Assembly (NCBI RefSeq): GCF_000166135.1
Contig: NC_014666.1
Coordinates: 4,650,001 to 4,714,000 of the forward strand
Direction of reading: 5' to 3'
Source: Pseudofrankia inefficax
GTDB lineage: Bacteria > Actinomycetota > Actinomycetes > Frankiales > Frankiaceae
Length of the DNA: 64,000 bases
The notes below the pieces were generated by a model, which ran no database searches, was not told where the DNA came from, and saw only the letters and a list, made by a program, of their open reading frames with translations. A program made the translations under genes and the position numbers. Positions within the stretch are counted from its first letter, which is position 1. The number at the start of each line of letters is the position of its first letter. This document shows, piece after piece, positions 1-64,000 of the stretch.

Positions 1-234
1 GGTCGCGGAGACGAACGGGACCGGGATGCCGGGCGCGGCCAGCGAGACGATCGTGAACGCGCGGACCTCACCCTCGGTGGCGACGTCGACCTTGCGGAAC
101 TCGGTGCCGAAGCAGCCCGCGCAGGCGTTGCGGCGGTCGAAGAACCGGGCCCCGCAGGTGACGCACTCGTTCGCGACGAGATGCGGGCTGTCGCCGAGAA
201 CGAGGTAATCGACGAACGGAATCGACTGCGACAC
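1..234 (-). CDS. Zn-ribbon/OB-fold (DUF35-type) protein, C-terminus off the window
   Basis: Partial gene; 78 codons are visible and the frame runs off the left edge. The start is the GTG at 234, preceded by AGGAG. The N-terminal part carries a rubredoxin-like zinc ribbon: a CVTC pair at about residues 24-27 and a CAGC pair at about 38-41, followed by the start of an OB-fold strand (GEVRAFTIV). This is the layout of DUF35 'Zn-ribbon domain-containing OB-fold' proteins. In that family the members usually act as acyl-CoA-binding partners of thiolases or hydratases in lipid or steroid degradation. The partner gene is outside the window, so the exact role here is inference. Confidence 0.85.
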   Translation of the reverse strand, partial: MSQSIPFVDYLVLGDSPHLVANECVTCGARFFDRRNACAGCFGTEFRKVDVATEGEVRAFTIVSLAAPGIPVPFVSAT

Positions 235-444
235 TTCGCGCGCTCCTAGACGGTGAGGCCCCGGTGGCCCGGCTCCGGGCTCGGGGCCGGTCGGGACTCG
301 GGGAGAACAGCAGGGTCAGCGGGACGGTGGATGCCGGCTCGACGGGGTGGCCTCGCCGAAAGCCACCCGATGGTCGGCCCAGCCGGGCCTTGCGGAAACC
401 TGCTTCTAGTCCCGCCCCCGACACGGTCCGCCCGGTTCCGGCGC

Positions 445-529
445 CCCCTTGATCGCCGTCTCGGCCCCGCGGTGGTCGTAACCAGGCCTGTTTCGTAGCC
501 ACCAGAAGGCGACAACAGCGATCAAGGGG
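445..529. repeat. Dispersed hairpin element, copy A
   Basis: Imperfect inverted repeat. The outer 12 bp (CCCCTTGATCGC) are perfectly repeated in inverse orientation at the right end, and a GGTGG/CCACC block pairs nearer the loop. Arms of about 35 bp flank a 15-20 nt loop. Arms and loop match copy B at 18277. It lies 3' of the esterase gene. Confidence 0.8.
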
Positions 530-622
530 CGGTCAGAGATTGACGGTCACGGCTTCTAGTCCGGCGTATCACTCCGCTCAGCCCGAAGGCAACCGTTCGA
601 GGGCCGGTACGACCACCCCATA

Positions 623-643
623 TGAGTTCATATCTCGAACTCA
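623..643. promoter_or_regulatory. Inverted repeat, possible operator
   Basis: TGAGTTC, 7-nt spacer, GAACTCA: perfect 7-bp arms in a locally AT-rich patch. It is 78 bp downstream of the esterase stop and about 390 bp upstream of the Zn-ribbon gene. It could be an operator or a weak terminator; no regulator next to it can be assigned. Confidence 0.35.
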
Positions 644-720
644 GATCGTGGCACAAGCGGCGGGCCTGTGAGATCCGCCGCCGGCTCCGGGCCGGGCCGA
701 CGGCGCGCGGTGGTACCGGT

Positions 721-1632
721 TCAGCGGTCGGCGCGGCAGGCGGCGATCAGCCTCGCGCGGGCGGCGGCGGCCTCGGGGATGGGCGCCAGCGGGTAACAGT
801 GCGGGAGGCCGGGCGCCTCGTGATAGTCGATCACCAGGCCGGCCTCGGCGGCGAGGCGTCGGCTGTCGGGCAGCAGGACGTCGTGGGTGCCGCACAGCAC
901 GGTGAGCGGCGCGAGGCCGGCGAGCGGGCCGTTCAGCGGGCTGACGAGCGGATCGGCCGGATCGAGCGGGCCGGCGTAGCAACGCCCCGCCTCGGCCAGG
1001 CCGTCGATCCGCAGCATGTGGTCGTGGCGGGCGATGGCCGGCTGGTCGGGGTGGGTCATCGTCACGTCGAGCCACGGGGAGATCAGCGAGATCCGGTCGG
1101 GCTGGGGACGGCCGCGGGCACGGGCCGCCTGCGCCGAGGCGAGCGCCAGCCCGCCGCCGGCCGAGTCGCCCATCAGCACCAGCCGGCCGCCGGCCGCGCG
1201 GGCCTTGCCGAGAAGCTCGTCGAGAAGATCGGCCACGCCGGACACGACGTCCGCCGGGAGCCCCCACCCCGCCAGGGGGTAAAGCGGCATGACCACCCGG
1301 GCCGGAACATCCCGGGCCAGCCGCGCGACCAGCAGCCAGTGCCACGCCACCGGCTCGGCGATGTAGCCGCCGCCATGCAGGTAGAGCACGGTGACCGGCC
1401 CTGAAACGGCGCCGGCCGGCCCGGCGAGCGGGGTCAGCTCGTGGACCGGCCAACCGGCATGCTCGGCGACGGTGTGCCGGGCGAACCGGCCCAGCCACCC
1501 CGGCGCCCGGACCACCGCCGGGCGCGCCGCCTGGGCCGCGACCCGGGCGCGCACGTCCTGGGCCGTCCACGACCGCCCCCGCAGGATCGGGAGGGCGACC
1601 GTGTCAAGAAGCCGTGCCCGCAGGCTCGGCAT
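721..1632 (-). CDS. Alpha/beta-hydrolase, hormone-sensitive-lipase-type esterase
   Basis: 303-residue cytoplasmic esterase/lipase of the HSL (family IV) type, expected to hydrolyse short- to medium-chain carboxyl esters. Visible motifs in order: the oxyanion-hole motif HGGG (in YLHGGGY, about residue 86), the nucleophile elbow GDSAGG (about 155), an acidic residue in GTHD (about 240), and the catalytic His in LPHCY (about 268). Length is normal for the family. It starts with ATG 4 nt after the DUF1059 stop and has no obvious ribosome site of its own, so translational coupling to that gene is likely. The substrate cannot be inferred from context. Confidence 0.9.
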   Translation of the reverse strand: MPSLRARLLDTVALPILRGRSWTAQDVRARVAAQAARPAVVRAPGWLGRFARHTVAEHAGWPVHELTPLAGPAGAVSGPVTVLYLHGGGYIAEPVAWHWLLVARLARDVPARVVMPLYPLAGWGLPADVVSGVADLLDELLGKARAAGGRLVLMGDSAGGGLALASAQAARARGRPQPDRISLISPWLDVTMTHPDQPAIARHDHMLRIDGLAEAGRCYAGPLDPADPLVSPLNGPLAGLAPLTVLCGTHDVLLPDSRRLAAEAGLVIDYHEAPGLPHCYPLAPIPEAAAARARLIAACRADR

Positions 1633-1636
1633 GCGA

Positions 1637-1783
1637 TCAGAACGCGATGAAGAGGATCTCGTCGCGGCCGTAGTCGAGATCGGGGTGCTTCTCGCGCAGG
1701 TGCGCCTGGGTCTTCTCGACGAGCTCGTCCTCGTCCTTGCCGACGACTCGGGTCCCGCACGGGCAGTCGAGGGTCGTCTTCAT
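1637..1783 (-). CDS. Small DUF1059-type protein
   Basis: 48-residue protein starting at the ATG at 1783, which has a strong AGGAGG site 5 nt upstream. Sequence begins MKTTLDCPCGTRVVGKDEDE and keeps the CPCG pair and the HLREKHP segment typical of DUF1059, a family of short predicted metal- or nucleic-acid-binding proteins of unknown function. A longer in-frame extension exists but lacks both a ribosome site and family similarity. It lies immediately upstream of the esterase and is probably co-transcribed with it. Function unknown. Confidence 0.8.
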   Translation of the reverse strand: MKTTLDCPCGTRVVGKDEDELVEKTQAHLREKHPDLDYGRDEILFIAF

Positions 1784-1961
1784 GCCGCCTCCTGTGCCAG
1801 CTGTGGCCATCCGCGGCCCGGGGCCTCGGGGTGGGCCGTGTCCTCTCGGCCAGACGCGGGCGTTATTCCCACCGGCCAGATCGTTACTGGCCGGTGCCCG
1901 CTGGCCGCCGAAGCCGGCCAGGAGCCCGGCCACCCGGTGGGCCGCGCCTGTCACGGTCATC

Positions 1962-2444
1962 CTAGTGCGGGGCGATGTCGCCAGGCAGCAATCGTTTGCG
2001 GTAGAAAACGCGCTCGAGCCCGTCTTCGCCCCGGCGTTCGGTCTCGACGTAGCCGCGCGCTTCGTAGATCCGCTGGTTCTCGGTCATCGAGACGTGGGTG
2101 AACAGCCAGACCGACGTCGCGCCGAGGGCCACCGCCCGTTGTTCGGCCAGGTCCAGCAGCAGCCGGCCGAGGCCGCGTCCCTGCTCGGACGGGTCCACGG
2201 CGATGTTCTCCAGCAGCAGCTCGCCGTCGCCCGGGACCAGCACGACGAAGGCCAGCACCGCGCCACCCGGTCCGTCGATCACCCAGACCTCGTCGTGGCG
2301 GACGGCGTGGGCGTAGTCGGCATCCATCGGCCCCGGCCGCCTGCCCGCCATCCTGGCCAGATACGGCCGATAGGCGCGGTCCGCCAGCCGAGCCAGCTCG
2401 GGAACGTCACCCGGCCGCGCCCGGCGTGGCTTCTGTTCGGTCAC
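1962..2444 (-). CDS. GNAT-family N-acetyltransferase
   Basis: 160-residue single-domain GNAT. The acetyl-CoA pyrophosphate-binding motif is visible as EQGRGLGRLLLD (Q/RxxGxG/A type, about residues 90-101), preceded by the strand LLLENIAVDP and followed by the C-terminal motif IYEARGYVETER. The acceptor substrate is unknown. The start is a GTG at 2444, 10 nt after the stop of the upstream monooxygenase, so it is the last gene of a likely three-gene operon with the two luciferase-like enzymes. It might acetylate a product or toxic intermediate of those enzymes; that link is inference from position only. Confidence 0.88.
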   Translation of the reverse strand: MTEQKPRRARPGDVPELARLADRAYRPYLARMAGRRPGPMDADYAHAVRHDEVWVIDGPGGAVLAFVVLVPGDGELLLENIAVDPSEQGRGLGRLLLDLAEQRAVALGATSVWLFTHVSMTENQRIYEARGYVETERRGEDGLERVFYRKRLLPGDIAPH

Positions 2445-2454
2445 CCGGTCAGTG

Positions 2455-3816
2455 TCACCCGGTGCGGGGCAGTGGGCTCAGGCCGAGGTGGTCGCGCAGG
2501 GTGGTGCCGGTGTACTCGGCGCGGAAGACGCCGCGTTCCTGGAGCAGGGGGACGACGGTGTCGGCGAACTCGTCGAGGCCGCCGGGGACGAGGTGCGGGA
2601 CCAGGATGAAGCCGTCCGAGGCCTCGTCCTGGACGAACCGGTCGATGGTCTCGGCGACGGTCGCCGGAGAGCCGACGAACGACTGCCGGCCGCTGACCGC
2701 GATGACGAACTCGCGAATGGAGAGGTTCTCGGCCTCGGCCCGCTCCCGCCACTCCTTCGCCGTCTTCAGTCGGTCGCCGAACATCCGGGTCTGCGCGCGG
2801 CCCTTGACGACGGTGTTCTCGCCCTCGACCGGGTCGACGCCGGGCAGCGGGCCGTCGGGGTCGTAGCCGGACAGGTCCCGGTTCCAGACCTGTTCGAGGA
2901 ACCGCAGCGCGGTCTGGCCGCTGGTCTGCTGGCGGCGCACGACGTGGGCCCGCTCCTGGGCGTCCGCGTCGGTGTCGCCGAGGACGTAGGTGGCGGCCGG
3001 GAGCACCTTGAGCGAGTCCCGGGACCGGCCGTACTTCGCCAGCCGGCCCTTGACGTCGGCGAGGAAGGCGCGGCCGGCGTCGTAGGTGGCGTGGCGGCTG
3101 AAGATGGCGTCGGCGGTGGCGGCGGCGAACTCCCGGCCGGCCTCGGAGTCGCCGGCCTGGAAGATGACCGGCCGGCCCTGCGGGCTGCGCGGCACGTTGA
3201 ACCGGCCGGAGATGTCGAAGTGGTCGTCGCGATGGGCGAACGTGCCCGCGGCCGGGTCCTTGAGGAAGACACCGGCTGCCTTGTCGGCGGCGATCTCGTC
3301 ACCGTTCCAGGAGTCGAACAGCTCCCAGGTGGTGCGCATGAACTGCTCGGCCCGGGAGTAGCGGTCGGCCTCGGCGAGGAAGCCGCCGCGGCGGAAGTTC
3401 TCCCCGGTGAACGCGTCCCACGAGGTGACGACGTTCCAGGCCGCGCGGCCGGCCGACAGGTGGTCGAGGCTCGCGAACTGGCGGGCCACCTCGTAGGGCT
3501 CGTTGAACGTCGAGTTGATCGTGCCGGCGAGGCCGAGACGGTCGGTGACGGCGGCGAGCGCGGCCAGCACGGCGAACGTGTCCGGGCGCCCGACGACGTC
3601 GAGGTCGTAGATCCGCCCGGCGGACTCGCGCAGCCGCAGGCCCTCGGCGAGGAAGAAGAAGTCGAACTTGGCCCGTTCGGCGGTGCGGGCGAGATGGGCG
3701 AACGACGAGAACGCGATCTGGCTGCCGGACTCCGGCTCGCTCCAGACGGTGGTGTTGTTGACGCCGGGGAAGTGCACCGCCAGGTGCACCTGCCGCCGGC
3801 CGGTCGGGTCGCTCAT
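2455..3816 (-). CDS. NtaA/SnaA/DszA-type FMN-dependent monooxygenase
   Basis: 453-residue flavin monooxygenase of the bacterial luciferase superfamily, NtaA/DmoA subfamily. These use FMNH2 supplied by a separate reductase and O2 to oxidise sulfur or nitrogen compounds (nitrilotriacetate, dibenzothiophene sulfone, dimethyl sulfide). Family landmarks are present: the N-terminal segment HFPGVNNTTVW, the TAERAKFDFFFLAEG strand, the SAGRAAWNVVTS motif and a RYSRAEQF helix. The ATG at 3816 has GGAGG at proper distance; the frame stays open upstream but overlaps the preceding gene. It follows the second LLM gene by 38 bp and precedes the GNAT by 10 bp. No flavin reductase is next to it, so the reductase must act from elsewhere. 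Confidence 0.9.
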   Translation of the reverse strand: MSDPTGRRQVHLAVHFPGVNNTTVWSEPESGSQIAFSSFAHLARTAERAKFDFFFLAEGLRLRESAGRIYDLDVVGRPDTFAVLAALAAVTDRLGLAGTINSTFNEPYEVARQFASLDHLSAGRAAWNVVTSWDAFTGENFRRGGFLAEADRYSRAEQFMRTTWELFDSWNGDEIAADKAAGVFLKDPAAGTFAHRDDHFDISGRFNVPRSPQGRPVIFQAGDSEAGREFAAATADAIFSRHATYDAGRAFLADVKGRLAKYGRSRDSLKVLPAATYVLGDTDADAQERAHVVRRQQTSGQTALRFLEQVWNRDLSGYDPDGPLPGVDPVEGENTVVKGRAQTRMFGDRLKTAKEWRERAEAENLSIREFVIAVSGRQSFVGSPATVAETIDRFVQDEASDGFILVPHLVPGGLDEFADTVVPLLQERGVFRAEYTGTTLRDHLGLSPLPRTG

Positions 3817-3854
3817 CGGGAACCTCCGGAGACGGGAAACCGCCGAGGACGGCG

Positions 3855-5156
3855 TCAGGCGGCCTGGGCCCAGGCCTTGGCGAGCAGCTCGTAGGACCGC
3901 ACCCGGTCGGCGTGGTCGTGGGTGATCGTGGTGATCAGCAGCTCGTCCGCGCCGGTCGCGGCGACCAGGGCCCGCAGGCAGCGCACGACGGTCTCCGGGC
4001 CGCCTACGAACTGGCTGTCGACCCGGTCTGCGACCAGGGCGCGCTCGGCGTCGGTCCACACCTTGGCCGCCGCCTCGGCCGGTGACGGATAGGGCATCGC
4101 GCCCTCGCCCGCGCGGATCGACAGCACCCAGGCGCCGTAGCCGCGGGCCAGCTCGGCGCCGTGCGCGTCGTCGTCGCCGACGACGACGTCCGCGGAGACG
4201 AGCACGTAGGGCCGGTCCAGCTCGGCGGACGGGCGGAAGGCGGCGCGGTAGGCGGCCACCGTGTCCAGGACGCCCCAGGGGGCGACGTGGTAGTTCGCGC
4301 CGAGCGGCAGGCCCAGCTCGCCCGCGGTCCGCGCGCTGTCGCCCGGGGACGAGGCGAGCACCCAGATCCGCGCGTCCGCGCCCTCGGTGGCCGGGGAACG
4401 CAGCAGCTGGCCGTCGGAGCCCCGGGCGTCGCCGCGGAACAGCGCCTGGATCGCGCCGATCCAGGCCGGGTAGTCCTCGCCCTCGTCCTCCCGGTGCCCG
4501 ACGAGCTTCGCCTGCTCCAGGATCCGCGGCAGGCGCTCCGGGGTGAACATCCCCTTCGGCTGGGTCGGGATGAGCAGGCCGTCGACGATCCGGCCCTTCC
4601 CGTCCGGCGCCGGCACGCCCGGCGGCTCGGCGGCGGGGGTGGACGGAGCCGGGCCGGCGGGGGCCGAGCCGGCGGCCCAGCGGCTTGCCAGCTCGGCGAG
4701 GCGGTTGAGGTTCGAGCGCCCGATGCCCAGGTCGATCCGGCCGGGATGCAGGTGGGCCAGCAGGCCGAACTGCTCGGCGACGCCGACCGGGGTGTGGTGT
4801 CCGGTGAGCACGGCACCGGAACCGACCCGGATCCGGGCGGTGGCGGTGGCCACCGCGCCGATCAGGACCGACGGCACGGCCGACGTCACGCCAGGCGTCA
4901 GATGGTGCTCGGCCAGCCAGAACCTGGTGTAGCCGAGCCGCTCGACCTCGCGGGCCAGATCCAGGCAGTTGCGCAGGGCCTCGGCTGGAGTCGAGCCGGA
5001 GACCAGCGGAGCCAGGTCGAGGACAGAGAGCGGGACAGAGACGTCGGGAACGGCAGAGACGTCGGGAGTGGCAGAGACATCGGGAGTGGCAGAGACATCG
5101 GGAACGGCAGGGGCGTCGGGAGTGGGCACGGTGGCGCCACCTTTCGCGGTGGTCAC
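3855..5156 (-). CDS. LLM-class flavin oxidoreductase (MsnO8-like) with N-terminal repeat
   Basis: 433-residue luciferase-like oxidoreductase of the MsnO8 type, beginning in earnest at VPLSVLDLAPLVSG (about residue 41), then YTRFWLAEHH, RIRVGSGAVLTGHHTPVGVAEQF and LGIGRSNLN, all typical of the family. The substrate is unknown. The first 40 residues are an insert of five PDVSA(T/V)-type hexapeptides encoded by an 18-bp tandem repeat (5040-5128). No ATG, GTG or TTG lies in frame between the repeat and the conserved core, so the repeat must be translated if the GTG at 5156 is the start; no clear ribosome site is seen there. First gene of a probable operon with the NtaA-type enzyme and the GNAT. 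Confidence 0.88.
   Translation of the reverse strand: MTTAKGGATVPTPDAPAVPDVSATPDVSATPDVSAVPDVSVPLSVLDLAPLVSGSTPAEALRNCLDLAREVERLGYTRFWLAEHHLTPGVTSAVPSVLIGAVATATARIRVGSGAVLTGHHTPVGVAEQFGLLAHLHPGRIDLGIGRSNLNRLAELASRWAAGSAPAGPAPSTPAAEPPGVPAPDGKGRIVDGLLIPTQPKGMFTPERLPRILEQAKLVGHREDEGEDYPAWIGAIQALFRGDARGSDGQLLRSPATEGADARIWVLASSPGDSARTAGELGLPLGANYHVAPWGVLDTVAAYRAAFRPSAELDRPYVLVSADVVVGDDDAHGAELARGYGAWVLSIRAGEGAMPYPSPAEAAAKVWTDAERALVADRVDSQFVGGPETVVRCLRALVAATGADELLITTITHDHADRVRSYELLAKAWAQAA
5040..5128. repeat. 18-bp tandem repeat, about 5 units
   Basis: Units of 18 bp of the form GACGTCGGGAACGGCAGA start at 5040, 5058, 5076, 5094 and 5112, with one to three changes per unit. On the minus strand it encodes repeated Pro-Asp-Val-Ser-Ala-Thr/Val near the N-terminus of the LLM oxidoreductase. 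A unit divisible by three keeps the frame whatever the copy number. Confidence 0.9.
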
Positions 5157-5723
5157 GGGCAGCGGCCGGTGGGGCGCTGGCGAACCAGGCCGACGCTCAC
5201 CGACAGCGGCTGGCCGCCAGGTGCCCGAAGTCGAGGTAACGCCGACGCGTCAGCCACGAGTACGACCGCATGTCACCGACTTTGCGCAGGCGGCCTTGTC
5301 CAGTCAAGCAGTGAACAAAGGGTCTGGCTCACAAGTCGGCCTTTTCGGCCAGCGCCGGCCAGCGGGCCGGGCGGCACGGCCCGCCAGGGCATCGGCCACC
5401 GGAGCTACGGGCCCCCGGGCCGGCGGCCGACCGAGATGGCTGGTCCCAGCCCTGCCCGAGGCTCGGCCGGATGTCGCACAGACGACCGCGCGGGCCCGGA
5501 ACCAGGCCGTCCGGCCGGCCGTTGGGCGAAGTGCGAGCTGCCCGACCCCCTGTCCCGGGCCGGTCCCCCGGGTCCTCCCTCCCGGAGAAAGACCCTCGGC
5601 CCGCCGCCGCGACTCCCCCACCGTGGCGGCGGGCCGGGCTTTCGGGGCCGAACGCTCGCCGCGCCCGTCAGGTCGCGCGGTACCCGTCGGCGGTGCCGAC
5701 CCGGTCGCGCGGGAGCCGCGGGC
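5157..5723. other. Gene-free stretch
   Basis: About 570 bp between the start of the LLM oxidoreductase and the stop of the thioesterase, both minus strand. Reading frames here have no recognisable features. It contains a strong GC hairpin (5598-5633) that probably ends the thioesterase transcript, and presumably the promoter of the LLM operon, which I could not locate. Confidence 0.5.
5598..5643. terminator. GC hairpin, probable terminator
   Basis: GGCCCGCCGCC and GGCGGCGGGCC pair around a C-rich loop (5598-5633). On the minus strand the stem is followed by GGTCTTTCTCC, giving a short T-run about 90 bp past the thioesterase stop; on the plus strand GGGCTTTC follows. It may work in both directions. 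Confidence 0.6.
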
Positions 5724-6725
5724 TCAGCGTCCCTGGTCCGGCCGGGCCGCGCGGGTGATCGTCGCCACCGTGTACGGCTTGCCGGCGGGCCCATGGGACG
5801 TGACCCGGTAGACGGACAGGGCGCGGCCGCGGTGGACCACGCTCGCCGTGAAGATCACCGGAGCGGTCAGCACCGCCGGGCGCAGCAGGTTCATCCGCAC
5901 CGATGTGGAGTAGTCCGCCGCCGGCGAAGACGTCAGCGCACCGGCCAGCGCCGCCGCGGCGAGATCCGAGCAGGTCAGCAGCAGGCCACCGTGCATCGTG
6001 CCGCTCGCGTTGCCGAAGGCCTCGACCGGCGGCACCGCCAGACTGGCCACCGACGCCTGGAGCACGGCGACGGCGGCCCCCGCCGAACCGTTGGGCCGGG
6101 CGGCGAGCGGCGGGGCCTCGGCGCTCGGCCTGGGCGCCGGGATCGGGGAGACCGCGTGCTGGCGAGCGATCTCCGCGTCGGCCGTCAGATCGGGGTCGAA
6201 GGTGAGCGCCCCCGCCAGGTCGGCGACCCCGAGGACCTCCAGCAGGTCGCGGTGGTCGGCGGGCGTCACCCGTGGCGGCGGGTCCAGCTCGAGCGCGGCG
6301 GCGGCGGCGTGCATGCCCTCGGCCGGGACGAACCGGCTGCGCCCGGTGCCGATGGCCACCAGCTGCCCGTCGCCCGCCCGGATCTCGGCCCGGGACACCC
6401 CGTCGGCCGGGCCGACCCCGGCCACCCGCGAGGTCGCCAGCAGCTCGGGACCCGACCAGGGCGGTGGGACGATGATGTCCAGGGCCAGCTCGGTGGTGAC
6501 CGAGTGGGTGCCGGCGGGGCGGTGGTTGTGCACCTCGACGCCGACCGCGTCGTCGAGGATCACTCCGAGCGACCCGGCGGTCGGCACGCCGTCCGGCCCG
6601 TTCATCCAGGGGCCGACGAGCATCGACACCCGCAGGCCGTCGCCCCGGATCGTGGGGCCCACCCGCATCCTGGTCTCCGGGAACTCCCTCGCTTCCGGGT
6701 GCTCCCTGGCCGCCGCGCGCGCCAC
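5724..6725 (-). CDS. Double-hotdog acyl-CoA thioesterase-like protein (PaaI type)
   Basis: About 333 residues holding two hotdog-fold halves. The first runs from about residue 25 (DGLRVSMLVGPWMNGPDGVPTAGSLGVILDDAVG); the second is marked by GNASGTMHGGLLLTCSDLAAAALAGAL (about residues 225-250), the HGG...D helix of PaaI-type thioesterases, followed by VRMNLLRPAV and VYRVTSHGPAGKPYTVAT. Such proteins hydrolyse acyl-CoA thioesters. The GTG at 6725 is chosen because GGGGAGG sits 6 nt upstream; an ATG at 6668 (GGAG upstream) is the alternative and would remove only 19 poorly conserved residues. The first half has no clear HGG motif, so probably only one active-site type is kept. Confidence 0.8.
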   Translation of the reverse strand: MARAAAREHPEAREFPETRMRVGPTIRGDGLRVSMLVGPWMNGPDGVPTAGSLGVILDDAVGVEVHNHRPAGTHSVTTELALDIIVPPPWSGPELLATSRVAGVGPADGVSRAEIRAGDGQLVAIGTGRSRFVPAEGMHAAAAALELDPPPRVTPADHRDLLEVLGVADLAGALTFDPDLTADAEIARQHAVSPIPAPRPSAEAPPLAARPNGSAGAAVAVLQASVASLAVPPVEAFGNASGTMHGGLLLTCSDLAAAALAGALTSSPAADYSTSVRMNLLRPAVLTAPVIFTASVVHRGRALSVYRVTSHGPAGKPYTVATITRAARPDQGR

Positions 6726-6919
6726 GCCGTGCCTCCCCGCCCACCCCGGCCCGCGCCGATCGCCCGGGACTCCCAGTCGATCATGCCCCGAGTTCCGCCG
6801 AACCGGCCGGCCTTGTGCCCAACGACTCACCTGACCAGCCCGAATCTCCCCACGGCTGGCCTCGGCCGACGGGTGGCCTCGGCGGGCCGGCCGGGCGCGC
6901 CCCACCCGGCCGGTGGCGC

Positions 6920-7903
6920 TCAGCCGTGGTGCGTGGCGCAGTAGCGGTCCCGGGACGCGGCCAGGCCGGCGTTCAGCAGTGGCGGGTAGCCGAAGGTCGT
7001 CTGGACGGAGCGGGCCAGGACCACGGACTCGGTCTCGATGCTCGCCGCGACCGCGGACCGGGCGGCCGGGGTCCGCGCGTCGACGAGGCGCTGCGCATTG
7101 AGCCAGGCGTTCTCCCGCCAGCCGACGATGATGGCCATGAACGCGTCATAGGTGATGCCGAACGGGCTCTTCAGGTCGTTGACCGTGGGGTCGAACCTGG
7201 CCGCCTCCTCGTCGAGCAGCGAGGTGACGATCATGTTCAGGAAGACGTTGACCTTCTCGTGGTCGGAATGGCGGCTGGTGCCGTCCGGGGCGACCAGGCC
7301 GAGCCCGGCGAGGATGTAGGGCAGGTCCCTGTTGATGTGGGCGTTCATCCCCAGCAGGATGTCGCCGAGGCCCGACATGGTCCTGTCCCGCGCGGCACCG
7401 AAGGCGATCTGCCAGGCCTGTGGCACGGCCGCCGGGTCGCCGGCATTCCAGTGGTCATACGCGCTGAAGAAGTACGCGGCGAAGAACGCGTCCTCGACGT
7501 TGACGAAACGCGGGTCCTGGAAGAAGCCCGGCTCGGCGGCGACGGTCTGGTACTCCTGGGTGGTCCGCAGGTAGGCGAGCGCGAACGGCGCCAGGTGGTC
7601 GCAGGCGGCGGCCCGCGCGTCGAGGATCGCGCTCATCCGGCCGATGGTGACCGGGACGCAGTCGTCGCTGCCCGCCAGGCAGTCCTCGACCTGGTCGGGC
7701 GTGTACCAGGGTGCCAGGGACGGCTGGTAGTCCGCCAGGCCGGTGAGCGGCACCGGGCCGTCCGCCCGGGCCGGCGAGGCGGCGAACGTCACCGTCGCCG
7801 CCACGGTGACGCCGAGAACGAAAGCCATCGACGTGGCGGCGGGCCGCCGCGCCGGTGCCCGGTGCCTGCCCACACTGCGTATTTGCCTGTTCGAATCCCC
7901 CAT
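6920..7903 (-). CDS. Secreted DUF5995-family protein
   Basis: 327-residue exported protein. An N-terminal basic stretch and hydrophobic segment (MAFVLGVTVAATVTFAASPARA, about residues 26-48) form a signal peptide with an AxA cleavage site. The mature part matches DUF5995 proteins: RMSAILDARAAACDHLAPFALAYLRTT, DHWNAGDP, the HINRDLP motif after LLGMN, SDHEKVN and a C-terminal REnAWLNAQRLVDA helix. The conserved His/Asp residues suggest a metal-binding alpha-helical enzyme, but no activity is established for the family. It is a single gene, minus strand, divergent from the sensor-like gene at 8443. Confidence 0.8.
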   Translation of the reverse strand: MGDSNRQIRSVGRHRAPARRPAATSMAFVLGVTVAATVTFAASPARADGPVPLTGLADYQPSLAPWYTPDQVEDCLAGSDDCVPVTIGRMSAILDARAAACDHLAPFALAYLRTTQEYQTVAAEPGFFQDPRFVNVEDAFFAAYFFSAYDHWNAGDPAAVPQAWQIAFGAARDRTMSGLGDILLGMNAHINRDLPYILAGLGLVAPDGTSRHSDHEKVNVFLNMIVTSLLDEEAARFDPTVNDLKSPFGITYDAFMAIIVGWRENAWLNAQRLVDARTPAARSAVAASIETESVVLARSVQTTFGYPPLLNAGLAASRDRYCATHHG

Positions 7904-8442
7904 TGCGCCACCCTAGGACCGCGCCGGGCCGATTCACGCCTACGGCGCGGAAGGACAACGCGAGGCCACGTCCGCGCAGGTCGGCCGGCTTTCCCGCGAC
8001 CGGGAGACCCGGCCCTCCCATTCCTCGCGGACCGTCCGTCGAATACCCTCGGCCGGCCCTCGGTGTGAGGCCTTGGCCGCGCGTGGCGAACCCGGGAGGC
8101 GCCGTGAACGCGTCACGTCACCGGCGACGGCACGCCGGGAATGACGCGGCCGCGGAATTGTCCGCGTTACCCATGACCAACTGGCAGGTTTTCGACGCGG
8201 GATATCGCGGGACCTGCGCGCCAAGGCGGGCCGCGCCCGGGACAAGCCTTCCCAGACGCGGCCCCAAGGTGCGAACCGGGTACGCGCGGGCACGGATCCG
8301 TCCAGCGTCGTGACGACGCACACGGCGAGCGCGTACGGTGTCGAAACGGTATCGAGCCGCGCACCGTTCTGCGCAGGCGTTCCGGGCGGGTCCGCGCGCG
8401 GTCTCGCCGGCGCCGGTCGATGCCAGAGGAGGCGGGGACGGC
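7904..8442. other. Divergent intergenic region, no gene seen
   Basis: About 540 bp separate the divergent DUF5995 gene and the PAS/GAF gene. Several open frames cross it but none shows family features. It has to carry both promoters. I see only short palindromic patches around 8197-8212 (CGCGGGATATCGCG) and cannot assign promoter boxes. Confidence 0.5.
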
Positions 8443-10755
8443 GTGGGCATGACGGACGCGGTGGGACCCGGTTCCGGGCGGGCGGACCCAGGCGCCGCTC
8501 ACCGGGGCGACGGGACGGACGCGAACGGCCACCCGCCCGCGCGCGACGCCGCCGGGCCTGGCCACCCGACCGGCCCCGGTCCGGACCAGGACGGCACCGG
8601 CCCCCTCCCGACCGCCGGGTTCGGCGCCTGGCGCGCCGCGTTCGCCGAGCGCAGCGACGGCCCGGCGAGCCCCGACGACCACCCGGGCGCCGGCTCGCCC
8701 GCCGCGCCGTCCGGCCCGGTCCCGCTCGGCTACACCCCGCCCGCCGCCCTCCCGCCCGCGCCCCGGCCCGCGGCCGGTTTCGCCCCGCTCGGCTACACCC
8801 CGCCCGCCCAGGGCCCGGTGAGCAACGGTCTCGCCGGCCAGCTGGTCGGCGCCCCGCTCACCCGGCCACCCCAGAACGGCACCGGGCGCTCTCCGAGCCC
8901 GCCGGACGACGACGCCACGCGAGCGGACTTCCCGCCGCCGCGCCAGCTTCCGGCCGCGCCGGCCAGCCCCGGCGTGCCGCCCGTGGCGTCGACCTCGCTG
9001 GCGACGGCGGCACTGAGCCCGGTGCGCCTGGCGCCCCCCGCCTCGCGCCCGCCGGCCAACCAGCCGGACCCGCCCGTCGACCCCACCGGGCCGCTGTCCG
9101 TCGGGCTCGCCGCGCTCGACCTGCTCGACACGCTCGCCGAGGTCGTCTTCCGCACCGACGCCGAGGGCCGCTGGACGTACCTGAACCCGGCCTGGACCCG
9201 GCTCACCGGGTTCGACATCGACGCCAGCCTCGGGAACCGGTTCATCGACTACGTCCACCCCGAGGAGCTCGAGCACACCATCGCCCTGTTCATGGCGGTA
9301 GTCGTCGGCGGCGCGGACCACTGCCACCACGAGACCCGGTACCGCACCGCCGACGGCTACCGGCGGGTCCAGATCCGGGCCAAGGTGCTGCGCGACGACG
9401 CGGGCGAGGTCGTCGGCAACATCGGCACGATCATCGACGTCACCGAGTCCCGGTTCGGCGCGGAGATGGCCACCGAGCAGGGCGCGCTGCTGGAGCTGAT
9501 CCCGACCGGCGGCCGGATCGACGACCTCCCGGTCGGGATCGTCATCTACGACCCCGACGACACGGTGCGCCGTGCCTCCCGGGTGGTCGACCGGCTCGCC
9601 GGTGCCCGCACGCAGGTCGGCGACGCGCTGGACGCGCTCACCGCCCACGTCCGCCCCGCGGTGGTCGGCGGCCCCGCGCTGGACGGCCCGTGGGGCCTGG
9701 TCGCCACCGCCCGGCGCACCCAGACCGCCCAGATCGGCGACTTCGACGTGCTGTCCGGCGCCGGCGCGGCCGCCGTCGCCGAGACCGGGGCCGCCGGCCG
9801 GCCCGAGGAGGCGCGCGCCGCGCTCGGGCCGCGCCGCTCGCTGCGGGCCACCGTCATCCCGATCGAGGAGAACGGCGAGACCCGGGTCGCCGTCATGCTC
9901 TCCGACGTCACCGACCTGCGCCGCGCCGAGCGCCAGCAGGCGGCGCTCGCCTACCTAGGCCAGCGGGCGCTGACGACCCTGGACGTGCCGGCGCTGCTGC
10001 GCGAGGCCGTCGAGCTGGTCGCGACCACTCTCGGGGTCGAGCGCTGCGACCTGATCGAGTGCGTCGAGATGGCGTCGGCCCGCGGCCAGACCCGCCGGCC
10101 CACGTTCGACGGCGCGGGCGGCGTCGTGGTCGCCCGCCCCGGCCCGGACGGCGGCGACGTCGAGGAGGGCAAGTCCAGCGGCGGCGTCTACGCGCACGTG
10201 CGGACCTGCTACGGCCGTCACGGTGGCGCCTGGGCCGCCGGCGCGGTCTCGGCGGCGGCCGACTCGTTCGTGTCGCAGGTGCTGTCGTCCTGCCAGCCGC
10301 TCGTCATCGACGACCTGCCGGGCCGCGCCGACCTCAGGCTGGAGGGCTGGCTGCAGGGCGACGGCGCGGTGGCGACCGTGGGCGCGCCGATCGGCGTCGG
10401 CAGCCGGGCGTTCGGCGTCCTGACCGCGCACAGCCACACCCACCGCCGGTTCACCCGCGACGAGGCGCACTTCGTCCAGTCGGTCGCCAACGTCGTCGCC
10501 GCGGCCGTCGAGCTCGCGCAGATGCAGGAGGACCGGGCCCGCCTCGCCGTCTTCGAGGACCGCGACCGGATCGCGTGCGAGCTGCACGACCTGGTCATCC
10601 AGCGGCTGTTCTCGGTCGGCCTGCGGCTGCAGTCGCTGGTGCGGCAGGTGCCCGAGCCGGGCGCGGTCCGGATGTCGACCGCGATCTCCGATCTCGACGA
10701 GACCATCGACGAGGTCCGCCGCACCATCTTCGACCTCCGCCCGCCGCACGCGTAG
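8443..10755 (+). CDS. PAS-GAF-HisKA_3 protein lacking the ATPase domain
   Basis: About 770 residues. Order: a disordered Pro/Gly/Ala-rich N-terminus (1-215) with repeated PLGYTPPA; a PAS/PAC domain (about 220-345; AEVVFRTDAEGRWTYLNPAWTRLTGF to GNIGTIIDVTES); a second degenerate PAS-like segment (about 350-495); a GAF domain (about 500-700, containing GAPIGVGSRAFGVLTAHS); and the HisKA_3 helix with the phospho-acceptor box ACELHDLVIQRLFSVGLRLQSL (His about 713). The protein stops after IFDLRPPHA, where NarL-type kinases continue into HATPase_c. A GC hairpin follows 10 nt after the stop, and no ATPase motif appears in any downstream frame. Start: GTG 8443 (AGGAGG 10 nt upstream) or ATG 8449. 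It could be a phospho-acceptor or sensor subunit needing a partner kinase. Confidence 0.85.
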   Translation: MGMTDAVGPGSGRADPGAAHRGDGTDANGHPPARDAAGPGHPTGPGPDQDGTGPLPTAGFGAWRAAFAERSDGPASPDDHPGAGSPAAPSGPVPLGYTPPAALPPAPRPAAGFAPLGYTPPAQGPVSNGLAGQLVGAPLTRPPQNGTGRSPSPPDDDATRADFPPPRQLPAAPASPGVPPVASTSLATAALSPVRLAPPASRPPANQPDPPVDPTGPLSVGLAALDLLDTLAEVVFRTDAEGRWTYLNPAWTRLTGFDIDASLGNRFIDYVHPEELEHTIALFMAVVVGGADHCHHETRYRTADGYRRVQIRAKVLRDDAGEVVGNIGTIIDVTESRFGAEMATEQGALLELIPTGGRIDDLPVGIVIYDPDDTVRRASRVVDRLAGARTQVGDALDALTAHVRPAVVGGPALDGPWGLVATARRTQTAQIGDFDVLSGAGAAAVAETGAAGRPEEARAALGPRRSLRATVIPIEENGETRVAVMLSDVTDLRRAERQQAALAYLGQRALTTLDVPALLREAVELVATTLGVERCDLIECVEMASARGQTRRPTFDGAGGVVVARPGPDGGDVEEGKSSGGVYAHVRTCYGRHGGAWAAGAVSAAADSFVSQVLSSCQPLVIDDLPGRADLRLEGWLQGDGAVATVGAPIGVGSRAFGVLTAHSHTHRRFTRDEAHFVQSVANVVAAAVELAQMQEDRARLAVFEDRDRIACELHDLVIQRLFSVGLRLQSLVRQVPEPGAVRMSTAISDLDETIDEVRRTIFDLRPPHA

Positions 10756-10765
10756 CCGTCGGGGT

Positions 10766-10785
10766 GGCCCGGCCCGAGCCGGGCC
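10766..10785 (+). terminator. Hairpin terminator after the PAS/GAF gene
   Basis: Perfect 8-bp stem GGCCCGGC / GCCGGGCC with loop CCGA, 10 nt after the TAG stop. There is no T-run, as is common for actinobacterial hairpins. Its position supports 10755 as a genuine gene end. Confidence 0.6.
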
Positions 10786-10874
10786 GTACGGCGGTCAGCC
10801 GAGTCGAACGGACACCCGGAACCAGGTGGTCGAGCATCGGATGTCCGTTGTGGCGCTACCGGGGCCGGACGAGG

Positions 10875-11888
10875 ATGATGCACGCTGTGACAATCTGGGC
10901 GAGCCAGGAGCTGCGTGAGTCCTCGCGGCGATTCGGGCGGGCGACGCCCGGACGCGGCCATCGACCTGCGGCTGTCGGGCTGATCGCGGCGCTCGTCGCG
11001 CTCGCCGTCGCTGGCTGCCAGCCCACGACGCTGGTCGGATTCAACGGCTCACGGGTGGCGCTGTACGAGGACCGGGACGTGGCGTATGCGTCGGTTTCGC
11101 CCGCGCAGCGGCTGGACCTCTACCGGCCGCTACACCCGGACGGCAAGCTGCCGGTCGTCGTCCTCATCCACGGCGGCGGCTTCATCGGCGGCGACAAGTC
11201 GGACCTCGACGACACGGCGGCGTCGCTCGTCACGCACGGATATGCGGTCGCCAACGTGAACTACCGACTCGTGCCCGAGGGAGTCTTCCCGGCGCCCGTC
11301 GTCGACGTCAAGGCGGCGATCCGCTGGCTGCGCGCCAACGCTGCCGGCTACGACCTCGACCCTGCCAGGTTCGGCGCGCTCGGCGAGTCCGCCGGCGCCT
11401 ACCTCGCCGAGATGGTCGGTACCTGGGGCCACGTGGCGTCGCCCGACGACGCGGCATTGGGGAACATCAACGTCCCGAGCACGGTCAGGGCCGTCGTCGA
11501 CCTCTTTGGCCCGGTCGACTTCACGGCGATCGATGGTCAGCTGCGAGCGGACGGATGTCCGGCCAGCGCCCTGACCCACGACAGCCCGAGCGGCTACGAG
11601 TCGAGGCTGCTGGGCCACCAGATCACCACGGTTCCCGGTCTCGTGTGGCTGGCCAACCCGCTGACCTATGTCGGTTCCGGTCAAGTGCCTCCGCCGTTCG
11701 ACATCGAACACGGCCAGGCCGACTGCACGGTCCCGTATCAGCAGTCCGAGGAGCTTGCGAACGGGCTGCGCGCCGCCGGCGGCCAGGTCGACCTGACCGT
11801 CGTGCCGGGCGCTGGGCACGGCGCGAGCTACCCGCGGGGTGACCGATTCCCGGCCATCGTCGCCTTCCTCGACAGGTACGTACGCTGA
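10875..11888 (+). CDS. Alpha/beta-hydrolase esterase lipoprotein
   Basis: 337-residue esterase of the BD-FAE/HSL-like type with a lipoprotein signal: hydrophobic segment LIAALVALAVAGC ends in lipobox AVAG-C (Cys about residue 38), so it should be exported and anchored to the outer face of the membrane. Catalytic features: oxyanion motif HGGGF (about residue 97), nucleophile elbow GESAGAY (about 172), acid in HGQADCTVP (about 280) and His in GAGHGASYP (about 316). The start is one of two adjacent ATGs (10875 or 10878); the ribosome site is poor (GAGG too close). It follows the PAS/GAF gene by 120 bp behind a terminator hairpin, so it is probably transcribed alone. Confidence 0.87.
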   Translation: MMHAVTIWASQELRESSRRFGRATPGRGHRPAAVGLIAALVALAVAGCQPTTLVGFNGSRVALYEDRDVAYASVSPAQRLDLYRPLHPDGKLPVVVLIHGGGFIGGDKSDLDDTAASLVTHGYAVANVNYRLVPEGVFPAPVVDVKAAIRWLRANAAGYDLDPARFGALGESAGAYLAEMVGTWGHVASPDDAALGNINVPSTVRAVVDLFGPVDFTAIDGQLRADGCPASALTHDSPSGYESRLLGHQITTVPGLVWLANPLTYVGSGQVPPPFDIEHGQADCTVPYQQSEELANGLRAAGGQVDLTVVPGAGHGASYPRGDRFPAIVAFLDRYVR

Positions 11889-12206
11889 CCGACCTGGCCC
11901 AGGGCCTCCACCGGCCCGGCTGTTCCGTCTGGTAGCCCAAGATCAATACTGGCCCGCGCGGGATGTCCTGTCGGGGAGTCGTACCGAATCTGGTCCGCGA
12001 GCCTCGATAGCGACAACCCGCCGGCCAGGTCGCCATGACGCAACCATGCGCGACGAGACGGACACCGGCCGCGGCCCCCGCTTCCGCCGGGGCCCAAAGT
12101 GGTTGACAACGATTAGTCAGGACTGGATAGTTACTACTGACGGATCGTGGCGCGGGCGCCGACAAGGCAGGATGGGAGGTGACAAGGGTGTCGGAGGGAG
12201 AACGGG
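11889..12206 (+). other. Intergenic region upstream of the PadR gene
   Basis: No gene seen. The last 100 bp are relatively AT-rich and carry the candidate promoter and operator of the padR gene described separately. Confidence 0.5.
12103..12131 (+). promoter_or_regulatory. Candidate promoter of the padR-type gene
   Basis: A consensus -35 TTGACA (12103-12108) and a 17-bp spacer precede -10 GATAGT (12126-12131). An interrupted repeat GTCAG (12116-12120) and CTGAC overlaps it and may be the site of PadR autoregulation. The predicted leader is about 70 nt. Confidence 0.5.
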
Positions 12207-12836
12207 TTGGCCGCGCGGCGCAAGGTCGGCAACCTGCTGGGGCTGGCGGTCCTGGCCTACCTGAGCCGCGCCCCGATGCACCCGTACGAGCTCAGCCGGA
12301 CCCTGCGCGACCACGGCGACGACCGCAGCATCAAGTTCAACCACGGCTCGCTGTACATGGTCGTTCAGCAGCTGGCCAAGGCCGGCTTCATCACCGAGCT
12401 GGCGACGACGCGCGAGGGCCAGCGTCCCGAGCGGACCGTCTACGCCATCACGCCCGCCGGGCGCGACGAGCTGCACGACTGGCTGCGGGAGCTGGTCGCC
12501 CGGCCGGAGCACGAGTACCCGAGCTTCGTCTCCGCGCTGTCGCTGGTCGGCGCGCTGCACCCGGACGACGTTGTCGAGCAGCTGCGCGCGCGGCTGACCG
12601 GCCTCGCCGCGCGGCGGGCCGAGATCCAGAAGATGATCGACGACTCGCTCGCCGAAGGGGTTCCCGAGCTCTTCCTGATCGAGGAGGAGTTCCGGGCCGC
12701 CCAGCTCGACACCGAGGCCGCCTTCGTCGAGCGCCTGATCACCCGGATCGCCGACCCGGACGTCGGCTGGGGCCCGGCCTGGGCCGCGTTCCACACGGCC
12801 CTCGCGGCGGAGACGCCGGCCCAGCCGAACGCCTGA
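12207..12836 (+). CDS. PadR-family transcriptional regulator
   Basis: 209 residues: winged helix-turn-helix at about residues 8-90 (LGLAVLAYLSRAPMHPYELSRTLRDHG... GSLYMVVQQLAKAGFITE... RTVYAITPAGRDELHDWL), then a C-terminal helical dimerisation region (PadR_C type, about 95-190). The start is TTG at 12207 with GGAGGGAG 8 nt upstream. PadR repressors sense small aromatic or lipophilic ligands and usually control a neighbouring detoxifying enzyme or pump. Here the next gene on the same strand is an FAD monooxygenase 350 bp away, a likely target by position. A good -35/-10 pair lies upstream. Confidence 0.92.
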   Translation: MAARRKVGNLLGLAVLAYLSRAPMHPYELSRTLRDHGDDRSIKFNHGSLYMVVQQLAKAGFITELATTREGQRPERTVYAITPAGRDELHDWLRELVARPEHEYPSFVSALSLVGALHPDDVVEQLRARLTGLAARRAEIQKMIDDSLAEGVPELFLIEEEFRAAQLDTEAAFVERLITRIADPDVGWGPAWAAFHTALAAETPAQPNA

Positions 12837-13187
12837 CAACCATTCCGTGCTCTAGAACCCTTCGCTTGCTCTAGAACCCCCCGGCGTCAGAACCCTCTGC
12901 CAGCCTGAGAATCCTCAGCCGGCCTGAGGCCGCTGCGCCGTCGCGCCGCGAAGTTGACGCCCACCTCGGACTGCCGGGTACCCCGCGATCGGCCAGGCTT
13001 TCGCCTGCCGCCGACCCGGCGTAGCCGCCACGAGCCGGTCACCCGGCTGACCACCATCACCCACTTTCAGGGACGGCGACTCCCTGGGCCGTGCCTTGCC
13101 CTGCTCACAACCGGGCGACGGTGCCCGCCGAGAGGGGTCCGCCGGCCTGCCCCCGCTCGCTCTGCTGCTGTGAAAGGCGGATTCACC
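12837..13187 (+). other. Intergenic region with short degenerate repeats
   Basis: No gene. The first 90 bp contain two copies of GCTCTAGAACCC (around 12850 and 12868) and several near-palindromic CCTGAG/CTCAGG units (around 12903-12930) that could form a weak hairpin. The rest should contain the FAD monooxygenase promoter, which I could not define. Confidence 0.45.
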
Positions 13188-14432
13188 ATGTCCACAATCA
13201 GGAGCGCCATCGTCGTCGGCGGTGGGATCGCCGGGCCGGTGGCCGCGCTCGCCCTCGGCCAGGCCGGCATCGAGGCCACCGTCTACGAGGCGTACGACAC
13301 GACCGCCGACGGCGTCGGCGGCACGCTGAGCATCGCGCCGAACGGCCTGGACGCCCTGGCCGCGGTCGGCCTGGGCGGCATCGTCGAGGAGCTCGGCTCC
13401 CCGATCACCTCGATGGTGATGCGCAACGGCAAGGGCCGCCGGCTGGCCACCCTCGGCTCGCCCGCCGGCCTGCCTGCCCAGCGGCTGCTGTGGCGCCCCG
13501 ACCTCTACCGGGCGCTGCGGGACGCGACCGCCAGCCGCGGTGTCCGCGTCGAGTACGGCCGGCGGCTGACCGCCGTCGACCAGGACGCGGACGGTGTCAC
13601 GGCCGTGTTCGCCGACGGCACCACGGCCCGCGCCGACGTCCTCGTCGGCGCGGACGGCATCCGGTCCCGGGTTCGGTCACTGCTCGACCCGGCGGCGCCC
13701 GCGCCCCGGTACGTCGGCCTGCTCGGCTTCGGCGCGCGGCTCGGTCCCGGCCCGGTCGACGCCAGCCGGATCGGGACGACCGGGTCCGAGATGCACTTCG
13801 TCTTCGGCCGGCGGGCCTTCTTCGGCTATGTGCTCGACGAGGACGGCTCGGGCGGCTGGTTCGCCAACCTGCCGCGGGCGGCGTCGACGACGGCGGCCGA
13901 GGCGCGCGCCACCGAACCCGCCGGCTGGCTGAGGCTGCTGCGCGAGACGTTCGCCGGCGACGGGCTGCGGATGGACGACCTGATCGCCCGGACCGACCCG
14001 GCGGACCTGATCTGCGTCGGCGGCATGGAGGACCTGCCGACCGTCCCGGTGTGGCACCGCGGCCGGGCGGTCCTCGTCGGCGACGCCGCGCACGCCACGT
14101 CGCCCAGCTCCGGGCAGGGCGCGTCGCTCGCCCTGGAGAGCGCCGTCGAGCTCGCCCGCTGCCTGCGCGACCTGCCCTACCAGGAGGCGTTCGCGGGCTA
14201 CGAGAACCTGCGCCGCGCCCGCGTCGAGAAGATCATCAAGATGGGTGAGCGCACCAACAGCGACAAGGCCGCGGGGCCGGTGGCCCGGGTGCTGCGCGAC
14301 CTGATGATGCCGGTCGCGATGAGGCTCATGAACCCCGAGTCGTTCTCGTGGCCGATGCGCCACCACATCGACTGGGACGCCCCGGTCGACGGCGCCGCGG
14401 TGACCGTCCAGGCCCCGGCCAGGGCCGGGTGA
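13188..14432 (+). CDS. FAD-dependent aromatic-ring-type monooxygenase
   Basis: 414-residue group A flavoprotein monooxygenase. Rossmann FAD-binding motif GGGIAG in AIVVGGGIAGPVAALAL (residues 6-25), the DG motif in VLVGADGIRSRVRSLL (about 155), and the GD motif RAVLVGDAAHATSPSSGQGASLALE (about 295-320) are all in place. These enzymes use NAD(P)H and O2 to hydroxylate or epoxidise aromatic or polyketide-like compounds. The ATG at 13188 has AAGG upstream; a long in-frame extension has no family similarity. It lies downstream of a PadR regulator and may be a detoxification or xenobiotic-oxidation gene under its control (inference). Confidence 0.9.
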   Translation: MSTIRSAIVVGGGIAGPVAALALGQAGIEATVYEAYDTTADGVGGTLSIAPNGLDALAAVGLGGIVEELGSPITSMVMRNGKGRRLATLGSPAGLPAQRLLWRPDLYRALRDATASRGVRVEYGRRLTAVDQDADGVTAVFADGTTARADVLVGADGIRSRVRSLLDPAAPAPRYVGLLGFGARLGPGPVDASRIGTTGSEMHFVFGRRAFFGYVLDEDGSGGWFANLPRAASTTAAEARATEPAGWLRLLRETFAGDGLRMDDLIARTDPADLICVGGMEDLPTVPVWHRGRAVLVGDAAHATSPSSGQGASLALESAVELARCLRDLPYQEAFAGYENLRRARVEKIIKMGERTNSDKAAGPVARVLRDLMMPVAMRLMNPESFSWPMRHHIDWDAPVDGAAVTVQAPARAG

Positions 14433-14446
14433 CCCGGCCGGCGCGG

Positions 14447-15544
14447 CTACGACAGCGTCGCGATCTCGAGGTGGCTCACCCCGCCGGTCAGGGCGAACTC
14501 GTAGCCGGCCGAGTCCTGGCCGATGGTCTGGGTCAGGGAGCCGATCGGACCCTGCCGGTGGCCGTCGACGACGACGTCGCTCGCGCCGCCGCGAATCCGC
14601 AGGCTGACGGACACGCCGGCGGGACGTTCGAGGCGCAGCGACTTCGCGCCGCCGGTCAGCGAGACCCGGGCGCCGCGGGCGGGCGGGCCGAGGCGCAGCC
14701 TCAGGTCGTTGGCGCCACCGGTCAGCGAGAACGACCGCGTGGTGGCGCCGGCGAGGTCGACGGCGAGGTGCTGGGCGCCGCCGCGGACGTCGACGGCCCA
14801 GGCGACCCGTGGGTTGAGGGTGAGCGTCGAGGCTCCCGCGCCGGCCCGCCAGAGCGTCCGGCCGCGCCGGCCGAACTGGACGCGTACCTCGGTCTCGTCC
14901 GGGCGCACGAGGACCTCGCTCGTCGGGGCCGCGCCGGCGAAGTCGCCCTGGTAGAGGCTGTCGGCGGGGAAGTCCTTACCGCCGGCCACGACTCGCAGCT
15001 GCCTCAGCCCGCCGGCGAGATGCAGCCGGGCCTGGGTGGCCGTGCCCAGCGGCGCCCCCAGGGTCACCGGGGTGGCGCCGACCCCCGGATCGTCGCGCAG
15101 GGTGTCGGTCTGGTCGCGCAGCATCTCGGTGGTCGCGACCAGGAACCGGGCGACGGTCGCCTGCTCGGCGGGGCTGAACTTCGCCTGGATGGCGGCCGCG
15201 GCCTCGGTCATCGGCCCGAACATGACGTCGAGCGCGGCGAGGCGCTCGGCGACGGCCGTCACGACGACCCGGCGCCGGTCGCCGGGATCGGGCAGCCGGG
15301 TGACGTAGCCACGCCGCTCCAGGCCGTCGAGCACCCGGGTGATCGCGCCGGTCGTCAGGTGGGTCGCCACGGCGAGCTGCCCGGCCACCCGGGGGTTGGA
15401 GCGCACGATCGCCAGCACCGCGAGCTCGGTCGGCGTGAGCCGCGCCCGCAGCCCGGCCGCCGACTGGAACAGCTGCGCGGCGGACACCAGCTCCCGCAGC
15501 AGCGCCTCCAGGTCGACGTCGGCGTCCCGCGTCTGCCGCTCCAT
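14447..15544 (-). CDS. MarR-type regulator fused to a GG-repeat C-terminal region
   Basis: 365 residues. The N-terminal 150 form a MarR winged HTH (LTPTELAVLAIVRSNPRVAG, HLTTGAITRVLDGLERRGYVTR, DRRRVVVTAVAERLAAL). Ordinary MarR proteins stop near there. This one continues for about 200 residues with repeated beta-strand units of the form GG-A-x-x-L-x-L/V: GGLRQL (about 175), GAST (236), GGAQHL (253), GGANDL (271), GGAKSL (293), GGASDV (316), GGVSHL (354). This resembles a short beta-solenoid such as DUF4097/DUF2807-like regions. Start ATG 15544 with GGGAGG 8 nt upstream. It is divergent from the DrrAB-type exporter, its likely target. A ligand- or envelope-sensing role for the C-terminus is inference. 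Confidence 0.85.
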   Translation of the reverse strand: MERQTRDADVDLEALLRELVSAAQLFQSAAGLRARLTPTELAVLAIVRSNPRVAGQLAVATHLTTGAITRVLDGLERRGYVTRLPDPGDRRRVVVTAVAERLAALDVMFGPMTEAAAAIQAKFSPAEQATVARFLVATTEMLRDQTDTLRDDPGVGATPVTLGAPLGTATQARLHLAGGLRQLRVVAGGKDFPADSLYQGDFAGAAPTSEVLVRPDETEVRVQFGRRGRTLWRAGAGASTLTLNPRVAWAVDVRGGAQHLAVDLAGATTRSFSLTGGANDLRLRLGPPARGARVSLTGGAKSLRLERPAGVSVSLRIRGGASDVVVDGHRQGPIGSLTQTIGQDSAGYEFALTGGVSHLEIATLS

Positions 15545-15646
15545 CACCGTTACCTCCCTGCCGGACCGGGTGCCGACGCCGTCCGGTCCCACCCGGTCGG
15601 GCCAGTGCGATCCGGGCACGCCGCGCGGACGCGGCGAAACCGGGCC

Positions 15647-15676
15647 TTGACACCGTGACCAACGCTATCTCACTAT
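15647..15676 (+). promoter_or_regulatory. Candidate promoter for the DrrAB-type exporter
   Basis: TTGACA (15647-15652), about 18-bp spacer, then CACTAT in an unusually AT-rich patch with repeated CTATC/CACTATC and TTACTCACT words between the divergent marR-type and ABC genes. The -10 box is weak. The patch is where a MarR operator would be expected. Confidence 0.4.
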
Positions 15677-15737
15677 CGCATTGCCTTACTCACTCAGACA
15701 AGTTCCATGCAGGAAAACGATCCGAAACGGACGCCAC

Positions 15738-16697
15738 ATGATCACAACCCAGGCGCTGCGCCGGGAGTTCCGCCGGTCCCGGCGCGCCGACCCGGTCGTC
15801 GCCGTCGACGGCATCGACCTGGTCGTCGACCGTGGCGAGGTCTTCGGCCTGCTCGGCCCGAACGGCGCCGGGAAGTCGACCACCATGCGGATGCTGACCA
15901 CCCTGCTGCCGCCGACCTCGGGCACGGCCCTCGTCGCCGGCCACGACGTGGCGAAGGAACGGGCCGCGGTGCGCCGCCGGATCGGGTTCGTCGCGCAGGG
16001 CGGCGGCACCGACTCGGCCGAGACCGCCCGCGCGGAGCTGGTCATGCAGGGCCGGGTGTTCGGCATGTCCAAGACCGACGCACTGACCAGGGCCGACGAC
16101 CTGCTCGCCCGGTTCAGCCTCACAGACGCGGCCGACCGGCGCCTCGGCACCTGGTCGGGCGGCATGCGCCGCCGCCTCGACATCGCCGTCGGGCTGGTCA
16201 ACTCACCCGAGCTGCTGCTGCTCGACGAGCCCACGACCGGGCTGGACCCGGCGAGCCGAGCCGAGGTGTGGGCCGAGCTGCGGGCCGTCCGCGAGGCCGG
16301 GACCACGATCCTGCTCACGACCCACTACCTGGAGGAGGCCGACGAGCTCTGCGACCGGGTCGCGATCATCCACCAGGGCAAGGTCGCGCGGACCGGGCCA
16401 CCGGACGAGCTGAAGAGCCAGGTCGCCGGCGACGGCATCGTCGTCACGCTGCCCCCCGGCGGCCCCGAGGCGGTCAGCCCGACCGTCCGCGAGCAGCCCT
16501 GGTGCCGCGACGTCGAGGCCGTCGACGACAGGACCCTGCGGGTGTACGTCGAGGACGGCTCCCGCGCCGTCACCGACCTGCTGCGCCTGCTCGACGGCCT
16601 GTCGACCCCGGTCCTCACGCTCACGCTGACCCGGCCGAGCCTCGACGACGTCTTCCTGACCGCCACCGGCCACCCGCTCGCCGCCGCCGGCGTCTGA
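15738..16697 (+). CDS. DrrA-type ABC exporter ATPase
   Basis: 319 residues: one ABC ATPase domain with Walker A GPNGAGKST (about residue 44), Q-loop FVAQGGGTD, signature TWSGGMRRRLD (about 140), Walker B LLLLDEPTTGLDP (about 160) and the switch His in LLTTHYLEE. The C-terminal extension (240-319, ending SLDDVFLTATGH) is typical of daunorubicin-resistance DrrA ATPases. It pairs with the ABC-2 permease at 16805 to form an efflux pump for a lipophilic drug or lipid. ATG 15738 is the first good start; a weak site precedes it. Divergently transcribed from the MarR-type regulator. No biosynthetic genes are near, so self-resistance is not indicated. Confidence 0.93.
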   Translation: MITTQALRREFRRSRRADPVVAVDGIDLVVDRGEVFGLLGPNGAGKSTTMRMLTTLLPPTSGTALVAGHDVAKERAAVRRRIGFVAQGGGTDSAETARAELVMQGRVFGMSKTDALTRADDLLARFSLTDAADRRLGTWSGGMRRRLDIAVGLVNSPELLLLDEPTTGLDPASRAEVWAELRAVREAGTTILLTTHYLEEADELCDRVAIIHQGKVARTGPPDELKSQVAGDGIVVTLPPGGPEAVSPTVREQPWCRDVEAVDDRTLRVYVEDGSRAVTDLLRLLDGLSTPVLTLTLTRPSLDDVFLTATGHPLAAAGV

Positions 16698-16804
16698 CCA
16701 GCGCGGACCGGTCTCACCGCCGGGTCACGGCCGCCCACCCGGGTGGCCACCCCGGCCCGCCCACGTTCGCTCGACTTCCTGACTCCTCGACTGGGAGCCC
16801 CTCC

Positions 16805-17569
16805 ATGCGTTTCTTCTCCGACGTCCGGCTCACCTACGCCCGCGCCGTGCGCGCGGTGCTGCGGGAACCGAGCTGGATCATCATCGGGCTCGCGCAGCCG
16901 CTGTTCTACCTCTACCTGTTCGGCCCGCTGCTGAAGAACGGCGGCGTCACGCGCGGCCTGCCGGCCGGGACCAGCAGCTGGGACGTGTTCGTGCCCGGCC
17001 TGCTGGTCCAGCTCGTCCTGTTCAACTGCGCGTTCAACGGGTTCGCCCTGCTGTCCGAGATGCGGGCCGGGGTGCTGGAACGGCTCTCGGTGACGCCGAT
17101 CAGCCGGCTGGCGCTGCTGCTCGGCCGCGCGCTGCGCGACGCCACCCTGGTCGTCATCCAGGGCGCGATCCTCGTCGGCCTGGCCGTGCCGCTCGGGCTG
17201 CACCTGCACGCGGGCCTCGTCGTCGCCGCCGTCGTGCTGATGGCGCTCGGCGTCGGCCTGTCCTGCCTGGGTTACGGCCTCGCGCTGGTGCTGCGCAGCG
17301 AGGACGCGCTGGCCCCGGTCATCCAGGGCTTCTCGCTGCCGCTGCTGCTGCTGTCCGGGATCTTCCTGCCGCTGTCGTTCGCCCCGACCTGGCTGGACGA
17401 CACGGCCGACGCCAACCCGCTGCGCCACACCACCGACGCGGTCCGGGCCCTGATGCTCGGCCACGGCCGGTCCTGGGTCGGGATCGTGGTCACCTGCGCG
17501 TTCGCCGTGCTCCTCGTGATCTTCGGGACCCGCCGCTTCCACAACACCGAGGACCTGCGCATCACCTGA
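16805..17569 (+). CDS. DrrB-type ABC-2 permease
   Basis: 254-residue inner-membrane permease with six hydrophobic segments and the ABC-2 transporter pattern: LREPSWIIIGLAQPLFYLYLFGPLL (TM1), FVPGLLVQLVLFNCAFNGFALLSEMRAGVLERLSVTPISRLALLLGRALRD (cytoplasmic loop that contacts the ATPase), ALAPVIQGFSLPLLLLSGIFLPLSF and the end of the last TM (VTCAFAVLLVIF). It is 107 bp downstream of the ATPase gene and certainly its partner. Starts at ATG 16805 after GGGAG. Substrate unknown. Confidence 0.93.
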   Translation: MRFFSDVRLTYARAVRAVLREPSWIIIGLAQPLFYLYLFGPLLKNGGVTRGLPAGTSSWDVFVPGLLVQLVLFNCAFNGFALLSEMRAGVLERLSVTPISRLALLLGRALRDATLVVIQGAILVGLAVPLGLHLHAGLVVAAVVLMALGVGLSCLGYGLALVLRSEDALAPVIQGFSLPLLLLSGIFLPLSFAPTWLDDTADANPLRHTTDAVRALMLGHGRSWVGIVVTCAFAVLLVIFGTRRFHNTEDLRIT

Positions 17570-17640
17570 TCTGGGCGGATTTCGCGGCCACCCCGCCGGA
17601 CCGGTCCCCCGACCGGCCCGGCGCCGGCAGAATGCGACCC

Positions 17641-18249
17641 ATGAGCGAGGCGGCACCGGTGAGCCAGTTCCACTTCGACCCCGAGACCTACCTGGCGATG
17701 GTGCTCAGCGAGGTGCCCGACTACGAACGGCTCCAGGACGAGGTCGCGGCGGCCAGCGCCGGCCGGGCCGTGGCGCGCGCGCTCGACCTGGGCGCGGGCA
17801 CCGGCGAGACGAGCCGGCGCGTCCTCGCCGCCCACCCGGCCGCGGCCCTGGTCGCCCTCGACGAGAGCGACGGCATGCTGGCCGCCGCCCGCGAGCACCT
17901 GCCGGCCGACCGGGTCGACTTCGTCGTCGGCCGCCTGGAGGACCCCCTGCCCACCGGCCCGTTCGACCTGGTCGTGTCCGCGCTGGCCGTCCACCACCTC
18001 GACGGCCCCGGCAAGCAGGAGCTGTTCGCCCGGGTCGCCGGCGTGCTCGCCCCCGGCGGCCGCTTCGTCCTCGCGGACGTGGTCGTCCCCGACGACCCGG
18101 CCGACGTCGTCACTCCCGTCGACGACGAGTACGACCAGCCCAGCCGCCTCCCCGACCAGCTCGCCTGGCTCCGCCAGGCCGGCCTCTCCCCCACCGTGAC
18201 CTGGCACCACCTGGACCTGGCCGTCCTCACCGCCGACCACCCGGCCTGA
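17641..18249 (+). CDS. Class I SAM-dependent methyltransferase
   Basis: About 202 residues with SAM-binding motif I ALDLGAGTGETSRRVLA (about residues 42-58), motif II region LVALDESDGMLAAARE, and the FDLVVSALAVHHLDGPGKQELFARVAGVLAPGGRFVLAD block of Methyltransf_25-type enzymes. The methyl acceptor is unknown. Two in-frame ATGs (17632, 17641) compete; neither has a clear ribosome site. It stops 28 bp before hairpin element copy B and is convergent with the FAD oxidase. Not obviously linked to the ABC exporter, though same strand and 71 bp away. Confidence 0.88.
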   Translation: MSEAAPVSQFHFDPETYLAMVLSEVPDYERLQDEVAAASAGRAVARALDLGAGTGETSRRVLAAHPAAALVALDESDGMLAAAREHLPADRVDFVVGRLEDPLPTGPFDLVVSALAVHHLDGPGKQELFARVAGVLAPGGRFVLADVVVPDDPADVVTPVDDEYDQPSRLPDQLAWLRQAGLSPTVTWHHLDLAVLTADHPA

Positions 18250-18276
18250 GACAGCGGACGGCCACCTCCGAAGACT

Positions 18277-18357
18277 CCTTGATCGCCGTTTCGGCCCTCC
18301 GGTGGTCGTACGCGGGCCTGATTCGCAGCCACCAGAGGGCTGAAACGGGGATCAAGG
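18277..18357. repeat. Dispersed hairpin element, copy B (best paired)
   Basis: Left arm CCTTGATCGCCGTTTCGGCC... and right arm read in reverse pair over about 30 bp with only a few mismatches, closing a loop of about 20 nt. The loop itself resembles that of copy A. It lies between the stops of the convergent methyltransferase (28 bp away) and FAD oxidase (22 bp away) genes, where a bidirectional terminator would be expected. Confidence 0.88.
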
Positions 18358-18378
18358 CGACGGGGCCGGCCGTGGCGG

Positions 18379-19779
18379 TCACGGGTAGTGGCGCGGTTGG
18401 GGGGTGTTCGACGGTGGGAGGGCGGCGCCGGGGTTGAGGATGTTCAACGGGTCCAGGGCGTTCTTGACGCGCCAGCTCAGGTCCAGGACGTCGGGGCCGA
18501 GCTGGTCGGACAGCCAGGGCAGCTTGAGGCGCCCGACGCCGTGTTCACCGGTGATCGTGCCGTCGAGGCGCAGCGCGAGGGCCATGATCTCTCCGAACGC
18601 CAGGTCCGCGCGCCGCGCCATCTCCGCGTCGGTCGGGTCGACGACGATCAGCGGGTGGGTGTTGCCGTCACCCGCGTGCGCGACCATGGCGATCGTGACG
18701 TCACGAGCGGCCGCGATCGCCTCGACTCCGGCGACGAGCTCGGGGAGGCGAGGGAGCGCGACCCCTACGTCCTCGAGCAGGAGCGTGCCCAAGGGCTCCA
18801 GCGCGGTGATCACCGCGCGCCTGGCGGCGACGAAGGCCTCGCCCTCGTCCGGGTCGTCGGTCGCGACGACCTCGGTGGCTCCGGCCTTCTCGCAGGCCTC
18901 GACCATGACGCGCAGCTCGTCCGCGCCGGACTGATGCTGGGCGTCGGTCCGGGCGACGACCAGCGCGGCCGCGGACCGGTCCAGTCCCATCCGGAACAGG
19001 TCCTCGACCGCGTTGATCGAGGTCCGGTCCATGAGCTCCAGCATCGCGGGCCGCAGCTGGGCGGTGATCGCGAGGATGGCGGCGGTCGCGGCGGCCATCG
19101 TGGGGAAGGTCGCGACCAGGGTGCAGGTCGGCGGTTGCGCGGGAAGCAGCCGCAAGGTCGCCTCGGTGACGATCCCGAGGCTTCCCTCGCTGCCGACGAA
19201 CAGCTTCGTCAGCGACAGCCCGGCGACATCCTTCAGCCGGGCGCCGCCGAGCCGGACCGCCGCGCCATCGGCCAGGACGACCTCGAGGCCCAGGACGTAG
19301 TCCGTCGTCACCCCGTACTTCACGCAGCACAGACCACCGGCGTTCGTCGCCACGTTGCCGCCGATCGAGCAGATCTCGAACGACGACGGGTCGGGCGGGT
19401 ACCACAGCCCGTGCGTCGCCGCCGCGGCCTTGACCTCGACGTTCAGCGCCCCTGGCTGGGCTACCGCGACCCTCGTCACCGGGTCGACGTGAACGGACCG
19501 CATCCGCTCCAGCGACAGCACGATCCCACCGTCGACAGCGGTCGCCCCGCCGGACAGGCCGGTGCCGGCGCCGCGCGCGACCACCGGCACCCGGTGCCGC
19601 GCGGCCCAGCGGACCGCGGCCTGGACCTGCTCGGTCGTCTCGGCGCGCACCGCCGCGAGCGGGGTTCCCGCGTTCGGGTCGGCCGCCCGGTCGCGCCGGT
19701 ACTTCTCCAGCAGCTCCGGCTCGGTCGCGACGACCCCCGCCGGCAGCGCCCCCACCAGTTCCGCCAGCATCTCGTGCAC
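18379..19779 (-). CDS. GlcD-type FAD-binding oxidase/dehydrogenase
   Basis: 466-residue flavoprotein of the glycolate oxidase GlcD / D-lactate dehydrogenase type. The FAD_binding_4 (PCMH) domain covers about 30-210, with VVARGAGTGLSGGA, PDPSSFEICSIGGNVATNAGG and KLFVGSEGSLGIVTEATLRL. The C-terminal FAD-oxidase domain has MVAHAGDGNTHPLI, GTITGEHGVGRLK and DPLNILNPG, including the substrate- and metal-binding His residues. It oxidises a 2-hydroxy acid. GTG 19779 is chosen because GGAGG lies just upstream; ATG 19770 is the alternative. The other Glc subunits (GlcE/GlcF) are absent, so it works alone or with an unlinked acceptor. Confidence 0.92.
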   Translation of the reverse strand: MHEMLAELVGALPAGVVATEPELLEKYRRDRAADPNAGTPLAAVRAETTEQVQAAVRWAARHRVPVVARGAGTGLSGGATAVDGGIVLSLERMRSVHVDPVTRVAVAQPGALNVEVKAAAATHGLWYPPDPSSFEICSIGGNVATNAGGLCCVKYGVTTDYVLGLEVVLADGAAVRLGGARLKDVAGLSLTKLFVGSEGSLGIVTEATLRLLPAQPPTCTLVATFPTMAAATAAILAITAQLRPAMLELMDRTSINAVEDLFRMGLDRSAAALVVARTDAQHQSGADELRVMVEACEKAGATEVVATDDPDEGEAFVAARRAVITALEPLGTLLLEDVGVALPRLPELVAGVEAIAAARDVTIAMVAHAGDGNTHPLIVVDPTDAEMARRADLAFGEIMALALRLDGTITGEHGVGRLKLPWLSDQLGPDVLDLSWRVKNALDPLNILNPGAALPPSNTPQPRHYP

Positions 19780-19945
19780 GCCGCCTCCACCGCCCGCCTC
19801 GCCACATTCCACCCGGCGACCCACCGTAGGCCGAGTTCGACGGCCTATGCAGACGATCCGCCGCCCGGTAGCCCGGGGTTGGGCGACGGAGCTGGCTCCG
19901 GGACACTCTTGCCGGGGGGCCTGATCAGTGTGGAGAGGGCATGGG

Positions 19946-20740
19946 ATGAGCGGCGAGACGAGGTCCGGTCCGGGAAGTCCGGTCGGCTACCTGTGGATTC
20001 CGGCGACCGACCTGGCCGCGGCGGCCGCGTTCTACCGGGACGTGTTCGGCTGGAGGGTCGACGAGCCGGGCCCGGGCGCCGGCGCGGTCGGCTTCCAGGC
20101 ACCGGGCCTGATTGGCCAGCTCACCACCGATCTGCCGGTCGGACCGGGCGGGCCGCTGCCGTGGCTGATGGCCGACGGCCTCTACCGGACGCTGGGTCTG
20201 GTCGAGGCGCGCGGCGGCCGGGTGCTCGGCCGGCCACGGCTGCAGGGAGGCGTCCGCTACCTCGTCCAGGTCACCGACCCGGCCGGCAACCGGCTGGGCA
20301 TCGCGGTGCCGGCCGGCCCGGCTCGGCCGCAGCCGCTGGTCGTCGCGGGGGACGTCGAGGCGTCCAGCCGGTGGTACCAGGAGCTGCTCGGGCTGCGTTC
20401 CGACCACGGCGGCCCCGACTACGAGCGGCTCGTCACGGCCGATGGCGCTCTCGTCCTGCAGCTGCACCGCCGGGAGGTCGAGCACGGCCACGGCCAGCTC
20501 GCCGATCCGGACGTGCCGGTCGGCAACGGCGCCGTGGTGTGGTTCGGCGAGTACGCCGACTTCGACGGCGCGGTCGAACGGGCCGGCCGGCTCGGCGCGA
20601 CCGTCGTCCACCCGCCGATGCGCAACCCACCCAGTGGCCAGGGCAACGGGCCCGGGCACCGGGAGATCTGGCTGAAGGACCCCGACGGCTACACGGTCGT
20701 GATCGCCAGCCCCGACGGCGAGGACTTCGAGCCGAGCTAG
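19946..20740 (+). CDS. Two-domain VOC (glyoxalase-like) protein
   Basis: 264 residues with two vicinal-oxygen-chelate domains. The first (about 10-120) starts GYLWIPATDLAAAAAFYRDVFGW; the second (about 130-255) has DVEASSRWYQELLGL and ends IWLKDPDGYTVVIASPDGE. Most resemble glyoxalase/bleomycin-resistance proteins of the CFP30-like type; substrate and metal are unknown. GGAGAGGG is 6 nt upstream of ATG 19946; a GTG at 19928 is the alternative. It ends at a perfect 13-bp hairpin shared with the convergent Rieske gene. Confidence 0.88.
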   Translation: MSGETRSGPGSPVGYLWIPATDLAAAAAFYRDVFGWRVDEPGPGAGAVGFQAPGLIGQLTTDLPVGPGGPLPWLMADGLYRTLGLVEARGGRVLGRPRLQGGVRYLVQVTDPAGNRLGIAVPAGPARPQPLVVAGDVEASSRWYQELLGLRSDHGGPDYERLVTADGALVLQLHRREVEHGHGQLADPDVPVGNGAVVWFGEYADFDGAVERAGRLGATVVHPPMRNPPSGQGNGPGHREIWLKDPDGYTVVIASPDGEDFEPS

Positions 20741-20779
20741 GGCCGGGCCAGCGCCCACGCGGACCCCGAACGGAACGCC

Positions 20780-20809
20780 GACGCCCCCGGCCGCTGGGCC
20801 GGGGGCGTC
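20780..20809. terminator. Strong bidirectional hairpin terminator
   Basis: Perfect 13-bp stem GACGCCCCCGGCC / GGCCGGGGGCGTC around a 4-nt loop, midway between the convergent VOC (stop 20740) and Rieske (stop 20825) genes. No T-run on either side. Confidence 0.8.
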
Positions 20810-20824
20810 GGGACGCAGGAGCGG

Positions 20825-21922
20825 TCAGTGCGCGGCGACCGCGCCCAGGACCTCGTCCATGCAGGCGTGCCGGTGGTGCAGACCGGGCTCGTTGCGGCCG
20901 AACGTGAGGTTCGGCCGCGCGCCGGACTCCATGTTGGCCTGGACCTTGGCGGCCAGGGGGTAGTCCTCGTCACGGACGCTGGAGTGCGCGTACTCGAAGA
21001 TGTCGTCCGCGCCCTTGCGCCCGGCCTCGTCCGAGACGTCCAGCGTCGTCGCGTTCTGGTGCACGGTGATCGAGTGGCCGGCCTTCTCGCCCGGGTAGAC
21101 GCGGAAGATCTCACCGTTGATGAAGGTCACCGACATCACGATGTTCGGGAAGATCGCGTAGATCACCACGAAGTTGTGCAGCGGCTCCCACTCGCTCTCC
21201 GGCTTGTCCGCGAGCTCGGTGATGTTCTGCAGCGGGAAGATCAGCCGGTGGTGCGGGCCGTAGGTGTCGAACAGCGCGCAGTTGCTGCGGGCCAGCAGCG
21301 CGAAGGTGTTCTGGTGCACCGAGGCGAAGTGGTAGTTCTCGCCGAACGTGTCGAGCGCGAGCTTCCAGTTGGCCGGCGCGTCGAGCACCTTCTCGCCGAC
21401 CGAGTTCCAGTCGCCGATGCCCCAGGACGCGAGCTCGGGGCCGAGGTCGCCGAGGTGGGACGCGATGTCCAGCGGCCCGCCGTCCGGGTCGAGGCCGACC
21501 CAGAGGAAGCCGGCGTGCTCGGCGGCGGGCAGCTCGGTCAGCCCGGCACCCTTCATGGCGGTCGGGAAGCCGTCGCGGCCCGGGGCGCTGACCAGCGCGC
21601 CCACCTTGTTGTAGCTCCAGGCGTGGTACGGGCAGGTGAACCGCTCGGCGACACCGCAGCCCTCGGCGACCTTGGCCTGCCGGTGCGCGCAGACGTTCTG
21701 GAAGGCGCGGACGGCGCCGTCGTCGTCGCGGGTCAGCAGCACCGCGACGTCCATCACCTGCTTCGTGGTGTAACTGCCGGGCTCGGGCAGCTCGGAGCGG
21801 TAGCCGACGAGCTGCGGGGCGCGGCGGACATACTCGCGCTCGCGCTCGAACAGCTCCTGGCTGGTGTAGATAGCCGCCGGCACGATGCGCTCGCTGGGCA
21901 TCATGTCGGTCGTCTTGTCCAT
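20825..21922 (-). CDS. Rieske aromatic-ring hydroxylating oxygenase, alpha subunit
   Basis: 365 residues from ATG 21922. N-terminal Rieske [2Fe-2S] domain: CAHRQ (about 77-81) and CPYHAW (about 97-102) give the two Cys and two His ligands. The catalytic domain carries the mononuclear-iron His pair in FGENYHFASVH (about 195-205). These enzymes use electrons from a reductase for mono- or dioxygenation. No ferredoxin, reductase or beta subunit is adjacent. The annotated ATG has no ribosome site. Upstream codons to 21973 encode IDRNELIDITRRALKIS, resembling the N-terminus of related Rieske proteins, and GGGAGG sits 6 nt before an ATC codon there. The real start may be that ATC (382 residues). Confidence 0.88.
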   Translation of the reverse strand: MDKTTDMMPSERIVPAAIYTSQELFEREREYVRRAPQLVGYRSELPEPGSYTTKQVMDVAVLLTRDDDGAVRAFQNVCAHRQAKVAEGCGVAERFTCPYHAWSYNKVGALVSAPGRDGFPTAMKGAGLTELPAAEHAGFLWVGLDPDGGPLDIASHLGDLGPELASWGIGDWNSVGEKVLDAPANWKLALDTFGENYHFASVHQNTFALLARSNCALFDTYGPHHRLIFPLQNITELADKPESEWEPLHNFVVIYAIFPNIVMSVTFINGEIFRVYPGEKAGHSITVHQNATTLDVSDEAGRKGADDIFEYAHSSVRDEDYPLAAKVQANMESGARPNLTFGRNEPGLHHRHACMDEVLGAVAAH

Positions 21923-21973
21923 CGAGATCTTGAGCGCTCGCCGCGTGATGTCGATGAGCTCGTTGCGGTCGAT

Positions 21974-22529
21974 CGGAGGCCTCCCTGGCGCGGCGGTGCT
22001 GGCGTTCTGTCAGCAAGCGAGCGGACAAGGCCGCCGGCGCCGCCGGCGAGCCTGACTGGGCCTTGGCTGGCGTGTACCCGGCGTCAGCACGCTTGACTCG
22101 GCAACGCCCTTGTGTCGGCGGCGTCCCGCGGCGGCCTCTTTGCCCCCCTACGACCTACCTTAACGTGCTGCCAGAAGCCCCGATTGACCCCATTGGGGTC
22201 CGCTCGCCGACACCTTCGGCCATGTCCGTTAGGTCCGATGGCCCAGGTCGGCGCGAACCCCAGCGGCCGCAGGCCTCCAGGCCCCGGAGGCCGGGCACGG
22301 GCGGCCGGGTGGACGGGAGCGGCGGCCGCCGCCGTGACGTGCGCCGCACGACCGCGGGCCGCCGCGACTTCAGCGCGACGGGGCTGGCCGCCGGCGCCCG
22401 TCGGGCAACGAAAAACCGGCTGTCCGGCGCGGTACGGGGGGAGCCGCGCCGGCGCAGCCGGCATTGGGTTCTATGATGGCCGATCGCCCGCGAAATGTCG
22501 ATTGGTTGGCCAGTTTTTGTCCACTTGAC
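21974..22529 (-). other. Gene-free stretch upstream of the Rieske gene
   Basis: About 550 bp without a supportable gene between the Rieske start and the stop of the ThDP enzyme. It contains a perfect 15-bp palindrome GACCCC-ATT-GGGGTC (22186-22200) in the region where the Rieske promoter should lie, and an AT-richer patch near 22486-22530. Confidence 0.5.
22186..22200. promoter_or_regulatory. Perfect palindrome, possible operator of the Rieske gene
   Basis: GACCCC, ATT, GGGGTC: 6-bp perfect arms. It is about 215-265 bp upstream of the two candidate Rieske starts. No adjacent regulator gene can be paired with it. Confidence 0.35.
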
Positions 22530-24278
22530 CTACTCGCCGGTAGCGCCCCCGGGTCCTGGGCCGGTGTCGTCGCCGGGCCGGGCCGGGGCGGCGACGGGGG
22601 TGAGGTAAGTCCACGGCGTGACCGCCGGGTCCAGCGGCATCGGGACGTGGACGACCGTCGGGCGGCCGGTGGCCAGCGCCCCCGCGACCGCGTCGCGCAG
22701 GCCGTCGGGGCTCTCAGCCCGCACGCCGTCGGCGCCGAACGCCTGGGCCAGCGCGACGAAGTCCGGGTTGCGCAGCACGGAGCCGACCTCCCGGCCGAAC
22801 AGCCGGTCCTGGTCGGCCTTGACGTTGCCGTAGGCGCCGTTGTCGAAGACGACGGTGACGACGCCCAGCCCGTGCTGGACGGCGGTGGCGAGCTCCGCCG
22901 CCCCGAACAGGAAGCCGCCGTCGCCGGTCACCGAGACCACCGCCCGGTCCCGGTGCGCGGCCTTCACCCCGAGCGCGGTCGGGAAGCCGAAGCCCAGCGT
23001 GCCCTGGTGACCGGCCGTGACGAAGTGGCGCGGCGCGTAGACCGGGAAGGCGAACAGCGAGGCGAAGCCGACCTGGGAGATCTCCTCGACGAAGTAGCCG
23101 TCCTCGGGCAGCGCGGCCCGGATCGCGGCCAGGTAGTCGGCGTGCGGGCGCAGCCGGCTCGCGACGTCGGCACGGAACCCTTCCTTGACCGCCGCGAACC
23201 GCCTCGCCCGGGAGGCCCGTGGCGCGGGCGGCGCCGGCTCCCCGGCCGCCCGCTCCCCCGGGTCGGCCCCGCGCGGGGCCTGGCCTCCCGCGTTCCGGTC
23301 CCGCAGGAGGCCCACGAGGGCGGCCGCCGCGTCGCGGGCGTCGGCGGTGACGGCCACCGCCGGGGCGCGCCAGACGTGCTGGCGCGGGTCGATGTCGATA
23401 CTCACCAGGCGCGGGCCCGGGGTCCGCTCGGGCCAGCGGAACCAGGTCAGCTCGCCACGGGTGCCGAGCATCAGCAGCACGTCGGTGTCGGCCCACCGCG
23501 CGAAACCGGCGGCGCCGGTGAAGGCGTACGGGTCGTCGTCGCGCAGCACCCCGCGGCCGCCGCGCTGCGCCACCACCGGCGCCCCGAGCAGCTCGGCGAG
23601 CGCCCGGACCTCGGCGCCGGCGTGCCGGGCGCCGCCCCCGATCATGATCATCGGGTCGCGTGCCGCGGCCAGCAGGTCCGCTGCGGCGCGCACGGCGGGC
23701 TCGTCGACGGGTGGCGGCGGGTCCGGCGGCCGGACCCGCGGCGCGGGAACCTCGGCCGCCATGCCGAGGACGTCCCAGGGGGCCTGCAGCACCACCGGGC
23801 CGGGCCGCCCCGACACCGCCCGGGCGAACGCCTCGGCGAGCAGGGCCGGTGCCTGCGCCGGGTGGCGGATCGCCTCGGCCCATTTCACGAACGAGCGCAC
23901 GGTCGCCAGCTGGTCGGGCATCTCGTGCAGATGGCCCATGCCTCTGCCTGCGTAGGCGGTCGGCACGTCCGAGGTCAGGCAGACGACGGGGGTCCCGGTG
24001 CCGGCCGCGGTCAGCAGGCCGGCGGCGGCGTTGAGGATGCCCGGGCCCGGGACGACGGTGCACACGCCCGTCCGCCCGCTGGACTGCGCGTAGCCGAGGG
24101 CCATGTACGCGCAGGCCTGCTCGTGGCGGGCGCCGACCAGCGCGATCTCGGCCGACCGCTCGCCCAGCGCGTCGAACAGCGCATAGGTCTGCACCCCTGG
24201 CAGCCCGAACACGGTGTCCACGCCATGGGCGAGCAGCCCGTCGACCAGCGCCTGCCCGGTCGTGCGCCGCTCGCCCAT
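22530..24278 (-). CDS. Thiamine-diphosphate enzyme, acetolactate-synthase-like
   Basis: 582 residues with the three-domain ThDP layout. N-terminal PYR domain: GVDTVFGLPGVQTYALFDAL and the activating Glu in VGARHEQACAYMALGYA (about residue 51). Central domain about 190-330. C-terminal PP domain with the GDGGFLFGAAELATAVQHGLGVVTVVFDN motif (GDG about 449, N about 475) that binds ThDP-Mg. It resembles acetolactate-synthase-like decarboxylases of unknown specificity; no small regulatory subunit is adjacent, so valine/isoleucine biosynthesis is unlikely. ATG 24278 start. It is 94 bp downstream of the HTH-PASTA gene, same strand. Confidence 0.9.
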   Translation of the reverse strand: MGERRTTGQALVDGLLAHGVDTVFGLPGVQTYALFDALGERSAEIALVGARHEQACAYMALGYAQSSGRTGVCTVVPGPGILNAAAGLLTAAGTGTPVVCLTSDVPTAYAGRGMGHLHEMPDQLATVRSFVKWAEAIRHPAQAPALLAEAFARAVSGRPGPVVLQAPWDVLGMAAEVPAPRVRPPDPPPPVDEPAVRAAADLLAAARDPMIMIGGGARHAGAEVRALAELLGAPVVAQRGGRGVLRDDDPYAFTGAAGFARWADTDVLLMLGTRGELTWFRWPERTPGPRLVSIDIDPRQHVWRAPAVAVTADARDAAAALVGLLRDRNAGGQAPRGADPGERAAGEPAPPAPRASRARRFAAVKEGFRADVASRLRPHADYLAAIRAALPEDGYFVEEISQVGFASLFAFPVYAPRHFVTAGHQGTLGFGFPTALGVKAAHRDRAVVSVTGDGGFLFGAAELATAVQHGLGVVTVVFDNGAYGNVKADQDRLFGREVGSVLRNPDFVALAQAFGADGVRAESPDGLRDAVAGALATGRPTVVHVPMPLDPAVTPWTYLTPVAAPARPGDDTGPGPGGATGE

Positions 24279-24372
24279 GCCGTCACCGTAACCGTCAGGT
24301 CACCAGAACCGCCTGGCGCGAACCGGTCTGGGCCCGGCCCTCGCGGTGGCGGGGCGAGCCACGATCAGGCCG

Positions 24373-25236
24373 TCACTCGGCCGCCGCGGCGACGGCGTCA
24401 CCGGTGCCGGGCTCCAGGCGCAGCGCACGGGCGGGCGGGGCCGCAGGGAACGGCCGGCGCGGCTCCCGGACGCCGGCGGAACCGCCGCCGGCGCGGACCC
24501 ACAGGCGGACCGTCGCTCCGGCGTCGACGCGGGCGCCGGCCTCCGGGGCCTGGCTGGAGACCACCGCGCCCGGCTCCGGCGTGATCGCGACCAGCGGCGC
24601 ACCGGGCCCGTCGCCGAGGCCGACCGCGACGCCCACGAACCCTGACTCCGCGAGCTTCCGGCGGGCCTCGTCGATCGGCAGGGTGACGACGTTCGGCACG
24701 ATCGACGTCCGGTACCGCCGGCCTCGGCGCTTCGTGCCGGACCCGGGCGGGTCCTCGCCGGCAGCGTCGGACGGCAGCGGTCGCGGGCCGCCGAACGCCT
24801 CGGCCGCGTCGTCCCGCAGGGACCGCTCGGCGAGTTCGCGGGCCCGCCTGGCGATCTCGGCCCTGGCCGCGTCGTTCAGCACGGCCGTCTCGACGTCGTC
24901 GCCCGGCGCCGGTGTCCGCTCCGGCAGGTCCTCGTCCAGGTCGCGCCATCGTTCCCAGGCGGACTGGCGGGTGACGCCGAGCCGGGTCGCGATCTCGGCC
25001 CAGGAGCGTCGGTGGCCGCGGGCGGTCCGCACCGCCGTCAGCTCCGCCTGGTCCAGCAGCCGGCGCAGCGTCCCGACGTCGCTGAGCGCGTCCAGCGCCG
25101 CGTTCCCGAGGTCGGCGTCCCCGGCGCGACCGCGCCGGTCGCGCCAGCGCTCCAGCCGCTCCCAGGCCCGGCGGCCCTCGGGCCACGGCCCGTCCTTGTC
25201 CCCCGCGGCGTCCCCCGCGGCCCAGCCCCTGGCCAT
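24373..25236 (-). CDS. HTH protein with C-terminal PASTA domain
   Basis: 287 residues from ATG 25236 (AGGGGTGG upstream). A helical N-terminus leads to a helix-turn-helix GHRRSWAEIATRLGVTRQSAWERW (about 85-108), then a charged linker, then one PASTA domain (about 175-250): VPNVVTLPIDEARRKLAESGFVG... ITPEPGAVVSSQAPEAGARVDAGATVRLWV. PASTA modules normally sense peptidoglycan or beta-lactams outside the cell on Ser/Thr kinases and PBPs, yet no transmembrane segment is visible here, so this appears cytoplasmic. The HTH closely resembles that of the Clp-N protein at 54525. Target and ligand are unknown. Confidence 0.82.
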   Translation of the reverse strand: MARGWAAGDAAGDKDGPWPEGRRAWERLERWRDRRGRAGDADLGNAALDALSDVGTLRRLLDQAELTAVRTARGHRRSWAEIATRLGVTRQSAWERWRDLDEDLPERTPAPGDDVETAVLNDAARAEIARRARELAERSLRDDAAEAFGGPRPLPSDAAGEDPPGSGTKRRGRRYRTSIVPNVVTLPIDEARRKLAESGFVGVAVGLGDGPGAPLVAITPEPGAVVSSQAPEAGARVDAGATVRLWVRAGGGSAGVREPRRPFPAAPPARALRLEPGTGDAVAAAAE

Positions 25237-25297
25237 CCAGACCACCCCTGTCCGAGCGCCCCGCGTCCCGAACGCTCCCGCCGGAACGCTTCCTTCT

Positions 25298-25313
25298 GTC
25301 AGGATAGCCTGAC
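25298..25313. promoter_or_regulatory. Palindrome upstream of the HTH-PASTA gene
   Basis: Perfect 6-bp arms GTCAGG / CCTGAC with a 4-nt centre. On the minus strand the centre reads TATCCT, which could be a -10 box lying within the operator. It is a natural candidate for autoregulation by the HTH-PASTA protein. Confidence 0.4.
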
Positions 25314-25515
25314 GGCGCCCGAACTGCGACATACGCGGATACCAGGGGCGCAGACAGGTGGCTGACCTCGTCACGCCGACGGGCGCCCACTGCCGATGAC
25401 CTGCCGGACATCCGGGCGACATCTACTCGGAAATGGCCGTGGTGCGGTCACCGTTCCGCCGCATGGTCAACGCCGCCGGTTCACCGAGCGTTCAGGCGTG
25501 CCCGCGATGGTCTTG

Positions 25516-25529
25516 GTTCGTGAACGAAC
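25516..25529. promoter_or_regulatory. Perfect 14-bp palindrome
   Basis: GTTCGT, GA, ACGAAC. It is 306 bp before the phnD-type start and 280 bp before the HTH-PASTA start, so which gene it serves is unclear. Confidence 0.35.
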
Positions 25530-25834
25530 GCCGGTCCGGGTGGGGGGCCGCCGCAGCGGGTGACCGGGCGACACGGCCGGCGGGGCTCCCGCCGACGAAC
25601 GCCGCCGTGAGGACGCCCGGCCGCGTGCCGCCCGGCGCGAACTGGGGGCCTTAGAGCCCACGGCCCGGGCCGTGGCGACGCCGCCCGGCTCTCCGCCCCG
25701 TACCGCTTCGTCCCAGCACTGCCTGCTCGCCCTGCCCGGCCGACCAGCCCGGCCACCTTGACCAGCCCGCCACCAGCGGGCCGGCGCCACCTGACCCAAA
25801 ACCCACTAAACCGGTTCCTGAGGGGGAAATCGAA

Positions 25835-26815
25835 GTGATCAGAAGGCTCCGTACCTCGGCGATGATCGCCGGTGTCGCCGCGCTGTCGCTCGCGGCTGTC
25901 GCCGCCTGTGGCTCGTCCGACGGCGGCAGCACCACGGCCGCCAGCTCCTCCAGCCCCGCCGAGACGGGCACCTTCGCCGACAGCCCGGGGACGATCGTCT
26001 TCGCGACCGTGCCCGACCAGGCCGGTTCGGACTCGAACTGGAAGCCGCTCGAGGAGTACATCGCCAAGCAGACCGGCTACAAGGTCAAGTTCTTCCCGAC
26101 CAGCGACTACACCGCGCTCATCGCCGCCGCGGTCGCCGGCAAGGTCGACGTCGCCGCGTTCTCGGGCCTGACCTACGTCAACGCCACCAACAAGGGCGCG
26201 AAGCAGCAGGTCGTCTCGGCCGTCATCGCCTCGGCCGGCCTGACCGACCCGGGCTACTACTCGGAGGCCATCGTCCCCAAGGGCTCGGACATCACCTCGG
26301 TGGCCGGCTTCAAGGGCAAGACGGTCTGCTTCGTCTCGAAGAGCTCGACCTCGGGCTTCCTGTTCCCGATGCTCGCGCTCAACAAGGCCGGCATCAACAT
26401 CGAGGCCTCGGGCGCGGACGCCAGCGGCAACCCGACCTTCGCCGACTTCAAGGCGTCCTTCGCCGGTGCTCACGACAAGTCGGTCCAAGCCGTCGCGTCG
26501 AAGCAGTGTGACGCGGGCTTCGCCGAGGACTCCGAGGCCGAGGCCGCCGCGAAGGACGGCTCCGTCACCGTCCTGGACAAGCAGTACGTCCCCGGTGGGC
26601 CGATCACCATCTCGACCGCGCTGCCCAAGAGCGTCCAGGCCAAGCTCACCTCCGCCCTGAGCAGCGTCACGCTTGACCAGATCTCGGCCGCGGGCATCAC
26701 CGTCACCGACGGCTTCAAGAGCAGCTTCCAGGCCGCGAAGCCCGAGACCGACGCCTACTACGACACGATCCGCAGCATCTGCACCAAGGTCACCGCCGCG
26801 AAGTGCGCCAAGTAG
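25835..26815 (+). CDS. phnD: PhnD-type ABC substrate-binding lipoprotein
   Basis: 326 residues. Signal segment MIAGVAALSLAAVAAC ends in a lipobox with Cys at about residue 25, so the protein is anchored outside the membrane. After a Ser/Thr linker comes the PhnD fold: FATVPDQAGSDSNWKPLEEYIAKQTGYKVKFFPTSDYTALIAAAVAGKVDVAAFSG, then SVAGFKGKTVCFVSKSSTSGFLFP and KQCDAGFAEDSE. The family binds phosphonate, phosphite, phosphate esters or other small anions. The start is GTG 25835 with GAGGGGG upstream. First gene of a phnD-phnC-phnE operon. No C-P lyase or phosphonatase gene is nearby, so the ligand is open. Confidence 0.92.
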   Translation: MIRRLRTSAMIAGVAALSLAAVAACGSSDGGSTTAASSSSPAETGTFADSPGTIVFATVPDQAGSDSNWKPLEEYIAKQTGYKVKFFPTSDYTALIAAAVAGKVDVAAFSGLTYVNATNKGAKQQVVSAVIASAGLTDPGYYSEAIVPKGSDITSVAGFKGKTVCFVSKSSTSGFLFPMLALNKAGINIEASGADASGNPTFADFKASFAGAHDKSVQAVASKQCDAGFAEDSEAEAAAKDGSVTVLDKQYVPGGPITISTALPKSVQAKLTSALSSVTLDQISAAGITVTDGFKSSFQAAKPETDAYYDTIRSICTKVTAAKCAK

Positions 26816-26850
26816 CCGAAACCAGCCCCGAGAAAAGTAGGTAGCGGGAC

Positions 26851-27738
26851 ATGAACAGCGCGGCGGCCTCCCCGGTCATCTCTGTCAGTGGCGTCACCAA
26901 GAAGTTCGGCGCCACGCAAGCACTCCACGACGTCAACCTGACCGTGGAACCCGGGGAGGTCGTCGTGCTGCTCGGGCTTTCCGGCTCGGGCAAGTCGACC
27001 CTGCTCCGGCATCTCGACGGCCTGGAGTTCCCCACCTCGGGCACGGTCGAGGTCCTGGGCAGCAACGTTCCCAAGCTGCGGCCCAAGGCCCTGCGCGCGC
27101 TGCGCGGGCGGGTCGGCATGATCTTCCAGCAGTTCGAGCTGGTGCCGTCCCTGACGGTGCTGGAGAACGTGCTGACCGGCGCGCTCTCACGCCTGACCGG
27201 CCCACGCCTCGGGATCTGGGCGTACCCCAAGAGCTTCCGGCTCGCCGCGCTGAACCACCTGGACCGCGTCGGCCTGCTGGAGAAGGCCTATCAGCGGGCC
27301 GACCAGCTCTCCGGCGGCCAGCAGCAGCGCGTGGCGATCGCCCGGGCGCTGATGCAGAATCCCGAGGTCCTCCTCGCGGACGAGCCCGTCGCGAGCCTCG
27401 ACCCCGAGTCCAGCGGCCAGATCATGCGGCTGATCCGCGAGATCGCCGCCGACGACGGCCTGACCGTCGTGTGCAGCCTGCACCAGGTCGACCTCGCGCT
27501 GGACTGGGGCGACCGGATCGTCGGGCTGCGCCGGGGTGAGGTCGTCCTGGACACCCCGACCGAGGGCCTCGGCAAGGCCCAGGTGATGGAGATCTACGGC
27601 CGGGTGACCACGTCGACCGCCGAGCTGAACGCGATAGAGCGCGAGCTGACCGGGGTGCCGATCGAGGTGCCCACGCAGGAGGACGGCACCGCCGAGGCCG
27701 CGGACACCTCCGTGCCCGTTCAGGACGGCACGGTATGA
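26851..27738 (+). CDS. phnC: PhnC-type ABC transporter ATPase
   Basis: 295 residues. Walker [10 protein letters not shown] (about residues 41-49), Q-loop [19 protein letters not shown], signature [17 protein letters not shown] (about 153) and Walker [16 protein letters not shown] (about 171). The spacing and the region [24 protein letters not shown] are those of PhnC importers. A 40-residue acidic tail ([16 protein letters not shown]) is extra. ATG 26851 follows phnD by 35 bp; its stop overlaps the permease start (ATGA at 27735), so translation is coupled. Confidence 0.94.
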
Positions 27739-29483
27739 CCACGATCGAGGCGCCGCGGGCGGCGGGCCCAGGGCCTGGGCCGGGGTCCGGCGTCACGGAG
27801 CGGGCGCCCCGCCGTCCGGTCCCGGTCGCCAAGATCTCCGGTGGCGTCCTCATCGTCGCGATGCTCGGCTTCTCGGTCTACTCCCTGACCACGCTCGACT
27901 TCTCGTGGCACAACATCGTGTCGAGCGCCCGGAACGCCACGAAGGTGTTCCACCAGATGGACCCGCTCAGCATCCCGGGCCCGAAGGACCTGTTCTACCT
28001 GATCGGGCTCACGCTGGGCATCGTTCTGCTCGGGACGCTGATCGCCGCTCTCATCTCCGTCCCGGTGGCGTGGATCGCGGCCGAGAACACGACTCCGGCC
28101 CCCTGGCTGCGCCCGGTCGGCCGGGCGATCGGCGTCGTGACCCGCGCGATCCCCGACGTCGTCATCGCGCTCGCGCTCTCGCTGATCTTCGTCCTCGGCA
28201 GCCCGCTGCCCGGCATCGTCGCGATCGGCATCCACTCGATCGGCATGATCTCCAAGCTGTTCGCCGACGCGATCGAGCAGAGCGACGACGGCCCGCGTCT
28301 CGCCATCCGCGCGGCCGGCGGGTCGCGGGCGCAGGAGTTCTGGTCCGGCGTCTTCCCGCAGGTGCTGCCGTCGTGGATCGCGACCGTTCTGCATCGTTTC
28401 GACATCAACCTTCGCGGCTCGGCCATCCTCGGGTACGCCGGGGTGGGCGGCCTCGGCTACGCGATGAGCATCGCCTTCGAGGACTTCCCGCAGGGATACG
28501 GCCGCGGCCTCGGCATCGCGCTCGTCATCTTCGTGCTCTGCGTCGTCCTGGAGATCATCTCGTCGACGATCCGCCGCAGCCTGCTTGGCATCCAGCCCGT
28601 CGGCAACAGCCTCGGTGACCGCATCGGGCGGGCCCGGGCCAGGAACCGCCCCGCGCCCGAGCCGACGGCCAGCAGTCAGGTCATCGCCGCCAGCGTCGAG
28701 TCGATGACGAAGCGACCGTGGACCCGGGACCGGGTCCGCAACACGAGCTGGCTGCTCGCGGCGCTCGCGCTCGCCGTCGGCAGCTACTTCATGGCGCACG
28801 TCAACTTCGGCGACATCACCTGGAGCTACGTCCGCCCGACGCTCAAGAGCTTCTGGCCGCCGAACTTCGGCAACCACGACTTCAGCGAGTTCGCGAACGC
28901 GCTGCTCATCACCATCGAGGTGGCGTTCAGCGCCGCCGTCCTCTCGCTCGTCTTCGCGCTGGTCTTCGGCTCCCTCGCCGCCCGCAACGTCGCTCCGAAC
29001 GGGCACGTGCGCAGCGCCTTCCGGGTGCTTCTCGTGATCTTCCGCGGGGTGCCCGAACTGGTGCTCGCGATCTTCCTGATCATGGTCACCGGCCTCGGCA
29101 ACCAGGCGGGGGTCGTCGCGCTGGCGTTCGGCGGGGTCGGCCTGCTCGGCAAGCTCATCGCCGACTCGTTCGAGGAGGTGCCGGCCGGGCCGGAGCGCGC
29201 GCTCACCGCGGCGGGCGCGACCAGGGGCCAGCGCTACCTCGCGGCGACCTGGACGCAGGGTCTGCCGTCGTTGATCAGCAACTCGCTGTACCTGGTCGAC
29301 ACCAACATCCGGGCGGCGACGATTCTCGGCATCGTCGGCGGCAGCGGCGTCGGCTTCTACCTGACGAACGCCTCGCCCGTGCTGAAGCTGCACGGCCAGG
29401 TGACGACCCTCGTGATCATGGTGTTCGTCACCGTGCTCGTCGTCGAGGGCATCGCCACCTGGCTGCGGCGGGTCTTCCGCTGA
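27735..29483 (+). CDS. phnE: Fused double PhnE-type permease
   Basis: 582 residues made of two complete PhnE modules in one chain, about 40-290 and about 330-582, joined by a basic linker. Each carries a cytoplasmic EAA-like loop: EQSDDGPRLAIRAAGGSRAQEFW...DINLRGSAILGYAGVGGLG in the first and EEVPAGPERALTAAGATRGQRYL...DTNIRAATILGIVGGSGVG in the second. The fusion replaces the usual PhnE homodimer or phnE1/phnE2 pair. Starts at ATG 27735 inside the end of phnC. A strong terminator begins 6 nt after the stop, closing the operon. Confidence 0.93.
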   Translation: MTTIEAPRAAGPGPGPGSGVTERAPRRPVPVAKISGGVLIVAMLGFSVYSLTTLDFSWHNIVSSARNATKVFHQMDPLSIPGPKDLFYLIGLTLGIVLLGTLIAALISVPVAWIAAENTTPAPWLRPVGRAIGVVTRAIPDVVIALALSLIFVLGSPLPGIVAIGIHSIGMISKLFADAIEQSDDGPRLAIRAAGGSRAQEFWSGVFPQVLPSWIATVLHRFDINLRGSAILGYAGVGGLGYAMSIAFEDFPQGYGRGLGIALVIFVLCVVLEIISSTIRRSLLGIQPVGNSLGDRIGRARARNRPAPEPTASSQVIAASVESMTKRPWTRDRVRNTSWLLAALALAVGSYFMAHVNFGDITWSYVRPTLKSFWPPNFGNHDFSEFANALLITIEVAFSAAVLSLVFALVFGSLAARNVAPNGHVRSAFRVLLVIFRGVPELVLAIFLIMVTGLGNQAGVVALAFGGVGLLGKLIADSFEEVPAGPERALTAAGATRGQRYLAATWTQGLPSLISNSLYLVDTNIRAATILGIVGGSGVGFYLTNASPVLKLHGQVTTLVIMVFVTVLVVEGIATWLRRVFR

Positions 29484-29489
29484 CCGGCG

Positions 29490-29518
29490 GCGCGGCCGGG
29501 CGAGACGCCCGACCGCGC
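29490..29518 (+). terminator. Terminator of the phn-type operon
   Basis: Stem GCGCGG-c-CGGGCG / CGCCCG-a-CCGCGC with one mismatch and loop AGA, 6 nt after the phnE stop. Confidence 0.75.
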
Positions 29519-29538
29519 CTAGCGACCACTCCCGATCC

Positions 29539-29566
29539 GCCCGGCGGCTCGCCCCAGCCGCCGGGC
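29539..29566 (+). terminator. Second hairpin terminator
   Basis: Perfect 11-bp stem GCCCGGCGGCT / AGCCGCCGGGC with a 6-nt loop, 20 bp after the first hairpin. Together they insulate the urea/guanidine operon from phn read-through. Confidence 0.7.
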
Positions 29567-29737
29567 ACTGCCGTCTGTCCGGCCGCCGCCGCCACCGCCC
29601 AGCCCGGCCGGCGCGCGGCGCCGGATGGACGCCCCCACCGGCCGATGCGCCGGGAATTTACGTACGCGCAGGTCTGGCGACTGGAAGTTAACGCCGCCGA
29701 TCCGGGAATGCGACACGTCCGCTCCATGATCCTTCCA

Positions 29738-29759
29738 ATACCTGTCATCTGACAGGTAT
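29738..29759. promoter_or_regulatory. Perfect 22-bp palindromic operator of the urea/guanidine operon
   Basis: ATACCTGTCA, 2-nt spacer TC, TGACAGGTAT: perfect 10-bp arms. It ends 23 nt before the GTG start of the permease. The operon encodes a TetR regulator at 38301; TetR dimers bind palindromes of this size, so it is the best candidate ligand. A GntR-type binder cannot be excluded. Confidence 0.75.
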
Positions 29760-29782
29760 CCTTGATCATGGGAGGTGACGTG

Positions 29783-31351
29783 GTGAGCACGTCGGAGGTC
29801 GTCGCACCCGGCGACATCATCGGCCAGCTCGGCTACAAGCAGGAGCTCCATCGCGGTGTCGGGACCTTCGCGTCCTTCGCCGCGGGCTTCTCCTTCGTCT
29901 CGATTCTCACCACCGTCGTCCAGCTGTTCGGGCTGGGCTTCGGCATCGGCGGGGCGTCGTTCTTCTGGACCTGGCCGATGGTGTTCGCCGGCCAGCTGCT
30001 CGTCGCGCTGTGCTTCTCCGAGCTCGCGGCCCGCTGGCCGATCTCGGGCGCCATCTTCCAGTGGTCCAGCCGCCTCGGCGGCACGACGGCCGGCTGGTTC
30101 ATCGGCTGGACGATGATCATCGGCCAGATCCTCACGGTCGCCGCGGCGGCGATCGCCCTGCAGGCGGCGCTGCCGGAGATCTGGTCGGGCTTCCAGATCG
30201 TCGGCGGCTCGCACGCCGACCCGACGCTCGTCTCGACCACCGGCGCGCAGAACGCCGTCCTGCTCGGCTGCCTGCTGCTCGTCGTCACCACGATCGTCAA
30301 CATCCTGGGCATCCGGGAGACCGCGCGGGCGTCGAGCATCGGCGTGATCTGCGAGATCATCGGCGTCGCCGTCCTCGTCATTGCGCTGTTCTGCCTGCCC
30401 AAGCGCGGGCCGGAGATCCTCGTCCACAACACCGGCTGGCCGGGTGGCGGGCACTACCTGCCGGCCTTCCTCGCCTCGTCGCTGATGGCCGCGTACGTCA
30501 TGGTCGGCTTCGACTCGGCCGGTGAGCTGTCCGAGGAGACGCTCAGCCCGCGCAAGACCACCCCGAAGACGATCCTGCGGGCACTGGTCACCTCCGGCAT
30601 CGGCGGCGCGCTGCTGATCATCTCGGCCCTGATGGCGGCGGCCAGCGTGGACGACGGCAAGCTCGCCTCCGGCGGCCTGGCCTACGTGCTGACCGACCGG
30701 CTGGGCAGCGTGCTCGGCCGGCTGCTGCTGTGCTTCATCGCCGTCGCCGTGTTCGCCTGCACGCTGGCCTGCCAGACCTCCGGGGCCCGGATGATGTACT
30801 CCATGGCCAGGGAGGGCGCGCTGCCGTTCCACAAGTACCTCGGCAAGGTCTCGCCGCGCACCGGCACGCCGATCATCACCTCGATCGTCGTCGGCGTGCT
30901 GGCCGCCGCGGCGCTGCTGGTCAACATCAACCAGTCGGCCATCTTCCTGGCGCTGTCCAGCCTCTGCATCGGGATGCTCTACCTGGCGTACCTGGGCGTG
31001 ACCCTGCCGCTGCTGGTCGTGCGGATCAGGCACCGCAAGACCGACGGCTTCCCTGGCGGCGTGGACGAGGACGGCAAGCCGCTGTTCTCGATGGGCCGCT
31101 GGGGCATCCCGCTGAACGCGATCGCGGTGCTCTACCAGGCCGGGATGGCGGTCAACCTGATCTGGCCGCGCGCGGAGATCTACGACCTCGGCGGCAAGGG
31201 CTGGTGGCTGCGCTGGAGCGCGCTGCTGTTCATCGGCATCGTGCTGGCGATCGGCGGGGCCTACTTCGCCGCCCGCCGCCTGCACACCAAGATCGACCTT
31301 CCGCACGTGCCGCACACCGCCACCCCGGAGGCCCTGCCAGAGGCCGCCTAG
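29783..31351 (+). CDS. APC-family amine/amino-acid permease
   Basis: 522-residue membrane transporter of the amino acid-polyamine-organocation superfamily with about 12 hydrophobic segments. Recognisable are ELHRGVGTFASFAAGFSFVSILTTV at the N-terminus, CFSELAARWPISGAIFQWSSRLGG (TM3 consensus of GABA/amino-acid permeases), GFDSAGELSEET and ARMMYSMAREGALP. GTG 29783 is the start because GGAGGT lies 6 nt upstream; an ATG at 29768 without a site precedes it. First gene of the operon. By position it imports the nitrogen source (urea, guanidine or a guanidino acid), which is inference. Confidence 0.88.
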   Translation: MSTSEVVAPGDIIGQLGYKQELHRGVGTFASFAAGFSFVSILTTVVQLFGLGFGIGGASFFWTWPMVFAGQLLVALCFSELAARWPISGAIFQWSSRLGGTTAGWFIGWTMIIGQILTVAAAAIALQAALPEIWSGFQIVGGSHADPTLVSTTGAQNAVLLGCLLLVVTTIVNILGIRETARASSIGVICEIIGVAVLVIALFCLPKRGPEILVHNTGWPGGGHYLPAFLASSLMAAYVMVGFDSAGELSEETLSPRKTTPKTILRALVTSGIGGALLIISALMAAASVDDGKLASGGLAYVLTDRLGSVLGRLLLCFIAVAVFACTLACQTSGARMMYSMAREGALPFHKYLGKVSPRTGTPIITSIVVGVLAAAALLVNINQSAIFLALSSLCIGMLYLAYLGVTLPLLVVRIRHRKTDGFPGGVDEDGKPLFSMGRWGIPLNAIAVLYQAGMAVNLIWPRAEIYDLGGKGWWLRWSALLFIGIVLAIGGAYFAARRLHTKIDLPHVPHTATPEALPEAA

Positions 31352-31398
31352 GACCCGCACCTGACCACGCGGGGGACGCGAGGAGGAAGGAACCACCC

Positions 31399-32271
31399 AT
31401 GACGATGGCCGGCGAGACCCGCGGCGCGCCGCCGCGAGACGAGCACCTGACCGACAGCGTCCGCAACGCCCGGGCCGACGCCCGGGCGCAGGGCGGGCAG
31501 ACGAGCGCGTGGATGCCGTACCTCCCGGCGTCCAGCAGCCCGTTCTGCCCAGCAGACGTCGATCCGGCCACGTTGGTCTGGGCGGAGACGGTCGCGCCCG
31601 GCGGCTACACCCACAAGGTGCTCGCCGCCGGCTCGCGGCTGCGCTTCGACGACCCGACCGGGGACGCCTGCGCCCACGTGATCGTCTACAACGCGGCCGA
31701 GCCGGTCGAGCGCCTCAACGTCGCCGACACCCAGAAGATCCCCTGGCAGGCCTACCTGGGCGCGGGCCACCCGCTGCTGTCCGGAGACGGCCGGGTGCTG
31801 GCCACGATCGTGGCGGACAGCTCCGGCCACCATGACGCGTTCTGTGGCACCAGCACCGACGCGTTCAACGAGCGCAAGTACGGCGACGCCCGGCCGGAGG
31901 GCCCAGCGCCCTCGGGCCGGGCGCTGTTCGTGAAGGCCGCGGCGAAGCACGGCCTGGCCCGGCGCGACCTGCCGCCGAGCGTGTCGTTCTTCCAGGGGGT
32001 ACGGGTCGCCGCCGACGGCGCGCTGGTCTGGCGGGGGTCGGCCGGCGCCGGGACCCACGTCGAGCTGGTCGCCGAGCTGCCGCTGCTGGTCCTCGTCGCG
32101 AACGTCGCCCATCCGCTGGACCCGCGCGCCGACTACGTCGTCGGCCCGTTGCGGGTGCATGCCTGGCGCGGCGCGCCGACCGGGCCCGCCGACCCGCGGT
32201 TCGCCGCGACGCCCGAGCTGCACCGGGCCTACCTGAACACCGTCGACTACCGGGAAGCGCGAGGGCTGTGA
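31399..32271 (+). CDS. Urea carboxylase-associated protein 2 (carboxyguanidine deiminase subunit type, DUF1989)
   Basis: 290 residues. The core VAPGGYTHKVLAAGSRLRFDDPTGDACAHVIVYNAAEPVERLNVADTQKIPWQAYLGAGHPLLS... HHDAFCGTSTDAFNERKYGD is the signature of the DUF1989 'urea amidolyase-associated protein 2' family. Published work on such pairs showed that they are subunits of carboxyguanidine deiminase, removing ammonia from carboxyguanidine to give allophanate in guanidine assimilation. It keeps the conserved Cys in AFCGTS and nearby His residues that could bind metal. About 40 extra N-terminal residues. Stop overlaps the next start (TGATG), so the two subunits are translationally coupled. Confidence 0.9.
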   Translation: MTMAGETRGAPPRDEHLTDSVRNARADARAQGGQTSAWMPYLPASSSPFCPADVDPATLVWAETVAPGGYTHKVLAAGSRLRFDDPTGDACAHVIVYNAAEPVERLNVADTQKIPWQAYLGAGHPLLSGDGRVLATIVADSSGHHDAFCGTSTDAFNERKYGDARPEGPAPSGRALFVKAAAKHGLARRDLPPSVSFFQGVRVAADGALVWRGSAGAGTHVELVAELPLLVLVANVAHPLDPRADYVVGPLRVHAWRGAPTGPADPRFAATPELHRAYLNTVDYREARGL

Positions 32272-33001
32272 TGACGGCGAGCTCAGAGGTCCGCCCCTAC
32301 CCGACTGTCGCGGGCGGGACCGTCGGGTCGACCGTCCCCGTCGGCGCGACCTACGCGCCGGGGTCGGTCCTCGACTGGTCCGAGAGCCTCGTCGCCGGGA
32401 CCGTCGTGCTCGACGAGCGGGTCGCGCCCAACGCGCCCTGGTCTGGCGTCGTGCGGACCGGCCAGGTGCTGACGATCGTCGACGTGGGCGGCAACCAGTC
32501 GGCCGACTGCCTGCTCTACAGCGCCGCCGACCCCGAGGAGCGCTACAGCGTCCCGGACACGCTGGCCTGGCAGGGCAACGCCTACGTCCGGACCGGCACC
32601 GTGCTGCGCAGCAGCGAGGGCCGGGCGATGGCCACCGTCGTCGCCAACGAGATCGACCGGCAGGACACGATCGGCGGGGCGTGCTCCAAGGAGTCGAACA
32701 CCCTGCGCTATGGCCATCATGTGATGTTCCACCACGGCTGCCGGGAGAACTTCCTCGCCGAGGCGTCCCGGCACGGCCTCGGGGTGCGGGACCTGGTCTC
32801 CAACCTCAACTGGTTCATGAACGTGCCGGTCGAGGCGGACGGGGCGCTCGGCATCGTCGACGGCCTGTCTGCGCCGGGCCGCCGCGTCGCGTTCCGGGCC
32901 GACCTGGACGTGCTGGTCGTCGTCTCGAACTGCCCGCAGATGAACAACCCGTGCAACGACTTCAACCCGACTCCGCTGCGCATGATCGTCGTGGAGCCCG
33001 C

Positions 33002-33005
<4 letters not shown>
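32271..33005 (+). CDS. Urea carboxylase-associated protein 1 (carboxyguanidine deiminase subunit type, DUF1989)
   Basis: 244 residues. VVLDERVAPNAPWSGVVRTGQVLTIVDVGGNQSADCLLYSAADPEERYSVPDTLAWQGNAYVRTGTVL and DTIGGACSKESNTLRYGHH match the type 1 partner, with the conserved GGAC and YGHH metal/active-site motifs. It is the paralogous partner of the preceding protein. Starts at ATG 32271 inside the stop of the previous gene and overlaps the carboxylase start by ATGA at 33002. Presence of both partners argues that guanidine, not only urea, is a physiological substrate of this pathway. Confidence 0.9.
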
Positions 33006-36612
<3,607 letters not shown>

Positions 36613-36616
<4 letters not shown>

Positions 36617-38301
36617 GCGACTCGGGGGTCAAGCCCGTCGAGCGGGTGGAGGCTGCGTTCGCGCGGCTCGCCGAGGTCGACCGACCGGAGGTGTGGATCA
36701 CGCTGCGGGACCGGGACGAGGTGCTCGCGGAGGCGGCGGGGATCGACCCGGAGCTGCCCCTGGCCGGGATCGTCGTCGCGGTCAAGGACAACATCGACGT
36801 CGCCGGACTGCCGACGACCGCGGCGGCCGCGTCGTACGCCTACGAGCCGGCCGCGGACGCGACCTCGGTCGCCCGGCTGCGGGCCGCCGGCGCGCTCGTG
36901 CTCGGCAAGACGAACCTGGACCAGTTCGCCACCGGCCTGGTCGGCACCCGCTCCCCCTACGGCGCGGTGCGCAACGCCTGGGACCCGGCGCGGATCTCCG
37001 GCGGGTCGTCGTCCGGGTCAGCGGTCGCGGTGGCGCTCGGGATCGTCGACGCGGCGCTCGGCACCGACACGGCCGGCTCGGGCCGGGTGCCGGCCGCGCT
37101 CAACGGCCTCGTCGGGGTGAAGCCGACGAAGGGCCTCGTGCCGGTGACCGGCCTCGTCCCGGCCTGCTACAGCCTGGACTGCGTCTCCGTCTTCGCCCGG
37201 GACCTGGGCCTCGCCCGGGCCATCGCCGAGATCATGGAGGGGCCGGACCCGGCGGACCCGTGGTCACGGACCGGGCAGCCCGCGCCGCCGGCACCGGCCC
37301 GGCCTCGGGTGGCCGTGCCGACGCCCGAGCATCTCGACGGGCTCGCCCCCGGCTGGGGTGAGGCGTTCGCCGCCGCGGTCGCCCGGTTCGCGGCGACCGG
37401 CGTCGAGATCATCGAGGTCGACATCGCCCGGCTGCTCGACGCGGCCACGCTGCTCTACGGCGGCGCGTTCGTCGCCGAGCGCTATGCCGCCGTCGGCGCC
37501 CATCTGGAGGCGCATCCCGAGCTCGTCGGCACCGACCTCGACCCGACCGTCGCCACGATCATCCTGGGCGGCAAGGCCCGGACGGCCGCGGACTGGGCCG
37601 CCGACAGCGCCCGGCTCGCGGCGCTCGGCGCGGCCGGCCGCGCCGCGCTCGACGGCTGCGCGGCGCTGCTCACCCCGACGACGACCTGGCACCCGACGTT
37701 CGCCCAGGTCACGGCCGACCCGGTCGGCGCCAACTCGCGGATGGGCCGGTTCACGAACTTCGCCAACCTGCTCGACTACGCCTCGTTGGCGGTCCCGGCC
37801 GGGTTCGTCGACGGGCTGCCCTTCGGCGTGATGCTCACCGGCCCGGCCTTCTCCGACCGGACGCTCGCCGGTCTCGCCGAGCGGTTCGCGAACCCCGGCC
37901 TGGAGCTGTTCGTCGTCGGCGCGCATCTGACCGGCCAGCCGCTCAACGCCCAGCTCGTCGCCGCCGGCGGCACCCTGGTCGGCCCGGCCCGCACCGCGGC
38001 GGCCTACCGGCTGCACGCGCTGGAGACGGTGCCGACGAAGCCCGGCCTGGTGCGGGTCACGCCGGGCACCGACGGTGCGAGCATCGAGGGCGAGCTGTGG
38101 CGGCTGCCGGCGGCCGGGCTGGGGACGTTCCTCGCGGCCGTGCCCGGGCCGATGGCGCTGGGCAGGGTCGGCCTGGTCGACGGCCGCGAGGTCACCGGGT
38201 TCCTGGTCGAGCCGTTCGCCGTCGCGGGCGCGCCGGACATCAGCGCGCACGGCGGCTGGCGCGCCTACCTGGCGTCGCGGCCGGACCGGCAGGGCGGCTG
38301 A
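36613..38301 (+). CDS. atzF: Allophanate hydrolase
   Basis: 562 residues. The amidase-signature domain (1-430) has the catalytic triad: Lys in VKDNID (about 57), the Ser of GGSSSGSAVAVALG (about 132-134) and the nucleophilic Ser in GTDTAGSGRVPAALNGLVGVKPT (about 157). The C-terminal domain (about 435-562; ELFVVGAHLTGQPLNAQLVAAGG to REVTGFLVEPFAV) is the allophanate hydrolase-specific one that completes conversion of allophanate to ammonia and CO2. GTG start overlaps the carboxylase stop (GTGA); its own stop overlaps the TetR start (TGATG). Length is normal for AtzF/DUR2 enzymes. Confidence 0.93.
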
Positions 38302-39020
38302 TGGGAGCAGGGGCGGTGGACCAGGCAGCGGCGGTGGACCAGGCAGGGCCGGTGTCGCGGGCGGGCCGGCCGCGGCACCGGCCGCAGGCGGCCAGCGGCG
38401 TCCCGGCGCGGGCGCAGATCCTCGACGCGGCGGCCGCGCTGTTCACCGAGCACGGCTTCGCGGCGACGAGCACCCGGATGATCGCCGAGAAGGTCGGCAT
38501 CCGCCAGGCGTCGCTGTATTACCACTTCGCCACCAAGGACGAGCTGCTCGTCGAGCTGCTCTCCACGTCCGTGCGGCCCAGCCTGGACGTGGTCGAGCAG
38601 GTCGGCGCACGCGGCCCCCAGGTCAGCGCCGCGGCCGCCCTGTACGCGGTCGCGGTCGCCGACGTGCGGACGCTGGTCACGGCCCCGCACAACATCGGCA
38701 CGCTCTACCTGCTGCCCGAGGCGCAGGGCGACGTGTTCGCCCCGTTCCGCGCCGAACGCCAGGAGCTGCAGGACGCCTACGGCCGTCTCGGGGCGGCGGC
38801 CGCGGCACCGTCGGTCGCGGCCGAGCTGCCAGCGGGCCAGCTCGGCGAGCTGCTCATCCAGCTCGTCGAGGTCGTCATCCAGATCCGGCGGGCCCGCCAG
38901 CCCACCGCCGAGGACGCCACCGCGATCGCGGCGTCCTGCCTGCGGCTGTGCGGCCTGGACGCGGGCGCCGTCGCCACCGCCGCGACCGAGGCCCGCGCCC
39001 TGCTCGCGAGCCTGGGCTGA
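38301..39020 (+). CDS. TetR-family regulator in the urea/guanidine operon (AmtR-like)
   Basis: 239 residues. N-terminal TetR HTH: ILDAAAALFTEHGFAATSTRMIAEKVGIRQASLYYHFATKDELLVELLSTSVRPSL (about 36-92), after a 30-residue lead with repeated AVDQA. The C-terminal effector domain has no visible motif. Its gene overlaps the allophanate hydrolase stop, so it is the operon's own regulator. In Mycobacterium smegmatis a TetR protein (AmtR) encoded with urea carboxylase and allophanate hydrolase controls that operon; this is likely the same arrangement. The palindrome at 29738-29759 is its probable site. It also drives its own expression by position. Confidence 0.88.
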   Translation: MGAGAVDQAAAVDQAGPVSRAGRPRHRPQAASGVPARAQILDAAAALFTEHGFAATSTRMIAEKVGIRQASLYYHFATKDELLVELLSTSVRPSLDVVEQVGARGPQVSAAAALYAVAVADVRTLVTAPHNIGTLYLLPEAQGDVFAPFRAERQELQDAYGRLGAAAAAPSVAAELPAGQLGELLIQLVEVVIQIRRARQPTAEDATAIAASCLRLCGLDAGAVATAATEARALLASLG

Positions 39021-39025
39021 GCGCC

Positions 39026-39059
39026 CGACGACCGTGACCGACCGACGACCGTGACCGCC
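39026..39059 (+). repeat. 17-bp tandem duplication
   Basis: Two head-to-tail copies of CGACGACCGTGACCGAC (second copy one change) fill the gap between the tetR and ureohydrolase genes. Confidence 0.8.
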
Positions 39060-39086
39060 TGACGACGACAGGAAGGTTCCGCCGGC

Positions 39087-40067
39087 ATGTCCCCCGACCC
39101 GATCGGTCCGCCCGAGGCCACCCAGGTGCCGCGCTACGCCGGACCAGCCACGTTCGCCCGGCTGCCCCGGATCGACCAGGTCACCCGCGCGGACGTCGCC
39201 GTCCTCGGCGTGCCGTTCGACGGCGGGGTCAGCTACCGGCCCGGCGCGCGGTTCGGCCCCGGCCACGTCCGCGAGAGCTCCCGGCTGCTGCGCCAGTACA
39301 ACCCGGCGCAGGACGTGACGCCGTTCGCCACGCAGCAGGTCGTCGACGCCGGCGACGTCACCTGCAACCCGTTCGACATCCCGGAGGCCCTCGACGCGGT
39401 CGAGCGCCAGGCCCGCGAGCTGCTCGACGGGGGCGCCCGGCTGCTGACGATCGGCGGCGACCACACGGTCGCGCTGCCGCTGCTGCGGGCGGTCACGGCC
39501 CGGCACGGCCCGGTCGCCGTGGTGCACTTCGACGCGCACCTGGACACCTGGGACACCTACTTCGGCGCCGCCTACACCCACGGCACCCCGTTCCGGCGGG
39601 CCGCCGAGGAGGGGCTGATCGACCCGGAGGCCAGCATGCACCTGGGCATCCGCGGCCCGGTGTACGCGCGGTCGGACTTCGACGACGACACCCGGCTGGG
39701 CTTCTCCGTGGTGACCGCGCCGTTCGTCGAGCTGGAGGGCGTGGCCGCCGCGGTCGAGCGGCTGCGGGCCCGGGTCGGCGACCGGCCGGTGTACGTCTCG
39801 GTCGACGTCGACGTGCTCGACCCGGCGTTCGCCCCCGGCACCGGCACCCCGGAGGCGGGTGGGCTGACCACCCGGGAGCTGCTGGTCATGCTGCGGGCGT
39901 TCGCCGACCTGAACCTGGTCTCCGCCGACGTGGTCGAGGTCGCCCCGGCCTACGACCACGCGCAGATCACCGGCATCGCCGCGGCCCACCTCGGCTACGA
40001 GCTGATCTGCGCCATGACGCCACGCCCGCCGGCCCCACTCGACGGGGCCCGACCTGACGAGGCCTGA
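39087..40067 (+). CDS. Agmatinase/guanidinobutyrase-family ureohydrolase
   Basis: 326 residues of the arginase/agmatinase fold. Binuclear manganese ligands are visible: His in [11 protein letters not shown] (about 131), the Asp/His set in [12 protein letters not shown] (about 150-158), and the two Asp of [21 protein letters not shown] (about 240-250). The N-terminal [23 protein letters not shown] loop is typical of agmatinase-like members, not arginase. It hydrolyses a guanidino compound to urea plus an amine; guanidine itself is possible, since some members are guanidinases. Good site AGGAAGG upstream of ATG 39087. It feeds urea into the carboxylase/allophanate hydrolase route. Last gene of the operon. 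Confidence 0.9.
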
Positions 40068-40083
40068 TCTGACGGCCTACACC

Positions 40084-40112
40084 CATGATCGCCATCTCGG
40101 CCCGCTAGCGTG
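40084..40112. repeat. Half copy of the dispersed hairpin element (F)
   Basis: CATGATCGCCATCTCGGCCC matches the left arm of the element; the right arm is not recognisable. It lies 17 bp after the ureohydrolase stop, between it and the convergent benE gene. Confidence 0.5.
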
Positions 40113-40148
40113 CCGGCAGGTTCCTTCAGCCCGCGAAGAGCGCACGTG

Positions 40149-41411
40149 TCAGCGGGCTGACCTTGGTGGGTCGTCCTGGGTCGGAGTGGCCTCCGCACGG
40201 GATGTCGGCAGCGGCAGGCGGGGCGCCCGGGACGGCTGACCGAGCAGGCCGGCGGGCAGTGGTCCGCTCAGGACGCTCCGCACGGCCAGGCCCGCGGCCA
40301 GCGCCCAGAAGGCGGCGCCGACGCTCAGGATCGTCACCCCGCTGCCGGCCACGACGAAGGTGACGACGGCGGGGATCCGGTCGGCCGGCTCGGCCAGGGC
40401 GCCGGTCAGCGACGAGGCGAGGGTGGCCAGCAGCGCGAGCCCGGCGAACGCGGAGGTGACACCCGCCGGAGCCGCCGCCACGACGGTGACCAGCACGGTG
40501 GAGCCCGCCGCCAGGACGAGGCCGGTGCACCCGGTGGCCTGGGCGACCAGCCAGCGCCGTCGCGGGTCCGGGTGGGCGTCGGGACTGGCCGCCATCGCCG
40601 CCGTGATCGCCGCCAGGTTGATCGCGTGGCCGCCGGCGCCCGCCCCGGCGAGGGTACCGAGGCCCGTGACCGTCATCGCCTCCCGCCACGGCGCGGTGTA
40701 CCCGTAGGACGACAGCACCGCGACGCCGGGGACGTTCTGCGACGCCATCGTGACGACGAACAGGGGGACCGCCAGCGACAGCACCGACGCCCAGGTCCAG
40801 GCCGGGGCCGTCAGCTCGGCCCGGGGTAGCAGCGGCCCGGACAGGCCGCCGTGCAGGCCGAGCCAGATCCCGATGGCGGCCACGGTGACGACGAACGCCC
40901 CGGGGACCGCCCAGCGCGGCGCGAACCGCAGCAGCAGGAGCCAGGCGACGACCACGGGCGCGACGAGCGCCGGCTGCGTGGCCAGGCCGTGCACCGGGGC
41001 GAGGCACAGCTCCAGCAGCACCCCGGCGAGCATCGCCTGGGCGATCGGCGTCGGGATCGCCGCGATGAGGTCGCCGAGCCGCGGCCAGGCCGCGGTGAGC
41101 AGGATGAGCCCGCCGACGATGAGGAAGGCGCCCACGGCGGCCGGCCAGCCGCCGTGCACGGCGCCGGTCGAGGCGAGCAGCGCGGCGCCGGGCGTCGACC
41201 AGGCGAGCACCACCGGGATCCGGTGGCGGCGCGACAGCCAGATCGTGCCGAGCGACTGGGTCACGGTGAGGGCGAGCAGGCCCGACGCCGCCTGGCCGGT
41301 GCTAGCGCCGACACCGCGCAGCCCGGTCAGCACCACCACCGAGGCGCCGAGGAACCCCACCAGCGCGGTCACGACGCCGGCGCTGACGGTATGCCGCATC
41401 CGCTGTTCCAT
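40149..41411 (-). CDS. benE: BenE-family benzoate/H+ symporter-like transporter
   Basis: 420 residues with about 12 hydrophobic segments. BenE-family landmarks: SAGVVTALVGFLGASVVVL, SRRHRIPVVLAWSTPGAALLA, FLIVGGLILLTAAWPRLGDLIAAIPTPIAQAMLAGVLLELCL, VTMASQNVPGVAVLSSYGY and AGGHAINLAAITAAMA. It should import a carboxylate such as benzoate with protons; no benzoate-degradation genes are nearby, so the real substrate is uncertain. Start ATG 41411 lies inside a palindromic operator. It is divergent from the XRE-cupin regulator, the same pairing as E. coli ydcO with ydcN (sutR). Confidence 0.9.
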   Translation of the reverse strand: MEQRMRHTVSAGVVTALVGFLGASVVVLTGLRGVGASTGQAASGLLALTVTQSLGTIWLSRRHRIPVVLAWSTPGAALLASTGAVHGGWPAAVGAFLIVGGLILLTAAWPRLGDLIAAIPTPIAQAMLAGVLLELCLAPVHGLATQPALVAPVVVAWLLLLRFAPRWAVPGAFVVTVAAIGIWLGLHGGLSGPLLPRAELTAPAWTWASVLSLAVPLFVVTMASQNVPGVAVLSSYGYTAPWREAMTVTGLGTLAGAGAGGHAINLAAITAAMAASPDAHPDPRRRWLVAQATGCTGLVLAAGSTVLVTVVAAAPAGVTSAFAGLALLATLASSLTGALAEPADRIPAVVTFVVAGSGVTILSVGAAFWALAAGLAVRSVLSGPLPAGLLGQPSRAPRLPLPTSRAEATPTQDDPPRSAR

Positions 41412-41420
41412 ATACAGAAC
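41405..41420. promoter_or_regulatory. Operator copy 1 at the benE start
   Basis: GTTC, N8, GAAC. It matches copy 2 in 13 of 16 positions and includes the benE ATG codon (41409-41411). Confidence 0.7.
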
Positions 41421-41430
41421 CTACGTGACC

Positions 41431-41446
41431 GTTCCACGGACAGAAC
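41431..41446. promoter_or_regulatory. Operator copy 2 in the benE/XRE intergenic region
   Basis: GTTC, N8, GAAC, extended to CGTTC/GAACG. It lies 26 bp centre to centre from copy 1 and 19 bp before the XRE start. Confidence 0.7.
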
Positions 41447-41465
41447 GCTCGTTAGGGTGTCGTTC

Positions 41466-41993
41466 ATGGACTCCGAGGTCGCGGCCGCCGTCGGCGCCCG
41501 GCTGCGGGCGACCAGGCAGGCCCGCGACCTGTCCGTCGGCGCTCTCGCGGCCCGGGCCGGCGTCGGCAAGGGATCGCTCTCGGAGATCGAGAACGGCGTG
41601 CGCAACCCGACGCTGGGGACGCTGTACGCGCTCGCCGGGGCGCTCGAGGTCCCGCTCGCGACGCTGCTCGCGGACCGCCCCGGCGTCGAGGTCGCCTCGC
41701 CGGGCATCGGCGCCCGGCTGCTCGACGCGACCCGCCACCCGGACGGCACCACGGTCGAGGTGTACCTGCTGCACCTCGACGTCGGCGCCCGGCACCGCTC
41801 CCCCGCCCACGGCGCGGGCGTCGTCGAGCACCTGCTGGTCACCCACGGCCAGGCGCTCGCCGGGCTCCCCGGCCGGGAGACCGCCGTCGGCCCCGGCCAG
41901 ACCGCCGTCTGGGAGAGCAGCGCCGAGCACGGCTACACGGTCCTCGGCGACGCCCCGGTCGAGGCGGTCCTCACCATCCGCTCCCCGGCCTGA
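41466..41993 (+). CDS. XRE-cupin transcriptional regulator
   Basis: 175 residues: an N-terminal XRE/Cro-type HTH (GARLRATRQARDLSVGALAARAGVGKGSLSEIENGVRNPTLGTLYALAGALEVPLATLL, about 8-68) and a C-terminal cupin (about 100-175: HRSPAHGAGVVEHLLVTHGQALAGLPGRETAVGPGQTAVWESSAEHGYTVLGD). Such two-domain repressors bind a small ligand in the cupin. It is divergent from benE across a 54-bp gap that holds two matching GTTC-N8-GAAC palindromes, so mutual control of transporter and regulator is very likely. Confidence 0.92.
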   Translation: MDSEVAAAVGARLRATRQARDLSVGALAARAGVGKGSLSEIENGVRNPTLGTLYALAGALEVPLATLLADRPGVEVASPGIGARLLDATRHPDGTTVEVYLLHLDVGARHRSPAHGAGVVEHLLVTHGQALAGLPGRETAVGPGQTAVWESSAEHGYTVLGDAPVEAVLTIRSPA

Positions 41994-42100
41994 CCGGCCC
42001 TCCTGCCCAGGGCACTGGCGGCGGTCGCCCGCCTGCCGAGGTCCCGGGCATCCCGCCCAAAGGCGTCGACGCCGCCGTCGGCGCGGTTATCGTCCCTGGC

Positions 42101-42625
42101 ATGGAGAGCGACGCGGCCCGGTGGGAGCTGGCGCAGGTCAACATCGCGAGGCTCCTCGAACCCCTGGACAGCCCACGGCTCGCCGGCTTCGTCGCCGAGC
42201 TCGAACCGCTCAACGCGCTCGCGGACGCCGCGCCCGGCTTCCGGTGGCGGCTGCAGGACGAGGACGGCGACGCCACCGCGATCCGGGCCTTCGACTGGGA
42301 TGCGGGAACGAGCGCCGGAGTCATCGTCAACCTCACGGTCTGGGCCTCGGTCGAGGCCCTCGCCGCGTTCGCGTTCTCCGGGCACCACCGCGCGGTGATG
42401 CGCCGGCGCCGCGAGTGGTTCGAGCCGATGCGCGAGGCCTACCTGGCCCTGTGGTGGGTCCCGGCGGGCCACCGGCCGACCACCGCCGAGGCGGAGGAGC
42501 GCGTCCAGCACCTGCGCGCCCACGGCCCGACGCCACGAGCCTTCACACTGCGCGACCAGTTCCCGCAGCCCGGCCTGCCGGACGCCCTTCCCACGGTCAG
42601 CGACGACTGGAAGTGCCCGGCCTGA
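42101..42625 (+). CDS. DUF3291-family protein
   Basis: 174 residues, from ATG 42101. Begins WELAQVNIARLLEPLDSPRLAGFVAELEPLNALADAAPGFRWRLQDEDGDATAIRAFDW and continues LTVWASVEALAAFAFSGHHRAVMRRRREWFEPMREAYLALWWVPAGHRPTTAEAEERVQHLRAHGPTPRAFT, the full length of DUF3291. The fold is a dimeric alpha/beta barrel (ABM-like); members are known near antibiotic and heme-like modification genes, but no activity is fixed. It stands alone between XRE and the convergent acyl-CoA dehydrogenase. Confidence 0.82.
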   Translation: MESDAARWELAQVNIARLLEPLDSPRLAGFVAELEPLNALADAAPGFRWRLQDEDGDATAIRAFDWDAGTSAGVIVNLTVWASVEALAAFAFSGHHRAVMRRRREWFEPMREAYLALWWVPAGHRPTTAEAEERVQHLRAHGPTPRAFTLRDQFPQPGLPDALPTVSDDWKCPA

Positions 42626-42684
42626 CGCCGGTCGGCCGCCGTCTTGGACGACAGGTCGGGCGGCGGCCGGCGCGGTGGCGGGGG

Positions 42685-43896
42685 TCAGCCGGTATACGGG
42701 CGTTCGGCGCGTAGCTCGCGGCGGGCGATGGTGCGGCGGTGGACGGCGTCGGGGCCGTCGACGATGCGCAGCGCGCGGGCCCAGGCGTAGAAGGCGGCCA
42801 GCGGGGTGTCGTCGCTGACGCCGGCCGCGCCGAAGACCTCGATGGCCCGGTCGATCACCGCGGTGGCGACGGCCGGCGCGGCGACCTTGATGCCGGCGAT
42901 CTCGGTGGCCGCGCCGCGGGCACCGTGGTTGTCGATCAGCCAGGCGGTCTTCAGGACGTAGAGGCGCGCCTGGTCGATCTCGATGCGGGACCGGGCGATC
43001 AGCTCCTGGACGACGCCCTGGTCGGCGAGCGTCGACCCGAACGCGGTCCTGCTCTTGGCCCGCTCGACCATCAGCGCCAGCGCCCGCTCGGACATGCCGA
43101 TCGCCCGCATCGCGTGGTGGATGCGCCCCGGGCCCAGCCGGGCCTGGGAGATCGCGAAGCCGTCGCCCTCGCCGGCCAGCAGGTTCGCGGCGGGCACCCG
43201 GACGTCCTCGAACAGCAGCTCGGAATGCCCGTGCTGGTCCTGGTAGCCGAACACGGGCAGGTGCCGCAGGATCGTCAGGCCCGGGGTGTCGCGCGGGACG
43301 AGGATCATCGACTGCTGCCGGTGCGGGGCCGCCTCCGGGTTGGTGCGGCCCATCACGATGAAGATCTCGCAGCGCTCGTCGGCGACGCCGGTGATCCACC
43401 ACTTGCGGCCGTTGATGACGTAGTCGTCACCGTCGCGGACGATCGAGGTCTGGATGTTCGTCGCGTCCGAGGAGGCCACGGCCGGCTCCGTCATCGCGAA
43501 CGCGGACCGGATGCGGCCGTCCTTCAGCGGCTCCAGCCAGCGCAGCTTCTGCTCGGCGGTGCCGAACAGCTCGAAGGTCTCCATGTTGCCGGTGTCCGGG
43601 GCCTGGCAGTTGATCGCCTCGGGGGCGATGACCGGGGACCAGCCGGTGATCTCCGCGACCGACGCGTACTCGACGTTCGAGAGCCCGGACCAGGACTTCA
43701 TGAACAGGTTCCACAGGCCGCGCTTCTGCGCCGAGGCCTTCAGCTCCTCCATGACCGGCGGGTAGGCGTGGTCGCCGTGCTCGCGCAGGTAGCCGTGCCA
43801 CACCGGCTCGGCGGGGAACACCTCCTCGCGCATGAAGTCCCACATCCGCGCACAGGTGTCCGCGGCCTGCGCCGACAGTTCGAAGTCCACGCTCAT
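42685..43896 (-). CDS. Acyl-CoA dehydrogenase
   Basis: 403-residue FAD enzyme of the long-chain/ACAD10-11-like branch. Landmarks: AINCQAPDTGNMETFELFGT, AFAMTEPAVASSDATNIQTSIVRDGDDYVINGRKWWITGVADERCEIFIVMGRT (FAD and substrate strand motifs), and C-terminal FGSTLADQGVVQELIARSRIEIDQARLYVLKTAW, IKVAAPAVATAVIDRAIEVFGAAGVSDDTPLA. It introduces the alpha-beta double bond in an acyl-CoA. Its ATG overlaps the stop of the upstream kinase-fold gene (ATGA). This pairing reproduces, as two genes, the fused kinase-ACAD layout of human ACAD10/11, which act on 4-hydroxy acids. Confidence 0.93.
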   Translation of the reverse strand: MSVDFELSAQAADTCARMWDFMREEVFPAEPVWHGYLREHGDHAYPPVMEELKASAQKRGLWNLFMKSWSGLSNVEYASVAEITGWSPVIAPEAINCQAPDTGNMETFELFGTAEQKLRWLEPLKDGRIRSAFAMTEPAVASSDATNIQTSIVRDGDDYVINGRKWWITGVADERCEIFIVMGRTNPEAAPHRQQSMILVPRDTPGLTILRHLPVFGYQDQHGHSELLFEDVRVPAANLLAGEGDGFAISQARLGPGRIHHAMRAIGMSERALALMVERAKSRTAFGSTLADQGVVQELIARSRIEIDQARLYVLKTAWLIDNHGARGAATEIAGIKVAAPAVATAVIDRAIEVFGAAGVSDDTPLAAFYAWARALRIVDGPDAVHRRTIARRELRAERPYTG

Positions 43897-44927
43897 CCCT
43901 TCCAGTGGTCGAGGCCCTCGGCGGCGAGCCGCTCGGCCTCGCCGGACAGATCACCGAAATCCTGCCCGGCCATCACCCCGGCGGTCGCCCGCGCGTAGAC
44001 ACCCTGCACGATCGCGGCGAACTTGAAGTGCGCGTAGGCCACGTACGCGGCCAGGTCGGCGAGGTCGGCGCCGCTGCGCTGGGCGTACCGCTCGGTGAGG
44101 TGCGCCCGGCCCGGGAAGCCGTCCTGCGCCGTCACGGCCGGAATCAGCAGCGGGGACCGCTCGCCGGCCTCGGTCCAGTAGAACAGCAGCGTTCCGACGT
44201 CGGCGAGCGGATCGCCGAGCGTGGAGAGCTCCCAGTCGAGCACCGCGCCCACCCGGCTCGGGTCGGCCGGGTCCATGAGCACGTTGTCGAGCCGGTAGTC
44301 GCCGTGCACGATCGACGGCCGGGCCGGCTCGGCGAACGGGTACGCCGCGAGCCGGCGGCCGAGCTCGTCCATCGACGGCGCGGGCCTGGTCCTGGTGGCC
44401 TCGAACTGGCGGGACCAGGTGCGGACCTGGCGGCCCATGAAGCCGGTCGGGCGGCCGTAGCCGTCCAGGCCGATCGCGTACGGGTCGACGGCGTGCAGGT
44501 CGGCAAGCGTGTCGATCAGCGCGTTCGTCAGCGCCGTCCGGCCGACGGCGTCCTCGGCGTACCCGTCCGGCAGGACGTCACGGATCGCGTAGCCGTCGAT
44601 CTTCGCCATGACGTAGAACGGCACGCCGAGCGGGCCCGTCTCGTCCGCGGAGTAGAGCACCCTGGCGACCGGGACGTCGGTCCCGGCGAGCGCCGCCTGC
44701 ACCCGAGCCTCCCGGCCCATGTCGTGGGCGCCGCGCAGGATGTGCCCGGACGGCGGACGGCGCAGCACGACCGACCCCGCGGCGCAGGCCAGCTCGAAGG
44801 TCAGGTTCGACTTCCCGCCCGAGATCAGCCGGACCTCGGGGTCCCGCCACGCCTCGTCGCCGAGGATGCCGGCCAGCAACGGGCCGACCAGGTCAGGCCG
44901 CGTCAGGTCGTCGAACTCGCCCACCAT
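43893..44927 (-). CDS. Phosphotransferase (APH fold) partner of the acyl-CoA dehydrogenase
   Basis: About 344 residues of the aminoglycoside-phosphotransferase-like kinase fold: SGGKSNLTFELA (nucleotide loop), VVLRRPP, the catalytic loop IVHGDYRLDNVLMD (about residue 210; Asp base and Asn) and VLDWELSTLGDPLADVG (metal-binding DxD region). This subfamily is the N-terminal half of ACAD10/11-type proteins and phosphorylates hydroxyacyl-CoAs so that the dehydrogenase partner can remove the group. Start ATG 44927 has GAGGTGG directly upstream; the next codon, GTG 44924, is better spaced and equally plausible. Not an antibiotic-resistance enzyme by context. Confidence 0.88.
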   Translation of the reverse strand: MVGEFDDLTRPDLVGPLLAGILGDEAWRDPEVRLISGGKSNLTFELACAAGSVVLRRPPSGHILRGAHDMGREARVQAALAGTDVPVARVLYSADETGPLGVPFYVMAKIDGYAIRDVLPDGYAEDAVGRTALTNALIDTLADLHAVDPYAIGLDGYGRPTGFMGRQVRTWSRQFEATRTRPAPSMDELGRRLAAYPFAEPARPSIVHGDYRLDNVLMDPADPSRVGAVLDWELSTLGDPLADVGTLLFYWTEAGERSPLLIPAVTAQDGFPGRAHLTERYAQRSGADLADLAAYVAYAHFKFAAIVQGVYARATAGVMAGQDFGDLSGEAERLAAEGLDHWKG

Positions 44928-45246
44928 CCACCTCACTACCGCACACTGGGCCGCACCGCCGCAGGTCGAGCCGGCCCCACCATCCACCGCGGGCCACGCG
45001 ACCGGCCACCGCGGGCCACGCGACCGGCTCGGTCAGCAGGATCGTGCCCGCTTCCGCCGCGATCGGCCAGCGATGTGCCGAGAGGCCAGCGTCTCACCCG
45101 AGACCCGCCCATCATCGGGGCCGCACGGGGTAGGAAGTCCCGCGTGCCGGACGAGTCCGCCCTCGGCCCAGAGGTTTCGCCCTGCCCGCCGCCCCCGGGT
45201 GGCTCTACCAGCTAGACCTACTCTCGTGGCAGATCAGCTCTGCGTG
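44928..45246. other. Intergenic region with a 22-bp tandem duplication
   Basis: No gene. An exact 22-bp unit beginning CCACCGCGGGCCACGCGACC occurs twice head to tail at 44984-45005 and 45006-45027. Nothing else notable. Confidence 0.6.
44984..45027. repeat. Exact 22-bp tandem duplication
   Basis: Two identical abutting 22-bp copies, about 60 bp upstream of the kinase-fold gene start; a recent slippage or duplication event. Confidence 0.85.
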
Positions 45247-46227
45247 TCAGCTCTGCGCGGCGGCGGCGAAGGCGGCCAGCTCCCGCCGGACGTCGGGCCC
45301 GGTCGGGTTGTAGATCACTTCCCGGTAGCCGGTGGACGCCAGGTTCCCCAGGTTGCGCGCGATGCGGGCCGGGTCGCCGACCATGGTCCTGGTGTCGATG
45401 TGGCCCAGCAGGAGCCGGTCGCGGTCGGTCAGGTGCGTCACGTGGCCCTCGAAGGTAGCCAGGTGGCGTTCGCCCTCCGGGGCCGCCGCCTCGAGGGCCT
45501 CGCGCCAGGCCCGCCCGCCGGGCAGGGCGTCGACCCGCTCGGCCCCGCCGTGGGCGTAGGCGTTGTGCCAGTCGAGGACCCGCCACGGCCCGATCGCCTC
45601 GCGGACCCGGGCCGAGCCCGGCTCCTCCCCCGGGTCGAGCACTGTCCCGGAGATGATCGTCGCGGTCGGCAGGGCTGGGTGCGGCGCGCCGATGATGCCG
45701 TCCGCCAGCTTCTCGGCCAGCGCGACGCCGCGCGGGCCGAAGACGCTCAGCCACAGCGCGACGGCGATCGGCCGTGGGGCGGCCAGGTCCGGGCCGTGCA
45801 GCATGCGGACCGGCTTGCCGTCGACGACGGCCGTGTCACCGGCGAGCAGCTGACGCAGCGCCGTCAGGTACGCGGCGAGCGCGTCGATCGTCATCGGTCG
45901 TTGCCCGATGGTGAGCCGCGCGGTGTAGCCCGTGCCGAACGCGGCCCGGAAGCGGCCGCCGGAGATCCGGGCGACGGTCGCGATCCCGCTCGCCATCGCC
46001 ATCACCGAACGCTGCTGCGGGATCAGCACCGACGCCGCGAGGCCGATCCTGCTGGTCCGCGTCGCGGCGAGCGCCAGGTGGACGAACGGGTCCTCGTACA
46101 GCGCCGCCGAGTCGAAGACCCAGACCCGGGCATAGCCGAGCTCCTCGGCGAGCGCGGCGAGGCCGGCGAAGTCCGGCCCGGGCGCCAGGCCACAGGACAG
46201 TTCGAGCCCAACGGACGCGTCACCCAT
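45247..46227 (-). CDS. LLM-class (F420-type) oxidoreductase
   Basis: 326-residue luciferase-like TIM-barrel oxidoreductase: LGYARVWVFDSAALYEDPFVHLALAATRTSRIGLAASVLIPQQRS, FRAAFGTGYTARLTIGQRPM, and C-terminal MVGDPARIARNLGNLASTGYREVIYNPTG. The N-terminal pattern and the absence of a reductase neighbour fit coenzyme F420-dependent family members, but FMN cannot be excluded. ATG 46227 has AAGGAG about 10 nt upstream. Upstream, in the 5' leader, lies an 18-bp tandem repeat. Substrate unknown. Confidence 0.87.
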   Translation of the reverse strand: MGDASVGLELSCGLAPGPDFAGLAALAEELGYARVWVFDSAALYEDPFVHLALAATRTSRIGLAASVLIPQQRSVMAMASGIATVARISGGRFRAAFGTGYTARLTIGQRPMTIDALAAYLTALRQLLAGDTAVVDGKPVRMLHGPDLAAPRPIAVALWLSVFGPRGVALAEKLADGIIGAPHPALPTATIISGTVLDPGEEPGSARVREAIGPWRVLDWHNAYAHGGAERVDALPGGRAWREALEAAAPEGERHLATFEGHVTHLTDRDRLLLGHIDTRTMVGDPARIARNLGNLASTGYREVIYNPTGPDVRRELAAFAAAAQS

Positions 46228-46485
46228 GGCGGGCTGCTCCTTCACGGCGGTTCGAGGGTCACGGCTTGATCGAGGGTCACGGCTTGATCGAGGGTCACGG
46301 CCGGATCGGGGGTCACGGCTGATCGGGTGTCGCGGGTGGATCGTGGCGCCGGCCGGGCCCGCGACCGCCTGGACCGCCGGTCCGGCCCGGCGGTTACGGT
46401 ACGGACCGGCCGTTGGACCAGCAAGATATCCACGCCCGGAGGCGCCCGGGCCCCGGGCGGCCCGACCGTCTGGAGGCGGTTCGCC
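46228..46485. other. Divergent leader region with tandem repeat
   Basis: 258 bp between the divergent LLM and EthD-type genes. The part next to the LLM start is filled by an 18-bp tandem repeat (46251-46336). No promoter boxes could be recognised. Confidence 0.55.
46251..46336. repeat. 18-bp tandem repeat in the LLM gene leader
   Basis: Four to five units of TTGATCGAGGGTCACGGC type (46251, 46266, 46284, 46302, degenerate 46320), 24 bp upstream of the ATG at 46227 on the minus strand. Two central units are identical. Confidence 0.9.
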
Positions 46486-46854
46486 GTGATCAAAGTCGTG
46501 GTGCTGCTCAAGCGCAGGCCGGGGCTGAGCCTGGCCGAGTTCATCGACCACTACGAGACGGTCCACGTCCCGCTCGCGACGAGGCTCTCGACCCGGGCGC
46601 TGCGCTACGAGCGCCACTTCCTGCACCCGATCCCGAACATGGTCGAGGCCGGCCCGTCGGTGGAACCGGAGTACGACGTCGTCACCGAGATCTGGTACGA
46701 CGACCTGGCCGCCTTCGACGCCGACCAGCGGGACGCCCGCGCCCGCCCGGAGCAGGTCGCCGCCGTGATCGCCGACGAGAAGGTCCTGTTCGACCGGGCG
46801 AAGACCCGGATCGCCCTCGCCGAGGACCGCGTCTCCGACCTCACCGCGGGCTGA
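46486..46854 (+). CDS. EthD-family protein
   Basis: 122 residues. IKVVVLLKRRPGLSLAEFIDHYETVHVPLA is the EthD dimeric alpha/beta-barrel signature with its HYETVH helix; EYDVVTEIWYDDLAAFDAD and an ADEKVLFDRAKTR tail complete the domain. EthD-like proteins assist degradation or modify polyketide-like substrates; the exact role is unknown. GTG 46486 is chosen, with GGAGG 9 nt upstream. It is followed at 22 bp by the SRPBCC-like gene, probably one transcript. Confidence 0.85.
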   Translation: MIKVVVLLKRRPGLSLAEFIDHYETVHVPLATRLSTRALRYERHFLHPIPNMVEAGPSVEPEYDVVTEIWYDDLAAFDADQRDARARPEQVAAVIADEKVLFDRAKTRIALAEDRVSDLTAG

Positions 46855-46876
46855 TCCGTCCGGTTACGCTCGTCGT

Positions 46877-47236
46877 GTGATCGAGATCGGGAGCCGGCGG
46901 CGCAGCCAGCCCGCTCCACCGCACGTCATCTTCGAGGCGCTCACCGAGCCCGACCGCGACCCGACCCGGCCCTGGCTGATCCTGCTGGCCGACGAGCAGC
47001 GCCCGCGCGTCCTCGCCTCGACCTGGCCGCGGGAGCTGACCTGGTCGTCGCTGTGGACCAAGCGCCCCGACGCCACGATCCACTTCGAGCTGCCACCCTG
47101 CGCCACGGACGGCGGCACCGACCTGCGCTGGACCCTGCGGGTCGACGAGCCGCTGCCCGACCCCGGCCTGACCGGCCACCTGCGCTATCGGATGAACCAG
47201 TTGATCAACGCGAACCTCAGATACACCTTCGGGTAA
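46877..47236 (+). CDS. SRPBCC-like small protein
   Basis: 119 residues: RSQPAPPHVIFEALTEPDRDPTRPWLILLADEQRPRVLASTWPRELTWSSLWTKRPDATIHFELPPCATDGGTDLRWTLRVDEPLP... GHLRYRMNQLINANLRYTFG. The order of strands and the C-terminal helix suggest a START/SRPBCC ligand-binding fold. This is a judgement from pattern, not a clear family motif. GTG 46877 start; follows EthD closely, same strand. Function unknown. Confidence 0.7.
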   Translation: MIEIGSRRRSQPAPPHVIFEALTEPDRDPTRPWLILLADEQRPRVLASTWPRELTWSSLWTKRPDATIHFELPPCATDGGTDLRWTLRVDEPLPDPGLTGHLRYRMNQLINANLRYTFG

Positions 47237-47295
47237 CACCGTCGCGGGTCGGGCGCCGGCTTGGCCGGCGGGACGGCCGTAGGCTGGCGCCCGTC

Positions 47296-48663
47296 ATGGC
47301 GTGGGAGGCGTACCGGCGGGTGCTCGCCCGGCCAGGAGCGGGACGGGTCCTGGCGGTCGGGGCGCTGGTCCGGGTGGCGACGACGTCGACCTGGCTCGTG
47401 CTGACGCTGCGGGTCGTGCTGCCGGGCCGCTCCGGCGGGCTCGGGCTCGGCTACACCGAGGCCGGGCTGGTGGCCGGGCTCGTCGCGGTCGGGACGGCCA
47501 TCGGGTCGCCGTTCGTCGGCCGCGGCGTCGACCGGTTCGGCGCGCGGGCGGTCCTTGTGGCGACGGCCGGCTTCCAGGCGGTCTTCTGGGCGGCCGCGAC
47601 CGTGCTGCCGTTCGCGGCGCTCGCGCCCTGCGCGTTCGCCGCCGGGCTGGTGTACCTGCCGATCGTGCCGGTCGGCCGGCAGGCGCTCGCGGCGCTCGTC
47701 CCCGAGGCCGAGCGGCAGGCCGCGTTCGCGATGGACATGATGTCGTTCGACGTGGCGTACGCGCTCGGGCCGCTGCTCGGGGTCACGGTCGCCACTCAGG
47801 CAGGCTGCCGAGTCGCGCTCGGCCTGGTGGCCGTCCTGCTGGCGGCGGGCGGGGCTGTGCTCGGCGCCGTCGTCGGGCCGTCGCTGCCGCCGGCCCGGTT
47901 CCAGACCGCCGCCGTCGACGGCGTCGCGACACCGGCCGGGCCGGAGGCGGCCGGCGCGGTCACCGCCGACCCTGGCGGCGTCGCCAAGGCCGGCAGGCGG
48001 CGGGCGACCGGCTGGCTGCGGCCGAGACCGGTCGCGATGCTGCTGGTCGGGGCCGGGTCGACGGCGACCCTGGCCGGCACCGACGTGACGCTGACAGCCA
48101 GCATGCGATCGTTCGGCGTGCTGCCGCTGCTCGGCCTCGTCGCCTTCCTGTGGACGGTCGGCTCGATCATCGGCGGGCTCGTCTACGGCGCGCTGCACCG
48201 GCCCGTGCCTCCCGTGCTGCTGCTGGCGGGGCTGGCCGTGCTCACCGCGCCCGTCGCGTTCGCGCCGTCCTGGGGCTGGTTGGCGGTGCTGCTCGTCGTC
48301 GCCGGCCTGTTCTGCGCGCCGGTGCTGTCCGCGGCCGCGGACCGGCTGATCCAGGTCACCCCGCGGGACGTCCGCGGCACGGTCCTCGGCGCCCACGCCT
48401 CCGCGCTGTCGGTCGGCAACTTTCTCGGCGCGGACGCCGCCGGGCTCGTCATCGACCACGCCGGTCCCAGCCGGGGCTTCCTGGCCGTCAGCACGCTGGG
48501 CGCCGCCCTCGCCCTGGCCGCCGTCGCGACCGACCCCGCGGCCCTGTTCACCGGCAGGCGTGGCGGGCCGCGTCGCGGCCCGGCCGCCCAGCCCCCGCCC
48601 CTGCCGGAGCCCCAGCCGCAGCCGCTTGACCTGCCAGGCCCGGAACCCGTCCCCCCGGCCTGA
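47296..48663 (+). CDS. MFS transporter
   Basis: 455 residues, about 12 hydrophobic segments in two halves joined by a loop near residues 200-250. The MFS loop 2-3 motif appears as GRGVDRFGARAVLVA. C-terminal 35 residues are Pro-rich (PPPLPEPQPQPLDLPGPEPVPP) and cytoplasmic. It resembles actinobacterial drug-efflux-like MFS members, but no substrate can be named. ATG 47296 has no ribosome site, so the message may be leaderless. Hairpin element copy C begins 18 bp after the stop. Confidence 0.88.
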   Translation: MAWEAYRRVLARPGAGRVLAVGALVRVATTSTWLVLTLRVVLPGRSGGLGLGYTEAGLVAGLVAVGTAIGSPFVGRGVDRFGARAVLVATAGFQAVFWAAATVLPFAALAPCAFAAGLVYLPIVPVGRQALAALVPEAERQAAFAMDMMSFDVAYALGPLLGVTVATQAGCRVALGLVAVLLAAGGAVLGAVVGPSLPPARFQTAAVDGVATPAGPEAAGAVTADPGGVAKAGRRRATGWLRPRPVAMLLVGAGSTATLAGTDVTLTASMRSFGVLPLLGLVAFLWTVGSIIGGLVYGALHRPVPPVLLLAGLAVLTAPVAFAPSWGWLAVLLVVAGLFCAPVLSAAADRLIQVTPRDVRGTVLGAHASALSVGNFLGADAAGLVIDHAGPSRGFLAVSTLGAALALAAVATDPAALFTGRRGGPRRGPAAQPPPLPEPQPQPLDLPGPEPVPPA

Positions 48664-48680
48664 CCGCCGCACCCTTCCAG

Positions 48681-48757
48681 CGATCGCCGTTTCGGCCCTC
48701 AACTGGTTACGTTCCAGCCCCTTCTACGACCACCCGAGGGCCGAACCACCGATCATC
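48681..48757. repeat. Dispersed hairpin element, copy C
   Basis: Left arm CGATCGCCGTTTCGGCCCTC and right arm, read in reverse, TGATCGGTGGTTCGGCCCTC pair over most of their length. Its loop matches copies A and B better when reverse-complemented, so this copy may be in the opposite orientation. It sits 18 bp after the MFS stop. Confidence 0.75.
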
Positions 48758-48902
48758 GAGCGGCCCGAGCGGCCGCAGTGGCGCTGGCAGCGCCGGAGGC
48801 GCGGGCGGTCTCGGTCGGCGGGGCGGCCGGTGGCGGGAAAGGTGGTGGGTGTGTCCGTTCCCGCCGTTGTGCCGGTGGGTGCCCGGCGGCGAGCATGGAG
48901 CC

Positions 48903-49919
48903 ATGACGACGACGCCCGCGCCGATGGCCGACCGGCCGCGCACGGTCGTGATCGTCATGTTCGACGAGGTGCAGAGCCTCGACGTGACCGGGCCGCTGGA
49001 GGTCCTGACCGCCGCCGGACGGGCCGCCCGGCCCGACCCGGGGTACCGGGTGCTGACGGCGAGCCTCGACGGCCGGCCGGTCCGGTCGTCGTCGGGCCTG
49101 GTCCTGACCCCGCACGCGGACCTGCGGGCGCTGCCCCGCCTGGACCGCGACCGGCCGGACGTGCCGGCGCTCGACCTGCTGCTGGTCTCCGGCGGCAGCG
49201 GGGGCCGGGCGCCGGGGGCGGACCTGGTCGCCTGGGTGCGCAAGCTCGCGCCGCGGGCCCGGCGGGTCGCGTCGGTGTGCACCGGGGCCTTCCTGCTGGC
49301 CGAGGCGGGGCTGCTCGCCGGCCGGGCCGCGACCACGCACTGGGCGCACTGTGCCGAGTTCGCCCGGCGCTTCCCCGAGGTGGAGCTGCGGCCCGACGCG
49401 CTGTTCGTCCGGGACGGCAACGTGCTGACGTCCGGGGGCGTCACCGCCGGCGTCGACCTGACGCTGGCGCTGGTCGCTGAGGACCTCGGCCGGGAGGTCG
49501 CCCTCACGGTCGCCCGCCACCTGCTGGTCGACCTGCGCCGGCCGGGCGGGCAGGCGCCGTTCGGGACCGGCCCGGCACCCGGCCGTTCCCAGCCGGCGAC
49601 ACACGCCGGGCCGCTGGCGGAGCTGCGCCAGTGGATCGACGAGCATCCGGTCGCGGACCTGTCGGTGGCGGCGCTCGCGAAGCGGGTGAGCCTGTCCGAA
49701 CGGCAGCTCACCCGCGCCTTCCAGGCCGAGGCCGGAGTGCCGCCCGGCCGGTACGTCGACGAGGCCCGGCTGCGCGCCGCCTGCCGGCTGCTGGAGGAGA
49801 CCTCCGACGGCGTCGAGAGCGTCGCGCGGCGCAGCGGGTACGGCTCCGCGGAGGCGATGCGCCGCGCCTTCGCCCGTTCGGTCGGCATCCCACCGTCCGA
49901 GTACCGCCGCCGGTTCTGA
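48903..49919 (+). CDS. GlxA-type AraC regulator with DJ-1/PfpI domain
   Basis: 338 residues. The N-terminal DJ-1/PfpI-like domain (about 15-190) has VIVMFDEVQSLDVTGPLEVL, LLVSGGSGG and the nucleophile-elbow Cys in VASVCTGAFLLAEAGLLAGRAATTHW. The C-terminal AraC DNA-binding domain (about 240-338) shows two HTHs: LSVAALAKRVSLSERQLTRAFQAEAG and GVESVARRSGYGSAEAMRRAFARSVGIPPSEYRRRF. Such regulators sense small metabolites via the DJ-1 domain. Start ATG 48903. The next gene, 108 bp on, encodes a free DJ-1-fold protein, the usual target of this type. Confidence 0.92.
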   Translation: MTTTPAPMADRPRTVVIVMFDEVQSLDVTGPLEVLTAAGRAARPDPGYRVLTASLDGRPVRSSSGLVLTPHADLRALPRLDRDRPDVPALDLLLVSGGSGGRAPGADLVAWVRKLAPRARRVASVCTGAFLLAEAGLLAGRAATTHWAHCAEFARRFPEVELRPDALFVRDGNVLTSGGVTAGVDLTLALVAEDLGREVALTVARHLLVDLRRPGGQAPFGTGPAPGRSQPATHAGPLAELRQWIDEHPVADLSVAALAKRVSLSERQLTRAFQAEAGVPPGRYVDEARLRAACRLLEETSDGVESVARRSGYGSAEAMRRAFARSVGIPPSEYRRRF

Positions 49920-50027
49920 CACCGGTTCCGCTCCGCCGGGCCCGATTCCGGACGTCTCGTCCGGGCGCGCGCCGCCCGGCTCATCCTGTCGTGCCGTCGG
50001 TCGACGGCTCCCTGGGAAGGACGCACC

Positions 50028-50672
50028 ATGCAGATCGCCATCCTGCTGTTCGAGGGGATCACCCCGCTCGACGCCGTCGGGCCCTACGAGGTGCTGCGCA
50101 GCCTGCCCGGCGCCGAGGTCGTCTTCGCCGGCCACCGGGTCGGCCCGGTCCGCTCCGAGGGCGGCCGGCTGGGGCTGATCGTCGACGCGGAGCTGGCCGA
50201 CGTCCCGGCGCCCGACGTCGTGCTGGTACCCGGCGGGCCGGGCCAGGTCGCGCTGATGGACGACGAGCCGGTGCACGCGTGGCTGCGCGCCGTGGACGCG
50301 ACCAGCGTGTGGACGACCTCGGTGTGCACCGGGTCGCTGGTGCTGGCCGCCGCCGGCCTGCTCACCGGACGGCGGGCGACGTCCTACTGGCTGGCCCTCG
50401 ACCAGCTCGCCGAGCTCGGCGCCGTGCCCACGGCCGAGCGGGTCGTCGTCGACGGCAAGTACATGACGGCGGCCGGGGTCTCGGCCGGCATCGACATGGC
50501 GCTCACCCTCGCCGCCCGGCTCGCCGGCGACTCCGTCGCCCAGGCGCTCCAGCTCGGCGTCGAGTACGACCCGCACCCGCCGTTCGACGCGGGCTCGCCG
50601 CGCACCGCGCCACCCGAGATCGTCGCCGCGCTGCGCGCCCGGAGCCGTTTCATCCTGCAGGGAACGGCCTGA
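50028..50672 (+). CDS. DJ-1/PfpI-family protein
   Basis: 214 residues. QIAILLFEGITPLDAVGPYEVLRSLPGAEV, VLVPGGPGQVALMDDEPVHAWLRAVDATSVWTTSVCTGSLVLAAAGLLTGRRATSYW (elbow Cys about residue 103) and VDGKYMTAAGVSAGIDMALTLAARL place it in the isonitrile-hydratase-like branch of DJ-1/PfpI proteins. It may hydrate isonitriles or act on aldehydes; no direct evidence. GGAAGGA lies at good distance from ATG 50028. Probably controlled by the GlxA-type regulator just upstream. Confidence 0.9.
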   Translation: MQIAILLFEGITPLDAVGPYEVLRSLPGAEVVFAGHRVGPVRSEGGRLGLIVDAELADVPAPDVVLVPGGPGQVALMDDEPVHAWLRAVDATSVWTTSVCTGSLVLAAAGLLTGRRATSYWLALDQLAELGAVPTAERVVVDGKYMTAAGVSAGIDMALTLAARLAGDSVAQALQLGVEYDPHPPFDAGSPRTAPPEIVAALRARSRFILQGTA

Positions 50673-50693
50673 CGGGCCCGCCTGTCCGGGGCG

Positions 50694-52328
50694 TCAGAAG
50701 CGGTCGGGCAGGTCGGAGCCGTACACGACGAGCCTGCCGGCTCGCTCCCGTTTCGCCGCGTACATCGCGAGATCGGCCTGATGAAGCAGGGTGTCGGGAT
50801 CCGGCGGGCGGGCGGCGCCGTCCAGGGTGACCAGCCCGAGGCTGGCCCGTGGGACATACGTCCGCCCGGCCAGCCGGCAGGGCGCCTGCACCTCGGTGGC
50901 GAGGCGCTCGGCGACGTGGCGCGGGTTGTCGTCGCCGCGGCTGTCGAGGATGACGCCGAACTCGTCGCCCCCGAGGCGGGCGACGGTGTCGACGGCGCGG
51001 GTCGCGCCTCGCAGCCGCGCGGCGCTGATCCTCAGCAGCTCGTCGCCGGCGGCGTGCCCGAAGGCGTCGTTGACCCGCTTGAAGTGGTCGAGATCCACGA
51101 ACAGGACCGACAGCGGCCCGTCCCGGCAGCCCGACGCCCCGTCGCGGCCGGGCTCGGCGCCGACCGCGCGCTGCAGCCGCCGGGTGAACAGGGCCCGGTT
51201 CGCCAGACCGGTCAGCGGGTCGTGAAACGCCTGGTAGTGCAGCTGGCTCTCACGCTCCCGCAGCGCGGCGAGCAGGTGGGTGTTCTCCGCGATGGTGATC
51301 ATCTGCCGGGCCAGTGCCAGCACCAGCAGGCTCACCATGCCGTAGGCCTCGACCCTGTCGAGCGGCGCGCCCGTCGCCAGCTTGCCGAGGGTGAGCAGGC
51401 CCGCGGCGCAGAGCACCGCGTAGGGCAGCGCCGCGTGCAGCCACATCGCGCGCGGCCGCGGTGGGGCCAGGCTGTCGAGGTCCGCGGGGGCCGGCGAAGG
51501 CACCAACGCCGCGAGGGCAACGAGCAGCAGGGAGACCGTGTAGGCGATCAGACTCCAGGGCGGAAGATCGTGATGTCCGGCGGCGACACGGTAGACGAAG
51601 AGGCTGTCCGTCAGTGCGTAGAGCATCAGACCGCAGCCGAGCAGGGCCAGGGTCCCCGGCGACCGCGGCCGGCGGAAGCTCGCGATCAGGAGCACCGCCG
51701 CCGCGAGGCTCAACGTGGCCACCTGCTGCAGCAGGGTGGAACCGAACTCCGCCGCGTTGGGCGCCCGCGCCCGCAGGATCTCGTCGACCCCCGTCCGCCA
51801 CTCCAGCAGCACGAGCGAACCGACGATCAGCAGGCAGTCCAGCAGGATGACCGCGTGCCAGCGACGCGGGCCACGCCCGCTGCCCACCCTCCCCGCCACG
51901 GGGTAGGTCGGCACGGCGAGCAGGCCCGCCAGGCCCAGCCCATAGAAGAAGACCAGGCCCGCGTAGACCGACGGGGTGCGGGCGACCAGCGAGCCGCCCA
52001 TGAACAGCGTGATCAGGGTGATGACATTGGCGCTGGCCAGCCCGCCCGCGAGCACGGCGATGAGCACCCGCCATCGCCGATCGTCGACGCCGGCGCGGCG
52101 GGCACTCCACAGGCAGGCCACCGCGGCGGCGACCTCGGCGGCGAGGGCCGCGAACAGCGCCGCGTACAGGCCATCCCGCAGGCTCAGCAGCGCCGTGCAG
52201 GCGACCGCCAGGCCTACGAGCAGCACACACGCGAGCGCGGCGCGCTGGAGAAGCCGCGCGGGCGGCCCCGAACGGGCCGGCCGCGGAAGGCCTGGCGCAT
52301 CGCCCCCGAACCCGCGCAGCCCAGCCAT
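50694..52328 (-). CDS. Membrane diguanylate cyclase (GGDEF)
   Basis: 544 residues. The N-terminal 345 hold about nine hydrophobic segments, a membrane sensor of no named family. A GGDEF domain follows (about 370-544): HYQAFHDPLTGLANRALFTRRL, LSVLFVDLDHFKRVNDAFGHAAGDELL, catalytic RLGGDEFGVIL (about 452) and LLHQADLAMYAAKRERAG. The GGDEF motif is intact, so it should make cyclic di-GMP from two GTP. An RxxD inhibitory site is not clear; no EAL domain follows. ATG 52328 is directly preceded by GGGAGGGGTG; GTG 52331 is the alternative. Alone on its strand. Confidence 0.92.
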   Translation of the reverse strand: MAGLRGFGGDAPGLPRPARSGPPARLLQRAALACVLLVGLAVACTALLSLRDGLYAALFAALAAEVAAAVACLWSARRAGVDDRRWRVLIAVLAGGLASANVITLITLFMGGSLVARTPSVYAGLVFFYGLGLAGLLAVPTYPVAGRVGSGRGPRRWHAVILLDCLLIVGSLVLLEWRTGVDEILRARAPNAAEFGSTLLQQVATLSLAAAVLLIASFRRPRSPGTLALLGCGLMLYALTDSLFVYRVAAGHHDLPPWSLIAYTVSLLLVALAALVPSPAPADLDSLAPPRPRAMWLHAALPYAVLCAAGLLTLGKLATGAPLDRVEAYGMVSLLVLALARQMITIAENTHLLAALRERESQLHYQAFHDPLTGLANRALFTRRLQRAVGAEPGRDGASGCRDGPLSVLFVDLDHFKRVNDAFGHAAGDELLRISAARLRGATRAVDTVARLGGDEFGVILDSRGDDNPRHVAERLATEVQAPCRLAGRTYVPRASLGLVTLDGAARPPDPDTLLHQADLAMYAAKRERAGRLVVYGSDLPDRF

Positions 52329-52485
52329 CACCCCTCCCAGGCCAGCTTACCGTAGCAAGTTGAATTCGGAACGTGACGTCACCCGCCATACCCGGTCGAG
52401 GACGCCTCCACGCGGCGCCGCCCGCCAGCGTTCGGGCGCGGCGGTCGGTTGACCGTGCCCGGGGCCGCCGTCAAGGCTGGCCGGC

Positions 52486-53124
52486 ATGCCCAGCACCGAA
52501 CCGACCCGGCTGCCCGACCTGATGTCCCGTGACCGCGCCGAGCTCGACGCCCTGCTGGCCTCGGCCGTCCTGGGACATGTCGGGCTGGTCGACGAGGAAG
52601 GGCACCCGGTGGTGATCCCGACCGCGGTCGTGCGCTGGGAGGACCAGCTGGTCATCCACGGGTCGACCGGGTCGCACTGGATGCGGCGGGTCGGCGCGGG
52701 AGCACCCGTGTCGGTGTCGATCGCCGCGATCGACGGGGTGATCGTGGCGCGCTCCGCGTTCGAGTCCGCGGTGATCTACCGCAGCGCCGTGTTCTTCGGC
52801 CGGTTCGCCCCGCTGGACGGCGCCCGCAAGGAGCGGGCGCTCGACGTCGTGACCGACCGGCTGCTGCCCGGGCGGGTCGCGGAGCTGCGCCGCCCCACGG
52901 CCCGGGAGCTGGCCGCGACCTCCCTGCTGGCCATGCCGATCGTCGACTGGTCGCTGCGGATCCTCGACGAGTTCGCCGCGGACCCGGCCGACGACGTCGC
53001 CGGCCCCGCCTGGGCCGGCCAGCTTCGGTTCGGCCCGGCGGCGGCGACGGTCGTCCCCGCGCCGGACCTGCGCCCGGGCGTGCCGGTGCCACCGTCGGTC
53101 ACGTCGGTGTTCGGCCTGCGCTGA
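52486..53124 (+). CDS. Pyridoxamine 5'-phosphate oxidase-like FMN-binding protein
   Basis: 212 residues of the split-barrel flavin-binding fold: RDRAELDALLASAVLGHVGLVDEEGHPVVIPTAVVRWEDQLVIHGSTGSHWMRRV is the typical FMN site and the nitroimidazole-resistance (NimA)-like pattern, followed by VIYRSAVFFGRFAPLDGARKERALDVVTDRLLPGR. It is a cytoplasmic flavin oxidoreductase of unknown substrate; true PNPOx function is unlikely because its PLP-specific tail is absent. ATG 52486. Single gene, convergent with the cysteine-hydrolase-like gene. Confidence 0.88.
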   Translation: MPSTEPTRLPDLMSRDRAELDALLASAVLGHVGLVDEEGHPVVIPTAVVRWEDQLVIHGSTGSHWMRRVGAGAPVSVSIAAIDGVIVARSAFESAVIYRSAVFFGRFAPLDGARKERALDVVTDRLLPGRVAELRRPTARELAATSLLAMPIVDWSLRILDEFAADPADDVAGPAWAGQLRFGPAAATVVPAPDLRPGVPVPPSVTSVFGLR

Positions 53125-53148
53125 CGGGGCCGCGCGGCCGGCTGGGGC

Positions 53149-53709
53149 TCAGAGCGCGGCGGCCCACGCGTCGGCCGTGGTGACCTGCGCCTGGCGCGGG
53201 AACACCTTCTCGGTCAGCACGCGGTGCACCTCCGCGTCGGCGTCGGCACAGGCGTCGGCGAGGACGGTCAGCCGGAAGTCGAGGTCGGCGGCCGCCCGCA
53301 GCGTGGAGAGCACGACGCCGCTGGTCGCGATGCCGGCCAGCACGAGGGTGTCGGCGCCGGCGCCGCGCAGCAGCACGTCGAGGTCGCTGCCGCTGAACGC
53401 GCTGACCCGCCGCTTGGTGACCACGGGCTCGTCGGGCCGCGGGGCGAGGTCGGCGTGGATCTGGGTCGCCGGGTGGTCCTGCGTCAGGGCGTCGCCGGAC
53501 TGGGCGAGCCGGGCGAACGTGGAGTTGGCCGCGGCGGCCTCGGGGTAGCCGGGGCGGAAGGCCACCCGGACGAACATCACGGGGATCTTGTGGGAGCGGG
53601 CGGCCTCGATCGCGCGGCCGGCGGCCGCCAGCACGGACGGGTCACCGAGCCGCTCGACGATGCCGTGCTGGAAGTCCATGACGAGCAGGACGGGGTGGGA
53701 GTCGGACAT
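53149..53709 (-). CDS. Isochorismatase-fold protein without the catalytic Cys
   Basis: 186 residues of the cysteine-hydrolase/isochorismatase fold: VLLVMDFQHGIVERLGDP (Asp about residue 11), TKRRVSAFSGSDLDVLLRGAGADTLVLAGIATSGVVLSTLRAAADLDFRLTVLADACAD and VFPRQAQVTTADAW. The Lys of the triad is present in VVTKRR. The position normally holding the nucleophilic Cys reads ATSGVVLST, with no Cys, as in isochorismatase-like and several uncharacterised members. So hydrolysis by a Cys nucleophile is unlikely; substrate unknown. Start ATG 53709. Convergent with the FMN-binding gene. Confidence 0.88.
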   Translation of the reverse strand: MSDSHPVLLVMDFQHGIVERLGDPSVLAAAGRAIEAARSHKIPVMFVRVAFRPGYPEAAAANSTFARLAQSGDALTQDHPATQIHADLAPRPDEPVVTKRRVSAFSGSDLDVLLRGAGADTLVLAGIATSGVVLSTLRAAADLDFRLTVLADACADADAEVHRVLTEKVFPRQAQVTTADAWAAAL

Positions 53710-53864
53710 CGGCGCGGTTCCTCTCGGTGGTGGGTCAATCCGGTCCGTCCACGGTCCCGGCGAGCGGCGCGGGCGCCCGGGAAGGGCGCTTCGTGGGCGC
53801 CGCGACCGGCGGCGTAGGGTGCCTCAACCGGGCTCTGGTGTTCCCGTACGAGTGGGGGTGACCC

Positions 53865-54479
53865 GTGGCCTTCCGTCCGAGCCAGCGGCTGCGCCGGCCG
53901 CCGGCCTTCCCCGCCGGCTACCAGTCGCGCCGGCGCCGCCCGTCGTGGTGGTCCCCGGTCGCCGCGTGGGCGGGCACCCACCGGGTTCTCACCGGCGTCG
54001 GCCTGACCGGCCTCGTCTGCATCGCCGTGGCGCTGGTCGCCGGCGGCCTCATCGGCCACCCGTCGACGCCGTCAGCGTCGGCGACGATCACCTCCGCGCC
54101 GCCGGCCGACACGCCGACGGTCGAGAACAGTATCCTGCCGCCGATCGAGCCGCCCCTGGCGCTCGCCGCCACGGCGGACGTCGCGCCGCCGGCCACCACC
54201 GGCCCGGTGCGCGCCTCGGCCACCCCCACCCGGCCGCGGGTCGCGCCCACCACCGCCTCGCCGCGGCCCACCGTCCGGCCGGCGACGACCACGCCCGTCC
54301 CGGCGACCACGCGGCCCGTGGTGCCGACGCTGACCGCGACCCCCTCGGCCACCGTGTTCGTCCACGCCGGTGACCCCTGCTCGCCGGTGGGAGCGACCGG
54401 AGTCACGGAGCTCGGCACGCAGCTGGTCTGCGGCACCACCGTCACCAGCCCGACCCGCGCCCGCTGGCACAGCGCCTGA
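53865..54479 (+). CDS. Membrane-anchored Thr/Pro-rich protein of unknown function
   Basis: 204 residues. A basic cytoplasmic N-terminus (about 1-38) precedes one transmembrane segment, VLTGVGLTGLVCIAVALVAGGLIG (about 41-64). A long Thr/Pro/Ala-rich stretch (about 66-160) follows, probably an extended, possibly glycosylated, wall-spanning stalk. The C-terminal tip (GDPCSPVGATGVTELGTQLVCGTT) has two Cys that could form a disulfide. No known family recognised. GTG 53865 start. The gene is divergent from the isochorismatase-fold gene and convergent with the Clp-N gene. Confidence 0.7.
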   Translation: MAFRPSQRLRRPPAFPAGYQSRRRRPSWWSPVAAWAGTHRVLTGVGLTGLVCIAVALVAGGLIGHPSTPSASATITSAPPADTPTVENSILPPIEPPLALAATADVAPPATTGPVRASATPTRPRVAPTTASPRPTVRPATTTPVPATTRPVVPTLTATPSATVFVHAGDPCSPVGATGVTELGTQLVCGTTVTSPTRARWHSA

Positions 54480-54524
54480 CGGGCAGCCACCCGCAGGAGG
54501 CGCCGGCCGCCGGCCGGCCCGCGG

Positions 54525-55292
54525 TCACAGCCTGCCGGCGGCCTCCGTGGCGGCCTGGCTGATCGTGGCCAGGGCCGCGGTCGTGTAGGACTCGACCGTC
54601 TCCTTGACCACCCCGAGCCCGGTCAGGACTCCGGGGCCGTTCTCGAGGCTCTCCTGCTCCAGCAGCGCGAGCAGGAGGTGCTCGGTGCCGACGTAGTTGT
54701 GGCCCAGGCGCAGCGCCTCGCGGAAGGTCAGCGTCAGGGCCTTCTTCGCGCGGGCGTCGAACGGGAGCAGGGCCGCCGACGGCGCCGGCCCGGCCGCGGC
54801 CGGCAGCGCGGCCGTGGCGGCGACGCGCGCCTCGTCGAGGGTCACCCCGGCCGCGACGATCGCCTTCGCCGCGATCGCGTCCGGGTCGACGAGCAGGCCG
54901 AGGACCAGGTGCTCGGAGGTGATCTGGGCGCTGCCGGCCGCGGTCGCCGCGTTCTGCGCGGCCACCACGGAGTTGCGGGCCCGCGCGGTGAACCGGTTGA
55001 AGCCCTGGCTGGGGTCGAGGTCGCCCGGCTCGCCCGGGTCCTTGGGCACGAAGCGCTTCTGCGCGGCCTGCTTGCTGACCCCCATGCTGCGGCCGATGTC
55101 CGTCCAGGAGGCGCCGGAGCGGCGCGCCTGGTCGACGAAGTGGCCGATCAGGTGGTCGGCGATGTCGCCCAGGTGGTCGGCGGCGAGAACCGCGTCGGCG
55201 AGCTGGTCGAGGGGGTCCGGATGCACCTTCTTGATGGCGTCGATCAGGTCGTCGAGCCGCACCGGTGCCGTCATGGGAGTGGGTTCGCTCAT
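54525..55292 (-). CDS. HTH protein with Clp N-terminal repeats
   Basis: 255 residues. N-terminal helices lead to a helix-turn-helix GASWTDIGRSMGVSKQAAQKRF (about 60-81). Then a Clp N-domain (about 95-230) in two repeats: FTARARNSVVAAQNAATAAGSAQITSEHLVLGLLVDPDAIAAKAI and DARAKKALTLTFREALRLGHNYVGTEHLLLALLEQESLENGPGVL. No AAA+ ATPase is present, so it is not a Clp chaperone. It may link DNA binding to Clp proteolysis or act as an adaptor. ATG 55292 abuts a palindromic operator, and the predicted transcript begins at the ATG, so translation is leaderless. The HTH matches that of the PASTA protein at 24373. Confidence 0.88.
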   Translation of the reverse strand: MSEPTPMTAPVRLDDLIDAIKKVHPDPLDQLADAVLAADHLGDIADHLIGHFVDQARRSGASWTDIGRSMGVSKQAAQKRFVPKDPGEPGDLDPSQGFNRFTARARNSVVAAQNAATAAGSAQITSEHLVLGLLVDPDAIAAKAIVAAGVTLDEARVAATAALPAAAGPAPSAALLPFDARAKKALTLTFREALRLGHNYVGTEHLLLALLEQESLENGPGVLTGLGVVKETVESYTTAALATISQAATEAAGRL

Positions 55293-55313
55293 GCGTCAAC
55301 CTTAGGTTGACGC
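55293..55313. promoter_or_regulatory. Operator 1 of the Clp-N/HTH gene, overlapping -10
   Basis: Perfect 9-bp arms GCGTCAACC / GGTTGACGC with a 3-nt centre, starting 1 bp from the ATG. The -10 box TAAGGT (minus strand, 55299-55304) lies within it. Confidence 0.85.
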
Positions 55314-55327
55314 AGCCGGATCGTCAA
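55299..55327 (-). promoter_or_regulatory. Leaderless promoter of the Clp-N/HTH gene
   Basis: -35 TTGACG (55322-55327), 17-bp spacer, -10 TAAGGT (55299-55304), minus strand. Start of transcription 7 nt on would be the A of the ATG at 55292. Each box lies in one of the two palindromes. Confidence 0.75.
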
Positions 55328-55340
55328 CCTTTGGTTGACG
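55322..55340. promoter_or_regulatory. Operator 2 of the Clp-N/HTH gene, overlapping -35
   Basis: Perfect 8-bp arms CGTCAACC / GGTTGACG with a 3-nt centre. Same core as operator 1, 28 bp centre to centre. Confidence 0.85.
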
Positions 55341-55433
55341 CCGCTTCGCGCCGGCGGGCGGATCCCGGGCGCCCCGGCGGGGAATCCCCCGCCGGGGCGC
55401 GCACGGATGTTCGCGGCCGGCCGCCGCGCGGGC

Positions 55434-57155
55434 TCAGCCCTCCTTCGGGCCCAGCGCCGCCAGCTCCTGCCGCACGCGCTCCTCGTGCTCGGCCAGGTCC
55501 TCACGCGCCTTGCGGGGGCTCCAGCGACCGGCCATCAGGAAGATGAACGGCAGGAAGAGGATCTGGCCGGCGAAGCACAGCCACCACCAGGTCCGCCACT
55601 GGTTCGGCGAGTCCTTCTGGGCCTGCAGCACCTTGGGCCCGTTCTCCTGGATGTACGCGAGGTCCGCCTTCGGCACCGCCTTCAGCGCGAGCAGGCGCTT
55701 GATCGCCTCCTGGAGGTCGACGTTCGCGCCCTTCTGCACCTCACCGGCCGCCTTCAGCCCGGCCGCGGTGTCGTTCGGGTTCTTGCTCAGCGCGGCCGAC
55801 GTCGCCGGGTCGATCAGCTGCGCGGTCGCGATCTGCTGCGGGTACTTGGCGAGGATCGACTGGGTGGCCGGGCCCTTGTCGACCAGGACGGAGGTCGCCG
55901 TCTGCGTCACCGCGAGGATCGTCAGGACGATGGCGACGACCGTGCGCAGCACGCCGCCCCAGACCGCGAGGCCGGTCGCGGTCGCGGCGGGGTTGTGCCG
56001 CTCGACGGTCTCGGTGAACGACGCCATCCAGGTGGCGTAGGCGATGCCGCCGCCGGCCGAGATGATGACGAAGATGAGCGCGAACGTGTAGTAGCTGGTC
56101 GAGGCGTCATGCGCCTTGATCGCGAACAGCGCGATACCGACGGCGCCGACTATTCCACCGAAGACCATGAACGGTTTGCGGACCTTCAGCCAGTCCGAGA
56201 CGATGCCCGCGATGATCAGCGCCAGCGCGTTCGTGATCCAGTACCAGTTGGCCAGGCTGTTGCCGCGGTTCAGCGAGTAGCCGAAGTTCGTCGCGAAGTA
56301 GGTGACGATGAACCCGACGGCCGTGTAGTAGAAGATCAGCATCAGGCTGACCGCCAGCGCCGACCCGATGACGTCGAGCTTGAGCATCTGGCGCCAGCTG
56401 CCCTGCAGGGCCTGCTCCGGGTCGACGCCGCGGGCCTTGGCCTCGATGAGCACCCGGTCGCGCAGCGTGACCATGAGCTGGTCGCGCAGCCGGGGCGACA
56501 GCTCCCGCAGCCCGATGAACGCGATCACCCCGACGGCCAGCGCGGCGTACCCGGAGTACCGGATCTGCTGCTCCCAGTGGTTGCCGTGGAAGGTGTGGCT
56601 GGAGACCTCGGTGACGACGAGGCTGCCGACGACCGGCCCCAGCGTCCAGAACCCCATCGCCGACGCCCGGCCGAGCTGCGGCGAGTAGTCCCGGACCAGC
56701 GCGGGCGTCGCGACGAGGATGACGCCCTCCACCGCGCTGAGCGCCGCGAACAGGATCAGGTAGACGAGCTTGCTGTTCGCGTTCGGCAGGCCGACGACCA
56801 TCAGCACGCCGGTCAGCAGGACGCCGTAGGTGACCAGGTTGGCCCGGCCCCAGCGGTCGGCGAGCCCGGCGGCGAGCGAGGCGAGCGCGCCGGTCACCCC
56901 GCCGGCCACCGAGATGTACACGAAGTACGTGAACGACATGTCGAAGCGGGTGATGATCGACGTCGCGACCGCGCCCTGGATGTACAGCTCGTAGTACAGG
57001 ACGATCGTGGTGAGGACGACGATCGCCAGGTAGAACGCGCGCGGCGCCGTGGCGGGGTAGTGCGCGAGCTGCCGGCCCCAGATACCGCCCTTGACCCTGG
57101 GTAAGCCGTCGTCGGCGGTCGGCTGATCGCTCCTGACCGAGGTGTCGCTGGACAA
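55434..57155 (-). CDS. MFS transporter with large external loop
   Basis: 573 residues. Metabolite:H+ symporter-like MFS: LAIVVLTTIVLYYELYIQGAVATSIITRFDMSFTYFVYISVAGGVTGALASLAAGLADRWGRANLVTYGVL includes the loop 2-3 motif ADRWGR. Between the last two membrane segments a soluble insert of about 110 residues (about 415-525; TSVLVDKGPATQSILAKYPQQIATAQLID... PKVLQAQKDSPNQW) faces the outside, unusual for MFS. The start is TTG 57155 with GAGGGAG at good spacing. A 22-bp palindrome (57231-57252) lies upstream. Substrate unknown. Confidence 0.88.
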   Translation of the reverse strand: MSSDTSVRSDQPTADDGLPRVKGGIWGRQLAHYPATAPRAFYLAIVVLTTIVLYYELYIQGAVATSIITRFDMSFTYFVYISVAGGVTGALASLAAGLADRWGRANLVTYGVLLTGVLMVVGLPNANSKLVYLILFAALSAVEGVILVATPALVRDYSPQLGRASAMGFWTLGPVVGSLVVTEVSSHTFHGNHWEQQIRYSGYAALAVGVIAFIGLRELSPRLRDQLMVTLRDRVLIEAKARGVDPEQALQGSWRQMLKLDVIGSALAVSLMLIFYYTAVGFIVTYFATNFGYSLNRGNSLANWYWITNALALIIAGIVSDWLKVRKPFMVFGGIVGAVGIALFAIKAHDASTSYYTFALIFVIISAGGGIAYATWMASFTETVERHNPAATATGLAVWGGVLRTVVAIVLTILAVTQTATSVLVDKGPATQSILAKYPQQIATAQLIDPATSAALSKNPNDTAAGLKAAGEVQKGANVDLQEAIKRLLALKAVPKADLAYIQENGPKVLQAQKDSPNQWRTWWWLCFAGQILFLPFIFLMAGRWSPRKAREDLAEHEERVRQELAALGPKEG

Positions 57156-57230
57156 CTGATGCTCCCTCTTCTCGCGCGCGGCGGCGGCGTCGCCTGCCGC
57201 GCGCAGGCCGGCTCAGGTCTGGCAGCTCAA

Positions 57231-57252
57231 GAATGTGACGAACCGTACATTC
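57231..57252. promoter_or_regulatory. Inverted repeat, likely operator of the MFS gene
   Basis: GAATGT, N10, ACATTC: perfect 6-bp arms, 76 bp upstream of the TTG start, just downstream of the candidate -10 box. A repressor bound here would block elongation or initiation. Confidence 0.55.
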
Positions 57253-57267
57253 ATGCGCCGCTCGCAG

Positions 57268-57294
57268 GATCTACAATGCGCCGGCACCAGTCAA
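57268..57294 (-). promoter_or_regulatory. Candidate promoter of the MFS gene
   Basis: TTGACT (57289-57294), 15-bp spacer, TAGATC (57268-57273) on the minus strand. The spacer is short, so confidence is low. Confidence 0.3.
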
Positions 57295-57473
57295 GAGATC
57301 GGCCGCTATTTACCGCTTCTTGGCCGCGCGACATCCGCCAGCCCCGCCACAGCGGTCCGAGCGCCTGGCAAACCAGACAAAAGCCGCCACCGGCACCCCG
57401 GGAGGCCACCAGGCGCCCACAGTCGGGCACGGCCCGCAGCGGTCTCCCGGGACGGGCGCATGCCGGAACCCGC

Positions 57474-57524
57474 GTCAGCGAGAGCCGGACGCGGGTCAGC
57501 GAGGGGCAGACGTCGGTCAGCGAG
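57474..57524. repeat. 21-bp spaced tandem repeat at the LLM gene end
   Basis: GTCAGCGAG occurs at 57474, 57495 and 57516, exactly 21 bp apart. The last copy contains the TGA stop of the LLM gene (57517-57519), so the 3' end of the gene has been tandemly copied. Confidence 0.75.
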
Positions 57525-58500
57525 GGGCGAGGTCGCGACAGGCCTGGAGGGGGTCTACGCCCGGCGCGGGCAGGACGAAGATCACGGGAACGGTCACGCC
57601 GTGGGCGACGTACTGGGCGAGGTGCTCCCGGCAGGCCTCCGGCGGCCCGTGCACGATCAGCTCGTCGACGACGTGGTCCGGGATCGCGGCCAGCGCGCCG
57701 GCCCGGTCACCCGCGGCCCACAGCTTCCACATCGGCTCCAGCGCGTCGCGGCCGAGGTCCTGGTGGAAGGCCTTGTAGACGCCGACGTTCAGGTAGGCGG
57801 CGATAGCCCGGCGCCCGATCCGGCGGGCGGCTTCGGCGTCGGCCGTGGGCACGACCATCAGCCGGGCGACGATCTCGCGTCGCGCCGCCGGGGTCACTCC
57901 GGCCTGGCCGAGGACCGCCGGGGCGATCCGGGCGACGTCGGGCGCGGACAGCCAGTTGAGGATCGCGCCGTCCGCCTCCGCGCCGGCGAGCGCGAGCATC
58001 TTCGGCCGCAGCGCCGCGACCAGGAGCCCGGGCGCCGGGTCGGGGATGATCGCCGACCGGAAGCCGCGCACGGCGAACGTGTCGAACTGCTCGTCGATCC
58101 GCTCGCCGGCCAGCGCCCGGCGCAGGAACCGCAGAAGGTCCCGGGTCCGGGCCAGCGGCCGGGTGAACGGGACGGCGTTCCAGCGTTCCACGATCACGTC
58201 GGACGAGGACCCGAGCCCGAGCGAGAACCGCCCGGGGGCGGTCGCCGCCAGGGTCGCCGCGGTCTGGGCGAGCAGGGCCGGGCCGCGGGTGAACACCGGG
58301 GCGATCGCGATGCCGAGGTGCACGTGCTGGGTGACGGCCGCGGCGACCGCCAGCGGGGTGAACCCGTCCGTCGAGGTGCCCTCGCCCGTCCACAGATCGG
58401 TGTAGCCGAGGCCCTCCAGCTCCCGGGCCACCTCCGCCTGGCGGTGCAGTGGCACCCCGTCGACGGGAATCGTCATCCCCCAGCGCGCACTGCCAGTCAC
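57517..58500 (-). CDS. LLM-class (F420-type) oxidoreductase
   Basis: 327 residues of the luciferase-like fold: VARELEGLGYTDLWTGEGTSTDGFTPLAVAAAVTQHVHLGIAIAPVFTRGPALLAQTAATLA, RFSLGLGSSSDVIVERWNAVPF, and IIPDPAPGLLVAALRPKMLALAGAEADGAILNWLSAPDVARI, typical of F420-dependent family members. Start GTG 58500 with GGAGGG just upstream. The open frame continues into the neighbouring gene but that part is out-of-frame shadow. Substrate unknown. Same strand as, and 110 bp from, the DHA2 exporter. Confidence 0.87.
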   Translation of the reverse strand: MTGSARWGMTIPVDGVPLHRQAEVARELEGLGYTDLWTGEGTSTDGFTPLAVAAAVTQHVHLGIAIAPVFTRGPALLAQTAATLAATAPGRFSLGLGSSSDVIVERWNAVPFTRPLARTRDLLRFLRRALAGERIDEQFDTFAVRGFRSAIIPDPAPGLLVAALRPKMLALAGAEADGAILNWLSAPDVARIAPAVLGQAGVTPAARREIVARLMVVPTADAEAARRIGRRAIAAYLNVGVYKAFHQDLGRDALEPMWKLWAAGDRAGALAAIPDHVVDELIVHGPPEACREHLAQYVAHGVTVPVIFVLPAPGVDPLQACRDLAPR

Positions 58501-58610
58501 GAGCCCTCCGACCGTCCGGGAACAACCAACCCCAAGCCAGGCAGCCGCATTAAAGCAGCCGGCCGCACGGACCGTCAGATTTGATCGGACGCGCGCGGCT
58601 CCGCTCCCGA

Positions 58611-60074
58611 TCAGGCTTCCGACGTCGCCGCCGTTGAGGCCCGCGAGGCGCGAGCGCGCAGCGGCGCCGCGATCACGAGCGCCGCGGCCACGGCGGCGAG
58701 CGCCAGGATGGCGATCGTCACGGCGTTCTGGAACTGCGAGACCTGGGCGTTCGTCCAGTGCGGGCTGGCGATGTCGCCCACGAAGATCGCGGCGAGGACC
58801 GTCCCGCTGACGGCGACCCCGATGGCGTTGCTGACCTCCTGCGCGGTGTCGCTGAGAGCGGCGCCGAGCGACGTCCGTTCCGGCGGCAGTCCGCGCAGCA
58901 CGTTCACGGCCGAGGTGATCATGACGACCCGCATGCCCGCGGAGACGAGCACCAGGGCGACGGCGATCCACCCGTAGCCGGATCGGCCCAGCAGCCCGTA
59001 GATGGCGAGTCCCGCGACCACGGCGGTCGCGCCGAGCGTCGTCGAGCGACCCGCGCCGAGCCCGTCCACGATCCGGTCGACGAACGGGCCGATCACGATC
59101 ATCGTGATGACCAGCGGGAACATGCCCACCGCGGCCAGGGCCGGCGACCATCCCCAGGCCAGCTGCAGCTGCAGGGTGACGGTGTAGGTGAGTCCAGCCG
59201 TCGCGAGGCCGAGGGCCGACTGGTAGGCGAGCCCGCTCGCGACCAGCGGGCGGGCGACGAGGCGCAGGTCGACGAGGGGATGGCGGGCCGCGCGCTCGCG
59301 CAGCACGAAGCACCCGGCGCTGACGACCGCGCCGGCGGCGCAGGCCCACGCCAGCCGGGAGCCCGCGCCGATCTGCACGAACAGGGTCGGGGCGACCAGC
59401 GCGAGCGCGATCGTCAGCGTGCCGAGCACCGCGCCCGGAACGTCGATCGGGTCTCGGTGCAGGTCCTCGGCCGTGTCGGCCGGAATACCCGCGCGGATGC
59501 CGATGGCCGCGAGAACGGCGACCGGCGCGTTGACCACCAGCAGGACCTGCCACGGCGTGACCGCGAGCAGCAGGCCCGCGACGGTCGGGCCGACGGCGAC
59601 GCCGACCAGGCCGACCGAGGAGATGACGGCGCTCGCCCGCATGCGCAGCGCGTCCTGGTCGAACAGCCGGAAGGAGAGCGCCATCGAACCGGGCGCGGTC
59701 ATGGCTGCCGCGGTTCCCATCACCAGGCGGACGACGATCAGCTCGTCGGCGGTCCGCACGAACAAGGTGCCGAAGCTCGCCACGGCCAGCAGGCCCAGGC
59801 CGACGAACATCACCCTGCGCCGCCCGAACCGGTCCGCGACGGCGCCGAAGAACAGCATCAGACCGCCGAAGACGACCGTGTACGAACCGGTCACCCATTG
59901 CAGCTGCGTGGTGGACGCCCGCAGGTCCCGCCCGATCGTCGGCAGCGCGACGTTCAGGAGGGTGTTGTCCAGCATCTCCACCAGGAAGACCGCCGAGAGG
60001 CCCACCATCGCGGGCCACACCGCGCGCAGGGACCGCGGCGCGCCAACGGCATCGGACGTCAGAGCCTGCGTCAT
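58611..60074 (-). CDS. DHA2-family (EmrB/QacA-like) drug exporter
   Basis: 487 residues with about 14 membrane segments. VWPAMVGLSAVFLVEMLDNTLLNVALPTIGRDL is the DHA2 first segment (with the LDxTxVNVALP motif); GAVADRFGRRRVMFVGL is the loop 2-3 motif; PGSMALSFRLF and GPTVAGLLLAVTPWQVLLVVNAPVAV give motif C and loop 5. It should expel drugs or lipophilic cations in exchange for protons. ATG 60074 has AAGGAG 5 nt upstream. Divergent from a TetR gene with two identical-core operators between them, the classic drug-induced pump arrangement. Confidence 0.93.
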   Translation of the reverse strand: MTQALTSDAVGAPRSLRAVWPAMVGLSAVFLVEMLDNTLLNVALPTIGRDLRASTTQLQWVTGSYTVVFGGLMLFFGAVADRFGRRRVMFVGLGLLAVASFGTLFVRTADELIVVRLVMGTAAAMTAPGSMALSFRLFDQDALRMRASAVISSVGLVGVAVGPTVAGLLLAVTPWQVLLVVNAPVAVLAAIGIRAGIPADTAEDLHRDPIDVPGAVLGTLTIALALVAPTLFVQIGAGSRLAWACAAGAVVSAGCFVLRERAARHPLVDLRLVARPLVASGLAYQSALGLATAGLTYTVTLQLQLAWGWSPALAAVGMFPLVITMIVIGPFVDRIVDGLGAGRSTTLGATAVVAGLAIYGLLGRSGYGWIAVALVLVSAGMRVVMITSAVNVLRGLPPERTSLGAALSDTAQEVSNAIGVAVSGTVLAAIFVGDIASPHWTNAQVSQFQNAVTIAILALAAVAAALVIAAPLRARASRASTAATSEA

Positions 60075-60165
60075 TCCCACTCCTTTTCTTCGCCAGGGCG
60101 GGGCCGCGCAGACCCGCCTGCACGACCGGGGCCGGCGTCGTCGCCGGGTTCCTCGCGCGGCCCTC

Positions 60166-60180
60166 TGGAACAGCGTTCCA
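60166..60180. promoter_or_regulatory. TetR operator 1
   Basis: TGGAAC, 3 nt, GTTCCA: perfect 15-bp palindrome between the divergent exporter and tetR genes. Confidence 0.82.
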
Positions 60181-60191
60181 TCGCGACACTC

Positions 60192-60206
60192 TGGAACAAC
60201 GTTCCA
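60192..60206. promoter_or_regulatory. TetR operator 2
   Basis: TGGAAC, 3 nt, GTTCCA; extended by one further C/G pair. Centre to centre distance from operator 1 is 26 bp. It ends 11 bp before the tetR start. Confidence 0.82.
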
Positions 60207-60217
60207 GCCATGTCAAG

Positions 60218-60895
60218 ATGGTGCCCATGGCGACCAGGGCGCAGCGGACCGACCGGCGCGCGGACGCGCTGTCGAAGGAGCGCATCGTCGAGACCGCGAT
60301 CGAGATCCTCGACACCGAGGGCGAGAGCGCGCTGACCTTCCGGGCGCTCTCGGCCCGCCTGGCGACCGGGAGCGGGGCGATCTACTGGCACGTCGCCAAC
60401 AAGGAGGACCTGCTCGCGGCGACCACCGACGACGTCCTCGCCCGGGTCGTGACCGGCGAGGTCACCGGCGCCCCGCCGCAGGAGGCGATCCGGGCGATCG
60501 CCCTCGGGATCTTCGACGCGATCGACGCGCACCCGTGGGTGGGCGCCCAGCTCTCCCGCGCGCCGTGGCCGTCCGCGATGCTGCGGATCTTCGAGAGCGT
60601 CGGCCGGCAGCTACAGGCGCTCGGCGTCCCCGAACGCGCGCAGTTCGACGCCGCGACCGCGCTCGTCAGCTACATGGTCGGCGTGGCCGGCCAGAACGCC
60701 GCGAACGCCCGCCGCGTCGCGCCAGGCACCGACCGATCGGCCTTCCTGGGGACGGTCGCCGCCCAGTGGGCGCGGCTCGACCCCGCGCGGTACCCGTTCG
60801 TGCGCCAGGTGGCGACGCAGCTGGCCGAGCACGACGACCGTGCGCAGTTCCTCGCCGGGGTCGACCTCTTCCTCGCCGGCGTCGCCACCCTCTGA
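60218..60895 (+). CDS. TetR-family repressor of the DHA2 exporter
   Basis: 225 residues. TetR HTH at about 15-65: LSKERIVETAIEILDTEGESALTFRALSARLATGSGAIYWHVANKEDLLAATTDDVL, with a TetR_C domain of the type that follows such YWHV helices (ILGIFDAIDAHPWVGAQL..., VGVAGQNAANARRV). Starts ATG 60218 or 60227; no ribosome site. Two TGGAAC-N3-GTTCCA operators lie just upstream, shared with the divergent exporter. Ligand is likely the exporter's substrate. Confidence 0.92.
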   Translation: MVPMATRAQRTDRRADALSKERIVETAIEILDTEGESALTFRALSARLATGSGAIYWHVANKEDLLAATTDDVLARVVTGEVTGAPPQEAIRAIALGIFDAIDAHPWVGAQLSRAPWPSAMLRIFESVGRQLQALGVPERAQFDAATALVSYMVGVAGQNAANARRVAPGTDRSAFLGTVAAQWARLDPARYPFVRQVATQLAEHDDRAQFLAGVDLFLAGVATL

Positions 60896-60961
60896 CAGCC
60901 GGTCACGGCGGCTCGCGCACCGCGCATCGCACTCGCAATGCTGTTGTTGCTTCGCCCTGTT

Positions 60962-60971
60962 TGTCATGACA
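60962..60971. promoter_or_regulatory. Short perfect palindrome upstream of the aldehyde dehydrogenase
   Basis: TGTCATGACA, about 180 bp before the ATG at 61154. Possible operator; short enough to be chance. Confidence 0.3.
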
Positions 60972-61153
60972 CGCTGCTCGCCAGGTTCGTCACGCGATCG
61001 GCGCGGGTGGTGCGGCAAGGCCCCGGGTGGGCCGGGCCCGCCCGAGCCGGTCGCCGGCGGTGGCGAACGTGGCTCGGAGAGATCCGCAGCCGGATTCTCG
61101 CGGCGTAATCCGACGCCGTCGTGTCGACCTCCCTCTCGCGCGGAGCTGTAGCC

Positions 61154-62623
61154 ATGTCCATTGCGCCACCGCAGACCTCGTCCGTCATCGTCAAGGACCG
61201 CCTGTTCGTCGGCGGAGAATGGGTCGCGCCGGCGGGAACCGGCACGATCGACGTCATCTCGCCGCACACGGAGCAGGTCATCGCGACCGTCGCCGACGCG
61301 AACGGCGCCGACATCGACCGGGCGGTCGCGGCCGCCCGCACGGCCTTCGACGACGGCCCGTGGCCGCGGACCTCCCCCGCCGAGCGGGCCGCGATGATCC
61401 GGGCGATCGGCGCGGCGATCCAGGCCCGCGCGCAGGAGTTCGCCGACACGGTGACCGCCGAGATGGGCGCGCCGTCGACCTTCGCCCTGTTCGGCAACAC
61501 CCTGGCCGCGGCCATGGTCCTGGACGGCTACGCCAGCGTCCTGGACACGTTCCCGTTCGAGGAGGAGCGCCCGGGCCTGCTCGCGCCGGTCACCGTCATC
61601 AAGGCCCCGGTCGGCGTCTGCGCGGGCATCGTCCCGTGGAACGTGCCGCTCTTCCTGATCGCGACGAAGATCGGCGCGAGCCTCGCCTCCGGCTCGACGA
61701 TGGTCATCAAGTCGGCGCCAGAGACCCCGCTGACCGGCTACCTGCTCGCCGAGGTGCTCCAGTCCGTCGGGCTCCCGCCCGGCGTCATCAACATCATCAC
61801 CTCCGGCCGGGAGAACAGCGAGCTGCTGGTCCGCCACCCGGGGGTCGACAAGGTCTCCTTCACCGGCAGCTCCGCGGTCGGCCGCCGGATCGGCGGGATC
61901 TGCGGCGAGCAGCTCAAGCGCTGCACCCTGGAGCTCGGGGGCAAGTCGGCGGCGATCATCCTCGACGACGCCGACGTCTCGACCGCGCTGCCCGCGCTGA
62001 TGCCGGCCGTGTTCATGAACACCGGCCAGGTCTGCGCCGCCCAGACCCGCGTCCTGGCCCCGCGTTCCCGCTATGCCGAGATCGTCGACGGACTGGCGGA
62101 CCTCGTGGCCGAGACCAGGGTCGGCGATCCCGCCAACCCGGAGACGGTCGTCGGGCCGCTCGTCGCCGAACGCCAGCGGGACCGGGTCGAGGGCTACATC
62201 CACGCCGGCGTCGACGAGGGCGCCAGGCTGATCCGCGGCGGCGGGCGGCCCGCGCTCGACCGGGGCTGGTACGTCGAGCCGACCCTGTTCGCCGACGTCG
62301 ACAACGGCATGCGGATCGCCCAGGAGGAGATCTTCGGCCCGGTCCTGTCGGTGATCCCGTACGACACCGAGGACGACGCCGTCCGCATCGCCAACGACTC
62401 GAACTACGGCCTGTCCGGCTCGGTGTGGACCGGCGACCCCGAGCACGGGGCCGCCGTCGGCAGGCGGGTCCGGACGGGCGTCATGGCGATCAACTCGGGC
62501 ACGGTCGTCGAGCTGAAGAACCCGTTCGGCGGGTTCAAGCAGTCCGGCATCGGCCGCGAGATGGGCGCCGAGGGCATCGCCGCCTACCTGGAGACGCAGA
62601 CCCTCGTCCACCCGCACGGCTAG
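61154..62623 (+). CDS. NAD(P)-dependent aldehyde dehydrogenase
   Basis: 489 residues, normal length. Landmarks: LFVGGEWVAPAGTGTIDVISPHTEQVIATVADA, PVGVCAGIVPWNVPLFLIATKIGASLASGSTMVIKSAPETPLTG (cofactor binding), SFTGSSAVGRRIGG, catalytic Glu in TLELGGKSA (about 260) and catalytic Cys in MNTGQVCAAQTR (about 294), then EEIFGPVLSVIPYDTEDDAVRIANDSNYGLSGSVWT. It oxidises an aldehyde to the acid. GGAG precedes ATG 61154. Follows the TetR gene by 258 bp on the same strand; whether the two are linked is unclear. Half of the hairpin element follows 38 bp after the stop. Confidence 0.94.
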   Translation: MSIAPPQTSSVIVKDRLFVGGEWVAPAGTGTIDVISPHTEQVIATVADANGADIDRAVAAARTAFDDGPWPRTSPAERAAMIRAIGAAIQARAQEFADTVTAEMGAPSTFALFGNTLAAAMVLDGYASVLDTFPFEEERPGLLAPVTVIKAPVGVCAGIVPWNVPLFLIATKIGASLASGSTMVIKSAPETPLTGYLLAEVLQSVGLPPGVINIITSGRENSELLVRHPGVDKVSFTGSSAVGRRIGGICGEQLKRCTLELGGKSAAIILDDADVSTALPALMPAVFMNTGQVCAAQTRVLAPRSRYAEIVDGLADLVAETRVGDPANPETVVGPLVAERQRDRVEGYIHAGVDEGARLIRGGGRPALDRGWYVEPTLFADVDNGMRIAQEEIFGPVLSVIPYDTEDDAVRIANDSNYGLSGSVWTGDPEHGAAVGRRVRTGVMAINSGTVVELKNPFGGFKQSGIGREMGAEGIAAYLETQTLVHPHG

Positions 62624-62660
62624 GGCCGCGTCTGCCGAGGTCCGCCTCGTCCCGGACCGG

Positions 62661-62690
62661 CAAGATCGCCGTTTCCGCGCTCGTGTGGCT
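62661..62690. repeat. Half copy of the dispersed hairpin element (D)
   Basis: AAGATCGCCGTTTCCGCGCTCGTGTGG matches the left arm; only a weak GCGG-based partner follows. 38 bp after the aldehyde dehydrogenase stop. Confidence 0.5.
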
Positions 62691-62781
62691 GTGACCGCGG
62701 CGGTTTTGTGACCAGGTGACCCCCCCGGGCCGGCCGGCGTGGGGGCCGCGACGCGCCGCGGCGGCCCGGCACCGAGCCTTG

Positions 62782-62796
62782 GTTACTCTGTGTAAC
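62782..62796. promoter_or_regulatory. Inverted repeat before the secreted-protein gene
   Basis: GTTAC, N5, GTAAC, 11 bp before the GTG at 62807. The TGTAACACT stretch could also be an extended -10 region, which would make the message nearly leaderless. Confidence 0.4.
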
Positions 62797-62806
62797 ACTC
62801 GGGCCC

Positions 62807-63508
62807 GTGGTGCGGATGGCGGGGGGTCGCCGGCTGCCGCGCGGGGTCCTCGCCCGGCGCCTCGGGCTGCTGGCGGTGGCGGTCGGGCTGGCGGCGGCTG
62901 GCCTGCTGACGTCGTTGCCGGCCGGGGCCGTGGGCACTCTGGGTCCCGGCCAGGACACCGGCTCGACCGGAACAAGCTTCACGCTCACGCGGGCCGACGC
63001 GGCGAGCATCGGCCTAGCGGCGTTTCCCCAGCTGGCGTCGTCGTTCGCCTCGGCCGGCGTCGTCCTGCAGTTCCGGTACACCGTGACCAACACCGGTGCC
63101 GTGCCGCTGACCGGCGTCACGCTGCTCAGCTCGCTGGCCCGCGCCTCCGTCCGCTGCGAGGGGACGACCCTCGCGCCCGGCGCGTCGACGGTGTGCGTGG
63201 CGACCTATACGACGACCCAGGCTGATGTCGCGGCCGGCGGCGTCACGAACGTCGCCACCGCCACCGGCCAGCCGCCGACCGGCCCGGCCGTCGACTCGGC
63301 GCCGGTGTCGGTCACGATCCCGGCTCGCGCCGTCCCCGGGCCGTCGTTCGTGTTCATCCCGGTGCCGTTCCCGGTGGGCGGGCAGCCCGGCACTGCCGCG
63401 GGCGTTCCGGGCGCCGGCGTCATCGGGGGCGCGGGGGCCTGGGCAGTCGCCGTCGCGCCGGCCGGGACCAGCCCGCTCGGCAGCCAGCCGGTCGCGGTCA
63501 CCGGCTGA
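62807..63508 (+). CDS. Secreted protein with one DUF11-like (DUF7507) domain
   Basis: About 233 residues. Signal peptide: basic N-terminus then GLLAVAVGLAAAGLLTSLPAGA (about 20-41), cleaved near AGA-VG. The mature part is one Ig-like repeat of the DUF11/DUF7507 type: VVLQFRYTVTNTGAVPLTGVTLLSSLA... CEGTTLAPGASTVCVATYTTTQADVAAGGVTNVATATGQPPTG, with a likely Cys-Cys disulfide. A Gly/Ala/Pro-rich tail ends the protein without a sortase motif or membrane anchor. Such domains usually occur in multi-repeat surface proteins; here it stands alone. GTG 62807, GTG 62810 and ATG 62816 compete as start. Function unknown. Confidence 0.78.
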   Translation: MVRMAGGRRLPRGVLARRLGLLAVAVGLAAAGLLTSLPAGAVGTLGPGQDTGSTGTSFTLTRADAASIGLAAFPQLASSFASAGVVLQFRYTVTNTGAVPLTGVTLLSSLARASVRCEGTTLAPGASTVCVATYTTTQADVAAGGVTNVATATGQPPTGPAVDSAPVSVTIPARAVPGPSFVFIPVPFPVGGQPGTAAGVPGAGVIGGAGAWAVAVAPAGTSPLGSQPVAVTG

Positions 63509-63684
63509 CCCGGCGCTCGTCTTTCGGCTCGACCGGCGCCGAAATCGGTGGCCGGCCGTTGTCCCGGCATTTCCGGCTCCGCGTCCCGCGTCCCTGGCGG
63601 CGGGCTTCCCGCAAACGGCTATTCCGCAGCTCGCCGGAGGTCCGCGCCGATCGGTTTCGGCGGGACGGTTCCGTCACCTTTCAG

Positions 63685-63759
63685 TGATCGCCGTCCTGGC
63701 CCTGAAGTGGTCGGGGTCGGCGACTTTCCGCGACCACTACCGGGCCAAACTCGCGATCA
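63685..63759. repeat. Dispersed hairpin element, copy E
   Basis: Left arm TGATCGCCGTCCTGGCCCTG and right arm, read in reverse, TGATCGCGAGTTTGGCCCGG, then GTGGTCG in both. The right end overlaps the stop codon of the gene at the right edge. 176 bp after the secreted-protein stop. Confidence 0.75.
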
Positions 63760-64000
63760 CATGCGCTGAACTTTTGCGGACCGGACCGCGCGGACGGAAG
63801 CTGTCGTGAAGGAAACCATCAGCTGACCGTCGGCGAGCTCCGGGCCGAAACCGGTTCTCGGGCCGCCGGAAAGCTCGGCGCGCAGGTCGGCGACAACGGC
63901 GTCCCGGTCGGCGGCGGGCGTCAGGATACGGTCGAGCGGAAGTGTTCCGCGCTGGCCCAGCGCGCTGGCCGCGAGCGGGCCGAGCCGCGAGCGCAACTGC
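63757..64000 (-). CDS. C-terminal part of an unidentified protein, runs off the right edge
   Basis: About 80 codons with strongly G/C-ending third positions, read to a TGA at 63757-63759. Visible: RSRLGPLAASALGQRGTLPLDRILTPAADRDAVVADLRAELSGG, then GPELADGQLMVSFTTASVRAVRSAKVQRM at the end. Codon bias argues for a real gene; the frame is open to the window end. I recognise no family. The stop lies in the tip of hairpin element copy E. Confidence 0.45.
   Translation of the reverse strand, partial: QLRSRLGPLAASALGQRGTLPLDRILTPAADRDAVVADLRAELSGGPRTGFGPELADGQLMVSFTTASVRAVRSAKVQRM

Follow-up and report, generated by a model that had tools for sequence, protein, structure and literature searches.

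Dispersed gene-end hairpins of Pseudofrankia inefficax appear to belong to a MITE-type element with a (C/G)TAG target

Introduction

The Correia elements, RUP and MITEAba12 are bacterial MITEs, and insertion sequences of the IS5 type have a 4-bp YTAR target. Palindromes of another kind, tagged GTAG or CGTC, are the REP/BIME repeats with their RAYT (PMC3733652), a paper in which a term search finds "Frankia" 0 times. The repeat considered here lies in Pseudofrankia inefficax, in a 64-kb stretch of DNA that we call the window (positions 4650001-4714000; the genome is one contig of 8,815,781 bp, and GC in the window is 73.9%). An initial annotation, made from the letters of the window, had noticed a family of hairpins and called it terminator-like or REP/MITE-type. 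Among titles and abstract openings of a mainly open-access literature (ISfinder not covered) we found no description of this repeat in Frankia, and a term search of a 2009 paper on Frankia insertion sequences (PMC2770080) returned "MITE" and "palindrom" 0 times. MITEs as a kind are well known; this family, with its target and its history, seems not to have been described before.

Results

The hairpins of the window are the middle of a larger element

Two related genomes are used for comparison throughout: G033, taken as Frankia sp. AgB1.9, whose blocks matching our genome (G000) are mostly 89-97% identical, and G031, ~90% identical in the region. AgB1.9 has sister strains, AgB1.8 and AgW1.1, at 99% ANI or more (PMC8542509). 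The four full hairpins reported by the initial annotation (445-529, 18277-18357, 48681-48757 and 63685-63759) were all recovered by a covariance model at E 2e-12 or better, all four being in its training alignment, and the arm word matched nine times in the window at up to three mismatches, against 0.16 expected from shuffles.

Copy A is the complete one. Its 146 bp of outer arms and core occupy 410..555 on the plus strand (arms 20.3 and 13.7 bits), between two CTAG words at 406..409 and 556..559 that form a target-site duplication; the core hairpin, 81 bp (the 75-bp palindrome plus 3 bp per side), spans 447..527 (+) and scores 60.2 bits, and the neighbouring genes are 193 and 212 bp away. Copy B, with its core at 18277..18357 (+) between convergent genes, keeps a right outer-arm remnant at 18361-18386 (12.1 bits) and no recognisable left arm; the orthologous spacer of G033 also has its counterpart. 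The core of copy C (48678..48758, +) begins 14 bp 3' of a stop codon, with outer arms that are unrecognisable; it is present in G033 and was not found in the G031 spacer. At copy D (63682..63762, +) the predicted stop of the right-hand gene is the TGA within the TGATC word of the core (minus strand). The same TGA ends three predicted genes, at the window copy 63682-63762 and at G000 4885020 and 4960825, from which it follows that copies can supply a new stop codon.

The two half copies of the initial annotation fared differently. The one at 62661-62690 was confirmed and extended: half copy F, with a left outer arm (20.1 bits) and left half-core (30.6 bits), occupies 62624..62690 (+), its right half unrecognisable, and its left end lies exactly at the TAG stop of the gene 61121-62623, within a CTAG target site at 62620..62623 (+). 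The other, placed at 40084-40112, is not secure: possible half copy E (40083..40112, +) is a weak left half-core alone, 15.9 bits, without an outer arm.

The hairpin, first taken for the element, is indeed its repeated core, and the real element extends well beyond it. In the flanks of 207 collected copies we found a common outer arm, CTAGTGCCGC..CCG.CAAGGTyCGCCCGt, which gives imperfect terminal inverted repeats of ~27 bp (TGCCGC..CCG.CAAGGTyCGCCCG) outside the 75-bp palindrome. This motif, which was refined on the same 414 flank ends, lies within 25 bp of the core at 113 of them, against 0.2% of 4000 random ends, and at 89 of these 113 armed ends it stands 1-2 or 10-11 bp outside the core. 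Two-armed rows measure 145-147 bp in 40 of 59 cases, some rows being low-scoring or overlapping, and a spacer of 8-9 nt distinguishes one arm from the other. Folding the majority consensus of 27 copies gave one hairpin, at a computed -117 kcal/mol. About three quarters of the flank ends have no recognisable outer arm, which suggests that a good part of the family is old, truncated or divergent beyond the core.

At 2346665-2346724 stands a 60-bp derivative that has kept the two ends and lacks the core. Far from any core we found 6 of 24 outer-arm matches in our own genome (control 3), 9 of 11 in G031 (control 0) and 4 of 15 on three contigs of G033 (control 0); inspection of these far matches revealed no recognisable longer element, and those of G031 are possibly core-less remnants or chance coding matches. 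In a composite variant (L228; flanks of six copies) the outer arm is separated from the core by an extra ~70-bp module (GTGATCGTGAAG..CGACGCGCGGCG..).

The family is large in two genomes

Across 800 kb of the host chromosome, a position matrix built on 32 copies (cut-off 15 bits) detected 41 full cores, and its reversed-sequence control gave none; three further copies, one base longer and with no control of their own, bring the total to 44. The hairpins are neither confined to the window nor chance GC hairpins, the two ways in which the initial annotation could have failed: besides these 44 copies, the arm word has 455 matches genome-wide (at up to two mismatches), against 2 for the reversed word. 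For the whole genome we estimate ~310-485 copies, ~310 by the arm-word ratio (64 matches per 44 copies) and ~485 by length alone.

Arm-word counts across 35 genomes of the family were 455 in our own genome, 521 in G033 and 5-66 in the six remaining genus members; outside the genus, 27 genomes queried with the arm word alone gave 1-15, somewhat above the 0-4 of the reversed word. The covariance model found matches at E <=0.001 in all eight genus genomes, from 4 to at least 150 (both strands counted). An exact 20-bp word retrieved 69 stretches from a species-genome collection (own genome excluded), 66 of them in Frankia sp. AgB1.9, one in F. nepalensis CN7 and two in unrelated organisms, neither supported by the core model. 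Viral contigs gave 0 matches, and a search of plasmid records with copy A gave none. High copy number is thus seen in only two genomes of one Frankia/Pseudofrankia genus, and the expansion appears to belong to the lineage of our genome and AgB1.9.

Presence varies between close relatives. In G031 we counted 5 copies over 600 kb, where our genome has 44 over 800 kb, and of 18 own copies with a syntenic G031 spacer one has a copy there by score; own copy 4733200 has a decayed remnant in the G031 spacer, as judged by eye. Three of 24 testable own copies were not found in G033. Conversely, on three G033 contigs (C207, C229, C165; 23 of 28 copies placeable) 7 of 23 testable copies were not found in our genome, one of them leaving a half copy. 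The AgB1.9 loci from the 20-bp word search were chosen via a word of the core, and presence counts that use them favour presence; part of the spacer comparisons were too diverged to read. Among the spacers of G000, G033 and G031, similarity often ends near stop codons: intergenic turnover is fast, with coding DNA ~90-95% identical. One orthologous spacer holds two copies in G033 (C207:14599 and 14813) and one different-looking copy in G000 (4644594).

Insertion duplicates a 4-bp target, at several sites a TAG stop codon

The 4-mers abutting the ends of the 59 two-armed rows (n=118) were CTAG in 38 cases, followed by CTGG (10), CCGG (8) and CCAG (7), which are one or two transitions from CTAG. 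Identical 4-mers stood on both sides in 9 of the 59 rows: six CTAG, one CTAT and two others. Among 413 ends, CTAG was concentrated at fixed distances from the core, 32 bp (n=12) and 39-42 bp (n=26), where ~0.3-0.6 per position would be expected in spacers. The CTAT/CTAT flanks argue for a 4-bp rather than a TA duplication; together with a GTAG/GTTG pair (below) they disfavour duplication of TA only, in the style of IS630.

Syntenic counterparts in another genome were available for 14 of 36 complete-type copies tested. Three of the 14 are clean empty sites; the rest are occupied in both genomes or unreadable, except for C165:25835, where the left end alone is supported, and L201, which has the look of an empty site in G031 with a junction off by a few bases. 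The three clean comparisons, all filled in AgB1.9 and empty in our genome, are C165:96175 (filled GTAG..GTTG, empty GTAG, flanks overlapping by exactly 4), L185:6027 (filled CTAG..TTAG, empty CTAG) and L158:2000 (filled CTAG..CTGG, empty CTAG). In four cases, these three and C165:25835, the target coincides with the TAG that closes an open frame. In the empty genome these frames have 346 codons at C165:96175, 78 at L185 (counted inside a 3-kb locus), 160 at L158 and 243 at C165:25835, against 458, 505, 160 and 236 in filled G033. Three of the four frames fall within the 800-kb stretch, and all three are predicted gene ends there. At L185 a change in the gene's copy of the duplication has turned its stop into TAA. 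These three AgB1.9 comparisons show insertion with a 4-bp target duplication (GTAG, CTAG and CTAG) at TAG stop codons.

Copies are concentrated at gene ends

By our own codon-usage gene finder, which is not a curated annotation, the midpoints of all 44 copies in the 800 kb are intergenic, 23 between convergent, 18 between tandem and 3 between divergent genes. The early remarks that several copies sit between convergent genes and that all are intergenic are borne out; the remark that every copy lies 3' of a gene is mostly right.

The target word itself is unevenly placed: of 205 CTAG sites in the 800 kb, 70 are at predicted stop codons, 105 intergenic and 30 inside genes, and 22 lie within 80 bp of a copy. 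Of the 51 gene ends that adjoin copies, 12 read CTAG; of the 638 gene ends elsewhere, 60 do (Fisher p 0.004). Mapping against stop codons, which the initial annotation had proposed, placed 23 of 146 armed ends precisely at a stop, as judged from the reading frame (19 TAG, 4 TAA), half copy F among them; NTAG ends are stops in 19 of 52 cases, against 71 of 365 CTAG words away from copies (both strands counted). Free CTAG sites predict 8.9 convergent and 11.7 divergent copies, against 23 (p 2e-6) and 3 observed, and spacer length predicts 3.8 convergent ones; 17 of the 18 tandem copies are nearer the upstream stop. CTAG targeting accounts for part of the gene-end bias, and the convergent excess exceeds its prediction. 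We attribute this remainder to the probable loss of insertions that damaged a promoter or a coding region; alternatively, the machinery may prefer such places, or copies may have been exapted.

Terminator, REP and binding-site readings

The hairpins might instead be bidirectional transcription terminators or mRNA 3'-end stabilisers that selection keeps at gene ends. They are long and GC-rich, and their placement (the convergent excess over both expectations, the tandem copies near upstream stops) is what such a role would produce. Between orthologues, moreover, the stem diverges less (11.1%) than the outer positions (16.1%) or the loop (16.7%; 18 pairs, from 19 of 21 shared sites with one dropped at >25% divergence), a difference that may be ascertainment because copies were found via the core. 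Covariation over 32 copies scores 0.150, where shuffles give 0.126 and 1 of 500 reaches the real value; paired cells make up 81.3% against 79.7% (0 of 500 shuffles). Both excesses can arise among related sequences without structure. Stem conservation and this covariation could reflect some selection on the core. Against this reading, a T-run of at least four follows the hairpin at only 1 of 88 sides, with a background of 1.0%, and a classical intrinsic terminator is not supported, for lack of this T-tract. Over 201 cores an arm pairs with its own partner at 74.8% and with the arm of another copy at 74.2% (sd 0.35), and orthologue changes that keep pairing number 32 against 37.1 expected (17 pairs). 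A forced 35-pair helix over the 32 copies has 13 pairs with changes on both sides, against 12.9 in shuffles, the RNAalifold consensus has such changes in 2 of 14 pairs, and Rfam gave three sub-threshold matches in the window, none at a copy. Taken together, these tests give a conserved RNA fold weak support or none. At G033 C207:53069, by eye, a separate hairpin shared with G000 stands beside the inserted copy, and selection at gene ends leaves the 4-bp duplications unaccounted for. We therefore think it improbable that the family as a whole has this function; an exapted terminator role at some sites is possible.

A REP/BIME element moved by a RAYT (Y1) transposase would equally be palindromic, intergenic and of high copy number. 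The search for a TnpA-REP-type transposase that the initial annotation had suggested came out negative: PF01797 has 0 matches in our genome and is found in one of eight genus genomes, in a search whose control gave matches in 5 of 14 genomes. Terminal inverted repeats and a 4-bp duplication, both present here, are not known as REP features. We reject the REP/RAYT identity for want of a Y1 transposase in this genome and leave it a minimal chance. The sole Y1 match of the genus is L110 (G034:C610), in the member with the fewest arm-word matches. A third reading, in which the hairpin is a dyad bound by a regulatory or chromosome-organising protein, would suit a conserved, symmetric, dispersed core of near-fixed length. 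It sits badly with arms beyond the core and target duplications, and with a presence that varies between close relatives, as in the five copies of the ~90%-identical G031; we regard it as very unlikely.

Search for the transposase

PF13546 (DDE_5) had 0 matches in our genome and PF01609 (DDE_Tnp_1) one, in a gene with an in-frame TAG stop. The latter belongs to an IS5-like element of ~950 bp (L243:1453-2414; G000:C1, around 1616981-1617403) with CTAG on both sides, whose ends show no resemblance to the MITE ends by eye. A 20-bp end word gave 60 matches in our genome at up to two mismatches, against 29 in the reversed control, and inspection of the list found no IS-like pairs of ends 0.8-3 kb apart among the 60; this search would miss a partner that shares fewer bases. 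The partner transposon has possibly been lost, is too diverged at its ends, or resides elsewhere, and its assignment to the IS5 family is a guess.

Discussion

We interpret the family as a MITE-type, non-autonomous DNA transposon, mobilized by a trans-acting transposase with 4-bp (C/G)TAG duplication and surviving at gene ends, and put the probability of this reading at roughly 90%. Copies are short, non-coding and dispersed, and the terminal inverted repeats, the target duplication and the pairs of filled and empty sites point to such a transposon; against it count the number of clean empty sites, three only, the search for an autonomous partner that found none, the many flank ends in which no arm is recognisable, and the outer-arm matches of G031 far from any core. 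Of the three labels first offered, MITE has thus survived, REP has fallen with the absence of PF01797, and the classical terminator with the lack of T-runs.

A mechanism may be suggested. A complete copy, usually 145-147 bp with two ~27-bp terminal repeats around a 75-bp near-palindromic core, would be recognized by a transposase supplied in trans, which would cut a short site, preferring CTAG and also using GTAG, and the element would insert with duplication of the 4-bp target. CTAG is rare and mostly non-coding, and where the target contains the TAG of a gene the duplication would leave a stop on the gene side, so that new copies survive at gene ends without breaking genes. Selection against insertions into promoters or coding DNA may then concentrate the copies between convergent genes. 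A bolder version, which we offer tentatively and would not bet on, is that the element in effect targets the TAG stop, with the (C/G)TAG duplication rebuilding the gene-side stop, a safe haven that would have allowed several hundred copies to build up, and that the core has perhaps since come to serve as a boundary, in both directions, where convergent genes meet.

What began as hairpins without a name can now be described as a mobile element whose ends and target are known, and its bias to gene ends gains a simple, partial reason: outside stop codons and spacers the target word is scarce. In cluster 4 Frankia, whose spacers evolve quickly, the element might serve as a marker of genome turnover. 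For GC-rich genomes in general, a hairpin at a gene end need not be a terminator.

Compared with known systems, the element most resembles the Correia elements, RUP and MITEAba12, which are likewise short and gene-free, with terminal inverted repeats, a short duplication and many dispersed copies; it differs from them in its own ends and core, in its 4-bp (C/G)TAG target, several times a stop codon, in a consensus that can form one hairpin, and in that no partner insertion sequence was found in the genome. ERIC and RU are similar as imperfect intergenic palindromes of ~100-170 bp, but their sequence and host group are different, and the present element has shown target duplication and empty sites. 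With the REP/BIME-RAYT system it shares a high-copy intergenic palindrome, whereas the present genome is without a Y1 transposase, the element has terminal inverted repeats and a 4-bp duplication, and its TAG word is the duplicated target. Finally, a 4-bp CTAG-like duplication recalls the IS5-type insertion sequences, and the one PF01609 element of this genome is likewise flanked by CTAG, but its terminal repeats are, by eye, unlike those described here.
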